Source: Sipunculus nudus (Eukaryota; Annelida; Sipuncula; Golfingiida; Sipunculidae). From it: a stretch of DNA of 64,000 bases. The notes beneath the pieces were generated by a model. It did no database searches. It saw only the letters and a list, made by a program, of their open reading frames with translations, and had not been told where the DNA came from. The DNA lies in NCBI GenBank assembly GCA_026874595.1, contig CM049313.1:77510659-77574658 (forward strand), read 5' to 3'. Of the stretch, positions 1 through 64,000 are shown in pieces (within the stretch, counting starts at the first letter, position 1; each line of letters starts with the position of its first letter). The position numbers and the translations under genes are program-made.

Positions 1-1130
1 GTTAACTAGAAGCACCATTTAACCTCAAAGAGAAGACACGACCACATGTGGTGCCATGTGCCGGTGAAATATCAAATAGCATTCATATGATATAATTGTG
101 TCCGTCCAACATGGTAATTCTTTTGCACAAAAAATGATATTATGAAAATACATGATTTACTGTTCAGCAAAATTCAAAGACATATTAAATCATAATTTTA
201 AAAACAATCATATTCCATTGAGTATCCATTTTATCCCCCTTGCTCAAATTAATGTGTGTACATGATGTGGAGGCTTCAGTTTTATTTACTGAATTATCGA
301 AATTTAAGGGAAAACAACTATATAGTAGGTCTAACACAGGTGGCACCACCTGAAAGATACAATAACATGCTCATGATGTGACTAACATGTGTGTAAAAAT
401 TAGTAGGGGGTTTAGAATTTCAAGTAAAAGGAGTGAGACGGACAGACGGATGCAGACCATTTTAGTTGTCTCCCCTCTTACGGCAAGGGACTAATAATTT
501 TTTCCAATATAGTTATCACTAAATTCCCCTAGCTCTAAGGAATCCTTCCATATGATTTGATGGTTAAAGTATTCTAATTTACTGACTTATCTAAAGGAAA
601 TTGAACAAAAGCCCATGCAGAGGCACAAATAGTCCCCAGCCCAATGCATAACTCAAATGTGTTTTTTATGTGACATGCTTTCCCTTGGCTGAAATAGGAT
701 AATTAAGGACCCAATGGTGTCTTGTACAATGGATGCAATTAGACAAGAGAGCAGGCGTACAAAACGATTATCAGTGGCGCCACCTGTCTTATGTACACGA
801 CAAGTCTATCAAATAATTCTTTTTCAATACAGTATTCACTGATTTCCCTTAGCTCCAAGGAATCCTTGCATATGATTTGAAGGCATAAGTGTTCTAATTT
901 ACTTAATTATCTGAAAGAAAGTGAAAAAGGCCATTATGGAGCACAGAAAGTCGCTAAACAGGTGGCTCCATCCGCAGGTGATTATCATGTGCTGAGTTAG
1001 TGTGTAAAATTTGGAAACAAAAAACAAAAAAAACCATGCAGGGTCTTAGAGAAATGTGGTAAAAGAATGGGACGGGACGGAAGGCCGCCCGGCCGGCCGG
1101 TATGCTGGACGGACTGACGCGGATCTTTTT
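1..1130. repeat. Degenerate tandem repeat, about 320-bp unit
   Basis: Three diverged units can be aligned by eye. Each has a stretch like 'aaggaatccttccatatgattt' in part, followed by 'tactgacttatc' and 'aaaggaaattga'. They lie near 210-340, 505-640 and 825-950, about 320 bp apart. The blocks are punctuated by palindromic motifs of the GGTGGCGCCACC type at 339-350 (GGTGGCACCACC) and 773-784 (AGTGGCGCCACC). A CpG-rich palindromic patch (CCGGCCGGCCGG) sits near 1088. No coding gene is recognised. Confidence 0.55.
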
Positions 1131-1209
1131 ATTTAAGTAGTTCTCCTTCCTACGGCGGGGGGCTCATAAGAATATAATGGTAACGCGGTAACGGAAAAAG
1201 GACACTGAG

Positions 1210-1773
1210 AGCCCCCTCACACGAAGCGTTTCACTGTGCAAGCGACTGAACGCGACAGAGGCAACGTTTTCCCAAATGTTATCCCACGAAATCTTAAGAA
1301 TTTTTTTTCAGGGCGTGAAATTACCGCTGTACAAGCGGAATACAGATGTATTCTTTTGACCCCCCCAGTGATTTGCCGATTTATCCTGTATTTTGTATGC
1401 GATTTCTTAAGTTAACTATGGGAAATTGTACGCTTTGACACGTTTTCTTCGATTTACCTGTGATTGTATTAAATATTTTGAACACTGTCACAGCCCCCTC
1501 ACACGAAGCGTTTCACTGTGCAAGCGACTGAACGCGACAGAGGCAACGTTTTCCCAAATGTTATCCCACAAAATCTTAAGAATTTTTTTTCAGGGCGTGA
1601 AATTACCGCTGCACAAGCGGAGTACAGATGTATTCTTATGACCCGCCCAGTGATTTGCCGATTTATCCTGTATTTCGTGTGCGATTTCTTAAGTTAACTA
1701 TGGGAAATTGTACGCTTTGACACGTTTTCTTCGATTTACCTGTGATTGTATTAAATATTTTGAACACTGTCAA
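1210..1773. repeat. Direct tandem duplication, 282-bp unit x2
   Basis: The stretch starting 'agccccctcacacgaagcg' at 1210 recurs at 1492 and is nearly identical through 'gaacactgtca' (1490 and 1772). The copies differ by a few substitutions, for example a C/T run near 1360 versus 1642. The near identity suggests recent duplication. No open frame spans both copies and no product is assigned. Confidence 0.85.
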
Positions 1774-2633
1774 AATATTTCAATCCATCACGTCTCTATA
1801 CACGCTATCACGCGGGGACTCCATTCTTCGATGTTTGTGTGCGAATGTATAGGTTGTCATGCGATTTAGTCAGACGTTTTTCAGACTAACAGAGATTTCA
1901 TGAACCCCATAGGAAGTCAAGTTAGAAGATTCTGGGTCCCAAGGTTACGATTTGTGCCCTGTTCACAGATGACTGTTTCTGGGAAGGTCTAAAAAATTGA
2001 GAAACAAAATGTGTAAAAATTAGAAACAAGCAATTTCGTTGAATCAATGTCCCCCGCTTTGGCTCTTTTTGTCTTTCATGCTTGATAAGCATATGACATG
2101 TTAGGAAAATCTTGAGGGCAGATGAAATCTTAAAACAGATCCATTATGACATGTGGAGACATCTGCAGGTGAACATAAAAACTAAAACATATTGAGAAAT
2201 AGGACCAAAATGCATTATGACATGTGGAAAAATCTGCAGGCAAACATAAGACGAAAATGCATTAAGATATTGGACCAAATTTGATAATTTTGTTTTTGTT
2301 ATTGGTCAGATAGACACTCCAAAACCAATCCCAACCAAGGTATGCACGATAGCAACCACTGACCCAAATTTTAATGAAATGGGAAAAAATTTAGGAGAGT
2401 TGTTGCACGGAAACAAAAAAAAAAAAACCTTAAGGGCGGACGGAAAGACAGACAAACCCAAATCAATGGCCCCCGCATCCACAGAAAGGGAGAAATAATA
2501 CAGGTGGTGCCATCAGTCTGATGAAACACTCCGTGATCAATATGCATGCAATGAATCATAGTGATCAATGGATTAGTTATTTAGATACTGCAGATTTCGT
2601 ATCATATTTTCAATTATTCTTGGGGGTACATAC
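1774..2633. repeat. Dispersed repeat family (GGTGGCGCCACC-associated), diverged copies
   Basis: The segment contains partial copies of a family seen repeatedly in the window. One hallmark is 'caggtggtgccatcagtctgatgaaacactcc' in part, near 2501. The other is an 'attattctggggg' run just before a 'gagccccatagctcag' block. The copy here is interrupted at 2634 by a foldback element. No gene is recognised. Confidence 0.5.
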
Positions 2634-3177
2634 TGGTACCCCGCTCTATTATGGCACCGCTGCTCTAGGCCAATCATAGAGACGGGCGTACAACGCCATC
2701 TTCAGGACTCCCGGCAGACTGGTTCCAACTCAAGTATGATTTATATATGATAAAAATAAGCATTTCGTTTGCTCAGAGAAGTTGTTAAAAGTTGGCTGTA
2801 CATTTCGTGTGACATTTATGATTAGATTAATAGGTATTGATAATAAACCAATGCCACGTACAGTGGAATATCAAGTATTCAGTATATCGTATGATTCGTA
2901 TCATATATACATCCATCAGTCAATTTTTGTGCAAAAACTCATTTTTCAATATTTGGAAACATTAAATAACTGAAGAAAGTAATTTTATAAGTAATCTTCA
3001 CGGATAATCAGCCAGGATCGCGAGAACTTCCATGACAATCGGTGTGAGCATACAGACTGGAGTTGGAACCAGTCTACAGGTAGGTCAGGAGTTGCAACTG
3101 GGAGTACTTAAGATGGCGTTGTACGCCTGTCTCTATGCTTGGCTTGAGGGCCTTAATAGAGCAGGGTACCAGTCTAG
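2634..3177. mobile_element. Foldback/MITE-like transposon with long inverted repeats
   Basis: Arms at about 2634-2735 and 3058-3177 are inverted copies of one another. The left has TGGTACCCCGCTC and 'ttggttccaactc'-type sequence ending at 2735; the right begins 'gagttggaaccagtct' and ends GAGCAGGGTACCAGTCTAG. An identical 8-bp direct repeat GTACATAC flanks the unit (2626-2633 and 3178-3185), as expected for a target-site duplication. The host repeat resumes after it with 'gagccccttagctcagagg', which is contiguous in sister copies. The loop has no transposase frame, so it is non-autonomous. The superfamily is not certain; 8-bp duplications are typical of hAT elements. Confidence 0.75.
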
Positions 3178-5200
3178 GTACATACGAGCCCCTTAGCTCA
3201 GAGGATATGGGTAACAGAGACCTAATTTCAGGTTTCCAAGGAGATCTTTCATGGGCCTTCCTGTATGTCAAGTAAGAAGATTCCAGGTCCAGCGGTTATG
3301 ATTTGTGCCTGGTTAACTACTGCTTCTTGAAATGAAAAAAAAATGCGTAAAAATTGGAAAATATACAGGTGGCGCCACCAGTCTGCAGGTACTGATGTAA
3401 CACTCCGTGATCAATATGCATGCAAATAATCATGGTAAACAATGCATTAGTTATTTAGCTACTGCAGCTTTTGTATCAAATTTTTAATTGTTCTGGGGGG
3501 GGGGGGGGGGGTACTAAAGAGCATAATAGCTCGGAGGATATGGGCAACAGGGACCTAATTTTAGGTTTCCAAGGAGATTTTCAGGGACCACATAGGATGT
3601 CAAGTAAGATGATTCTAGGTCCAATTGTTACGATTTGTGCCCTGTTAACGGATGACCTCCATATTTGAAGGTCTCAAAACTAGAGAAAAAAATGCTTCAA
3701 CATTTGAACCAAGGCCTACAGGCCTAATGCGATTCTGTGAAAGTTTAGGAGTATAAATGGAGGTTTATTTTTATATTTAATATTGATCCTCTTATGTCCT
3801 GCATATCTTCCTTAGTCATTATGATTTCAGCAAAATGGACGGTAAGTTTCGGACTTGGACATTTAAAAACTAGGATATATCAGTCAAGATTTTCGGATGT
3901 TCTATTTGGAAGGATTATTGGGACAGATGAACGGACAATTTGACAGCATGGTTTCAAAGAAGAACATTTTTTAATGTTTTTTAACTTCTTCCCTGTAAAA
4001 TCTAAGAAAATGCAGTTAGCCAAAAAATAAGCAAAATCCGATAGAGTTTTTTAGATGACTAATTTTTTGCATATAAGTTCGTGATGCTAACTCTTGCCGT
4101 TTTCAAGATAGTATGGGTTAACGTACAGACGACGGACGACGCCAACCATCGCGTAAGCTCACAGGTTCCCTAAAAATTGGTGATGCTAGCTCCTGCCGTT
4201 TTTGAGATAGATATGGTTAACGTACAGACGACGCAACGACGGACGACGCCGCACCATCGCATAAGCATACAGGTTCGCTAAAAATACAGGTGGTGCTACC
4301 AATCTGCATGAACTGATGAAAGACTCTTATATGCATGCAAAGAATCATGGTGATCAACACATTAATTGTTCAGTCACTGGAGCTTTTGTATTCAATTTTT
4401 AATTTTTCTGGGGTGTACTTCTGAGCCCATAAATCAGCTGATATAGGTAACAGAAACGTAATTTCAGGTTTCAAAGGAGATTTTTTCAAGGACTTCCCTC
4501 GATGTCAGGTAAGAAGTTACGCTAAATGGTTACGATTTGTGTCCTGCTAACGAAAAACCGCATTCTTGAAGGTCTCAAAATACAGAAAAAAATGCATGAA
4601 ACCCGAAAATATACAGATAGCGCCACCAGTCTGCATGGATCGATGAAAGACTCAATGATCAATATGCATGCAGAGAATCATGGTGATCAACACATTAATT
4701 GTTCATATAGTGGAGCTTTTGTATAACATTTTTAATTATTCTGGTGGGTTCTTCTGTGCCCCAAAGCGAGGAGCATATCGATAACAAACTTAATCATAGA
4801 GTCCAAGGAGATTTTTCATGGACCTCCATGGACGTAAAGTAAGAAGATTCGAGGTCAAGTGATTATGATTTGTGCCCTTTTAACGGATGGACAGACAGAC
4901 GGACAGACTACGGACCAAGAATAATCGCTACAGCTCATCTGACGGAAAGTCATCCGAGCTATAGCAATCACTTTATGTCCAAAGTAGCAAAAAGTGGTCT
5001 GAAACCCATAAAAAAGATTGCTGTGGCTGAAGGGAAGGGGGGGGGGGGGGGGGGGGGGGGTGGTGGTGGTCCGGATCCTCTGATCTCCTCCCCTGATGTC
5101 ACAGAGAACGTACACTATTTGCGCCCAAAACAAATGACACAAAGGCATTTTCTTTCACCCTTTTGCTAATTAATTAAGTGTCCAATAGAGGTGTTCTTTT
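3178..5200. repeat. Dispersed repeat family, several adjacent copies
   Basis: Copies of one unit recur with block order: GGTGGCGCCACC-type palindrome, 'tctgcaggaactgatgaaac', 'gatcaatatgcatgcaa', 'attattctgggg', 'ccccatagctcag', 'gggtaacagagacctaattt', 'tttccaaggagatttt' and 'ttgtgccctgttaacgga'. Examples start near 3366, 4287 and 4617. A second block type around 4081-4270 carries 'gctcctgccgttttt', 'gacgacgccgcaccatcgc' and 'aggttcgctaaaaat'. Long poly-G runs sit at about 3490-3509 and 5037-5060. Short open frames here follow the repeats and are not called as genes. Confidence 0.6.
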
Positions 5201-5229
5201 TCATGTATGGAGGCGGGTTATTCTTGAAC

Positions 5230-6760
5230 TCTCTTAAAATTGCCAGGTATTCATATGGACATGCACGTGGCTGCATGCCAAAAGGATGCAAACGTGCCAA
5301 TATGGTTGTGTTCTCCTGCACACCGTATACACGCTCACCCAATGTCTAAAGCTTACATTATTGAACTAAATACGGAAAGTCTACAAGCGACTACGTGTAT
5401 CCGCAAATATCAGAGTAGGACGGGTGAAGTGAAGTATGGATTGAGTGGCAAGGGGAAGTTGGATGTGTTACATATTAGCATTGATGTCTGCCACGTAAAC
5501 ATGATTGTAGGTGGCGCCACCTGTAATTTGAATGAGAAACTATTCAAGATGTATACACAAGCAAATTTCAGGTGGAAAAGTCAAACCACTGCCGAGATAC
5601 GAGTGATTTAATCCCACAGCAGACAAACAAATGGACTCTGTGCAAAAATGGCTGCAGGTGGCGCCACCAGTTTCTTGTATGATAGAGAGCTATGCGAGAT
5701 CCAAACGCTTGCATCGCTTCAGGAATTACGTCAAACTAGTCCGGAAATATTAGCATGGATATCTGCAGCATGAACGTGAATGTAGGTGGCGCCACGTGTC
5801 ATAAAATCAAGAAAGCTATCCAGGATGTATATACATGCCAAACTTCAGGTGAATAAGTCGAACCACTGCTAAGATATGAGTGATTTTAACCAAGTTCCAA
5901 TAAACTGATGTTTGCATGTGGCGCCACCAGTTTTGTGTATGATAAAGAGCTATGTGAGATCTAAACACATGAAAATTTTCAGGAAGATACGTCAAACCAG
6001 TCCAGAGATATAAGCATTGATGTCGGCAGCATGAACGTGAATGTAGGTGGCGCCACCTGTCATAAAATCAAGTGAGCTAACCAAATGCCAAATTTTAGGG
6101 AATAAGTCGAACCACTGCTGAGATAGGAGTGATTTTAACTCAAGTCCAATGAACTGATGGACGCTGAGCAAAAATGGTTCCAGGTGGCGCCACCAGTTTT
6201 GTAAATGATACAGAACTACGTGGGATCTAAACACATGCAAATTTTCTGGAAGATAGGTCAAACCAGTCCGGAGATATAAGCATTGATGTATGCAGCATGA
6301 ACGTGAATGTAGGTGACGCCACCTTTTATAATATCAAGAAAAGCCATCCAGGATGTAAACTCATGCCGAACTTCAGGTTAATTAGTCAAACCACTGCAGA
6401 GATATGAGTGATTTTAACCCAAGGCAGACGAACAGATGGTTTCTGTGCAAAAATGGTTGCAGGTGACGCCACCTTTTTGTGTATGTTTTAAAGCTACCCA
6501 AGGGCTACATTTGTTTTAAATATTTTTTTTATTGGTCAAACGAGTTGGAAGATATTTAGGTAAATGTGTCAAAACAGACGCACAGATGGACACACTGAAG
6601 AGAGAAAAGGTCAGAGGTCAACTCCGAATGGTTAGGCACCAGTTCACATGTGACCCAATAATTGGTGTAACTTTCAGAAAAATCGGTCCAGTAGTCCCAA
6701 AAGAGTTCTCCGGAAACGAATTGTAGGTGGCGCCACCAGTCTTGTATACGACAAAGCTTT
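5230..6760. repeat. Tandem array, about 265-bp unit, two GGTGGCGCCACC palindromes per unit
   Basis: Successive units are about 265 bp long. One palindrome is in the context 'gtaggtggcgccacctgtc' (5510, 5785, 6046, 6312). The second is in the context 'caggtggcgccaccagttt' (5657, 5917, 6183, 6462), with another at 6726. Between them recur 'gagatatgagtgatttta', 'aaagagctatgtgagatct' and 'atgaacgtgaatgt'. Short open frames cross the units but each is broken by stops. A second, diverged array of the same unit lies at 27340-28060. Confidence 0.8.
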
Positions 6761-8600
6761 ACAATATGTTTAAATTTGCCCAATTTCAGGCCGATATATC
6801 AAATTCCTCTGGATATGTTCTTTTTGCCAGGGAGGATTATTGGGACAGATGAACGGACAATTTGGTAGCATGTTTTTTGAGAAGAACATTTTTTGTGTTT
6901 TTCAACTTCTTCCCTATAAAATCTAAGAAAATGCAGTTAGCCAAAAATAAGCAAAATCCGATAGAATTTCTTAGTTGACTACTTTTTTGCAAAAAATTGG
7001 TGTTGCTAGCTCCTGCCCTTTTGAGATAACTTTGATGCACAACGGAAGACAAAGACGCCACATCATTGCATAAGCTCAAAGATTCGCTAAAAATGCAAAC
7101 CAAGTTTTTTCAAACAGTTGAAAGATATAGTTCCAATAGTTCTCCAGATATTGTATGGACAGCAGACAGAGCCAGGTCGGTTGCCATCGCGGTGTCTGGA
7201 CCCCCACCTGGTTGAACTGAGTCAGAGTGACCTCTTGACTTGGCTGCTGAAAATTGGCATGTTGTCAAATGTTTTCAAACACAAAAAGCCTTTTTAAATT
7301 GGCTACACTGCTTTTTAAAGCTGCATTTACCCAATCTATTCTTATAAAACTGGCAGAACCCTACCATAGAATAATTCTTGAGAAGTTCAAACCAGTCAGC
7401 TTAAGTTTCATCATAAAATTGTGTATAAACTAGAAAAGTCTAAAATTACATTTTTGCTTGTAAAAATCAAGATCAATGTAGGTGGTGCTACCAATACCTT
7501 AATTTCAGATATGACATATGTAAAAAAAACATTGGCATAAAATGTGGTGACGACAGCTCCAGCCGTTTCTGAGATTTTAATTTTAGTGTGCTTTTTTTGG
7601 ACAGATGACGAAGTTCAACCTCCTTTAACTCGGCCATAAATCACCGAACTGGAGCCATTCAAACAAATTAGGGAGAGATTGTTCTAGGGATCATTTCTGT
7701 GAAATATTGGACAATTTGGCTGGACAGTTTCGGAGAAGATTTTTATATATTTTTTAACTTTTCTTGTATTAAATCTAAGAAAATCATTGAATCAAAACCA
7801 TTTGAACAAATTCGAATTATCAACATCTAAGGATTATTCATGTGTGAGATTAAACTTGACCCAGTGGTTTTTGAGAAGATCTTTGTAGCCACTGAGCTGA
7901 AATGGGCTGCTATAACATTTGACTATATTCAGCTTCCCATAACTCGGCCAAAAGTCACTGGACAGAGACCATTTAAATAAACTTAAGAAAACACTTCCCT
8001 AGTAGCATTTCTGTGCAGTATTAAACAATTTGGCTTTACGCTTTCAGAGAAGAAGTTTTTTGTAGCCCTCTGTATGCTTCAGGCACCGTTGACCCGTGTA
8101 CAAAAAGACAAATGCAGGTTGCGCCACCAATACCTCAGTTTCAGATATGACTCAAGTAACCAACATTTACATAAAATTTGATGATGACAGCTCCTGCTCC
8201 TGAGATTGTAATTTTAGCTTGCAGATGACTAAGTTCAACTTCATGTAACTCAGTCAAAAATAAAAAAAAAATGGAACCAGTCAAACAAACTTGAGACAGA
8301 TTGTTCCAGGAAACATTTCTGTGAAATAATGGACAATTTGGCTAGACAGTTTCAGAGAAGATTTTTAAAGCTTTTAAGCTTTTTCTCTATAAAATCTAAA
8401 TTTATGCAGATACCCAATAATAAGCTCTAGGGCACCAAGTTTCACGTGTCTTATTCTTACATGTTATTTGGAGCTGCTAGCTCCGACATTTTCTGACTTA
8501 CAGCCATGGACGGCGGATGGCCAGCCATGGAAGGCGGACGGATGACACCGCCCCATTGCATAAACTCACAGGTTCGCTAAAAATCTTCTACCCATGTTTG
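6761..8600. repeat. Dispersed repeat blocks with 'gctcctgccgttttt' and 'ggttcgctaaaaat' motifs
   Basis: Diverged copies of a block containing 'gctagctcctgcc', 'gagataac' and 'ggacagatgacgaagttcaac' occur near 6998, 7540, 8185 and 8463. Some end in 'cattgcataaactcacagg' and 'ttcgctaaaaat'. A related line 'gacagatgaacggacaatttg' occurs at 3921 and 6840. No gene is recognised. Confidence 0.45.
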
Positions 8601-10636
8601 CTCTATAGATCTACAATATTGTTGATTTTCCAAAAAAGACCTTTGCACAGAGCAATAGTCACAGGTAACTTCAGGATACATTATTATTATCTTGACTTAA
8701 TTTTCATGGTCCTGACCAGGGGGAGGCTTCCTTCTATCACTTGGGATTGGAAACCTTTAGTATACAGACTGATCTTATCAGAAAGTCTGTATTCATGGAA
8801 TATGTACCGTTAAAGAATATGTGCAGCCACAGTAAAATACATATCAAATTTCAAGGAAATCCTACAGCTTTATTGAGCAGTCCATGGAGAAGATTATCCT
8901 AACACCTTCACAAGAAAATCCAGATGTTGCGTTTACTTTAATTCTTGGTCCCATAGCGGGTCATATACTTGAAAAGTGCTTTAATGAGGCATCTTCACAA
9001 ATAAGAAATACATAAAGAATATTTTAAGACTGTCAATCTGCTTTTATTTGTTGATCAACCATTCTGTGACTAGACATCAAAACAGACATGATGACTAACT
9101 GATTATAATGCAAACATGGGACTATAAACGTGTCCTGAACAGGCCAACCAGACTTGCGGTTTAAAATTGATTTCCTGAGATTTTGTGTCTTGTCAATATA
9201 ATACAAACCCATTTTATTCAAATGTAATAAACAATTTCTATTAAAAGAAATGCATTAACATAAATATTTACTCTTTTGAATCAAGTAATCTATTTCAGGT
9301 TTAAGATTAAATGAAATATATTAGATTGCACTGTTAAAAAACTGTCACATGACTGCTACTTGTCAACCTCAAGATTACCACTGAACTTAAAATTACTATA
9401 AATATTAAATAAAATGATGTGGTACAACCTGTCTCATCCAACCAATGAACTTATCCAAGGTAAGATGCATGACAAATTTAAATGCAATAAATCCAATCAT
9501 TACTGGGATATCTGAGCTATCATATGTCCCCCCCCCCCCCCATATCATAATGATTACCTGAATAAAAACGTCACATCATTTAATAACATTTTTTAAGAAC
9601 TTATTAATTTTGTGTTGAGTTTCCAAGCAATAAATGTGTAAATATTGGACATTATTTTAAATCTTATAAACAAATATATCATACTTGTCATCTTCCTTTA
9701 ATACTACAATAAGCAACTTTCAAAACATGCTAAAACTCTGTATGGTAACTCATATAACATAGTCACAGAAACCTAATTTTGAATCTCCCAAGGCCTGACT
9801 TAAGATTTTCAGTTAAAACTCACTTTTACAATTAATTAAAAAAGTAACAGAAAGGTGACCAGATAACCAGACAGCTGAAAAAAGGCTATTGCTTCAGATG
9901 AGCTAGAAGTTCTGCCTGTCTTTCCATCATGTTTTTGATCAAATGATTTGAAAATATATAAGCAGATAAGCAAAGAAAGCATACATATACACTGTCGTAT
10001 AAAATGTAAAAATATTTAAATTGTGTAAACAAACTGGTAAAGAACACAGTATTTTATACTTAGTATAAATAAAGTGCAAAAATAAAAGTGCAAAAGTAAT
10101 TCTATGTACAAGGCAAACAAACTATGATACAGATGTGTTGTCCAGGGAACATTCTGGATGGAGAATCTCAGAAAACAAGCACCTGTGTATGCTAAAGCTT
10201 TCCATTTTTTTATGGATGTATAATGACAGGAACACAAAAAGGATAAATATGAATAAACATAAGTGTATGCAATGAGTCAATGATGAACCCAAATTGATCC
10301 AACACCAAAAACACACCATAAAATCTATAGTAATCAATATAAATCTTTGAAATGTAAACACTGCAAACTGCACAGTTTACTATGAAATCTGTTTGGCTGA
10401 CACGGAGTGCCAGAATAACTGCTTTGATTTATTATCATAATAATAAAATTCAACACAATTTTTGTTCATTTACATACAAAGTTTGTTCAACATTTTTCCC
10501 CTATTTTACCCTTATATCATAATGTAAAGCTAGCATTGCTAGTCTCTGGAATGTTAAAGCCACTAAGGACAATGCTCACATAAGTGCTCATTTGCTAGAT
10601 GCTATCAGTGCCACATAAGGTGGCAATATCACAGAG
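8601..10636 (-). other. Probable 3'UTR and downstream flank of the MARCHF gene
   Basis: This is AT-rich sequence without recognised repeats except a poly-C run near 9528-9541. It lies directly downstream of the minus-strand stop codon at 10637. Minus-strand polyadenylation hexamers (seen as TTTATT on the plus strand) occur, for example near 10424 and 9038, so a long 3'UTR is plausible. The true cleavage site cannot be fixed from the sequence. No other coding frame is convincing. Confidence 0.35.
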
Positions 10637-11095
10637 TTACAGATGGGTGACAGGTAAGGCTCGTAGAGGGAAGAGGCTGCTTGTGTTTGGTGTTCCTGAT
10701 GAGATAGGCAGAACCAGGTGAGTATCACACATGAGCTGAGGCAAAATGTTGCAGGAGTCCTCTGTATTCATATCTATATGCTTTTCTTGACCTTCTTCTG
10801 AAACTGTACGAGAGCGTGAAGTTTGATGATAATGAGTTGTGTTTCTATGTACCCTTGGCAACATGGTCATACATTTTGTGGTTGTTATGGTATCACAGTC
10901 TTTCCAGCTCTGTTTGCAAGAGTCTGATTTGTCCACCACGGCACAGTTGTTGTTGACCTGAGGAACACTTGTTCCACTCATATTTAGTGAAACAAAGTCA
11001 CCCACAGCATGTCCTTGAGAACAATCAATGACCTTGACAATCTGATTTTTCACTTGCCAATCTCTGTAGATTTTGAAGTGGTAGCGCATCGCCAC
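10637..11095 (-). CDS. MARCHF2/3-like E3 ubiquitin ligase, last coding exon
   Basis: This exon encodes residues 203-354 of the predicted 354-aa protein and ends in a stop codon at 10637. It opens after an acceptor (ttctggacag) with V-A-M-R-Y-H-F-K-I-Y-R-D-W, then NQIVKV. This matches the cytosolic segment that follows the second membrane helix in MARCHF2/MARCHF3 (the RYH..LY.EW...NQ pattern). The remaining tail of about 125 residues is Ser/Thr-rich, low in complexity and longer than in vertebrate MARCHF2/3. It shows no recognised domain and may hold trafficking or phosphorylation sites. The exon joins in phase 0 to 11512-11724. Confidence 0.85.
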   Translation of the reverse strand: MAMRYHFKIYRDWQVKNQIVKVIDCSQGHAVGDFVSLNMSGTSVPQVNNNCAVVDKSDSCKQSWKDCDTITTTKCMTMLPRVHRNTTHYHQTSRSRTVSEEGQEKHIDMNTEDSCNILPQLMCDTHLVLPISSGTPNTSSLFPLRALPVTHL

Positions 11096-11511
11096 CTGTC
11101 CAGAAAAAATTCAAGAACATATCTTTGATATTACAATTTTTTTTAAATTCAAAGAATATATCTGGACTATTAGGTGTATTAAAATTTATTTTATTTCTCA
11201 AATTCATTCAATGAAAGCTAAATACTATGCAGGCCGTACAAGATTTTCAAGATATGGAGAGTACCATAGATCTGCCAGTGCTTGCTTGACCTCTGACATA
11301 CTGAATATAATCTGACAGAATCTGGTTCCGTAATGGCATTCATCATTGTTTTTGTACCCACAAAACCAGGGACAGGAGGGACTACAAAGGCTGTTGATTA
11401 AATTGATAGAGCTTGCACATGTCAAACCTTTTCGATAAATATATATCAAGCTGAGATAACTGGAAAAGGAAGTTAAATTTTTTAGAAATAATGCTAGAGA
11501 GTTAAACTTAC

Positions 11512-11724
11512 CGAGCACCAGACTAGATGGATACAGACAAGAAATGCTGCCAAACTCATGAGACCTATCACTTCCCACTCTGACTCCTTGTGGTGCGTGT
11601 AGCTCATGGCCCCCGATATACACAGCCACGCACTCACTACAGCCAGAGGGGTCAGCACCAGAAAACAAGCACAGTCTCCTATCAGGTTCCTCTTGTCACC
11701 AAGCCGGGATGGATTTTTCACCCA
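11512..11724 (-). CDS. MARCHF2/3-like E3 ubiquitin ligase, transmembrane exon
   Basis: This 213-nt exon (71 codons, phase 0 at both ends) encodes residues 132-202. The acceptor is 'atgtgcag' before TGG, and the donor is TCG followed by gtaagt. It starts WVKNPSRLGDKRNL, the conserved linker after the RING-CH domain. Two hydrophobic helices follow, around residues 149-170 (CACFLVLTPLAVVSAWLC) and 183-202 (VIGLMSLAAFLVCIHLVW). A short hydrophilic loop with two His residues separates them. This two-helix hairpin is typical of MARCHF2/3 and places both the RING and the tail in the cytosol of endosomal or plasma membranes. Confidence 0.9.
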
Positions 11725-12454
11725 CTGCACATAAAGATAAGAAGAATTTTGTGTTAACTTAACCCAACACAGAATAAAGTGTTTGCTTAAATCAGCTGGG
11801 CTTTCGATGGGAAGAAAATTTGAAGAGGCCGGGACGCTCAGGCAAAAATTTTTGGAAGTCCCATCTGAGTTAAGAGTGTCCCAGTGGGAGATGATATGTA
11901 TTTTATGTAATTATCATACCATTATATGATTAGAAATCATGTCTAAATGTAAGCCTCTGTTATCAGCACGGTGTTAAAAGCACTGACAGGTTCCATGCAG
12001 GCAGCCGGTAATGGTTATTGACTGCTACAAAAGCGAGAAATTTGCGTCCGCAGAACCTAGCATCCGTAAAAGATTTCAAGCATCGGAGACCCTTACCTCC
12101 TCGTTCCTAAAAGCCCTGCCTAAATGTATATGTTTAAGTACACATCAAGGGGAACCCTCCTTACAGGCACCTCTCTACATCAGCCACTTAAAAGAGGGTC
12201 AATGAGTTGTGGACTTGGGTGGTTGTAAACAATTCTACAGTGGGAAGCCGCAAATGTTTGGTCTGGTTAGTATATAAAATAGGAGGTTCTACTGAATATT
12301 TGATCAAGGGCCTATTGAAGCCTTCACCTGATAACAAATACAAAATCATCAGGTTACTTATGCCATGCTGACATTATTATTGTTATATTTATAATATTTT
12401 GCTTGTTATTATCATTCACCTGCAAATGATGCTCTCTGTAATGTGCTCATCTCT

Positions 12455-13063
12455 TGGAAAGATTTTATCCTCCTCTCAATAGAGTGAACCATCTTTGTAA
12501 GGTTCTGGCATCCTCTGAGGAAAGGTTTTTACCTCCTCTCTGTGGTTAACTCACCTGTAGTAAAGGTTTTAGTCTCCTCTCTGTGGAAAACTCACCCCTA
12601 GGAAAGGTCTGTACATCCTCTCTGTGGAAAACTCACCCCTAGGAAAGGCTTAGTCTCCTGTCAATAGGGTTACCATTCTGTGAGGGGTTTTAGACTCCTC
12701 TGAGTAATGTAGTAGATATCACCTATAGGAAAGGTTTTTACCTCCTCTTGGGGGTATATACTCAACCGAAGGGAAGGCTTGGCCTCCTACCAGTAGTAAA
12801 CTCACCTCTAGGAGAGGCTTTGGCCTCCTGTCAACAGGGTATACCATTCTTTGAGAGGTTTTGGCCTCCTCTCAGTGGTGTAGTAGTAACCACCTCTAGG
12901 AAAGGCTCGAGCCTCCTGTCAACAGGGTATACCATTCTGTGTGAGGTTTTAGCTTCCTCTGAGTAATGTAGTTGTAATAACCTCTCGGAATGTTTTTACC
13001 TCCTCTCGGTTGCATATACTCAATTGTAGGAAAGCTTCGGCATTCTAACAGTAGTATACTCAC
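12455..13063 (-). repeat. Intronic tandem array derived from the adjacent RING-CH exon end
   Basis: Directly downstream of the RING-CH exon lie about 15 degenerate units of roughly 40-45 bp. On the minus strand most resemble 'gagaggaggccaaagcct' followed by 'ttcctagaggtgagt', which is the last codons of the exon (E-R-R-P-K-P-F-L-E) plus its own splice donor. Some units read instead like R-R-P-K-P-L-K-E-W, closer to the MARCHF consensus at the exon junction. The plus-strand marks are repeated 'cctcct' followed by 'ctgtggtgtactc' or 'caacagggtatacc' sequences, for example at 12570, 12613, 12782, 12823, 12863, 12910 and 12999. Several units keep a good GTGAGT donor. Confidence 0.8.
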
Positions 13064-13274
13064 CTCTAGGAAAGGCTTCGGCCTCCTCTCTGTGGTGTAC
13101 TCATAGCCACATATCTCACACTTGTTGGAGCTGGAGGAGCCAAGCCATTTCTCCACACAGGTCTGGTGGACCGAGCTCATAGAACCAGCACACTGGCAGG
13201 GACTAATCAAGGATTCCACACTCTCACCTTCATGACAGATCCGACACACACTGCTGTCTGTACTCCCTGTACCA
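13064..13274 (-). CDS. MARCHF2/3-like E3 ubiquitin ligase, RING-CH exon
   Basis: This exon encodes residues 62-131. The acceptor is 'ctttgtag', and the first base completes a Ser codon begun by the upstream exon (AG|T). The donor is GAG followed by gtgagta. It carries a complete C4HC3 RING-CH (RINGv) domain: C71-x2-C74, C87-x-C89, H97-x2-C100 and C113-x2-C116, with W104 in the E2-binding position. All eight zinc ligands are present, so ligase activity is expected. Family members ubiquitinate membrane cargo such as receptors. MARCHF2 and MARCHF3 are equally good relatives by eye, so no symbol is assigned. Confidence 0.92.
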
Positions 13275-15119
13275 CTACAAAGTATATACCAGGGTATATA
13301 AAATCAACAAGCTTGTAAGTCAGACGGCCTTTTAGTTAGTTTAAGGACTTTCATCAACTTAGAAATTCTCCAGCCTTTTATACTAGTGTGGTTTATCTGT
13401 ATACTTCTGGTTTGTGTCATAATAACTTAGTGCCAGATTACCCTAGCAGGATAATCAAATACTAAATATAAGAAAGCAAGAAAAATGCTACTGGTACATG
13501 TGCACTTTTTGGACTACATCTAAGATACAGAAGCCTCTCATGACCAATTATTTGTAAAACTATATATATTTCAACTATGTGAAAGTAATATGTGTTTAGA
13601 ATTCCCACTGGGAATATATGAAAACCTGTAAAATATAAAATAAGGAAGAAAGTGGAGATGAGCTGTTGTATAAAAATATAAATATTTATTTATTAACTGA
13701 AAAAAAATACTGTAAAAAAATAGAAATGTACATCTTCAAATGAGCATTAATTCAATCTAAGGAGTATTTATTGTACTCTGTAATATATAACTGAAACCAT
13801 TTAATCATCCAATATGGGAAAAAAGGTTATGGACCTAAAACTTATACTAAAGGATATATTTGATGAACAAACAAGTGACCCATGGGTCATGACGCTCAGC
13901 TGAATGACATGTTGACAATATGTCCTTGCACAGGCAACTAATTAAGATAATGTAGGTGGCATCATTGTTCATGCATCTTAGCTTATGTTCATCAAGACCC
14001 ATAAGCACAACAAATTTGATGACAATCCAACCAGCCTTTCATGAGGAATCTGGCAATTTTTGTGTATTTTGCTTTATTTCTGGGGTGCTCAATCATACCC
14101 CAAAACTCTGAGAATATAGTTCACAGTGACCTAATTTCAGGTTTCTGGGAAGAACTTTTGAGGAACTCTCAGGATGTCGAGTATGAAGTTTCTGGGCTAA
14201 ATGGTTATGATTTGTGCCCTACTTTGGTATCAAATTTTCAATTATTCTGAGGGGCAGTTATAAGCCCCATAGCTCAGAAAATATGGGTAACAGAGACCTA
14301 ATTTCAGGTTTCCAAGGAGACTTTTCATGGACCTTCCTGGATTTAAAGTAAGAAGATTCCAGGTCCAATGGTTATGATTTGTGCCCTACTTTGGTAGCAA
14401 ATTTTTAATTATGCTGGCGGTGTTTATAAGCCCCATAGCTCAGAGAATATGGGTAACAGAGACCTAATTTCAAGTTTCCAAGGATATTTTTCACAGCCTG
14501 GATGTTAAGTTAAAAGATTCTAGGACCAATGGTTACATAAGTGCCCTATTAACAGACGACTGCATCTGTGAAGGTCTCAAAAATAAAGATAAAATGCGTT
14601 AAAATTTGAAAAAGACAAGATGGTGCCTTGAGTCTGCAGGAACTGATGAAACACTCCAAGGTGCATTTATGCATGCAAAGAATCATGCTGATCAATGCAC
14701 TAGTTGTTCAGATACTAGAGCTTTTGTATCAAAATTTTTGTTATTCTGGGGGGTACTTTCTGAGCTCTGACAATATGGATAACAGAGACCTAACTAATTC
14801 AAGGTTTCCGAGGAGACTTTTTATGGACCTCTCTGGATATAAAGTTAAAAGATTTCAGGTCCAGTGGTTACTATTTGTGCCCTGTTAATAGATGACCACA
14901 TCTTTAAAGGTCTCAAAAACAGAGAAAAAATATTGTAAGAAATTGAAAAAAATACAGGTGGCGCCACCCATCTGCAGAAACTGATGAAACACTCCATGAT
15001 CAATATCAATGCAAAGAATCACGGTGATCAATGCATTAGTTGTTCAGATACTTGAGCTTTTGTATCAAATTTTTCATTATTCTGGGTAGTACTTCAGAGC
15101 CCCATAGCTCGAAGAATAT
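13275..15119. other. MARCHF intron, 3' part: unique sequence then dispersed repeats
   Basis: 13275-13900 is AT-rich with no gene recognised. From about 13900 to 15119 there are four to five copies of the dispersed family (for example 'gggtaacagagacctaattt' near 14288 and 14454, and a perfect GGTGGCGCCACC at 14957-14968). The last copy stops at 15119 in 'ccccatagctcgaagaatat', where the 10.46-kb transposon begins. The copy resumes at 25577 with 'aaatatgggtaacagagacc'. Confidence 0.6.
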
Positions 15120-15134
15120 CAGGGTTGGTTTCAG

Positions 15135-15961
15135 AATTTTAAGTTTAGGGGGGGAATCCCCTCCCTAATTTTTTTTTTTTTTGGGGGGGGGGGGGGGGGA
15201 ACTAAATTTTTGAGGGGGACCTGATTAGTAATGATAATACTGATGGTAACCCCATGACTGCGCTCAAGAATACATTCAAACATACAGATGGCATGACGCA
15301 CACAGCAGAAAATACAGAGACAAATAAAAAGGCATTATCAGTTAATTTACTGTTTACTGGTAAATTCAGTATTTCCTGTTTATTCCATGTAAAGTGTAAC
15401 TGTTAATGGCCTTTGGGGCATTTGTAGGGCATACTTTCATGTATATCAGCTTTACAAAGAAAATCTAAACTATATCAATATATGTAAATAATAAGATTGT
15501 AATAACTGGAAAGCCTCTTGGCAGAGCAGAGTTGATTTTTAACTGTCCTACTGATTTTGGTCAAAAGTAGAAATTGTATAGTTGTTGATAGTAATAACAA
15601 ATTAACTTTCACATGTATAGAATTTCAACACCATGGTACTTTGCATGCTCAGGAGAGGTGCAAGTATCATAGTGTTAGTATACATGTGAAAGTTAGCCAA
15701 TGGCCACTTTGCAATCCTGTAAAAAATGCTAAAATCATACAAAATGTATATATCACTAATAAAAAATCTTAGATCTGTAACATGGTCCTGTCATATAGTT
15801 ATTACTTGAATAATCTACCGTTCTTTTGATATTTCCAATGAATTATTGCACTACTGAAGTCATATTTCTCATCTTCCGGCCCTTCTAGAGCGATCATTAT
15901 TATGTATTCAAGGTCTGTTCTTGAATTCTGTTACGATTGATTGTTTTTATATGATTCTGCA
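15135..15961. other. Left subterminal region of the large transposon
   Basis: It begins with a poly-T/poly-G tract (15166-15199) and continues as AT-rich sequence with small direct and inverted bits ('acatgtatag'/'atacatgtgaaagt' around 15610 and 15680). No coding region is recognised apart from the LINE that starts near 15962. It may hold subterminal transposase-binding repeats, but none is clear by eye. Confidence 0.35.
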
Positions 15962-17789
15962 TGGAGAATCCCCTTTCACAATCAGACCAATTTCAAGTAA
16001 ATCTAAGGGACCAGATGATATACATCCCTTCATTCTAAAGACCTGTTATAAAGAATTATCATACCCAATTAAAAAAATCGCCGAACTTTCCTTTAACACA
16101 GGAAAACTACCTACCCTATGGAAAAAGGCAAATGTCACACCTATCTTTAAAAGTGGTGATCCTAAACAACCAGTAAACTACAGACCCATATCACTAACAA
16201 GCTGTATATGTAAAATAATAGAGAAAATTATATTTGCCAGAATGCTTAACTTCTTTAAAGAAAACAGAATTATATCAGCATACCAATCAGGATTTTTACC
16301 TAGAGACTCTGCAGTGTATCAATTAACAGACTTGTACAATACTATCACCTATAATTTAGACAATGGAAAAGAAGGAATAGGAATCTTTCTAGATATAAGT
16401 AAGGCTTTTGATAAAGTCTGGACAGATGGCCTTCTCAGTAAGCTACTCTCAGCAGGAATAACAGGTAAACTGCACAGATGGTTATACAACTATTTAACAA
16501 ATAGACAACAACGAGTAATTATAGAAAATGCTCCCTCGGAATGGAAATTCCTACAGCAGGGGTACCACAAGGATCGATCCTAGGACCCCTACTCTTCTTA
16601 GTCTTTATCGACGACATAGGAGAAAAACTCACAAGTAATATTCGTCTCTTTGCGGACGATACAATGTTATACCTAGCCATAGAAAATCCCATCCGAGCAG
16701 CCCAGATACTAAATGCTGACCTTGAAAAGATTTACCAGTGGTCAAGGAAGTGGCTAGTCACTTTTAATGCAGGAAAAACTGAATCGGTACTCTTTTCAAG
16801 GAAAAAAGCACCTGTAAACCTCCCTGACTTATACCTAAATAAAACAAAAATAACTAGACTCAAAATGCACAAACATTTAGGAATAATCCTTAGCCATAAT
16901 TGCAAATGGCAAGAACACATAAACTACATTGCAGCTAAAGCAATGAACAAACTTCTAATCTTAAGCAAGTTAAAATATCTCCTAGATAGAACAACCTTAC
17001 AAAATATATATTTCTCATATATCAGACCCCTATTAGAATATGGAAACATCTTATGGAGCAACTGTACCAAGGAACAAGACCAGACACTTGAAAAAATACA
17101 ATTGATAGCTGCAAGAATTGTAACGGGAGGGGTAAAAGGAACATCACATGAACTCATATCTTGAATCAGGATGGGAAACTCTCAAAAAGAGAAGAGAAAA
17201 CAAACAAATCCTCCTTGTACATAAACTGATTAACAATGAAAGTCCGCAGTATCTACGCATTCTTCTTCCACCTCCACATAGTAACATATACGAAACCAGA
17301 TTTGTAATACACAACCTTACTCCAATACAAGCAAGAACTGATTTATATTTCAATTCTTTTCTCCCAAAATCAATCAGATTATGGAACCAAATGGATCTTG
17401 ATAAGAAAGCTTGCTTGACAAGTGGCTCATTAAACTACCAATTGAAAAAATCAGCTCTAAGAACTAAAACACCTACGTACTACAACTCGGGAACCAGAAA
17501 ATCACAAATAATCCATGCACGCATGAGAATGAAATGTAGTGATCTAAATTATCATATGTACACAAGACATATTAGCCACACCAAAAAATGTCAATGTGGC
17601 CACCCATCAGAAGATCCCAACCACTACCTACTGCAATGCCACCTCTATAACTCCACTAGAAAAACATACTTACCTAGGGATACCCCATTAAAAGTTCTAC
17701 TTTTTGGTGACCCAAAAATAGATGACAAATCAAACAAGGAAATATTCGAATCGGTAGCAAACTTTATTGAAAACTCAAACAGATTCTAA
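15962..17789 (+). pseudogene. LINE reverse transcriptase ORF2 remnant with two frameshifts
   Basis: Three overlapping frames together give one RT protein. Frame 1 (to about 16545) has SKGPDDIHP, NYRPISLTS and the motif-A block GIFLDISKAFDKVW. Frame 2 (about 16541-17160) has GVPQGSILGPLLFL and the catalytic FADDT (16649-16663), then the HLGIIL motif. Frame 3 (about 17148-17789) has the C-terminal region with a CxC...H...C cluster (CQCGHPSEDPNHYLLQC). The breaks lie near 16545 and 17155, each consistent with a single-base indel. The reading frame is otherwise open, so decay is recent. It cannot make a full protein as it stands. Confidence 0.85.
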
Positions 17790-18135
17790 CATAAAATAAT
17801 TATACAATTTTGACAAACTCATCCTACACCCACCAAAACTCTTTCTCTCCTCTCAACTGGCACCTTACACTTTCCAAATCACAACTAAAAACATAGTCAT
17901 TATGCTATCCACATCTTCCATGATACCTCAGTCACCAATATGTTAACATCACCCCCCCCCCCCCCCCCGCCATGCATCAGAAAATTACCACTTTAGAATT
18001 CAGGAGCGAGCTTCATAAGCTTTAAGTAGCTTGCGCTCAATCTATTAATACAAGTTTATATTTATATATGTGCTTAGGTAGAATACCACGTGAATGTACT
18101 TACTATGTATTGTGTCAATAAATCATTCAAACAAA
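15962..18135 (+). mobile_element. 5'-truncated non-LTR retrotransposon (Jockey/CR1-like LINE)
   Basis: The element covers the reverse-transcriptase domain to its 3' end. No endonuclease domain is present, so it is 5'-truncated within the RT fingers. The coding part runs to 17789. The 3' tail carries a polyadenylation signal AATAAA at 18118-18123, followed by 'tcattcaaacaaacc', typical of a short A-rich LINE tail. A poly-C run sits at 17951-17968. It is inserted within the larger hAT-like transposon, next to its transposase remnant. Assignment to the Jockey/CR1 group is by motif appearance only. Confidence 0.8.
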
Positions 18136-18139
18136 CCAA

Positions 18140-19200
18140 TTTCTGCACGTAACAAAAGAATTGGGGATGGTCTGTGAGTGATGAGCTTTGATTAGTTTCC
18201 ACAAAACAGATGTTTTGTTTGTGGAATACCTCTCTCAGGATGACCTCTTTCAACAGAGTCCACTCCCTTAAACATTCAGTTTTCAGTACCTTAGGACTGC
18301 TAGAAATGCCCGACTGGTGCACTGTGAAGTTAGTGCACCAATTTCTTCCTCCCATTTTCTGACAATACACTCAAAGACCTTAAACCTAAGACTTCAAAGG
18401 CTGTGGCCACTGTTACAGTTTAACTTGGAAATCTCCTGTCAAGTTCGGCTTTCAAAGAATCAATAAAGTCCTTCTTTATGTCACTGATTTGTTTTTTGCT
18501 TCTTTGTAATTTTTCAATTTCTCTGCAAAAAAACTACATACATTTTCAAATATAACTTCAGATGTGCATGTAACATCACTAAGAGTCAAGTTAACAATGA
18601 AGTGGGTTTCTGGATCAAAATTTTGACCCATAAAATGTGTGTACATAACAAATTTTTTGTGACAGTAATGTCTGTACTCTCATCCATCAGCAGGGTGAAA
18701 AAGTAACTGTTCCTCATCCATTAAACAAGTCCTCTTGCATCTGCCATGGAACGCTGGAATTCCTCTGCTGTTTTTCTAGACTGGTAGGTTGCATGGTCTT
18801 AAACATTCAATACAGAAGTGTCACATCCCTGAAGTTTCATCAAGTTCATCAAAGATGTGTACTTGTTTGTAGTTATTTGTTCTTTAGCTAACCAGTAGGC
18901 ATTTCTCATAGCCTTACATACAGAAACATGTTTCTTCTCCATTACAGTGTTTGCCACAGCAAACTCATTCTTCAACAATAAAGCTTTCACAGCAGACTGA
19001 TGTTCACTACTGGCAGCATGTCAGCTCAGTGTTGAAGTCCTAAAGTTTGTACATCCATCAAAAGAAGTAAATGGGTTGATTTGTTTGCTTTTAAGACATA
19101 TATGGCACTATATTCCATCCTTAGCGCTTGTTCTCAGCCATGTATATTGCTGTAGCCAATAACTGAAATTTATGGTGCTTCTGCATTTTAGCTGGTTTAG
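18140..19200 (-). pseudogene. hAT-type transposase remnant (KIAA1586/ZNF862-like)
   Basis: On the minus strand conserved blocks appear in order, in shifting frames. First, near 19170-19110, is a WLQQYTWLRTSAKDG block. A TTF/BED-like zinc-finger region follows (CHICLKSK, NPFTSFDGCTNFRTSTL, then H..SSEH) at about 19100-18990. Next come RNAYWLAKEQITTNKYTSL (about 18900) and FFTLLMDESTDITVT (about 18690), the start of the RNaseH-like core. A C-terminal LREWTLLKEVI block lies near 18270. In-frame stops and frameshifts separate the blocks and the catalytic core is shortened, so it is dead. The family resemblance is from recognition of the pattern; a profile search would settle it. Confidence 0.75.
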
Positions 19201-20790
19201 TACCACTAGTGCTGTGTGTTTTTTCACCAACAATGGTAGGATTGGTGGCATTAGTGGCACCAGTATTGACAGGAGTGCTGGAACCAGTCGTGGCACAGGT
19301 TGTGGCAGTAATGGTGGCATCAGTAGTGGCAGGAGTTGTGGAACCAGTCGTGGCACCAGCAGTGACAGAAGCACTGGAACCAGTCGTGGCACAGGTTGTG
19401 GCAGTAATGGTGGCATCAGTAGTGGCAGGAGTTGTGGAACCAGTCGTGGCACCAGCAGTGACAGAAGCGCTGGAACCAGTTTTGGCACAGGTTGTGGCAG
19501 TAATGGTGGCATCAGTAGTGGCAGGAGTTGTGGAACCAGTCGTGGCACCAGCAGTGACAGAAGCGCTTGAACCAGTTGTGGCACAGGTTGTGGCAGTAAT
19601 GGTGGCATCAGTAGTGGCAGGAGTTGTGGAACCAGTCGTGGCACCAGCAGTGACAGAAGCGCTGGAACCAGTTTTGGCACAGGTTGTGGCAGTAATGGTG
19701 GCATCAGTAGTGGCATCAGTAGTGGCAGGAGTTGTGGAACCAGTCGTGGCACCAGCAGTGACTGAAGCGCTGGAACCAGTCGTGGCACAGGTTGTGGCAG
19801 TAATGGTGGCATCAGTAGTGGCAGGAGTTGTGGAACCAGTCGTGGCACCAGCAGTGACAGAAGCGCTGGAACCAGTCGTGGCACAGGTTGTGGCAGTAAA
19901 GGTGGCATCAGTAGTTGCAGGAGTTGTGGAACCAGTCGTGGCACCAGTAGTGACAGAAGCGCTGGAACCAGTTTTGGCACAGGTTGTGGCAGTAATGGTG
20001 GCATCAGTAGTGGCAGGAGTTGTGGAACCAGTCGTGGCACCAGCAGTGACAGAAGCGCTGGAACCAGTCGTGGCACAGGTTGTGGCAGTAATGGTGGCAT
20101 CAGTAGTGGCAGGAGTTGTGGAACCAGTCGTGGCACCAGCAGTGACAGAAGCGCTGGAACCAGTTTTGGCACAGGTTGTGGCAGTAATGGTGGCATCAGT
20201 AGTGGCAGGAGTTGTGGAACCAGTCGTGGCACCAGCAGTGACAGAAGCACTGGAACCAGTCGTGGCACAGGTTGTGGCAGTAATGGTGGCATCAGTAGTG
20301 GCAGGAGTTGTGGAACCAGTCGTGGCACCAGCAGTGACAGAAGCGCTGGAACCAGTCGTGGCACAGGTTGTGGCAGTAATGGTGGCATCAGTAGTGGCAG
20401 GAGTTGTGGAACCAGTCGTGGCACCAGCAGTGACAGAAGCGCTAGAACCAGTCGTGGCACAGGTTGTGGCAGTAATGGTGGCATCAGTGGTGGCAGGAGT
20501 TGTGGAACCAGTCGTGGCACCAGCAGTGACAGAAGCACTGGAACCAGTCGTGGCACAGGTTGTGGCAGTAATGGTGGCATCAGTAGTGGCAGGAGTTGTG
20601 GAACCAGTCGTGGCACCAGTAGTGACAGAAGCGCTGGAACCAGTCGTGGCACAGGTTGTGGCAGATACGATGGCACCATCAGTGGCAGGAGTTGTGGTAC
20701 TGTTGGTGGTATGAGTGGTCACGGTGGCAGAAGACTCAGTGGTAGCAGCTTCAGAGATACTTTGACCGGTTACATCATCATCACCTGAAA
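19200..20790 (-). CDS. Thr/Ser-rich tandem-repeat exon (mucin-like), probable N-terminal part of the transposase gene
   Basis: This is a single minus-strand open frame with no stop across 14 units of 96 bp (32 residues each). The unit begins TTGSSASVTAGATTG and ends in ATTCA, with one Cys per unit. A plausible acceptor (ttgatttcag) precedes GDDDVTGQSISEA at 20790. After the array the frame reads HSTSGTKPAKMQKHHKFQ and then slips into the transposase zinc-finger block near 19150. It is rich in potential O-glycosylation sites, but no signal peptide is seen in the exon. The other two minus-strand frames and one plus-strand frame are also open, because the unit lacks stops, so coding use is inferred. 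It may be a minisatellite only. Confidence 0.45.
19305..20660. repeat. 96-bp tandem repeat array, 14 copies
   Basis: The period was measured from successive 'ggaacc' marks (19376 and 19472) and from 'cagtaatggtggcatcag' recurring every 96 bp from 19306 to 20566. One unit near 19700 carries an extra 12 bp ('gtggcatcagta' doubled), which keeps the reading frame. Units are almost identical. A CG/TT variant in 'ccagtcgtggcacag' versus 'ccagttttggcacag' (Thr versus Lys in the minus frame) marks units near 19478, 19670, 19971 and 20162, hinting at amplification in blocks larger than one unit. Confidence 0.95.
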
Positions 20791-20890
20791 TCAACAGACT
20801 CTTTTTATATTTGTCATTTTCAATAGAATGTTTTCTGGTAATTATTTTAATACAGAGTTTTATAATTATGTGAATAAAATAAACTTTCAC

Positions 20891-22505
20891 AAAATTGTGT
20901 TACCTAAATAAAAGACTAAATTCTTAATGACTATAATGTTTAATATCAATATATGCTTTACTTTTGAGCTGTAAATAATCATTTAATTAGTAAATAGAAC
21001 TATTCTGAAAAACAAAATGGGCATTTGTCTCTGGATCTAATCACTGAAAAACCTAATAAGAAAATAAATGAGCAAACAATGAACTAACGATTTCACATTT
21101 TTTTACATAAAAATCAATTATCAAAATATATAAAACTTGGAGAGGATAATATTACATCTCTAAGGGAAAATGGTCTTTCACAGGATTTCTTCAGAACATT
21201 AGTAAATCATTATAAGATATTCAAAATAATACCATATTCATCATTCAATGTCCATGGGCATGAATAAGAAGTTTTCACTTTGACTTATCATTAACAATTT
21301 GAAAAACGCAAAAAAAAATATAAATATATGAATTTGATAACAAGCTGAATAATGACATCATATGGAAAATGGTTTCACATGAAAAATAATCAGGCGAACC
21401 AATACATTTATTTTTTTTATATTAAAAATAAATTAAAATAAAACTATATTCAATAACTTTGTCTGTGACTCCTTTGAGCAAAACATATTAAATTACAAAA
21501 AAATACTTTTCCAATTTCACTGACACCTTACATCCTTTGGTCTGAATCATGCGCAAGTATACAATTAAAACAGTTCATAAAAAAGTACTTTCAATAGACC
21601 ATTTCAGCATCTCGGGACTCGCAATGCATGCTAGTCAGGGTCAAAGGTCACCATTACCAAAACACGTTCCTTGACCAGACATGTGCAAGGCAGAAATGGC
21701 GGAACGTCACGTTCCAAGCCTTTCTATATATCTATAAATATTTTCAGTGGACGCCTCTCATAGAAAATGGCACCCTTTATAAGTGTTACACATTGCTCCT
21801 AGGCAGGTTAGAGCTTTTATGCTGGCTTTTTAAACAAAATGTAACAAATACGGGCACTTGTGCAGTCGCTCACTCCATGTGACTCACAGAATCACACTGG
21901 TGAAATATTCAAGTGGACACGTGCTGGTGCTTCACATTTAACTTATTTATATGTAGAAATGTCCTTGGCAACACTTTGATATAAAGGTTAGTAACCATTT
22001 ATTAATCATGAGTATTTAGATTAGATCAACTTTTTTTCTCTCGAAATGCATCTTTATAACTATCTCAAATTTAATTTTCCTGATTCCTGTGTTATTAACA
22101 GTTTATTACAATACTGTTATGTTGAACGCCAGTGTTTCAAGACATAATTCCCTTTAGTCCAGATAATCCTTTAATATTTTTATATTTCCTAATAATAATC
22201 CACACTAATCACTGAGGAAATAATTAATACTGATAACTCTTTGACCCTGTCATGGACAAAACGGAAATGTTTCACTTAATGTTTCACGCAAATGTTCACA
22301 GTTCAGCATGCAAAACTGCTGGACAAGATTATTGTTATTTCAAAATTACAAAAAAGTCTTTATCTCTTGGGTAATGGGATGGTAAATATAAATTATAATA
22401 TAGCTTTTGGGGAACATATCAAGACATTAAAAATATAGTATAATGCAAAACTTGTAAACATAACTGTTTACCCTGTTATTTGTCACTGTTATGGTTAATG
22501 CGTAA
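20891..22505. other. Transposon interior, no gene recognised
   Basis: The sequence is AT-rich. The only structured item is at 21590-21700, where the line from 'gaccatttcagcat' to 'ggtcaccattaccaaaac' recurs in inverted orientation at about 24895-24970. Short open frames lack codon or domain support. Confidence 0.4.
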
Positions 22506-23160
22506 TACATTATTAAGATAAGATAAGATAAGATAACATTTATTAGCCTTCAGTTCCAGGAATTTGTCGTTGACTTGCAATTCATTACATAAAAATAAAT
22601 AAGTAAATAGATAGATAAATACATAAAAAAATACACAAAATTACATAAAAATCACACATAACATATTGACTATGCATGTAAAATTAAGCATGTAAAAATG
22701 ATAGAACAGATAATTCTGCAGGTAAAACACATAATTCAAAACATTAAATATCTAAAAGGGTTGTGAGTTAATAAGTTTAATACTGTATGGTACGAGAGAT
22801 TGTTTAAAACAAGTTGTTCTGCAGAATATTGTATCTAGGCGTTTACCTGAAGGTAAAAAACAGAAATCTGTAGGGGATGTGTTGGGTCACATGACCTTTG
22901 ATATGAAGGCCATTGTTTTGGTTTCACAGATTTCCTGGTGTGTGGCAAAAGAAGTACCAGTTATTCTACAACTTCTCTTCCTGGTTTTATTTAACTGTTC
23001 TTTAACTTATCAGATATATTTGTATTAGCCTTCTGTTGAAGATGTTTATGGCTTTCATGATCGTGGATAAATATTTAAGTGTCAAAGAACTTGAGAAAAT
23101 ATGATTATTAGAGAGTTTTGTATGGTAGTTTTTCATGGATTTGCCAATGTCATCTCTTAA
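22506..23160 (-). mobile_element. LINE 3'-end remnant with (TTATC)n tail
   Basis: Read on the minus strand, the segment ends in AATAAATG followed by TTATCTTATCTTATCTTA. This is a pentamer-repeat tail (plus-strand AAGAT repeats at 22506-22535), as in several CR1/L2-like LINEs. Just inside, near 22870-22760, a minus-strand frame reads LPSGKRLDTIFCRTTCFKQS then LVPYSIKLIN. That resembles the C-terminal end of a non-LTR ORF2. The 5' part is missing and the frame is broken. The upstream limit is approximate. Confidence 0.5.
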
Positions 23161-24217
23161 CAGGTTCAGAAATATAATATTTCTATATATTTTATGCTAC
23201 TGGCGTATATATATATATATATTACTGGATTTCACAAATAAAGCAGACCATTTTCAGTAAATAAACATTTTACTTAAACATGACATGTCATTTGAAGGAT
23301 TTAAACATGACTAAAATGCAGTGGGATAAAAGCAAATATATATACTATATGGAAGTCCTTTTATAGCATGCACCTTTTTCAGCTTACATTTTCCTTTTTT
23401 TTATAGTTTTTATGGAGTTTTAACACTAAAAATTTTTTTGAGAATCCTCAAGATACAACATTATACAAGTGTATAATACGTATGCTAAAAATAATATACT
23501 TTTACTATAAAATCAATAAATTTTACTTCATACAAGTGCTTTGGACCAGCTGCTGTTAGACAAGGGCACAATACACTGAATATCAAAGGGGCAGACCATA
23601 TATGCATGTGTGTACCTTTCATGTACCAAATACCTTTCATCAATCAATCAACAATTCATGCTTATTTGGTGTTTTATGCAGGGAGATTTTGGAGTGAAAT
23701 GCCTCCACTTCATTTTTTTTTGGAAAAATGTAATATATTAGGTCTGTATGAAGCATGTAAGGGCAGTTATTTAGAGGATGTTGCAATGAAGCTTTTTTCT
23801 CACCCCCCCCCCCCCCTTCCCCATTGGTATCAAGGGTCAATATTTCATCAAATGTCTTGCATAATCAGACAGACAGGCACAGTGGCCTCCTGTTTCTGGC
23901 TTTTCAACAACTGTACATCTGTTTTGTAATATTTAATGTTTTTAGGTGAGATACTTTTAATGTTGCAAGTGACAGATATTTGTTTTTGTTAAATCTCAAC
24001 TATTACCATTTAACTTAGTTGTTAATGCTGAGTGTGATAGTTTTATTAATCATAAGGAGGAGCAAAATGGCAGTGTCCCCACATTTAAGAAATAAAATAA
24101 AACATAAATAAAAGATGGGTAATACATATTGATAACTTATATCTATTGATAACTAATATATTATAGCGAGTAAAAAATTGTCAATAAGTACATTTAACAA
24201 GAATATAAGGTAACTGC

Positions 24218-24265
<48 letters not shown>

Positions 24266-24522
24266 TATTTATATATATATATATATGCATATATGTATGT
24301 TATATGTTTCTTTTCTATGTTACGAAAGAGAGGCAGGCTCAAAGTATTACTTATACTAATAGTAATGCTGTTATACTACTAAATTGATATTAACTATTAA
24401 ACTAAACGTAGCCACACAACTTATTTGGACAGAAATCCCTGCTGTTAAAATTGTCATTAATTCACACATTTGTAACAATGTACCGCTATCAGTAAAATTT
24501 TCGCCAGTAATTCGTTATGATT

Positions 24523-24568
<46 letters not shown>

Positions 24569-25561
24569 TATTGTATAGTCTATACCATTTTAAACAAAAA
24601 TTGTTTATGTCCGCGCCGATCTGCTGGCAACTTGCACCCACATGCGCGTGACACGGCCTTGGTGCCTTCGTTCACTGATCAGAACTCGCACAACACACGT
24701 GTTGGTTCCTGTGTTTTTCACAGACTTGCTGGCTCTGTCTTCACAAACCATGTGTACCATTGATACAATGTTTCACGACTTTGTTTGGGACGAGGCATGT
24801 TAAACCCCGAGAAACAAGTAACACAGTGTATCTGATGCGTCTGACAAACGAAGCGGCAGAAGTTGCCAGGACCGTATGTAGTTTGTTTTGGTAATGGTGA
24901 CCTTTCACCTTGGGCTCAAGGTCGGTCATCGCACATGCGCGCCTGTAATGCTGAAATGGTCTATCCACGGACCTTGACCTTTATTAATCATAGGACATAC
25001 TGACTAAACCATAATCAGGGATGTATTCTCACATTTACATACCTTTGATTTATTTGAATTTGAATCCCAACAGAGTATTTTGGCCTATGTCCAATGACAA
25101 ATTCAGCCTGCGTTTGTTCCCTGCGTCTTGCCACCCTTTTCTTTTGTTGCCAAGTTGCTTTCGTCATGATAAAGTTTCACACTCGGGTCTCCTTGGCCGA
25201 ATTTGTATTAGTCTCTCCAACAGATGCCAGGTGCCGCCGACGTTGCTTGAGCTGACTCGGAACACTTGATTTTGGCCGAGGAGTTCCGAGTGGCTGGCGC
25301 TGTGAATCCACTATGTACAAGGACTCACAAATATAAGTGAGGATTTCCGAGTGCCTGAATCCTTTTCATTCACCAGATGGCGCTTGTGATTGATACCAAA
25401 ATAAAGTAAAAAGGGTCGTTATGCAGGGTTTATGACGGGAAATCTACCGTGGGAACATATTCTTTACAAATATGGTGGGGGGGGGGGGGGGATTAGGGGC
25501 GGAATAATTTTATCAAGGGGGGATTTTTTGCTTTTATAGGTGAATCCCGCAATCCCGCGCC
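23161..25561. other. Transposon interior: TA microsatellites and a CpG-richer patch
   Basis: TA microsatellites occur at about 23206-23222, 24223-24290 and 24526-24566, and a poly-C run at 23804-23816. From about 24605 to 25000 the base composition becomes CpG-richer. This part includes the inverted copy of the 21.6-kb segment and a minus-strand ATG (MPRPKQSRETLYQW, open for 26 codons, near 24803) of unknown meaning. It could be the promoter or first-exon region of the minus-strand transposase gene, but no splice junction to the 20790 acceptor was found. A poly-G run lies near 25476-25490. Confidence 0.3.
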
Positions 25562-25576
25562 CTGAAACCAACCCTG

Positions 25577-25780
25577 AAATATGGGTAACAGAGACCTAAT
25601 TCCAGGTTTCCAAGGAGATTTTTCATGAACCACTAAGAATGTAAAGTTAGAAGATTCCAGGTCCAGTGGTTACAATTTGTGCCCTGTTAACTGACAGATG
25701 GCCGGATGAAACAACAGACAAAGAGTGATCGCTATAGCTCAGATGACTTACAGTCAGCTGAGCTAAAAAATGTGTTCATG
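25577..25780. repeat. Right half of the dispersed repeat unit split by the transposon
   Basis: The sequence resumes with 'aaatatgggtaacagagacc', 'aggtttccaaggagattttt' and 'ttgtgccctgttaac', and ends 'cagtcagctgagctaaaaaa'. This completes the unit that stops at 15119. The same end occurs at 38221-38240. No gene. Confidence 0.75.
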
Positions 25781-26154
25781 TAATGAATAATTCTAAAAAC
25801 AGGTTTAAGATATATACATGTACCAATCATCCCTGTGAATTTGGGAAAGCTGAAAAATGTTGTTGTTTAGTTACTGCGCGAATAAAAATCAGCATTGGGC
25901 TGTGGTGGCCATATTGGAATGTGTAATTCAATTGGTCTGGAGCCCTCATATGTACCAATCATGTCTGGGAATTTAGAAAAGTTGAAAAATGTTGCTGTTG
26001 AGTTACCACGCAGGATAGTTCAATAGTTCTTTGACCTAAATATCTTAAATGTTTATGAAAATTCACATACTATCACCACTGTTTTATAAAGAACAAAGTT
26101 AAAAAGGAAATGAGCACAGAAAAAAAATATTGTTTCATTTCAACATGCACCTAC

Positions 26155-26336
26155 CTTGATAGACTAATATCAGATGTGGGGAGAGGCAGAGGGTCACTGC
26201 TGTTACCAAAGGACAAGTTGTGGTAGCCAGATGCTGTGGTACAGATATGGACAGGCGGACATGTGGCAACGTCATTCTCTGAGCTCTGGAAGGTAGAAAC
26301 TTCACTTACTGTTCGCAGGAGGGTGTCGCAGGACAT
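26155..26336 (-). CDS. MARCHF2/3-like E3 ubiquitin ligase, first coding exon
   Basis: The exon runs 26364-26155. Its acceptor is 'ttattttgcag' and its donor is AAG followed by gtaggt. The donor leaves AG, which joins the T of the RING exon as a Ser codon, giving a continuous frame of 355 codons including the stop. The first in-frame ATG is at 26336 with A at -3, so 26337-26364 would be 5'UTR and the start lies in this exon. It encodes a low-complexity, Ser-rich N-terminus of 60 residues (MSCDTLLRTVSEVSTF...). This resembles MARCHF2/3 N-termini in length and lack of domains. If an upstream exon is coding, the protein would be longer. Confidence 0.75.
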
Positions 26337-26364
26337 GTTGGCACAGCTGTTACTTTTCACACAA

Positions 26365-27339
26365 CTGCAAAATAAGCACCAAGTATCATACAAAAAGCTC
26401 TTTTTTATACATCAATCACTGTAGAATTGTTTCATTACCAGGTATATAAAATCCTTTTATCAAGAATAAAACATGTATATAAATTGATCAACTGCACATT
26501 ATCTGTTTGTCAAACACTTTACATAAATATCTTTTACATAATACAAAGCTGTCATAATCAATGGATATATTTAAAACTTATCACACTGTACTATGAGGAA
26601 GAAGAAAAGCATGGTTCTAAACATTCTTATGAAAAACTTTTGCTGAACAGCTGCAATGCTTTATCCTGTGTGTGAAAAAAAAACAAAACACTGCAGCAAT
26701 AGGAAACAAATATCATAATTAATTCTGAGCACAGTAATTACTGAAAATAACTGGCTACTGGTATTCTCTGCTGATATAAATCAACACTCATGATCATGGT
26801 TATATCAATTAGTACTCTTTGCTGATGTAGGCCTTATTTGAGGGACAGTAATTAAAACAAAATAATTATGTAAACAAAGCTGGAAATCAGCATAACCTGG
26901 TACAGACACATATACAGGAAGCAGTAGTATCACAATAAATATTTAAAATGAAGAAAAAAAAAATTGCATCGTTTATTATTTTTTGGTGCCAGCTTGCTGA
27001 TACTAGTTTTCAGTGAGGGACTATGATACATGAAATGCCAAAGGAATTTTGATGTTGGAGACAGCACAGGTGCAGACATGCAGGTACAGCAGATTAACAA
27101 AGGTTCTTTGATGTTAATTAAAGTAAAATGTACTGAAATACAAAGCCTTCATTGACAACAAAATGCAATGTTCAACATACTGTCATACTTTCCATTTGGA
27201 GCAAATTCCTTCTTGTTGTGTGTGAAGCAATGTATCCCCAATTATTTAATAAGATATATTTGCATTGCGTGTGTACGTGTGAGTGTATTCATAGGGGGTG
27301 GGGGGATTTTGGATGGTTTCTTTACAAACCTAATATTTC
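26365..27339. other. MARCHF upstream intron, no other feature seen
   Basis: The sequence is AT-rich without recognised repeats or coding frames. It belongs to the intron between the first coding exon and a presumed non-coding exon near 30.5 kb. Confidence 0.35.
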
Positions 27340-28060
27340 AAACTAGAATACTGGTAGTCGACAAGCGACTATGTGTATCCGCCAAAATCAGAGAAGGACA
27401 GGGGAAGTGAGGCATGGATTGAGTGGCTCGGGAAATATAGACAGGATCTTTTGCATATAAGCCTGGACGTCTACAGCAGAAATGTGTATGAAGGTGGTGC
27501 GCCACCTGCCACAAAATCCAGAAAGTTATCCAAGCTGTATACAATTACAAAATTTAGGGCAGATAAGTCAAACCACTGTCGAGATATGAGTGATTTTATC
27601 CCACGGCAGACAAACAAACGGACACTGTGTAAAAATGGTTGCAGGTGGCCCCCATCAGTTTTGCGTATGATAAAGAGCTATGTGAGATCTATACACATGC
27701 AAAAGTTTGGCCCAATCGGTCAGACGGTTCCTTAGATATTAGCTTGGATGTCTGCAGCTTAAAGGTGAATGTAGGTGGTGCCACCTGTCATAAATCGAGA
27801 AAGCTATCCAGGATGAATATATACTTGCAAAATTTCAGGTGGATAAGTCCATTCAATGCCAATATGAGTGATTTTATCCCAAGGCAGATGAACAGATGGT
27901 CACTGTGCAAAAATGGTTGCAGGTGGCGCCACCATTTTTTATGTATGTTATAAAGGTATCCGAGAGCTACATTTGTGCAAAACTTTTTCCTGATTGGTCA
28001 AACAAGTCTGAAGTAATGTAGATTAATGTGTCAAAACACAGGCACAGGTTTGTTTTGGCG
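27340..28060. repeat. Second copy of the 265-bp palindrome-bearing tandem array
   Basis: It begins with 'gtcgacaagcgactatgtgt' and 'atccgccaaaatcagagaa', matching 5388-5420. It then alternates the two palindrome contexts: near 27495, 27643 (decayed), 27773 and a perfect GGTGGCGCCACC at 27922-27933. The intervening 'gagatatgagtgatttta' and 'aaagagctatgtgagatct' blocks match those at 5.2-6.5 kb. Short open frames cross it in different frames; none is called as a gene. Confidence 0.75.
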
Positions 28061-28633
28061 GATACAATTAGTTTCATCTTATATTCAAAAACCTGCAGTT
28101 GCTCTAGCACTAAATGGCATTTGAACCATTGATAATTTTATACAATGATATTGGGCAAGACATACAAAACTAGAAAGAAAGGATCTCAGAGAGTACATGC
28201 AACCTCAAACATTCTAGTTGGATAACCAGACCTGCATGTCAATGCTACTTCATTATGCAAGAAATAATTTTACACCCAGCTGAGAGAAATGTCTGTCAGG
28301 CCTCCATAACCCCAGGACTGGGTAAAAGTGCAATATAAATGACCTGCCACAATGACTGAATACTGAGTGGCTCTGTCCACCACAAAAGGCCACTTGAATT
28401 TTACACAGGTATTCTCTACCACTATAATCAGTTTCATCTCCTCGAGTCCACCTGTTTTTTGTTATGAAGATTTTTATTAGTTACATTTGAAGGGAAACAA
28501 TTATAGTGTAGCATAAGGGATTAAATTAAGTACCTTATTTACAATAAGGTAAATAAATACCTACCTTACAACTTATTTAAGAAACAGATTCATTAGAAAA
28601 TATGAGAAATTAATCTACATTTTACAGCATATC

Positions 28634-28810
28634 CAGAAGTGGATCCAGGGGATCCCGACCCCCCTTTTTCCTCCGAAGCAACCTTTCTTTAAGGGTTTGC
28701 CGCCTGGACCCCACCCTTTTCTTGAACTGGGGACCTTTTTTACATGTTTTTCATTAGTCCTCCTTGGTTGCTCCCCCCCCCCTTCTTAATCCTCAGTAGA
28801 TCCGCCCCTG
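28634..28810. mobile_element. Small MITE with CAGAAGTGGATCC / GGATC..CCCCTG ends
   Basis: The element starts CAGAAGTGGATCCAGGGG and ends 'tagatccgcccctg', an imperfect inverted pair. It is flanked on both sides by ATATC, a 5-bp target duplication. The interior is G/C-run rich ('gacccccctttttcc', 'ctggaccccaccc'). Related elements appear at 31293-31488 and 53038-53227. No coding capacity. Confidence 0.6.
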
Positions 28811-30450
28811 ATATCAGACCCACTTATGGCAGTCAAGGTCATTGGTCACATGTAAAAACAGCCTAATTTGACAGCTGCTGACTGGATAATATTATGTAAA
28901 CACTAAAAAATATATCCAGCATAAACAAAGATGGCTACTCATGCAGGGACACATCATATATCTGCCAGATTATTGTGAAAAGACTAAAAAGTTGTGAACA
29001 TAAACTGGGGCTTTATTGTAAATTTTTTAATTGCCATATTAGATTATCACTTCCATATGTAGTTTTCTAAGAAATTATTGAAAAATAGAAACTTTTATGA
29101 AAATTATCTACAAAAAAAACAGGTGGACAGCAGGTGGTAAAAAGACTATTGTGAACTTACTCATCTGAAAATGGTAAAGAAAGAATAAATTTATAAAAAA
29201 AAGTGTACCACATTACAATCAAAGTTAAAAGGACTGCCCATGACTGTAGGTGTTACCCAGATCCATAAAGAACTTTTCATTAAGTTTTGAGTAAAGTTAC
29301 AAACCAACCAACCAACAGCAGGAAAATCGTATAATTCATGGCATATTTACAGCAAGGAAAAGCGGGACAGGGTCTACACCAAAATAAGAATTTAAGAATT
29401 AGATAGTCAGTTAAACAGCTCTTCCCAGCTCATGTTGCCTTACTGACCTGAAAAGAATCTGACTTAAGATAAAATTTATTTTCTTACTATAACAATAAGT
29501 GCTATTAGCAACTGCCTATTTCAGTGAGCATCTGTGTTGGCAGGCACTCATCACAGGGAGGGGGGGGGGGGGGGGGTTTGGGGGGTCAAAACCCTCCCCT
29601 TGCTCTCAACCAACAACTTTTTTTAGACAAATCTTATGCATGACAGGGGGTTTGGGTCGAGACCCCCCCCCCCCCCGCTATTAGCCAACGACCCTTTTTT
29701 TCAGAGAATTTTTATCCATGACACCCTTTGACATCTCCCTGCAAAAGATCCGCACCTGAAATGGTAGGTTAAATGGTAATTGTGTAGTTAAGGGGATTTT
29801 TATACACGGCTTATATTACCAATTGATAACGCATAATTTCCAAACCTGTTTTGTTCTATAATAAGAAGAAATGTATACTTATATAAGAATAAGGCATTAA
29901 TAGTTTAATAACCATTTATATTTTATATATAATGACACAAATTGCTCAAATATAAAATGAACCAAGACGTTATCATGCAATTACACTAAATTAAAGGTAA
30001 TTGTGCATTTTAGTGGGTTTTTGTAAAAGGCTTATTTTTCCATTTCTTATGCAATATTTCCTAATTTTGTTTATTCTATAATAAGGAGAAATGTAAACTT
30101 ATATTGGACTTAACTTAAAGTGTTTGATAACCAATATATTTTAGATATGAGAAAATTGCTCAAATATAGCTTGTTTTCTTGGCAATGTCGTCAATGTCAT
30201 GCATAATGTTATGGCGGACGATGAAAATTTGAGCCAATAAATTCTACTTTTGAGACATTTGGTCTCTCAAAAAACACTACCTTTCATTATATAATCCTTA
30301 TTTTTGTAAAATTATACATCTTTTGTTAGACTTGTATATTGCAGTATATTATTACTTATGTTTATAATATGGGTTAAAGATTGTAAAATAAGTCTCTAAA
30401 AAACCGCTAAAATGCACAATTACCAAATTAAAAAAAAAAAATTAGTAAAA
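28811..30450. other. MARCHF upstream intron, no gene; poly-G/poly-C block
   Basis: 29500-29760 contains long G and C tracts (29559-29577 and 29665-29678) in a context like the small MITE family, ending 'gatccgcacctgaaat'. Two similar stretches with 'gggatttttatacacggct' and 'gggtttttgtaaaaggct' (29790 and 30013) form a weak direct repeat. No coding region is supported. Confidence 0.35.
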
Positions 30451-30533
30451 CCTTCACAAGAAGTCGAAGACACACTCTCTGAGAAACCTGGAACTGAAGA
30501 CATTTTATTTTTAACCCAGACAGCATACCTTAC

Positions 30534-30810
30534 TTCAGGGTTCTGGAGTGGGAGAAGCAGAACTGTATGGATAACCCGAGTTTCACTTTCAGTATCCGGT
30601 CTACTCCACTTTTGACAGTACACCCAAGTGTATTACGCTCTTCGGAATTTTTCCTGTGTTTACTTTTATTCTTGGTATTGTTTGTGAAAGTTTGTTTCAA
30701 CTGGCCTCCTGTTCCCTCCTGCTCACGCAGTCAACTTACAACCAAGCAAACCGCCCCAGGTCACCTGACCCGGAAGTGGAACAAAAAAGTTCTAGTAACC
30801 ATGCAACGCA
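30534..30810 (-). promoter_or_regulatory. Candidate MARCHF promoter and non-coding first exon
   Basis: A GC-richer island carries an ETS-type motif CCGGAAGTG (30770-30778) and a near-consensus RFX X-box GTAACCATGCAAC (30795-30807), both common in TATA-less metazoan promoters. Downstream on the minus strand a donor-like CCCTGAA followed by gtaagg ends at 30534. This could be the 5'UTR exon that splices to 26364. No TATA box is seen. Assignment to MARCHF is by position only. Confidence 0.35.
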
Positions 30811-31070
30811 ACCTCTTTTTTTTAGGTAAAACATTAATCGTGGATTGATTTCGAAAATTAATTTTATTTTTATGGTATAACCTAATGATTTATACAGGCC
30901 TATTAATTATTGGTAGAAATTGGTTTTAAATCATAATCGAAATAAAAAAGGCCGATGATCGATTATAAATCGATTATTTTTGTTATTATTATATTACCTT
31001 GAAATCTGCTATAAAGCCCTACGTACCTTTACTATGTATAGTAGGTCTACCAAAAATATTGACCCAAGTA

Positions 31071-31613
31071 ACGCCAAAAAAAGTAAATAAATAAAAGGTA
31101 TGGTATTCAGGCACTTTTTTTTCGGAAATCAGTGATGGCGGACTATATTTTATTTTTTTTTTTTTTACCTTTTTTGTATGTTTCGATAAAAATGTCATAT
31201 GATCAGAGAAACGCATGAAACAATATATTTTAATTTTGCTAAAAAAGGTAAAAGCACAACATAACAAAGGAAATCTTATCGAAATTGTATTACAGAAGCG
31301 GATCCAGGGGAGGAGTCCAGGGGGTCCGGATCCCCCCTTTTTTTACATCCACTGCAAGTTTTTTTAAAGGGTTTTAGACAAATTTAAATTACGGCCTGGA
31401 CCCCCTTTTTCGGACCTAGTGATCTTTTTCATAAGTACTCCTTGGTTGGACACCCCCACCCCCTCCTAAATCATTGATCTACCCCTTTAATTTATATTCT
31501 TGAAAGATGAAAAAAAAACAAAATGAAATTTTTTTATGCGGGGTGGGGGGGGGGGGGGGGTTAAAATGACGTAGGCGATGCCTGAGAGCCAAACCTTTTT
31601 TTTTTTTGGCCTA
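31071..31613. mobile_element. MITE family copy A, interrupted by a nested MITE
   Basis: Inverted ends read GCCAAAA...GGTATGGTATTCAGGCAC on the left and 'gatgcctgagagccaaacc...ttggcctaa' on the right. The interior 'tttgtatgtttcgataaaaa' and 'gcacaacataacaaaggaaa' is shared with copies B, C and D. The copy is about 200 bp longer than its sisters, because a CAGAAGCGGATCC-type element occupies 31293-31488. A poly-G run lies at 31542-31560. Confidence 0.75.
31293..31488. mobile_element. Small MITE nested inside MITE copy A
   Basis: It begins CAGAAGCGGATCCAGGGG and ends 'gatctaccccttt'. In sister MITE copies the flanking lines ('aaattgtat' and 'cttgaaagatga') are adjacent, so this is an insertion into copy A. 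It is related to 28634-28810. Confidence 0.6.
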
Positions 31614-33330
31614 AAGAGTGTGACATGTAGGCCAACATTGGCATTCCTGATGAAACCATCAATCCAACCGCATCTAAGGTCGACTTGCCGTCGGACGATT
31701 GTTGGCTGTACAAGGTTCGTTTTGATGCTGCTCGTTAAGCATACTTTGTATTCGTATATATCTGATAGGATTTATTAGATTCTCTGCATTTTTGATGGAA
31801 AACGATCAATCATCTATTTAATCGAATAATCGGAACTCCACTAATATTTTCCGATAAAAAATAAAGCGTATTTGCTTCTAGTCCTGAAAAATATCGGCGC
31901 ATTTATGTATTGAAACAAATGTATTTTTAAATCAAAGCCCGGGGGGGGGGGGGACGGGGGGATGGGGCATATAAGTGTAATATAAATTGCAGTATGACAA
32001 TATAATATAATAATAACTGGAGACAATTCTTTCGTACCAGCATTTTGGAGTAAAATGTAAATTTTGATTTATTTAAATAAATTCTAACATTTAGTTATTA
32101 TCTGGAAGTTAGTTATTCGTATAAAAGTCAATTTATGAACAGTCTTTATAGGCCTAGTGTGAAATCCCTAAATTTATATAGATGACTATATTAGCGGTTG
32201 CATGTAGGCCTATATATTAAAATTTATTAGAGGGATGGGTAGACGATCCAACTGACATATATGCGCCCCCCCTCCCCTACTCAAACACACACACACACAC
32301 GTTATGATCGCGTCTCTTCAATGAAATAGACGCCTTTAGTTTAGGCTATGGCCAAAAAGGGTCATTTTCCTTATTTTTCCATAAATATATCTATGGAGAC
32401 ATTTCAGTTTTCAAGGGGCTATCGCAGCGCCATCTGTCGGTAACTTCGACTGTGTATCAAGACAGAAAGCAGGTTATTATTCTGTATCAAGGTACGTGAC
32501 GTGGCTTTTTCCCACCGCAAACAATGCAAGAACAGGAATAACAGTTCCGGATGTCATGAGGTTTCCCCAGTTTGTCGTAAGTTAAGAAACCTAAGTACTT
32601 TCAAATGCCGAAACAAAACATGTACACAGTACATGTACTTTTGCGTATTGGCGATTTACCTTTCTAGATATACAATGGAACTTTAAAAATGTGTACTAAC
32701 AATGAATAAAACGGGCTAAAATATCGCAGAACAAAATAAAAATGTTCTTATTATGTGATATTATTTAATTTTTGGGTCCCATGGAGTCAAAAATGTACAA
32801 TAATTTTCAGTTGTTCCCAGAGCATTAACACAATTTAATTCTTTTAATCAAATATATGGGATAAGAAGGGTTTGAAATAAACGTTTGTTTTATCTGTTGC
32901 TTATTAATATACAAATTATCTTCAGGTTTTTATTTCTATGGCTTGTGCAAAAAAATCTCACTTATTAATGTTAAAATAGGTTTGCCAGTCTTTTTTACAC
33001 AGTTATCTGTTGTATTTTAGATGATAAGACTAGACTGTTAGAACAAGTGCACAATAAATGGACAGGCAGGATAAGCTAGTAATAATAAAATAGGTGAAAA
33101 AAGAGAGACAGAGCTTAAGCCAGGGTAGGTTCACCAAGAAACCTTTGTTTAACCAAAATGAACTAAAGGTGGAAGATAATGTTCAACGTGGAAAGAGGTG
33201 ACATATCAATAAAAGTACATTTGTTTCTACGTTATTCGCTAGATGTCTCTGTGCATCAATGCGGTTCATGACAACGTGCGACCATCCATGACGTTCCAAT
33301 TCACGTCTGAGCAGCAGACCAGAACTGGGA
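31614..33330. other. Intergenic, no gene recognised
   Basis: The region has a poly-G run near 31940, a short AC repeat (32286-32299) and 'taggcct' motifs (32148-32215). It contains no coding frame of note. It separates the divergently arranged MARCHF gene (left, minus) and heparanase gene (right, plus). Confidence 0.4.
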
Positions 33331-33336
33331 TGCTTG

Positions 33337-33342
33337 TATATA
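33337..33342 (+). promoter_or_regulatory. Candidate TATA box of the heparanase-like gene
   Basis: TATATA lies within 'gcttgtatatatcttccgg', about 90 bp upstream of the ATG. This would place initiation near 33365-33372 with a 5'UTR of about 60 nt. Support is by position and sequence only. Confidence 0.4.
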
Positions 33343-33428
33343 TCTTCCGGTAAATGGTCGACAGCCTTACTGAAAACAACTTTCTAAGCGGAGTATCTGC
33401 TGCTGTCTGAACCTTTTTCTCAGCGTGA

Positions 33429-34946
33429 ATGACAAACTACCGACAGAGAATGGGTAATTTTAGATCTTATATTCATCAATATTGCATTTGGTGCGTTCTC
33501 TTGGCGAATTCCATGATTTGCTTGGCACAGGTTAGGGTAAAGGTCACAGTTAATACATCGCGGACCACATTTGTGACAAACAAACGCTTCCTGAGTCTTG
33601 GAATGGATTCCAACCTGGTGAGGAAACACTGGTTGACATTTAATTTCAAGTCGCACCGGGTAGCTACACTTGCTAAAGCTTTGGCACCGGCATATCTTCG
33701 CTTCTCGGGCACAGATGCAGATCGACTAGTCTTCCAATCATCGGAGGCAGAGAGACATACCAGGAATGGTCTGTTTCCAACCTCCAGGTTCAACATGACC
33801 ACAGCTGACTGGGACAAGCTGTATATGATCTCCGAAAGTGTTGGTTGGCGACTTGTGTTTGGATTTAACGCCCAGTTAAGGAATGGCTCCGGATGGAACC
33901 CTGGCAACGCGGAGTCTTTGCTGGAATATTCAGTCAAAAAGGGTTATACAAATAACTTAGACTTCGAACTTGGTAACGAACCGAGCGCTTACACCAAAAA
34001 GCCGAAATTCATTCCGGTGCCCGCTGAACAACTGGGAAAAGATTTCCATGCTCTACGTAATATACTCAGCGGACCCAAATACGGAAAATATTTTGGAAAA
34101 TCACTTCTGGTTGGACCTGATATTAATATTTTAAATTACAAATACCTTGAGAAATATTTAACCACGACAAGTGACGTAATCAATGCAGTGACTTTCCATC
34201 ATTATTACGGACCATTATTCACGGTAAAAGATTTCACAAGCATAGAGAAGTTGGATTCTTACAAAACGCGACTAGAGCCAATCCAACATGTTGTTAGGAA
34301 CAGTCCAAACCCAAATCTCTCGATGTGGAACGGGGAGTCCAGCTCAACCGGACACCCACCAGGGTCATATATAAGTATGAGTTACGTGGCCGGCTTTATG
34401 TTTCTGGATAAACTTGGATTGTCTGCACAGCTAGGAGTTGATGTCGTCATATGTAACACATTCTACGGTTTCTGGATCGCTCTTATAGACCAACAGCTCA
34501 TGCCTACCCCAAGGTACTGGATAGCGTTGCTGTTTAAACGACTCGTTGGGCAAAAGGTGCTACAGGTTGACAGTAATTTTGATTACAGAATGCCTAATTT
34601 GACAAAAGGTGGAGTGCGTATTTATGCTCACTGTGTATCGTCTTCGGCAGGATATCCAGAAGGTGCTGTTGTTCTTTATGGCATGAACTTACTACATGAT
34701 AACGTTACTTTGGATTTGGGCCGGGATCTTCATATGCATCAATTTCTTCTGACCTCAGATAAATGGGGCGGCATAACCTCAAACTTCCTGTTGCTGAATG
34801 GCAAGGTCGTCGTGATGGAACACGATCTGAAACTGCCGAATCTACCCCCACGTGACCTTGGCAAAAGAAACAAATTGAATCTTCCACCAAAATCACTTTT
34901 CTTTGTGGTACTACTTGATTATGACGTAAACGTGTGCCTTCAGTGA
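33429..34946 (+). CDS. Heparanase-like endo-beta-glucuronidase (GH79), intronless
   Basis: The 505-aa frame covers the usual heparanase length (human HPSE is about 543 aa). GH79 heparanases cleave heparan sulfate chains in the extracellular matrix or lysosome by a retaining mechanism. A hydrophobic N-terminal segment (about residues 18-33, ending CLAQ) looks like a signal peptide. The TIM-barrel core has LRFSGTDAD (90-98), and the proton donor Glu184 in LGNEPSAY. FHHYYG follows at 257-261, and then the nucleophile Glu303 in MWNGESSS. Both catalytic Glu residues are therefore present. The C-terminal part (about 395-505) fits the beta-sandwich domain. The activating-linker region found in vertebrate proheparanase is not evident. 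The gene has no introns across its length. ATG33429 is the first in frame; Met8 is an alternative. Confidence 0.88.
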   Translation: MTNYRQRMGNFRSYIHQYCIWCVLLANSMICLAQVRVKVTVNTSRTTFVTNKRFLSLGMDSNLVRKHWLTFNFKSHRVATLAKALAPAYLRFSGTDADRLVFQSSEAERHTRNGLFPTSRFNMTTADWDKLYMISESVGWRLVFGFNAQLRNGSGWNPGNAESLLEYSVKKGYTNNLDFELGNEPSAYTKKPKFIPVPAEQLGKDFHALRNILSGPKYGKYFGKSLLVGPDINILNYKYLEKYLTTTSDVINAVTFHHYYGPLFTVKDFTSIEKLDSYKTRLEPIQHVVRNSPNPNLSMWNGESSSTGHPPGSYISMSYVAGFMFLDKLGLSAQLGVDVVICNTFYGFWIALIDQQLMPTPRYWIALLFKRLVGQKVLQVDSNFDYRMPNLTKGGVRIYAHCVSSSAGYPEGAVVLYGMNLLHDNVTLDLGRDLHMHQFLLTSDKWGGITSNFLLLNGKVVVMEHDLKLPNLPPRDLGKRNKLNLPPKSLFFVVLLDYDVNVCLQ

Positions 34947-35936
34947 ACCTAAGATTGGGATGAAAAATGAACAGTTGCATGCAAACAAGTGGCTATATAT
35001 ATTTCAGTGGACATGCGAGTGGTTACGATGTATCCATTGGTAAATACTTATCAAATTCCTCTCGATCATTTTGTCGCAATTACTTACATTAAAATCGTAT
35101 GTAGAAAATAGAACGATCGACGTGCTTATGAAAACATTCTTTAAATTTCTACAATTTTTCGCACATGTAGGCTTTTCAAACGTTCGCATGTAATTTGTCT
35201 TACTCTATTAATTTCCCGCGCATCAGCTAAGATAAAGACTGCATTTGTAAGCATAATATGGCTTGCAAGTAAACAGTTGGCAGGATCAATTTTAAAACTG
35301 CATATTGTATCCCTGTACGTGTGTCTGTGGTGTGTTATATCGTTCACCTATGAAATATGGTGTTCCATTTGAATCTTATAATATTGTAAATATGTGTGTT
35401 ATGCATTGGTCTTTAGGAAATACATCCATTTTTCTCTTAATGCACACTTTAATATCGTTTGTCAATCTTACGAAGATATGATTCGCCTACGGCAGATTTG
35501 AAACAAGTGACCCAGGGGTTTCTTTGGGTGATATTTTGTCCGGAATCGAACCAGCGACCTTCACCTTTTAAATTGTGTTTCTCCTGTGTTTCTTCTTTCA
35601 CGTTACTTATCCCTGTATGAGAGTTTTCGCGCATGCGCAAGTTTGGACCTCTGGTGACGCAGTTTTATAATGGTAAACAGACACCGCGAACCCAGAATTA
35701 TAATTATGTATAAAACAGGTGAAGTAGAGATAGTAAATCCGTGTGCTGGATGTTTTTTTTTTTTTTTTCTTACCGGGAAACTTTATTCAGCAAAGACGAA
35801 CAAATGGTGTGAGACAATGCACATATTATTGCAAATGGTTATGTACCTTTAATCAAAATCTGCATAAAAAATTACTACGAATATATCTGTATAAAACGCA
35901 ATCTTAAAGAATTACCATGGTTTACATAGATCTTTA
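34947..35936. other. Heparanase 3' flank; weak SINE-like B-box
   Basis: No clear AATAAA follows the stop closely. Near 35545-35565 the minus strand carries 'ggttcgattccgg', a perfect RNA polymerase III B-box of the tRNA type, but no convincing A-box or cloverleaf was found around it. It may be a tRNA-derived SINE remnant. Nothing else is recognised. Confidence 0.35.
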
Positions 35937-36559
35937 TACGGTGGCTCGTATAGGACACACATAAAAATTACTTTTATCTCGTTCCCACGCGATAGTTTCT
36001 CGTGGCCACGCAATAATTATCTCGTTCCCATGTGATATAATTATCGCGTGAGAATGAGATAAATTTAGATAGACAATAGAGTAAGACCGACATCTTAAAT
36101 CCTTGAAGCATTTTTCTCTACACTTGATGACTATTTATGATCTGTTATTTGCATGAATATAGAGCGGGCTTAATATGCTGAGACCTGAAATGATGCAACC
36201 GGGACTCATACAACACTTATGGGCCATGTTTGTTCAGACAACGTGTGAGCTCGGAAAGGGAAAGGGGGGGGGGGGGTGTTAGTTCGGGTAAAATATGTGT
36301 CATACTTAATTTTCATCATATGAAATACATAACTGAAATATTATTTTGCAGAAAAAGATGGGAGGGGGAAGAATGAGCATGTCTCATTGCCTACCCCCCT
36401 CTACCCCCCCCCCCCCCCCAAGCCTATAATGAAGTGGCATGACTGACACCTTTCGTTGAAGGCTTCTGCCTTGAGATATAACACAAACCGACACGTTGTT
36501 TTCCCTGTTCGGTATACCCAAGATTATATAATCCTAACCCTAGCCCTTAACTAGGGACC

Positions 36560-37690
36560 CACGGGTTTCGACGCTCAGCTGCATTTGTCCACAAGGATAT
36601 ACGTTTATGAGGTATTCCAAAATATTGGTCCTGTGATCAGTTTGAAGCCTACCTGTCTACCCAAACTGGAGTTATCATCCATAAACTAATTTGTGAATGG
36701 GTGGGCCCTGTGACCTTAACCTTTGACCTTACAACCCCAAAATCAAAAGGAAACTTCCCCTACTGGCAGGTGCACCATATGTTGATGATGGAAGGATTGA
36801 GATGAAAAGTTTGGCTTAAAATGCATCCACAATCTTTCTAAAGTAGTGGGTCCTGTGACCTTGACCTTTGATCTCATGACCCCAGAATCAACAGTTCTTT
36901 CATCAGTGGTGGGCCATATATAAGTCAAGTTTGCAACCAATGTTTCAAACTAAACTGGGGTTATCATCTTGAAACTAATATGTGGATTGATGGCCACCAT
37001 GACCTTGACCTTGTGACCCCAAAATCCATATGTTACTTCCACTACTGGCAGGTAAGCAACATCTGAAAGTCAGAATGTTTGGGACAGAAATTTTGGCTAA
37101 AAATACATCAACAATATTTTTAAAGAAGTGAGTCCTGTGACCTTGACCTTTGGCCTTATGCCCCCAAAATCAAAAGGGTTCTTACATTTATTGTGGGTCA
37201 TATATAAGTTAAAATTGAAACCAATATGTCAATCCAAACTGGAGTTATCATCCAGAAACAAATATGTGAACAGATGGGCCCCTGTGACGATGACCTTTGA
37301 CCTTGTGACCCCCAAATCAATCAGTTTCTTCCCCTATTGGCAGCTTAGCTATATGTGCTAGATGGAAGGTTTGGATGAAAAGTTTGGCTTAAAATGCATC
37401 AACAATATTTCTAAATAAGTGGGTACTATGACCTTGACCTTTGACCTCACGACCCCAAAATTGAACAGAATCTTCCTCTATTGGCAGGTTAGCAATATCT
37501 TGAAGGTGGAAGGTTTGGGATGAAAAGTTTGGCTTAAAATGCAGGAATAATCTTTTAAAAAAGAGACCTTGACCTCTGACCTCATGACCCAAAAATCATA
37601 TAGGTCCTTGCTTTAGTGGTGGGCAATATGTAATTCAAGTTTGAAATCCATGTGTCAATACAACCTGGAGTTATCATTTGGAAACAAATT
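36560..37690. repeat. About 145-bp tandem array with TGACCTTGACCTTTGACC motif
   Basis: The motif recurs at 36711, 36856, 37000, 37138, 37285 (the strongest core at 37291), 37429 and about 37564. Spacings are 135-147 bp. Two alternating spacer types follow the motif. One has 'ctattggcaggt' and 'gatgaaaagtttggcttaaa'. The other has 'tggtgggccatatataagt' and 'ctggagttatcatc'. The real higher-order unit is therefore a dimer of about 290 bp. No gene. Confidence 0.85.
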
Positions 37691-37692
37691 TG

Positions 37693-37712
37693 TGTGGATG
37701 GATGGATGGATG

Positions 37713-37756
<44 letters not shown>
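37693..37756. repeat. TGGA/CAGA tetranucleotide microsatellite
   Basis: A run of 'tgga' units is followed directly by about 14 'caga' units ('gacagacagacagacaga'). It lies at the right edge of the 145-bp array. Confidence 0.95.
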
Positions 37757-38590
37757 GGGTGATAACTATATTGCATCCACTTGTGATCAATACACACACC
37801 AGGTTTTGGGACATGAGATGTAATTACAGCTGAGAAACTGACATGATTGTTGTCATTTTATAGTAAAAAAATAAAAAAATATTCGTTAAAATAACAAAAA
37901 ATACAGGTGACGCCACCACTTTTCGGGACTGACGAAACTAGTCATGGTCAATATTCAAGGCAAGATTCATGACGATCCAAGCATTAATTAACAAGATATT
38001 GGAGGTTTTGTATTATATTTTTTAATATTCTGGGGGGTACTTTCAAACCCCATAGCTCGGAGGATATAGGTCGCGGTTACCTAATTTCAGGTTTCCAAGG
38101 AGATTTTTATTGACCTCCCTGGATATTCACCTAGAAGTTTCTAGGTCCAGCAGTTACGATTTGTGCCCTGCTAACGGACGGCCGGACGGACAAAGCGCCA
38201 TTCCTATACCTCAGTTGACTTACAGTCAGCTGAGCTAAAAAATAAAATTTTTTCTGAAAAGCTAAAGTGCAAACAAATGTTTCAGTTTAATCATATGTTT
38301 GGTACACAAGGGTTGATATCACCCTTACCCTAAAAAAAAACTTAATACACTTTTCCATGAACAAATAAAAATGGGCAAGTTGAACCACGCAATGAAATGT
38401 TGAACCAACGCAATGAAAACCCTGAAAATTTAACTCGCAGTATTCTGCGCAAAAGCACATACGACATATAATTATCTCGCGGCCACGAGATACTATCGCG
38501 TGGGAACGAGATAATGATCCCGCGGCCACGAGATACTATCGCGTGGGAGCGAGATAAAAAAAATCTGGGTGTCCTATACGAGCCACCGTA

Positions 38591-41484
38591 TCTATACTCT
38601 GAAGCGAACTTATTAGTAAAAAGATTACCCTCTATGCTGCCGTTTGGCGTTTGCGCCAAACATTGCCACATTAAAAGAAAAAGAGGCACACATTGGCATG
38701 CTGAGGGGTTTCTCAAGGACTCCAAAGATACATAAACATTTGCAAAAACATGTTCATTATCTCACGCCATTAGTTCATTATGGCTGAGAACAACAGTTTA
38801 CCAGTCAAACCATCCCGGCACACGGACCTCCATATCACCTGTTTTATGCGCTGTTGTGGTTCTGTGTGTCAGTAAACGCAGTTCACGCGAGCACGTGTCT
38901 TTTTACCATGGCAAGAGTGCATGTCCAGAGGTACCCCCAAACAAGGAAAAGTTACATGAAAGAGGAAACACAGAAGAAACGCCGGTTGGAAGCTTGAAAA
39001 AATCCTGATTTGCACAATTGATCGCGCCCGGTGCTGGCTTTTATGCACCTGCGTACCGGAGTAAAAACACGGTTTTAGATAGATATATCGACAGACACCA
39101 TAATATTTTTGTGAATAGTTCCCTTTTAAAGTAAGGTAAGTACATCTGACACATGTTTTTGTTACAATCGATTAGATAAAGTTGCATGTACTACTTTTTT
39201 ATTGCTGAACCATATAGCTACACTGTCAGACGTGGTTTTTTATCTATAGGTGTTTATATATTCACGTGCCACGACATATGTAATATCTTCCGCTGAAAGT
39301 TTATTTTTTATCAATACATGAAAAACCACATACGTCTTACAAGTTCAGTGTCTTTTTTTCACCTGTTTTGGTTCACCATGCACGTGTGTTGAAAAAAATA
39401 TAATCTAAGTTATCTACACAATACTTCCAAACTATACCTACACAACTATGAAAAAGAAAGCGTAACAATACCGTGTGGCCGTGACATGAAAATTTTGCGA
39501 ATGCGCCAAGTTTAGCAAGATGTATTTTTTCTTGAATCACCAAGAAATCAAGATTTTTACTGTTCACTGTTAGTTTGAAGTGTTTATGTTTTCATTCACG
39601 TCACTGATCGCGCCCGGTTAGAGTTTATTACTACTGAGCATAGGCTTTGGTAAATGATTTTAGAACAAATTCATGGCAGACACTATTACATTTCCCACTA
39701 GAGAACACTGTATTTTATGTATACCTAATAAGCCGAGTAATGAATTGTGCATTTAGCTTTACATATACACTCTCTTTTGAAATCCGATATTGCACCTGAT
39801 GCCGGTAACTCATATTAAAATTTTCCCGACACTCAAACCAAGTTCATCAATAATCGCGGGGGAGGGGGGTCAATATTAACATTTCTCCCAATAGTCAGCC
39901 CTACAAAGGGCACATTTTTTCCGGTATACATAATTACATACACAAATAAGAACTTACGCATATACTTGACCGACCTATTCCATTGTGTAATTAAAGCACA
40001 TTCAGCTTAAACAAAGATTAGCGTTTTAATTCGGATCTTATAACTGACTGCACGTGCCGATTTATATATTTGCGTATGATTAATCCTTCCTTTTCTATTA
40101 ATCCATTCCGTTAACATCGACAGAGCTAAGCCGGCTTTCCCGTTTTAACGATTACCTGGTGTACTATCTGGCGGTCCCGTGGTGTAAATCCCGCCACTCC
40201 GTGCTAACAGAGAGATCTGTCACGGCGAGGTGTTCATACGTATCCTGTATACATACACAGTGTATATCGTATTGTCACGTGCCTCAAGATTTGGCTTTAT
40301 ACGGCTTGGATTGGTGTACATTGGCCTGTTTATGCGGCCTTTAAGCGGCAGGCAGGCGTAACTGTTGGTAAACATGTGCCCGCCTTGACGTTTCTAAGGT
40401 CGCGCCCGGCAGGAGCAGACAGGGACCACCCCGCAACTTCTTACAGCACCTTGAATAAATCCGACACACGACATGCACCGACCGGTAAGCTATTTGTATA
40501 TATACCTTACACATGATATTGCGCGCCCTTAATGTAGAGTTAAACGTTCTAAGGACCCTTCATTTGTGGTGTGCCTCGCTGATAATAAACCATGGACCTT
40601 GCATGGGTTGTTTGCTGTCGCTATACAAAACGACAATGGAAACGTACAAAGTTTTGATATTTCTCACGTCTGCAGTTATATTTTACCATGCTGTATAATA
40701 TTTATGGTGTGAATATGGAACTTACAGGTTATCTAGACTCTGGATATATACGTTTTAAGAAGCACTTTGAAAAGGTAAGATTAGATCACGTTCTGAATTT
40801 CATTATTTTAGTTTATTCATTAAATAGTAAAGATTTCAGTAAAGCTATTGAATATAAGGCGAGGCAATATAGTGAAGGAAATCCTGACGTCAACGTTGTT
40901 TTGCCGGTATACTAATCCACCAAAACCAAAATGAAATAAGTCATCTATACTAATAAGCTTAATATCACACAGGGGCTCTGGTTTAATGAATACCATATTG
41001 GCAGAGCTGCCCTCATACACTCAGATACCGGCACGGTCAGAGTGCTTCACGTATAGATAGCGGGTGTTGGCGTCAGAAAATGGAGCAGACGACAGCGGTA
41101 TAAACTCTGTTCCATATGATGTCCCGAGTAGACTGCAGATAAAACCCCCCTTTACCTGTGATGACATTACGGTGACCCTGTAATGTCACACACTTACACC
41201 TGTCACCGTGGTAGTGATTACCGATGTATATGAAACCCAGGGATGTTTGACCATGAAGAGCAAAGCTGGGGTCAGGAAAGACTAACTTAGTGATACTTAT
41301 AGTGATCAATATATACATCGTTTAAAATGAAAGATCTGCAAGTTTTAACGGAACTGTTTAATTCCAAAGCTTTAGCGAAATATAGACCAAAGGGATATAA
41401 AATAACAATACAAATAAAAGACTCTGTTTAAGGAAAGTTATATTAGGGCATTTTTTATATTTCGTGTCCAGTATACCATTTTAT
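38591..41484. other. Intergenic, no gene recognised
   Basis: No coding region is supported. The motif 'gatcgcgcccggt' or a near copy recurs at about 39019, 39605 and 40398. A CpG-richer stretch at about 40130-40490 ends in a donor-like 'atgcaccgaccg' followed by gtaagc. This could be a non-coding first exon of the downstream FAM184-like gene, but nothing links them directly. A small hairpin lies at 41158-41191. Confidence 0.3.
41158..41191. other. Short hairpin
   Basis: TGACATTAC (41162-41170) pairs with GTAATGTCA (41180-41188) around a 9-base loop. The pairing extends by GTG/CAC with a one-base bulge. Function unknown. Confidence 0.5.
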
Positions 41485-41827
41485 TAAGGCCAAAATAAAA
41501 AAAAAAAGGTATGGTTCTCAGGCACTTTTTTTCAGAAACCAATGCGGGCGGGCGGTTTTTTAATTTTTAATTTTTTTTGGTATGTTTCGATAAAAATATC
41601 AAATAAAGAGTGAAAAGCATGATAATAAAATATTTATTTTGCTAAACAAGTAAAAGCACTACATAACAAAGGAAATTGTATGATTTAAATCTTCTTGAAG
41701 GAAATGTCCAAGCGGCTGCAGCTCAAAATTGTTAAATTTGAAAATCAAAATAAAAATTTTTGATGCGGGGGTTTAAAATTGATGCAGGCGGTGCCTGAGA
41801 ACCATACCTTTATATTTTTTTGGCCTA
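41485..41827. mobile_element. MITE family copy B
   Basis: Left end TAAGGCCAAAA then poly-A then GGTATGGTTCTCAGGCAC; right end 'gtgcctgagaaccatacc' then a T-rich run and 'ggcctaa'. The inner 18 bp are a perfect inverted pair. The element is about 340 bp with no coding capacity, and is the least disturbed copy in the window. Confidence 0.85.
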
Positions 41828-43188
41828 ATAGGTCTCCATTTTATCTTAAGAATATGGGTACGCCACTATATTTTCAATAATCCAAAACACAGCTTAGTCC
41901 AAAATGAATTAAAACCACCTAATCTAATGATAATAAAAATAAAAAGAAATGAAACTACCTATTCTAATAATTAAGAATAAAATGAAAGGAAACTACCTAT
42001 TCAAAGAAGAAAAAGATGAATGGAAACTATCGGTTTGAATAATACAGTGAATGGAAACTAACCATTCCAAGGGCCCATAATTGAAAACCAGAAACCAAGG
42101 CTTCTGAATGATAAATCCTTTCAGTTACATTTAGTGCATGTACAAAATACATTCATTTAAGGCACTGGATGGCTAAATCTGGCGAAATTAGCCTTTGATA
42201 CGGTTATACATAAGTCTGGTCTTTGGTACATTTACATATTAACAATCAATTGTTTGGAGATGGAATATCAGTAACATGACATACACGGCTGGTCGGCTTG
42301 TGCACTTTGATGATACCCTGTACACGGAGTGCTATTGACTGTTTACATGAAATGTTACCATCCAAAAAGTCTTGGAGTGCCAACAGTTGCAAAACGCTAC
42401 TATATATTAAAATTTGACCCTGCCCCCCCCCCCCTAAACCACTATCATTTAACATTTCCAATTCATGATCAGCCAGGATTCATACAGCCGTATACATAAT
42501 GTATACATGATTAACAGTCCTGTCAGCTGTCAGTCCACATCGTGCCGAACAGAGATTAGCTGTGTTAATTCTTTAAACACCATTTGTTAATTCAAATACC
42601 ACGTCAGTGTTTGAATTCTATTAATGCCAGCATACACAAACCGGGCTTACACAGCTCCAATCGTATATTGTTCTGTCAGAATCAAAGAAATCATTATTCG
42701 CCTTGCAAGTATGTCGACTTCACAGAATAGAAATCGTTACCACTGCCAACATTCACTACAGACAAACACAAGCAGGACCTATAGCTTACTTGTTCTCCCG
42801 GCCACTCTGCCGAGCACGATGAAAATCGTGGGAAAATGAACATTAATGATAGGATTTCTTAGACCGAGACAGGTAATTTAGTCAATAGCTAATTATGTTT
42901 CTTTGACCATATAGTATTAGGACCTCAACAGCGCCCAAACCTGCATCTCTAGTTACACGCTATATATGTTTAAATTATCCCAGAGCTGGTGAATGACCAT
43001 TGCCGTGACTGACAACATATTGACCACTAGTTGCCGGAGACACTGGTCACACAGACATAATGTATCATGCAACTCAATAATCTAATCACCTGGAACATGG
43101 CCAGGTAAACGCCTACATCAGGTTACGTTGATCCACTGACTTATACTAAGATGGTTGGCTTCACAAGACGACTCTTTTAACCTGCTGG

Positions 43189-43193
<5 letters not shown>
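41828..43193. other. Intergenic, no gene recognised
   Basis: 41880-42060 has loosely repeated 'ggaaactacctattc' phrases (at 41907-42068), a degenerate short tandem repeat. A poly-C run is at 42423-42434. No coding frame is supported. Confidence 0.4.
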
Positions 43194-43194
<1 letters not shown>

Positions 43195-43275
<81 letters not shown>

Positions 43276-43306
43276 AGATGGGGGGGGGGGGGGGGGGAGG
43301 GGGGGA
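43195..43306. repeat. GA microsatellite followed by poly-G
   Basis: About 40 uninterrupted GA units (43195-43275) precede a poly-G tract of about 25 bases with one A. It lies about 420 bp upstream of the FAM184-like start codon. Confidence 0.98.
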
Positions 43307-43717
43307 ATAATAGTAGCACTGTATTAAGGCAGTAAACTAAACAATACGGGTTGAATTTTATATTTTTTAATCGGTATACGAAAAGGAACTTTTATGAGGG
43401 CGGATAAACGTAAACATTTTAGTATATTTTAATGCTTTAATTTTGTTTTAATTTATTAACCAATATATTTGAGAGTGTGTTATATTTCAATAAGACTCAG
43501 CAATTTAATTCTAATTTCAGTTTAAATGATGTGACGTATCTCAAAGAGTGCCGGGTGGAGTTGCAGACAACATGGACTATGCACGTAAAACAGTTGCCGT
43601 AGATCTCGACATGAATTATACACGCATATATACGTGAACAGATATACTACATAGGCCTATATGTTTACCATTGACACATCGGATACAAGGGTTTAAACGA
43701 CACCAAACAAAGTAAAA

Positions 43718-44461
43718 ATGGCTGCTCAAAATAAGAAAGGGTTTGACTTTCGTATGTCGAAGAAGGTGGCGGAACTCACCCAAGTTGTTCATATGTTGTT
43801 CCAAAGAAACCACGAAAAAGAAATGGAAATGGAAGCATTGAGAGACGCATACGAATACGAGATCGACCTGGTGATCACGGACGCAAAGAACCAGATACAA
43901 AGCTTGGAAGCGAAGTTGAAAAATTTAGAGAGAAACTCCAACTCTGATAAAGTCAACCTGAAGACGCAGATGGACGCATTTGTGGCTCAGAAAGAGAAGG
44001 AGTACAGGGAAGCGACTGGAGCCTTAGACAAGCAGCTCCAGGAGGAGAAGAGAGAATGCCAAAATGTCCGGGATTTATTAATACGAGCTCAGCAGGACAT
44101 AGAACAGTTACGATCCAACGAGAGTCAGGAAACTTCTAAACTTAGTTTACAAATTCAGGACAAAGACAAAGAACTAGCCTCACTAAGAGCAAAAATTAAC
44201 ACATTAGATAAACAACAAAGACACAAAGAAAGTCAGTCAATCGAACTGAAAGATGACCTCCAAAAAGTGAATGAGAGGTTGCAAAAAGAAAATTTTCACT
44301 TACGAGAAGGTTTGACTGATATCAGCAGAACGAAAGACCAGCTCATTGCCAAGACAAAAAGTTTAGAATTAGAAGTCCGGGCTTTAAAACGAGAACTCTC
44401 CAGAAGACTTCCGGAAAAACCGCAGCCAGAGAGGCAGGCGCTACCAAGTGCTGGCTTCATT
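43718..44461 (+). CDS. FAM184-like coiled-coil protein, exon 1 (FAM184 domain)
   Basis: The exon encodes residues 1-248. ATG43718 has a good context (aaaATGG). Residues about 10-60 (FRMSKKVAELTQVVHML...ALRDAYEYEIDLVI) match the conserved N-terminus of FAM184A/B. From there to about 230 the sequence is continuous charged heptad-like coiled coil (QIQSLEAKLKNLER, LKTQMDAFVAQKEKEYREA, LDKQLQEEKREC). The donor is TTCATT followed by gtaagtaa (phase 0). FAM184 proteins are poorly characterised; a cytoskeletal or ciliary role is only inferred from the coiled coil. The in-frame read-through past the donor ends at 44506. Confidence 0.85.
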
Positions 44462-46426
44462 GTAAGTAAAGGTTTGTGCATTTTAGCAAAAGTCAGTGGT
44501 TATTGACGCTAAAATTTGCTATAAAACAAACATTTTTCATCGAAAGCTTTTTTTTTTTTTGCTGCCAAGGCACGAGTATATACAATGTATACTAAAAATA
44601 CAATATATCATGAAAAGAGGCCTCCCCGTGCATGAGCAATCATTATGAACACATTCAGGTATGACCCCTAATATGAGTATCAGGTTTACAGTGGTTGCTA
44701 GGGCTGAAAGGGGCATCAAATTTTGGACCCGAGTACTCAACATTAAATAACCGACTTCGAATCGAGTCGAATCAGGGGTGGAAACAATAATTTAGAATGG
44801 GGGGGGGGGGGGGGGGGATCACATTTTGAGGTCGCGAAGCAGGTGAGCCAAAGCGGGAAGCGAGTAGAATTTTTTGAAAATTCAGGTTGTAATCTTGCAA
44901 TCTGGGGAAACTTAAATGAATTGTATTTTTATATTAGGTGCGCGTCCCCTGCCTTCATGAATAAGACGCCACCTCTTAAAAGATTAAAAGGTAATTTATT
45001 CTGTAGCTCCACTGGCATATGACGTATATATATTGTGCCAGTAGTTCCAATCTTAGCATACATTTTACGTTACATTCAAAGATTGAAAATATAAATAATA
45101 TAAATACTTTTGTATATCTGCCACTATAGTGCATGACGAATTTCCACCTGTTCATTGTAACCTTAGGTCCTTGTGCAAGATTATGGGTGGATAAGAGGTA
45201 CATCGTGGAAGTTACTGTATATGATAACTCTAAAGTAAGATCCTGGTATAGAACTATTTATAGTATATATGGCACGTTTATAAACAAATATATGAATCCA
45301 AACCGTGAGAAGTGTGTGTCAACTCGATGGTTGCATTATAGGTCAGCTCTGTCTGCCAGAATAAAAGCGGCTGCAATTACTCCTGAAAACTTATACTTCA
45401 TGTTCCGCTTATACAAGGTAATTACGGTCTGGTCGACCTGACAAACAAACTGCCTATTTCCCAATCTAAAATATTAACTGAAACAAGAACCTATAATATT
45501 GATACAGAATAAATACAATATTAAATTGACATTTCATGTTGATTCAATATAAATACAAAATTTATTGGAACGTTTCAAGTTGATCCAGCATAATTACACA
45601 ATTTAATTGACCATTCCATGTTGATCCACTCTGAATACAAAATTTAGTGGACCGTTCCATGTTTGTTTTCCTGAACACATAATACGTTAATGATTTATTA
45701 TAAACTTGCTTACAGAAAATAACTACCAACGGAAGTAAAAGCATATCACCCCCCCCCCCCCAAGGTATATATCAAAAGAATCCTACTAACAGAGCTGTCC
45801 CATAAAAAATGTTTCAGAAAATAGCGGCTGTGATGTAGGCTTACACCTTAACATAACACAAACTGACTTTGGCCTTAAAAGCTAAGGGTCTGGTTATTCT
45901 ATTTGCGAGGCGCCCTGTTTGCAAGATATGAATGCATATTATTATACAATAAAGAACGGAAACAAGCAAATGACATTGTCAGTCAAGCACAAGGAAATCT
46001 ACACAATCATTTTCTCTAAATACTATTCAGTTCGTGACTGCATGCTACTTGTTAAGTGTGATTATACGAATAATATATGTTATGCACATAAAGGCACCCC
46101 TACATGAGTCTAACATAACAACAGCAGAACAAATACATAAACATTATAACCAAATGCTACAGGAGTTGTCGCTCTGTAGACTTCGTTCGCAGTTCGCTTA
46201 CCTGCCGGTGTAATATTATTTTATAGTGATACAGCGTCATGTATACTCACTGACAGTAAAACCATCTCATTTGCCAACAGGAGGTTTCTGAAAGTGTTTA
46301 TAACAATGGGCATGTGTTCCCTTTTCCGTACATGTCACTGGGCTATAATTTATAGCAGTGCTCAAGAGACCAAAATATGTTACATAAGTCACAAAATATC
46401 TCCTGCTGACCGTAACTTTTCCAAGG

Positions 46427-46484
<58 letters not shown>

Positions 46485-47771
46485 TTATATAGTGCATCCA
46501 GAAATTCGGGTGCGGGGGGGGGGGGGGGGGCTATTGTTGGGTTATCAGTTGATGGGTTTTAATTTTTTAAGAAAACTAACTTCCGAAATTGTGCATTTTT
46601 TTTTTGTAAATTTAGCATAGCGCTACAGGTTACCTCATTGAGGGTTAACCTTACGGATCGGAATGTAGCATTGCCATATAGTTCTAGTGCTTGTTGTTGG
46701 TATAAAGGCATTTCATTCATCGTATGTAGAAAATAAATTTACTATTTATCAAGCTTCATTAATATATCGCATAAATGTGCGTATGTGAAAGTATTTTCAC
46801 CCTTTATGTTCAATATATGCTATACTTATATATATGTACGGATCGCGCATGCGGAATGCGAATCCGGTAAAACGAATCGCTACATGTGACGATTTCTAAA
46901 AGTTCGGATTGTATCCAGGGGCAACACATAGAATACGTGCATGCTGCCGTGCAGGTTCATATATGAAACTCTCCATATGCGCATTCTGCATGCCCAGTTC
47001 CACAATCCGTATGCCGCATTTCGTATATAAGGAATCTTAGCTTTTAAATCGGAAGATACCAAAAGCACATTGAAGAAGAAGTTATATATTTCATTTTCTT
47101 CACAGAAATTGCCCATACTTTCAGACATACTGATCATTCAGCAGTAATTTTGGTTCCAAAGGAGTCAAAACATCTGTTATAATGATAATATGTAGGGGTT
47201 ATTTGGCCTCTTTATACTACACAAGGAATATGTCCCCAAACGTCTTTGGGCAGATCTGTCCAACGATCCGTAGGGTTAACTCTCAATAGAGTATACCCTG
47301 TAGCGCTATCCATGCCAATCATGGTCAAGCGGTTCATATAGTTAATACCGTTCCATGGTCCATCATATGTGTCAAATTCGTCCACTTTGCTCAAACTCTT
47401 CAAGGTCTTTATTTGTCACCCGCAACCAAGATCTCACTCTGTTGAGGGAACAAGAAACACATCGTTTTCTGGCTGAAAACAACCCCCCCCCCCCGTTCAA
47501 TGTCCAACTCAAACAACATATGTGTTATTTCACATCGAGAACCTATACAGGCAGTGGCTCATTTTTTATTAACCGAAGAATGCTTGTTCTACCTGAAAAT
47601 GGTATATATTTATACATTTGCTCTAAATAAGGTTTAAATACTCTTCGAATATCCAGCATTAAAGTAAATATTATTTGTCATTATGAAATTGTGTCTGAGA
47701 GACAAAATAGTAATTCATGTTTTTCTCAAATGATAGGTGTATAACTAACCTGATTAAATCTATGTTTTCAG
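44462..47771 (+). other. FAM184-like intron 1
   Basis: It holds a poly-T run (44550), poly-G runs (44799-44818, 46514-46530), poly-C runs (45750-45761, 47483-47494) and a TA microsatellite (46431-46490). Around 46845-47040 there is an imperfect inverted repeat based on 'gcatgcggaatgcg' and 'tatgccgcatttcgtat', related to 48055-48105. A minus-strand 63-codon frame lies at 47212-47403. No additional FAM184 coiled-coil exon was found, although a central region would be expected in longer family members. Confidence 0.5.
46431..46490. repeat. TA microsatellite
   Basis: About 25 TA units with a few T interruptions near the right end; it lies in intron 1 of the FAM184-like gene. Confidence 0.97.
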
Positions 47772-48005
47772 GACTATCAAGAGGAAATAGAACGGCTGCG
47801 TCAAGAAGTAAAACGTTACAGGATGGAACTCTATAACCGAGAGGGAAACTTCAACCGGGTGTTTTCAAATCAGAACCCTGTCATAGTTGAGAGACGCGGG
47901 AACAGCAAGCTGACAGGCCGTCTAGGGCGGGAACGCACTGTACCGTCCTTCTCATCAAGCTATAACACAGGGGCACACTCCATGGAGGAGGACGTGACGG
48001 AACTG
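47772..48005 (+). CDS. FAM184-like protein, exon 2 (C-terminal conserved segment)
   Basis: The acceptor 'tatgttttcag' is followed by GAC TAT CAA in phase 0; the donor is GAACTG followed by gtaagt. The 78 residues begin DYQEEIERLRQEVKRYRMEL and contain YNREGNFNRVFSNQNPVIV. This resembles the C-terminal segment of FAM184A, with its NRE..(Y/F)N.VF pattern. After that the chain is Ser/Arg-rich and probably disordered. Joining exon 1 directly to this exon keeps frame and coiled-coil continuity. Confidence 0.8.
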
Positions 48006-48310
48006 GTAAGTCGGTCTGTAGACCCCCCCCCCCCCCGGTGAAATCTCTCCACACGCATTCTGCATGCCGCATGGCACATCCCGTATGCGCAACATTCCGC
48101 ATTTAAGGAAACCGGGGGGGGGGGGGGGAGGGGGTATATACAGTACGAAAATTGTTTACAAGGCTGTCTGCTTTGATCAGAGGGAAGTTTTGCATTTCAG
48201 TATACAATAGCCTTCAGAATGAACATTATTACGCATTTATCAATTGAATAAAAGTGTATGTCGGCTGACCGTCATTATCCTTGAGTTTATTATTTTTTCG
48301 TTATTTTCAG

Positions 48311-48454
48311 CATACACCTCGCAGTGCTGCATCTTCTGCCAGCTCACACAGAATGTTGCCAAATCTCGACGCCAGGGCGCGCCTGCAGCGACTTGTCAAG
48401 CCAAAGCCTCTGCCACGCGAACTGCTTTCTGGGAAGACCGGTGCAACCCACTGA
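48311..48454 (+). CDS. FAM184-like protein, last exon
   Basis: The acceptor is 'cgttattttcag' before CAT ACA CCT, phase 0, and the stop is TGA at 48452-48454. The 47 residues (HTPRSAASSASSHRMLPNLD, then ...KPLPRELLSGKTGATH) complete a 373-aa protein. The tail is basic and Pro/Ser-rich. The preceding intron (48006-48310) contains poly-C/poly-G tracts and a small palindromic 'gcattctgcatgccgcat' block. Confidence 0.75.
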   Translation, partial: HTPRSAASSASSHRMLPNLDARARLQRLVKPKPLPRELLSGKTGATH

Positions 48455-50220
48455 CGTCTCACAATTGTGTTTATTGTTTCGCTAATGGTTATGCAATATT
48501 ATTAGGAATGCCCCTTTTGCTCATCTGGAAATATAACTGATTTCTACATAACTTTTTTGTGGGGTATCATTTTCATATTCCCGTAAGCATATTCCTCGAA
48601 CCCGTTTATTTGCTGCCAGCGGGTTCATATTGTTTTTCGATGCCATATTACATATTATGTAATCCTTGAGCCTTGAGCCCTAGTATATTCCCGTCCAGAA
48701 ACAAATATGTAATATTTTTCTTTTTCTGGAAGAGAATACGGACGAAGACATATCTTAAAGTTACAAAAAAGACCAGAAGAAGAGACCTCATTTCAGGACA
48801 TATACGTTTAGGCGCACGTCGACATTATTCTGTTCTGAGAGTTACTGTCCGCACAAATTGATAAGGAATCCCCATTCAACATGGCGACAAGAACAGAACA
48901 CCATCACCCACGATTGCATGTATTTTGCATATGGCCTACAATAGGAAGGGAGCGCAGATATCGCTTACAAGAAACCAATTCAACATGGGAATGCTTTAGA
49001 TATTAATATAATCACTATGTGATTTTATAGTTAATGAATGATAAATACTTTATTTACCTCTATTATTACCATCGGACAGAGAAATTTACATAGTGACACT
49101 TTATAATTGACCAAACTATGTTCATACCATGCATAAAACAAAAATACGTCCGTATTCGCCAAAGGTTCGCATCTAAATCGGATTATACTAAACCGGTTCA
49201 CAATGGAAGAAGTCTGCTTTGCGTCCGCACTGTGTTCTTAATCCGATTTAATGTGCTTCAAAATGTGATGTTTCGCGGGGAGGATTTGGATCAAATGGTA
49301 GCAGAACTGCATGGCCTCACTCGGTAAAGAAATGGGTTAGCCTTTGCGCACTAGACACCGGTTTACTGGAAACCATGTAACAAGACCAAAGTTAACCTTA
49401 CTACTGTAGACCACTTTTCAAGTTCACTACAGTAAACCGAAAGGATACGGATAAAATAGGTTGGTACAGACAGAGTTATCCGGATTATCTGCTGGTGCGG
49501 ATACGGCCTAGGCCACGCTACCAAATATACAGCTGTGAAGACGACGTTGCAGTTGCACACGTGCTATATCCCATCTGTTTCTCTGTTAGTGACTTATCAT
49601 CCTACCTAGCGCTGATCAGCCATTTCGTTTAATCCCTGCACTGGGAGTCAGAGAATTAATTCGCAAATCATATTTTCGAGCCAGCACCAAAGCTATCCAG
49701 CATAATAATTAAACTAGCAGTTATACATTGCTCGTTGACAATGAAAGAATTGCATGGTAGGATGACTATTTCGTGAACTTGGGAATGTTATTTAGGTTCT
49801 TGATATATAATGTGGAATCATTCAGGCATTCCCTAAAGGGCATAATACCTGTGACGTCATGATGATCTTTATGAAGACGGTATTATTGTATATTGAATAT
49901 AATGGCGCGGTGTTAAAGAACGCTATTGTAATAATTAGTTATATCCACACACCTGCTGCCTACAATCATTTATCTGTATAAACATAATTTTAATGATAGA
50001 AAGCCTTAATTCTCCTCGATCTATATGTTATCGAATAACAGAGCACAACAGGGTGTATTGAATGATTATTGAATAATTTTTATTTGATACTTATTCTTTG
50101 ATGTTTGTTTATACAAGGGTGTACTGTTTTGGTACGTGGAGCTGTGATACGATAATAAAAGTATTTGATTTCCTAAAAAAATTGGTTTCAGGAAAATAAT
50201 TAAGCGCGAACATATAAACC
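48455..50220. other. FAM184-like 3' flank, no further gene
   Basis: No close AATAAA follows the stop codon; the 3'UTR end is not determined. 49130-49540 has short lines such as 'aaaggttcgcatctaaatcgg' with no repeat partner noticed. No coding frame is supported. Confidence 0.35.
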
Positions 50221-50221
50221 T

Positions 50222-51105
50222 GGTGTCAGTGAGTGCGACCACATGTACAGGTTTTATGTTAATAAGGAAAGTAAACGTGTCTGTGAGTGTGACCACAAGT
50301 ACAGGTACTGATGTTGATACGGAAGGTACAGGTGTCTGCACATAAGAGTGAGACCACAAGTACAGGTACTGATGTTTATACGGAAGGTATACAGGTGTCT
50401 GCACATGTGAGTGTGACCACAAGTACAGGTACTGATGTTTATACGGAAGGTATACAGCTGTCTGCACATGTGAGTGTGACCACAAGTACAGGTACTGATG
50501 TTGATACGGAAGGTGTATAGGTGTTTGCACATGTGAGTGTGACCACAAGTACAAGTGCTGATGTTGATAGGAAGGTACAAGTGTCTGTGGATGTGACCAA
50601 AAGCACAGATTTATGTTGTTACGGAAGGTATACAGGTGTTTGTGAGTGTGACCACAAGTACAGGTATTCATGTTGTTACGGAAGGTACAGGTGTCTGTGA
50701 GCGTGACCACAAGTACAGGTACTGATGTTGATACGGCAAGTACAGGTGTCTGTGAGTGTGACCACAAGTACAGGTACTGATGTTGATACGGAAGGTACAG
50801 GTGTCTGTGAGTGTAACCACAAGTACAGGTACTGATGTTGATACGGAAGGTACAGGTGTCTGTGAGTGTGACCACAAGTATAGGTATTGATATTGTTACG
50901 GAAGGTATACAGGTGTTCGTGAGTGTGACCACAAGTACAGGTATTCATGTTGTTACGGATGGCACAGGTGTCTGTGATTACGACCATATATGCAGGCGTT
51001 GATGTTCGATACGGAAGGTACAGGTGTCTGTGAGTTAAACCACAAGTACAGGTATTAATGTTGATACGGAAGGTATACAGGTGTTTGTGAGTGGTAATTG
51101 TCAAA
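50222..51105. repeat. Minisatellite, 55-bp unit, about 15 copies
   Basis: The unit has 'acaggtgtctgtgagtgtga', 'ccacaagtacaggtactgat' and 'gttgatacggaaggt'. The spacing of 'acaggtgtct' is exactly 55 bp at 50742, 50797 and 50852. Left-hand units are longer (about 61-67 bp) owing to 'tatacagg' and 'tgcacatgtgag' variants. Long open frames on the minus strand arise because 55 is not a multiple of 3 and the unit lacks stops; they are not called as genes. Confidence 0.95.
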
Positions 51106-51303
51106 GGGTAATTGTTCATGTAATCTTAAATTAACAAGTTGTCTGTCCTTCTCTAAATATAGTTTAAATTGACAGTGTACCTATAGCCAATTATATCAAC
51201 CATTATTTAAGGAACAAATTTAGAAATCTGTGAAAGCTGCACTGCTTTATTCACTTTCACAAGGGTTACCTTGATCATTCGAATTTTGAAAAAAAAAATT
51301 ATA

Positions 51304-51631
51304 TTTAGACCAAAATTATAAAAGGTATGGTTCTCAGGCACTTTTTTCATAAACTAGTGCGGGCGGGCGATATATATTTTACTTTACCTTTTTTGTATGT
51401 TTCGATAAAAACGTCATATGATCAGAGAAAAGCATGAAAATAAAAGAATTGATTTGCTAAAGAGACTAAAGTACTACATAACAAAGGATATCTTATCAAA
51501 ATTGCATCATTATATAATCTTGAAAGATGATAATCAAAATAAAAGTTTTTGATGCGGGGGGGGGGGGGGGGGGGGGGGTTAAAATTGACGCGGGCGGTGC
51601 CTGAGAACCAGACCGTTTTTTCGCCTTCTAA
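51304..51631. mobile_element. MITE family copy C
   Basis: Left end TTAGACCAAAATTATAAAAGG then TATGGTTCTCAGGCAC; right end 'gtgcctgagaaccagacc' and 'cgccttctaa'. It shares the 'tgtatgtttcgataaaaac', 'gatcagagaaaagcatg' and 'ctacataacaaagga' interior. A 23-base poly-G tract at 51557-51579 sits where copy A also has poly-G. Confidence 0.85.
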
Positions 51632-52029
51632 TTATTATACTGACACTTAATAAAGCATGCCATTTTGGAGTAATGCTTTTACCATGTCTAAAACTTTTCG
51701 AGTACTTGTTCAAAAAGCTAAATGAAGAATTTATAATAAATATTTTTTACTGGTTGATAAACTTATATAGTCAGTTAATATGATTCAGTCAGTTTATAAA
51801 TTTCAGGATATGATTTTATCATAATTTTGAAGAAATAAACCAGTTCTGTGATTTTAAGAATAGTGGATAAATAGTATAGATAATACTCCCGACCCTTTCA
51901 TTTATCGCAGAACTTTAGATACACCAGCATGTTCGGCTCCAAGTCGCCACCGTGTGTTATAAAAGGTGATTAATTATCGTACTGCATTCCACCCACAGGT
52001 GGCGCTTACAGCGAGACGCCTATATAACA

Positions 52030-52500
52030 CCTTAACCCTTCGAGACTGAGAATTTTTGCTGCTTTTGACCATTTTCTAACCCCCTTAGAATTGAAATAAA
52101 ATATGAAAGAGCCTTAATTTCATTCAATTAAAAATATTCAATTCCCTTTCAGTAAGTGTTTTTAGTACTTTATTCATAATTTTCATTACCATGGCAACGA
52201 AATCTCAATATTCTTTCTGAATCACCCAGTTATCAATTTTATATGCAGAAATTACCTCTATAACTGCCTATTAATGACTATTTTTAAAAACAGCAACCTT
52301 ATTTTATAGCACGTAGAAGTTCGAAAATAATATTGTTGTCCACATGTCTAAATAAACCTGAATCAGATCTGAAAAATCATATTTAGAATATTTGACACAG
52401 TTCGATTAAACATTAACACATTAAGTTACCAGTCATGAATATTCATGAATATCTTTCATGCTTAATTTTACTTGTGACCGAGTCCCAAGGGGTAATTTAT
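52030..52500. mobile_element. Possible MITE with TTAACCCTT-type ends
   Basis: The left 'ttaacccttcgagactgag' and right 'gaccgagtcccaaggggtaa' are an imperfect inverted pair about 465 bp apart. The interior is AT-rich with a self-complementary 'tcatgaatattcatga' near 52435. No target duplication was recognised, so this is tentative. Confidence 0.4.
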
Positions 52501-53037
52501 TAAATGTCAAATGATAAACAAGTATAATTATATTTATTAAGTTTTGACAGTCTTTAAAAAGAGATTTAATATTTCTGTATTATTTAATATATATGTACGA
52601 CTGTACGTGTTTGCTCCGACTGATCGCCCATTTCCCCCCCCCCCCCCCACCCACCCCTGAAGTTCTCAACTAGATCCTTAGAGCTTAATTCTTAATTCAT
52701 TCCCACATGAAAATACAGTGCAATATAAAATAAATGAAAATATACAGAAACGCCATAAAAGTCATAATTTTGTAAACTATATATAAATATTATGTTATAT
52801 TCACCCTAAAGCTTTTAAGGGTTTCAAATTAATTTTCACGCATTTTTTATTATTATTATTTTTTTTTACCTCTGACAGAATTTCACTTTATTTGTGCCAC
52901 GTATTCGTGGAGCAATAGGCCATTAGTATCTATCGCCATCTCCCGGCACAGACCTTAAAAATGCTAGGGCTCACGAGTTTCGTGCTCTGGTTCCGTCCAT
53001 CATAATTCCGAAAAAGGAATAAAGAATAGATCAGGAG

Positions 53038-53227
53038 CGGATCCAGGACTTTGGAAAGGATAGGGTCCAACTCAGGAAGACCAATAAGAAAACCTAAAAA
53101 TTCTCATATCAAGAAAGGGTGGGGTCCAGGCCAGAAATATTAGTTTTGAGCCCTTAGAAGGTTGTTCTGGTTTGCACCCTCTGGACCCCCCCCCCCCCCC
53201 CACCCCTCCTTACCCCCTTTGGATCCA
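53038..53227. mobile_element. Small MITE of the CAGRAGYGGATCC type
   Basis: It starts 'aggagcggatccaggac' and ends 'ccctttggatccacc', with the interior 'gggtggggtccagg' and a poly-C tract (53187-53201). It is related to the elements at 28634 and 31293 and lies just upstream of MITE copy D. Confidence 0.5.
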
Positions 53228-53268
53228 CCAAGCACAGAAACAGTTTATAATGCTCAGATTATGCCAAA

Positions 53269-53587
53269 ATAAAAAAAAGGTGTGGTTCTCAGGCACTTTT
53301 TTTCAGAAATCAATGCGGTTTTTTTTTATTTTTAATTTTTTTGTATGTTTCGATCAAAATGTCAAATGATTAAGGAAAAGCATAATAATAACATGATTAT
53401 TTTGCTAAACAAGCAAAAGCACCAGAAAACAAAGGAATTTGTATGGTTTTATATTCTTGAAAGAAATTTCCGAGCGGCTGCAGCTCAAAATTAGTAAATT
53501 TCTATTGAAAAACAAGATTTTTTATGCAGGGGTTTAAAATTGATGCGGGCGGTGCCCGAGATCCATGCCTTTTATTTTTTGGCCTTA
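53269..53587. mobile_element. MITE family copy D
   Basis: Left 'ttatgccaaaat', then GGTGTGGTTCTCAGGCAC; right 'ggtgcccgagatccatgcc' and 'ggcctta'. The interior matches copies B and C ('gtatgtttcgatcaaaatg', 'gagcggctgcagctcaaaat'). The ends have decayed more than in B. Confidence 0.8.
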
Positions 53588-54215
53588 TACATGTAGGCCT
53601 ACCCAAGAAAAATCGATTTTGGACTTCGACCGCAACCCCCCCCCCCCCCCCCACACACACACACAAACAAACATTCTAACATACAGAGGCATGCGCCCTA
53701 TAGGCCTATACCCTGCATATGTTTTCTATCAATATAGCCTAACATGGGCGGCCATTAATTGTAAGTTTAATTCCTAAGTATTATGAAAAAGGCCTTCTAT
53801 TCAATTGAGGGAATCCATCAACTTTCATTCTTATTAACTTCATAAAGCTGAACATAAAAGTTATTTTTCTAATATATATATGTTCATAATATGTTCCAAT
53901 TTTTATATAATTAAAGTATTCTTTAATCGTACCAAGGAGGAAGTTTATAAACTGACACACCTACGCAGATATTTCACCAATATTTTCAATATTTCAGTAT
54001 GTGTTCCCTTGTTATTAGGCCAATATAGGCCTAATCTAAATTGTTTGCTCTGGGGCCACTTGTCATGCATAGATTCTGAAAGCTAAAAATGTCCTCTGTC
54101 CAATGTAGGCCTATGAGTCTGACAGTACATGACAGTTCAGACTTTCCAGTTGTCAAAGCTGCATGGTGGATTTATTGCCTGTGTCATGCAGGAGGGTATA
54201 TATATAGTCATAGGC

Positions 54216-54278
<63 letters not shown>

Positions 54279-55260
54279 GCATGGGGGTAGGCCTATATAG
54301 GCCTATATCAGGTTTTACCCCTCCTCCTATTTGATAAATAATATTAATTATATAGTAGGCCGTTGGGATAAACAGAACCCAATTCAAAGATGCATCGGTG
54401 TTCATCGGTTTTGGTGTGGGAGTGCGGTGTGGGCATGCGGAAATGTTTACACCTTAAAGCATTAATTTTGAAGCAATTCGGATATAAAATAACCGGAAAT
54501 GTTTCTGCTAAATAAACCAACGATGAGTAAAAGCCTCCATCCTGACATAGTCTGAGGAGTGCTTACAAGGTGGACTTTTTAACCCCCCCCCCCTCCCACC
54601 ACCAAAACACACACGCTTCCCAAAATCCTGGATCCGCCCGCGGCCCACAATTAACTTGAGGTAAAGATTCCGTTACTGGTCTGTTGAGTGCTTACAAGGT
54701 GAATGTTATCATGCAGAGGCCCAACAGCCTACAAACTATCATTACAAGGTCTACATTAGGCTTAATTATAGGCCTTGAGGTAGAGTTGTCATGTAGCAAA
54801 TCCCACGAATTTGATCATGCAAGTTCTAAACTGACGCCATACTAAGATTTCTAGGCAAACACGTAGGCCCTAGGCCTACGTGCTAAGTCCGTTATCTTTC
54901 TTGAATATTCCGTTCTTTTAAAGTCATCCGCCTCTCACTCCATAAGCAAATGTGAGCCTACTTGCTGGGTTTGTCTTTGAGTTCCTTGACACTGATATTA
55001 GCTCTGAGTTTGAACTAGGCCTACACATCTGTGTCCATATAAAAACATTAGGCCTACATAGCAACAGTGAACTCAGGAAGGTCTAGAATATTCTCCGGGG
55101 TTACTGAGTGTGACAGGTCGGATTTCATACAGGTTACATATCTAACATCCATAAACGAGCAGCGACATATCCACATTACACCTTGTGATCCTGTCTACCC
55201 TGGACTGTAAGTCTGTAAGCCATACATTGAAGGTAGACAAAAGAAGGGTCGCATTTTCCC
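53588..55260. other. Intergenic, 'taggcct'-rich, no gene recognised
   Basis: The hexamer-like motif TAGGCC or GGCCTA occurs many times (for example 53595, 53700, 54016, 54105, 54290-54307, 54866-54880, 55018, 55050). A TA microsatellite is at 54219-54271 and poly-C runs are at 53637-53652 and 54582-54592. No coding frame is convincing. Confidence 0.45.
54219..54271. repeat. TA microsatellite
   Basis: An uninterrupted TA tract of about 26 units. Confidence 0.98.
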
Positions 55261-55264
55261 TCCT

Positions 55265-55340
55265 TTTTCCATTTTGGCGCCCCGACCTGGGTGTTGTCCA
55301 ATCAGTGAGTAGGGAATCCCCACTACGTCATCAGTCGACA
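55265..55340 (+). promoter_or_regulatory. KLF proximal promoter elements
   Basis: The region just upstream of the KLF exon holds an E2F-type site TTTGGCGC (55273-55280), a CCAAT box in good NF-Y context (CCAAT at 55298-55302, followed by CAG) and a CRE-like TACGTCA (55324-55330). They lie 300-360 bp upstream of the ATG in a CpG-richer patch without a TATA box. Such clusters are usual for KLF9/13/16-type genes, but binding is inferred. Confidence 0.5.
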
Positions 55341-55630
55341 TAGATTCGACACGCCCACAACCACGCGGCTAACAAAGTGCGTAGTAAGCTCTGTTATGTA
55401 GCTAAGAATTTCGCAAGGACCGTTCAAGTTGCACCACCTTAACTTCTGCCGTAAATTGCAGGTGATATCTGTGGATGATCCGATATATCTGTAAGAAATC
55501 TGGACCCTGACAGTATTGTAATCGCCCGAGATCGAGCTCCACGCCTTTGTGACCGAGACGGGAAAACAAAGAGGGCGGGTGTCATTGTGCGCTCTGTGTA
55601 CAACGTGCTCGCGGAAGAAAAATCCAAATT

Positions 55631-56144
55631 ATGACTTTGGGAGGCATGGATGAGAAAGATTACGACAGAAATCTTGCAGCTGAGTCTTTGCTTGCTATGT
55701 CACAACCTGTTGTTCATATAGCAACAACAATCCCTGCCGAAAAGACTGTCATACCGGAGAAAACCCCAGCCCCCTTGGACCCGAGCCATGTGGATTCATT
55801 GTTCATGGTGGCAAGGATCCTGACAGATTTAACCAAAATTAAACAAGAACCCGTGGACACTTTGCTAGACTACGAGCATATGGCTAACGCTAGACTTACT
55901 GAGGAACACCCTGTGTTGGAATCAGACGCTGATATGGGGGGAATTAGACGTAGGGGCACAAAAAGGGCGAGGGGAGCAACCACGCCTACCGAAATGGACC
56001 ACGAGGGAGCTGTCGTGAAGGGCAGGAAAACAAATCGAGCTGGTCTCACATCACCCAAGAAACTCCATAGATGTCCCTACAACAACTGCGAAAAGGTCTA
56101 CGGAAAAAGTTCACATCTAAAAGCACATCTCAGAACGCATACAG
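55631..56144 (+). CDS. KLF9/13/16-like Krueppel-like factor, first coding exon (partial gene)
   Basis: The exon encodes 171 residues plus one base and ends at a donor (ACAG followed by gtgagt) after the HTG of the first zinc finger. That splice position and phase are typical of the KLF9/13/16 group. The N-terminus has AAESLLAMS (residues 16-24), which matches the Sin3-interacting helix of that group. [19 protein letters not shown] (56-74) follows and includes a psi-K-x-E sumoylation-like site. A basic stretch, RRRGTKRAR, is at 106-114. The first C2H2 finger is complete: C148-x4-C153-x12-H166-x3-H170, followed by the [11 protein letters not shown] linker. Fingers two and three must lie in later exons beyond the window. 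Met6 (ggcATGG) is a stronger Kozak start than Met1. Expected role: DNA-binding repressor at GC/GT boxes. Confidence 0.88.
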
Positions 56145-58690
56145 GTGAGTTTTACGGCTTTTGTTGGGGTACATTACGGGAAGCATGCCTGGTAAACAAA
56201 GAGCCGGCCGATGGGTGTTGTCGGTTGTTCCCGCACGTGGTTGAACGTTGGAGTTGACCTACATGGGTTACCATCTGTCCCGTTGTGTCAACACCACAGG
56301 CGCTCAAGTTCCTGTTACCTTGGCTGTAAAAAGGGGGCGTTGCCAGATTTCTGTTCAGCCAATTCCGTGATTCAAAGCTTTTTTAACAGTAATACCTCGA
56401 CTTGATTTAGTTAAGAAAAGTGTTTCAGAACGTTAATACTAGATCAGGTCCACGCTCCTGTTGCTATGCGAACTTGATCAATGCCACACCCACCATGTAC
56501 AATATTTATATATTAAGTAGTTATAGTGATTACCAAAGGTAATCTGCTTGCAGCTGCAAGGTTTATTGGATCACAGCCTATTTGAAGAACAATATTTACT
56601 AAAAAATTCTAGTTAAAAACGACGATTGTTCAATATATTTGTTTCAACAATTTTTTATTTATAATAACTGGACAGGTAACTATAGTGACGCCATATATAT
56701 TTTGCTGTTAAATGGCTGCTGACATCAGATACTTTCATTTTTAAATGGAAAAATTTAAGATGCAATGCAGCTGGATTATTTTCATAAAGTATGCAAGGAT
56801 CGAATGTTAAATAATATGGAAGACCATCCTTCAGATGAATCAAATGGATTATTTATAGTTTCGAAACAGTGATTAGTATATATTACTTCAATCAATTCAA
56901 TTATATTTTTACCTGACTTGTGGGAAATCCATGTTTTTTTTTCAGCTAGCAAATGGTGATGTTTATTATCATATGGTTTAAAAATATCTGCTTTTTTAAC
57001 ATATTTTTTTTTTTCGTGCATTATATGTAGTAATTTTTATATGTTAGTCATTACCTCAGCTTGGAGAATCCAAAGATGAATATTTTTACTGAAATAATAT
57101 AATGCTGTTATTTATACAGACTGCAACCAAGGTATCATGTTTACCTAGAAAATAGTTCATTAGTAATTGACAGACTATAATAGAATGTTTTTCTCTTTTT
57201 TTTCTACTTGTCCTACCTCTGCAGATGTTACTGCAGAAATTGCCTTGCAATATCCCAGATTTAAGTTTTTTAGATGCATTGTTTAAACAGCAGCTCCACA
57301 GCTGAAGCAGCCCCTATACAATCCCTTCTTAGGCTGGAACAGGCAGACGACCTAAAGAAACCTGATCACATGACACAGAAATGTTGTGGGGGAGCAGAAC
57401 ACTTAGTAATTTGTCCTTATTAACAAGTCTGCCACTTAATGTCAACGCTGCATATACCCTTATCTGGTTTTCACGTGGGTATTCCCTTCAGGGTGAGTAA
57501 TATGATACCACAGTGGAGGTATGAATGGGGTTGGGGTGTAGGGGTTACCCAAAGTGGAGGTGGGGTTATCACAAATGTGTCCCATCTCATTATAACCTGG
57601 CCTCTCACACCAGGATTGTTCAGGTCATTTGTTATCTCATGACAAAGTGATAAGTTGCATGGAAAACATGACTGGAGTTGCTGATCAGGTAGTCACAGTG
57701 GCCAGTTCCCTGAAGCAAGATTCCTACTTGATGCAAGTCCACACAAAACGTTCAGTAACATCTGAAATAAACATCAATAAAATGGAGTAAGGTCATTTAC
57801 ATATCTTTGTGCTTGTTCTATCAGGTATTTTGGCAGCAGCAGTTATTGTTCATGGCAACCTTTACTTTGTTATCAGAAGATTAAAACTGCCCTGTTGGTT
57901 GTTAGTACTGATCTGCTTTATTATTCAGCTTTTAATGCTGATAAAACCAGGCGTGAGAAGTGAATAAAATACATTTGCAAGTTATCAGGAGTTATTAAGT
58001 CTAAGTAGGCTTACAGCATTGGATTGATATTGGTTTAGACTGAAATTAGAAAACAGGATGTACAAGGGAGGGCATAATTATCATTTATTGGCAGATGGTA
58101 ACAAATAATACAGCATTTAAGGAATGCATTAAATATTTCCTGACAAGTTTAATTCACTTTATGATGCAGGGTATACCAGTAAAAGCATTTCCTACTAAAC
58201 TAATGAGATGCTGTCATTGATTTGATGCCATCATTTCTTGACAGTAAAAAATCTCAGGTTCTGGTGAAGGGGTGTACACTGTTAGTATAAATGCTGTGGT
58301 GTTACTGTTGCAGTACCTTTCAAGTCCACTGCTGGTATTGCATCATATGGTGTTGAGCAATGAAACTGAAAATCAAATTAGATGAGATTGATGACCAGTA
58401 GTAAAAAAAAGTGTCTCACGTATGTTACTGTCCCATGTCATTATTTCATTGAATCAAAATGTCTTGTCACGGAAAATGTGCATAATAATCAGGACAGTTT
58501 GCATATTCATCAGGATGATTTTCATATTTTCATAAATTTGCTCATGCATATCTTCCTGGCCCTTGCGTCTTGGATCATTTGTTTTTATCTGGAAATTGAT
58601 ATATTCTTTGATCCTTGTTCGGTGTCTGGTGTGCTGTTCACATGTCACAAATTATTGCAGACTATGAAGACTTGCTCAAAATGATTGCAG
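56145..58690 (+). other. KLF intron, first part
   Basis: No acceptor plus finger-two coding sequence (the expected ERPF start) was found in the window, so the intron exceeds 7.8 kb. This part is AT-rich with no recognised repeats. A G-rich line 'ggggttggggtgtaggggtt' (57528-57547) may form a G-quadruplex. Confidence 0.45.
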
Positions 58691-58699
58691 CAAAATATT

Positions 58700-59125
58700 G
58701 TTACGAAGAGAAATTGTTGAGGGGAAAATCCTGGGCCGATCGAGGAATGGAACCCAGGGCGATGGCCTACAAGTCCGGCATACAAACCGCTTTGCTAGAA
58801 AGCAAGCTTCACCCGCGAGACAGTTCGGTCCACTTTTATGTCACCCCGTTACACACCCCCTTTTAAGAGCGTTCTGCTATCAGAACAAGACTAATTATCC
58901 CAGCAGCCACACTTTGGTGAGCTTATTCCCTAGGCCACAAAGTTAACCGTCATGTTAGACGAGCCCCATTTTGCTACGAAGACGAATGAGGGGAAAATCC
59001 TGGGCCGATACGGGAGTCGAACCCAGGTCGGTGGCACACAAGTCCGGCGCACCAACCGCTTTGCTAGAAAAGCAAGCTTTACTAGTGAGACAGTTTGGTC
59101 CGCTTTCATGTCACCCAGTAACAAT
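58700..59125 (-). mobile_element. Two tandem tRNA-derived SINE copies
   Basis: On the minus strand each copy has 'ctagcaaagcggttgg', like a pol III A-box, and a B-box: GGTTCGACTCC (59013-59023) in the right copy and GGTTCCATTCC (about 58746-58756) in the left. Around them, 'aggggaaaatcctgggccga' and 'cgagacagttcggtcc' recur in both copies about 267 bp apart. The acceptor-stem pairing of a real tRNA is missing on the 5' side, so these are SINE heads rather than functional tRNA genes. Confidence 0.65.
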
Positions 59126-62100
59126 ATCCTGATCACATTTCAGTTAGATCGCTAACTAATGTGTGGCAGGTGTCATGCTTTGCATATAGATATAGTCCAT
59201 AAGATTTCTTCTGTAAAAAAGTAAATACTTGATAAATTCTTACCCGAAAGGTAGTATATATAGTCTCATGAGTAACTTATGAACACAGAGTGAAAGTCCG
59301 AGATCTTTAACCTGGCCTCACCTAATTTTAGTAGTAGTTCTCCCAGCACATCTTGTGCTGTCGTTAAAGTAGGGCCAGACCAGGAAATTACAGTGTTGAA
59401 CACAGCCTGCCAAAAAGAGTATGGGCTTTCCATAGTTTTTACGGGTACCATTACGACCAGCGAGACACGCGACAGGCAGCAGACCAGGTACTCCAGCTAA
59501 CGGATGAGCTCTTTGTCAAGCGGGTGTTTGTGGAGGGAACATGCTGCCTCCCTATAAAGAAAACAGGATACTACGTTTGGTCTCACGGCCACCTGTATGA
59601 TAATAGGCACCCCTGCAGCCTGGGGCCCCGGTCCCTTTGTTAGCACAGGACAAAGATAGTATGACCTTGCCTCTCAGTGCATCTGAGGAGATGACACCCG
59701 AGCTGCCTCCTGATGAAGTAGTCAGCCTTAAAAAAAATCAAACTTGTCTGTGCGTTTGAGTTTTGAATGCTTTTTGTACTAAACATACATTTTGTCAGTT
59801 AGTTGGCTCTGTCAGTCATTACAAAACAACAGATGACAATTGGGTATTTGCAAAGAGTGTAAAGGCATGAAATGATCTCTTTTTTTTTCTCATTCATTAT
59901 TTTTTAGCTGTTATGAACTCAAAGCATGTTGAGCTGACAGTCTTACATACTAAAACAAATACATTATAATCACACCAGCTGTATCCTGTCTTGCTCTAAT
60001 CTTTCAAAGTTTCTTTGCAACAGTTCGGGAGGTATTGTATTTTTTATATATCTACTGTATTTTCTCAAATAATTTGGAATATGTTTTATTTTGTAAATGT
60101 AGTTCTCTGAAAATCTTAATATATATATATATATATATATATATTTCAAGTAATAGAAATAGAATAATGACAATGCATAAGAAGTTTCAGTCATAAAAGG
60201 CGCTTAGAGAAAAATGATCACTCATACATCAGGTTTATAATAAATTTCAGTACATTAGTTTTCTGCAGATCTTTCAATTTATTTTAATTCTACAAAGCTT
60301 ATAGATTTGATTACTCACGTATTATTTATGACATTGGAAACTATAGGATTGTAAGAAAGTCACTGTGAGTCACTGTGATGCAGTATCATGCTTAAACCTC
60401 TTCTGAAACAAAGGCCTCTGTATCAAGGGAAGTTCATGGGGAAAATATACTTGCTGAACTTTTTAGATTGCATGACATGCTTTGCCCTGGTAATGTGGCC
60501 TACAAATGTGAATGCAATCCATATGTTTTGTGTAAGGCCAGGTACTGGGAATTCTAGGTCTCCACATGACTGTAATTTATCACCTTGTTTTCTGACATCT
60601 GATAATACCAAGTGGTATATAATACCATTATCAAAAACATTTGTTAATCTGACTTTGGGCCCTGTTACTATTACAGATTGGCAACTTGTAGCTGTAGTTA
60701 CTAAAAGCTCAGCTTTATAACAATCTCTGAAGAGTCTGAAACAGACTTCTCTTGAGATTTGCAAAAAGAATCCCTCGCAAAACAAACATGAAATATATCA
60801 ACATTGCAACATTACCTCAATGATGAAACCAACTATTTTACTACATGTATATGTTGTTAATTTATTTTGTTGAATTTGTACTTGTTACTGGTCTGAGTAG
60901 AAGAATAAATATACGGCTTCTGATACTCAGTGTCTTTTCTGCAATAAAATATTGTTTTAACCAACTACATGTGTGTGTGTGTGTGTATATCTGATCATGT
61001 TGTATAGACTGATCATGTTAATTGTAAGGAATATCTGGATGGAATAAAATATGTACATGTTGGTCATGTCCAATGGTATTGCATATATAACCTTGCATAT
61101 GCACAGACAGTCACCAATAAGGGAGAAAAGAGGGGACGAATAGAGAGCAATCTCTGTACACTATCACAGATGATGATGATGATAGGGCTGCTCTTATCAA
61201 TGTACAGAGAACACAGATTCAGTTAGTGAGAGAAAGATATCACAGTGATGTTTACACTTCTTCCCGGCTGCTTCTACTGACCAGTTTTACATTACTAGTG
61301 GTAGAAAAGCTACTGTGCTATCAATCAGTACATGCATATTGAAATGACCTTTGGCCTGTATTTGATATATTGACAAATGACTTTGTATCTTATTGTGATT
61401 ATTGCAGTCATATTTTTGTTCTTAAATTAAACTGTTACACTGACAAATTAATAGATGTATTTTATATTAAATTTTAAATCAAAACATACTACCATGTTAC
61501 CATTGAAACATCTTTATAGTGTGTGTACATGTTCAACGTCCAAGTAAAATAAGGATAACTTTCCTGTGAGGCTGTATTAAACATATATAGGGTATGAACA
61601 GACAACAGGTACGAAGTGTATGGTCCACATTTGCACTGATACATCAGATTCATTTAGTTATTAATCCAGTGTTTTGAGAAGTTAATCATGTTATAAAAAA
61701 TCTTTGGACTTAATGCGGTCTCAAATGTGAGGTTTATACTGCATTAGGCTTTAGAAAGAACACTGGGAAATGTTTAAAGGATTGATTTTATTAATCCCAA
61801 CAGATTCAAAGTGTGAAGTAAGCTGCATTTTAATATACCTGTATATTTTAAAGATTATACTCCAAAACCTCCCTATTTATACAGACAGTTGCAGGATCTA
61901 GGTTTTTGTCTATTGATAATAAATAACTGGAGAGGTGACCATATTTGAAAAGTGACAGGCCTATGAATCTTCATACCATGATACCATTGGAGTGTCTGTA
62001 ATAGAGAATGGTCTCTAGGTGGGAGGTTGCCATTTAGGAAGGTTTTCCTGTAACTAAGAGTTGTACAAAATATGTTTGTATAATCACCATACTGTAATGT

Positions 62101-64000
62101 CCATCTCAGAAAACCAAAGAGGCTGTTTTCATCCATGATGTTGCATGGGGAATCAGGAATCAGTTGATGTACCTGGTGATTGGTCAGACTTTTATTAAAG
62201 TAGTTCAGTTTTGTTCTACTGTAAATGTTAAGTGGCCTTGATCTGACACTTCACACCAACCTGGGTTCATTTGCTCAGGTTCATTTGCTCTGTCCTTGGT
62301 GTACAGTGCCCTTGGGTAAAAGAGAAAATGGCATGTGCAAAGTGTGCCATTAGTTGATTGTCATTAGTCCGTGCCAAGTCATGCATGTAAGAAGTCTCAA
62401 TCAAAAGTAAACAGTGACAGACAGGCTACATACATGTACTAATACTGGCAGGTGTTGCCTGACATAGCTTTGTCACAGATCAGAACATCAGCCTGCTGTT
62501 CAGGCTCACAACATTGTAAGGATAACAACAGAGGACTCTTACCTTTGATTATATTGTCACTTGATCTGTTATGGCACAGGAGTATTCAAGGAGAGTTTGA
62601 TATCCAGTCTCTGGTACAATTTATTGGTAGAATTAAGTAGTTTATATAGCTTGTTAGCCTTATAGGTATTTAAATATAAATTGGGTGAGTTCTGTGAGTG
62701 AAATGATTGAGTCTAAAAGCTTTCCTTTAACAAGGTGATCAATTTAGTAAGTAAAAAGTTAAAATTTTTGTAAAGATAATTATATTATACAAGTGGCAAA
62801 AAAAATGTTTCAAAGAAAATAATAATTTCAAATTTATGAATCTTATGAAAATGTTCACCCTTTTTTGATATTCTGAAATGCCTGAAGTCAGACTCGTACA
62901 TGGTAAAAAAAACAAGGTTGAGATAGTGGATGCTGTAACAGTGATTTATTAACTTGTATGAATGTCAGGATTATGTGTAGGGGCTCCTTCTCCCTAGATT
63001 TACAATAGCTGTACTACAGACGGGCCAAGTTTCTGCCTGGGCCAATGTTGCATGCAGGGTGACAAGGTGTGTAGGTCTGTGTCCAATAAGTGGTACACAA
63101 GAGGCAGATGGTCTCAGTGTGTGTGTTTATGGAGCGCTGTACATCATGTCTTTGCCCTCACATCAGCCAGTCTGGTCTCCAGGTGGTCCTATTGTACATG
63201 AACATTGGTCTGTGTCTCTGGTACTAGTGTGTCAACAGGCTTGCTATTTTTTAGCATAATGGACCATAATCTACAGATGGCACTGGCTGTATAAGGGATA
63301 AAAATCAGTAGTTCATTATTAAACATAAAGATTTGCAACAGTTAACTGTTCTGACAGTCACACCAATACCAATGAGTTCAAACTTAATAGTGGCAGAATG
63401 TAATGTTACTGATGTTGACACATTTTAATATTTGATTCCTCCCTTAATTTCCCATATATAATTATAGTGGTGTTCTGGACATTTTAATGTCTTGAGATTT
63501 TGAATATTTATACCTTGACATTTTCCTGGATGAGGGTTCCCACACCCATAGCCTCATTATCTGTTAATGATCATTCTCTGAAGCTGGTCAAAGGTAAAAT
63601 GACCACCTCAGCAGATTGTCTCAGTTATCTGATGGTAAACTGCCTTGCTTCAAAGTAACATCAAGTCATGATTTAATTAGAGTTTCACAGAGTTGTAAGT
63701 CATACTCTCTACCCTGGCAGTCATTGAAGTACTCAGGTTGTCAGATTTTTGGGGCAGGAACCTATATTATATACCAGAGGGTCAAAGCTGTGCAGCTTAA
63801 TCAGGAAGACCTTTACAGTCAACTTTACTGAGTCTGTTTGTCATCTGCCGGGAGTCTGAGCTGTTTATTACTGATGTCTAGTCTTTGTTGACCTTTAATT
63901 TAATACAGGAAACCGGAGCAGGAAATAGCTGTACATGGTGTATGACCATAAGGACCTGTAAGGACCCGCCCACTGTCTCCTTGTGTCACCGTGAACAGTC
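59126..64000 (+). other. KLF intron continued, no gene recognised
   Basis: A TA microsatellite lies at 60118-60144 and a GT repeat at 60971-60986. A minus-strand frame of 120 codons at 60423-60785 is open but has no recognised domain. A relatively GC-rich stretch at 59455-59700 ('gcagcagaccaggtactcc', 'cctgggg') looks like a decayed insertion. Nothing else is supported; the downstream KLF exons are not in the window. Confidence 0.4.

What the first reader, a model, noticed from the sequence alone, without database searches (positions are those of the whole stretch)
15120..25576. 10.46-kb hAT-like transposon carrying a Thr/Ser tandem-repeat exon upstream of its transposase
Seen: perfect 15-bp TIRs (CAGGGTTGGTTTCAG and its inverse). 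Flanks are two halves of one dispersed repeat, with a 5-6 bp duplicated AATAT/AAATAT. Inside, on one strand, are a 14 x 32-residue Thr/Ser repeat frame and then TTF/BED-like zinc finger and RNaseH-like blocks of a KIAA1586/ZNF862-type transposase. Known: hAT termini often start CAG and duplicate 5-8 bp. Inference: a hAT transposase gene with a mucin-like N-terminal array, which I do not recall as a described architecture.
Basis: partly seen in the sequence, partly recalled or inferred. Interest (0 to 1): 0.75.

Follow-up and report, generated by a model that had tools for sequence, protein, structure and literature searches.

The report
Dead jumping gene with stretched linker
This is a broken copy of a known class of animal jumping gene (a hAT DNA transposon) whose enzyme carried a threonine/serine-rich repeated linker in front of its zinc finger: a new twist on a known kind of element, not a new kind of system.

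Summary
The element at 15120-25576 is real: exact 15-bp inverted ends, a 6-bp target duplication (5 of 6 bases), and paralogous repeats that show the empty site. The same ends bound other copies in this genome; 3 of 8 pairs tested have perfect 6-bp duplications, as in the hAT6 group. The gene is a C17orf113/ZNF862-like hAT transposase. The 14 x 32-residue Thr/Ser array is real, but is not a separate exon: copies compared show one frame from array through a basic stretch into the zinc finger. All four array loci found belong to this element, with about 2.6, 3.5, 6.5 and 14 units; no host gene with the array was found. The window copy is dead: an inserted LINE, an inserted second element and a ~630-bp core deletion. 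Its 14 units differ by 1.5% from their consensus, other copies by 13-22%, so the expansion is young. Changes between copies look neutral, but changes among window units lean to synonymous (7 of 10), so whether the array grew before or after death is open. None of 23 relatives assessed has such an array. Verdict: new variant of a known kind. In passing: another copy holds a long satellite made from its own transposase core.

The parts
15114..15119 (.). left copy of the 6-bp target duplication
   Evidence: 5 of 6 bases match the right copy
15120..15134 (+). left inverted end, 15 bp
   Evidence: exact match; 18 exact places in the genome, reversed control 0
15808..15986 (-). C-terminal transposase piece with CERGFS-type end
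   Evidence: tblastn with P0001 and P0004
15995..18134 (+). inserted LINE with broken reverse transcriptase frames, between 9-bp duplications at 15986 and 18135
   Evidence: absent from L013; RVT_1; duplication positions
18160..18527 (-). transposase pieces C-terminal of the core deletion
   Evidence: tblastn
18521..18527 (.). junction of a ~630-bp core deletion relative to L013 6862-7494
   Evidence: blastn and junction sequence
18518..19158 (-). transposase: zinc finger (about 19000-19107) and first part of the RNase H-like core (DESTD)
   Evidence: tblastn and translation
19298..20653 (-). array of 14 x 96 bp (32 residues, 53% Ser+Thr), one unit with 12 extra bases
20654..20784 (-). start of the array exon and degenerate edge units; acceptor AG just upstream at 20785-20786
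   Evidence: AG kept in 4 of 4 array copies
21597..24961 (.). second inserted element with 14-bp inverted ends, flanked by TA
   Evidence: absent from L013; ends located
24964..25561 (-). 5' terminal region of the transposon, shared by most copies; first exon unresolved
   Evidence: 614-bp query including the right end: 30 matches in the genome, many short
25562..25576 (-). right inverted end, 15 bp
   Evidence: exact match
25577..25582 (.). right copy of the 6-bp target duplication
   Evidence: empty site

Best explanation
A decayed copy of a cut-and-paste hAT DNA transposon with 6-bp target duplications, whose transposase is of the C17orf113/ZNF862-like type (zinc finger, DUF4371/RNase H-like core, hAT dimerisation end). 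Shown: in this family the N-terminal linker, just before a basic stretch and the zinc finger and in the same frame, consists of tandem 96-bp units, and the number of units differs between copies. Shown: the window copy is broken by a deletion and two insertions. Inferred: the ancestral transposase had a flexible Thr/Ser-rich spacer of a few diverged units; the unit number rose to 14 in the window's lineage by unequal exchange or slippage; whether this happened while the gene still coded or after it died is open. Inferred: short copies with the same ends were moved in trans.
For: Ends and perfect 6-bp duplications at 3 of 8 pairs, 5 of 6 bases at 2 more; empty site. Array only in four copies of this element. 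Array, basic stretch and zinc finger in one frame when copies are compared. hAT dimerisation domain above cut-off in L013; a query merged from copies matches P0001 at 48% over 98% and P0004 at 45% over 100% of the part queried. Units: 20 differences in 14 x 96 bp in the window, against 13-22% to other copies. Alternating T/K variant in pairs of units fits block duplication.
Against: 2 of 8 pairs show no duplication (1 of 6 bases) and one 4 of 6. Zinc finger (29.3 against 29.5 bits) and DUF4371 (21.4 against 32.1) fall below Pfam cut-offs in the L013 pieces. No intact copy and no transcript was seen. The first exon could not be joined in phase. Against growth in a dead copy: among window units 7 of 10 distinct changes are synonymous and at third positions, about 3 expected.
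Confidence: 0.87

Rival explanations
1. The long array is a selected, working part of the transposase (for example a phosphorylated or condensing domain), and it grew to 14 units while the element was alive.
For: Among window units, 7 of 10 distinct changes are synonymous against 0.309 expected, and 13 of 20 changes counted by unit are at third positions (the 20 are not independent). The array is kept in all four copies that retain this region.
Against: Between copies the array changes as expected without selection: 52 of 173 synonymous against 0.309. Other copies do with about 2.6-6.5 units. None of 23 relatives assessed has an array.
Confidence: 0.25
2. The array is a piece of a host gene, such as a mucin, captured by the transposon.
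For: The composition resembles mucin repeats; none of 23 relatives assessed has the array.
Against: 17 of 17 protein matches and 4 of 4 DNA matches in the genome lie in this element (only 68 and 4 candidates were scored). Diverged units in L036 and L045 look like stages of growth within the element.
Confidence: 0.04
3. Ends, array and transposase are unrelated sequences brought together by nested insertions.
For: Two nested insertions are present, and several copies with these ends are short without transposase match.
Against: L013 and L036 repeat the order right end, array, zinc finger, core at other sites, without the two insertions in L013.
Confidence: 0.02

Closest known systems
hAT6 group of hAT transposons (Kapitonov and Jurka 2007, as cited in PMC12730594, passages seen)
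   Same: hAT transposase and 6-bp target duplications
   Different: array in the N-terminal linker; no Repbase hAT6 sequence could be compared here
C17orf113/ZNF862-like hAT transposases of invertebrates (P0001, P0004 and others)
   Same: zinc finger, core and dimerisation end, alignable over the whole part queried
   Different: their N-terminal parts are 57-166 residues with 0.11-0.30 Ser+Thr and no array in the 23 assessed
Minisatellites and satellites born inside transposons (review PMC9659126, passages seen; Tetris in Drosophila virilis, PMC4079207, listing only)
   Same: tandem arrays arising within a transposon copy
   Different: here one array lies inside the transposase frame, and a sibling copy holds a long satellite from the catalytic core

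Membership tests
hAT superfamily | hAT C-terminal dimerisation domain (PF05699) | tested here: met
   29.6 bits against cut-off 21.4 on a piece of copy L013; the window keeps only a short piece of it
hAT superfamily | short inverted ends and target duplication of fixed length | tested here: met
   15-bp ends; 6-bp duplication perfect in 3 of 8 pairs, 5 of 6 in 2, 4 of 6 in 1, absent in 2
hAT superfamily | complete acidic catalytic triad (recalled, not from a call) | tested here: not met
   in the window copy the middle motif is in the deleted stretch; L013 keeps a GSDGAAIM stretch. This speaks against activity of the copy, not against its family
hAT6 group | 6-bp target duplication | tested here: met
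   definition in PMC12730594
hAT6 group | transposase clusters with hAT6 transposases | not testable with these tools
   no Repbase hAT6 sequences at hand
C17orf113/ZNF862-like transposases | zf-C17orf113 zinc finger (PF25431) | tested here: inconclusive
   29.3 bits against 29.5 on a truncated L013 piece; relatives P0001 and P0004 score 51.6 and 60.5
C17orf113/ZNF862-like transposases | overall homology across the protein | tested here: met
   48% over 98% to P0001, 45% over 100% to P0004, with a query merged from several copies

The most novel reading that the evidence does not exclude
This hAT family breeds tandem arrays from its own transposase gene: a coding Thr/Ser spacer that lengthened in steps of 32 residues while the gene was alive and may tune the enzyme, and, in a sibling copy, a ~96-kb satellite made from the catalytic core, caught with its parent element still around it.
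Probability: 0.22. Interest if true: 0.55.

Novelty: new variant of a known kind. Interest (0 to 1): 0.35.

Why it matters
It documents a hAT transposase whose N-terminal linker grew by tandem duplication, with four copies at different stages, and a sibling copy in which the same gene seeded a long satellite still flanked by its parent element. That lets the birth of a coding minisatellite and of satellite DNA be compared within one transposon family. It does not change what is known about hAT transposition.

Tried and rejected
Rejected: host mucin exon captured; array as a separate exon; ends belonging to an unrelated element. The open frame of the array was not used as evidence of coding, because several frames stay open there. 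A first-exon model from the conserved 5' end did not join in phase and is left open. A protein search with words from the array part found nothing at E 0.001 among 7,989 scored candidates, although that part includes the zinc finger; I take this to mean that Thr-rich candidates crowded out the rest, so it says little. A scan of nine loci (L051-L059; L052 is a copy of this family, L057 and L059 overlap) found no 60-residue stretch above 50% Thr/Ser/Pro/Ala in open segments of 60 or more residues. Nine paper searches gave no listed title or start of abstract that describes such an array; 3 of them returned no paper, and 50, 65 and 66 listed 15 of 39, 10 of 25 and 10 of 11 papers. Only listings were seen, except passages of PMC12730594, PMC3257199 and PMC9659126. 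Not answered: a genome-wide search with the satellite unit and with the end of the second inserted element. The tblastn output was cut; one search repeated it for 11 of the sequences.

Full report
The element. The window lies in an unnamed 1.43-Gb genome in 153 contigs; the host was not identified, though it is an animal by its genes (inference). The inverted ends at 15120-15134 and 25562-25576 are exact. The same 15 bases occur at 18 exact places in the genome, with 0 for the reversed control; uniform chance would give about 2.7 (my arithmetic), so a few of the 18 may be chance. Of the 18 sites, 8 form four exact pairs, 4 more have a partner with one or two mismatches in the stretch fetched (L009, L015, L018, L017), and 6 have none there (L010, L013, L016, L019, L020, L021). 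Of the 8 pairs, L011, L012 and L014 show a perfect 6-bp target duplication, the window and L015 5 of 6 bases, L017 4 of 6, L018 and L009 1 of 6; in the three perfect pairs no other length from 4 to 9 matches in full. With one target copy removed, the window's flanks join into a site that 8 of 11 blastn matches in the window read across; the loci fetched by then gave 30 of 30, some of them overlapping loci.

What broke it. Compared with copy L013, the window carries a LINE at 15995-18134 between 9-bp duplications, with reverse transcriptase pieces in broken frames, and a second element at 21597-24961 with short inverted ends and TA on both sides. It lacks about 630 bp of transposase that L013 keeps. 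Without the two insertions the copy would be about 4.9 kb (my arithmetic). tblastn places zinc finger, DESTD stretch, some core pieces and the CERGFS end on the minus strand, with nothing for residues ~225-457 of P0001, where the second acidic motif lies. There are also stop codons in the remaining parts. This copy cannot make a working transposase (inference).

Family. In L013 pieces Pfam finds the hAT dimerisation domain above its cut-off, and the C17orf113-type zinc finger (29.3 of 29.5 bits) and DUF4371 (21.4 of 32.1) below theirs. Among full relatives, P0004 passes for zinc finger and dimerisation domain and narrowly misses for DUF4371; P0001 passes for the zinc finger and narrowly misses for the other two. 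A query merged from several copies matched P0001 at 48% over 98% and P0004 at 45% over 100% of the part queried. Named relatives come from bivalves, an abalone, a brachiopod and hemichordates, with weaker ones from ferns, an alga and a primate. PMC12730594 (passages) says that hAT families with 6-bp duplications are called hAT6, and PMC3257199 (passages) lists ZNF862 as hAT-derived.

The array. The window has 14 units of 32 residues at 19298-20653, one with 12 extra bases. Array DNA was found at four places in the genome: the window, C16:46785 (L036), C4:23743 (L013) and C7:30518 (L045); 17 of 17 matches to a protein query from the array and its edges lie in the same four. The zinc finger follows in the window, L013 and L036; in L045 the sequence departs after the basic stretch. 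A further copy, C7:46588, lacks the region N-terminal of the zinc finger by deletion. Each of the three copies has a short frame break at a different place. The window reads without break from the array into the basic stretch, and L036 reads from just before the basic stretch through the zinc finger in one frame, apart from stop codons. So array and zinc finger belonged to one frame of one exon. The AG before it is kept in 4 of 4 copies.

How it grew. Aligned to the unit consensus, the array spans 15.8 units in the window with its degenerate edges (14 core units), 6.5 in L036, 3.5 in L013 and 2.6 in L045; mean identity between units is 0.92, 0.83, 0.84 and 0.67. The 14 core units hold 20 differences from their consensus, 1.5%; L036, L013 and L045 match that consensus at 87, 86 and 78%. 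The expansion to 14 is thus younger than the split of the copies. Between copies, array changes are synonymous in 13 of 45 (L013), 23 of 77 (L036) and 16 of 51 (L045), 52 of 173 in all against 0.309 expected. In the zinc-finger stretch it is 8 of 35 (L013), 14 of 51 (L036) and 6 of 17 (L038), 28 of 103 in all against 0.202, a slight excess (P 0.09). Among the window's own units, however, 9 of 20 changes are synonymous and 13 of 20 are at third positions; counted once each, 7 of 10 distinct changes are synonymous and at third positions. The numbers are small, but they point to growth while the frame still mattered, against the simple view of a minisatellite in a dead copy. I leave the timing open.

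Comparison. Of 85 relatives held, 23 had a recognisable zinc finger with at least 20 residues before it; their N-terminal parts are 57-166 residues long, 0.11-0.30 Ser+Thr, with no repeated word above 7 residues. The other 62 were not assessed. The window's unit is 0.53 Ser+Thr. P0080 has a Ser-rich repeated stretch elsewhere in the protein, so low-complexity growth is not unique to this element. Copies with the same ends but no blastn match to the transposase part measure 837, 1,092, 2,317 and 3,316 bp.

A sibling of interest. On C7 the element's left end (L016) is followed by 172-bp tandem units at 97%. The same unit fills the sampled middle (L060) and the far end (L038), after which parts of the same element resume. 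The unit comes from the transposase core: 78 bp match window 18534-18611 at 96%, and 188 bases of the doubled unit align to L013 7376-7577 at 84%. If continuous it is 95.7 kb, about 556 units; 18.2 kb was read. Whether it occurs elsewhere could not be searched.

Verdict. A real, dead hAT element, a new variant of a known kind. The array is a genuine feature of this transposase family; its 14-unit length belongs to the window's lineage and its use is unproven.

Noticed in passing
L016 1241-9820, L060 1-1598, L038 1-8037 (genome C7:46492421-46588136): 172-bp satellite at 97%, derived from the transposase core of a copy of this hAT element that still flanks it on both sides; 18.2 of about 95.7 kb read.
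   Followed up: partly
window 21597-24961: Inserted 3.4-kb element with 14-bp inverted ends GACCATTTCAGCAT and TA on both sides; no long frame with a known domain was looked for.
   Followed up: partly
window 3178-4875, 14222-15094, 25583-25700, 37974-38166; also L015: A dispersed, partly tandem repeat, the target of the insertion, recurs in the window and inside another element copy.
   Followed up: partly
window 33429-34946: 505-residue open frame with a glycosyl hydrolase family 79 N-terminal domain (heparanase-like) without an intron.
   Followed up: no
window 12896-13303: RING-variant domain on the minus strand, of the MARCH ligase kind (name recalled).
   Followed up: no
window 50222-51093: Minisatellite of about 15 copies of a 55-bp unit.
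   Followed up: no
P0080: A relative with a long Ser/Lys/Thr repeated stretch in the middle of the transposase.
   Followed up: no
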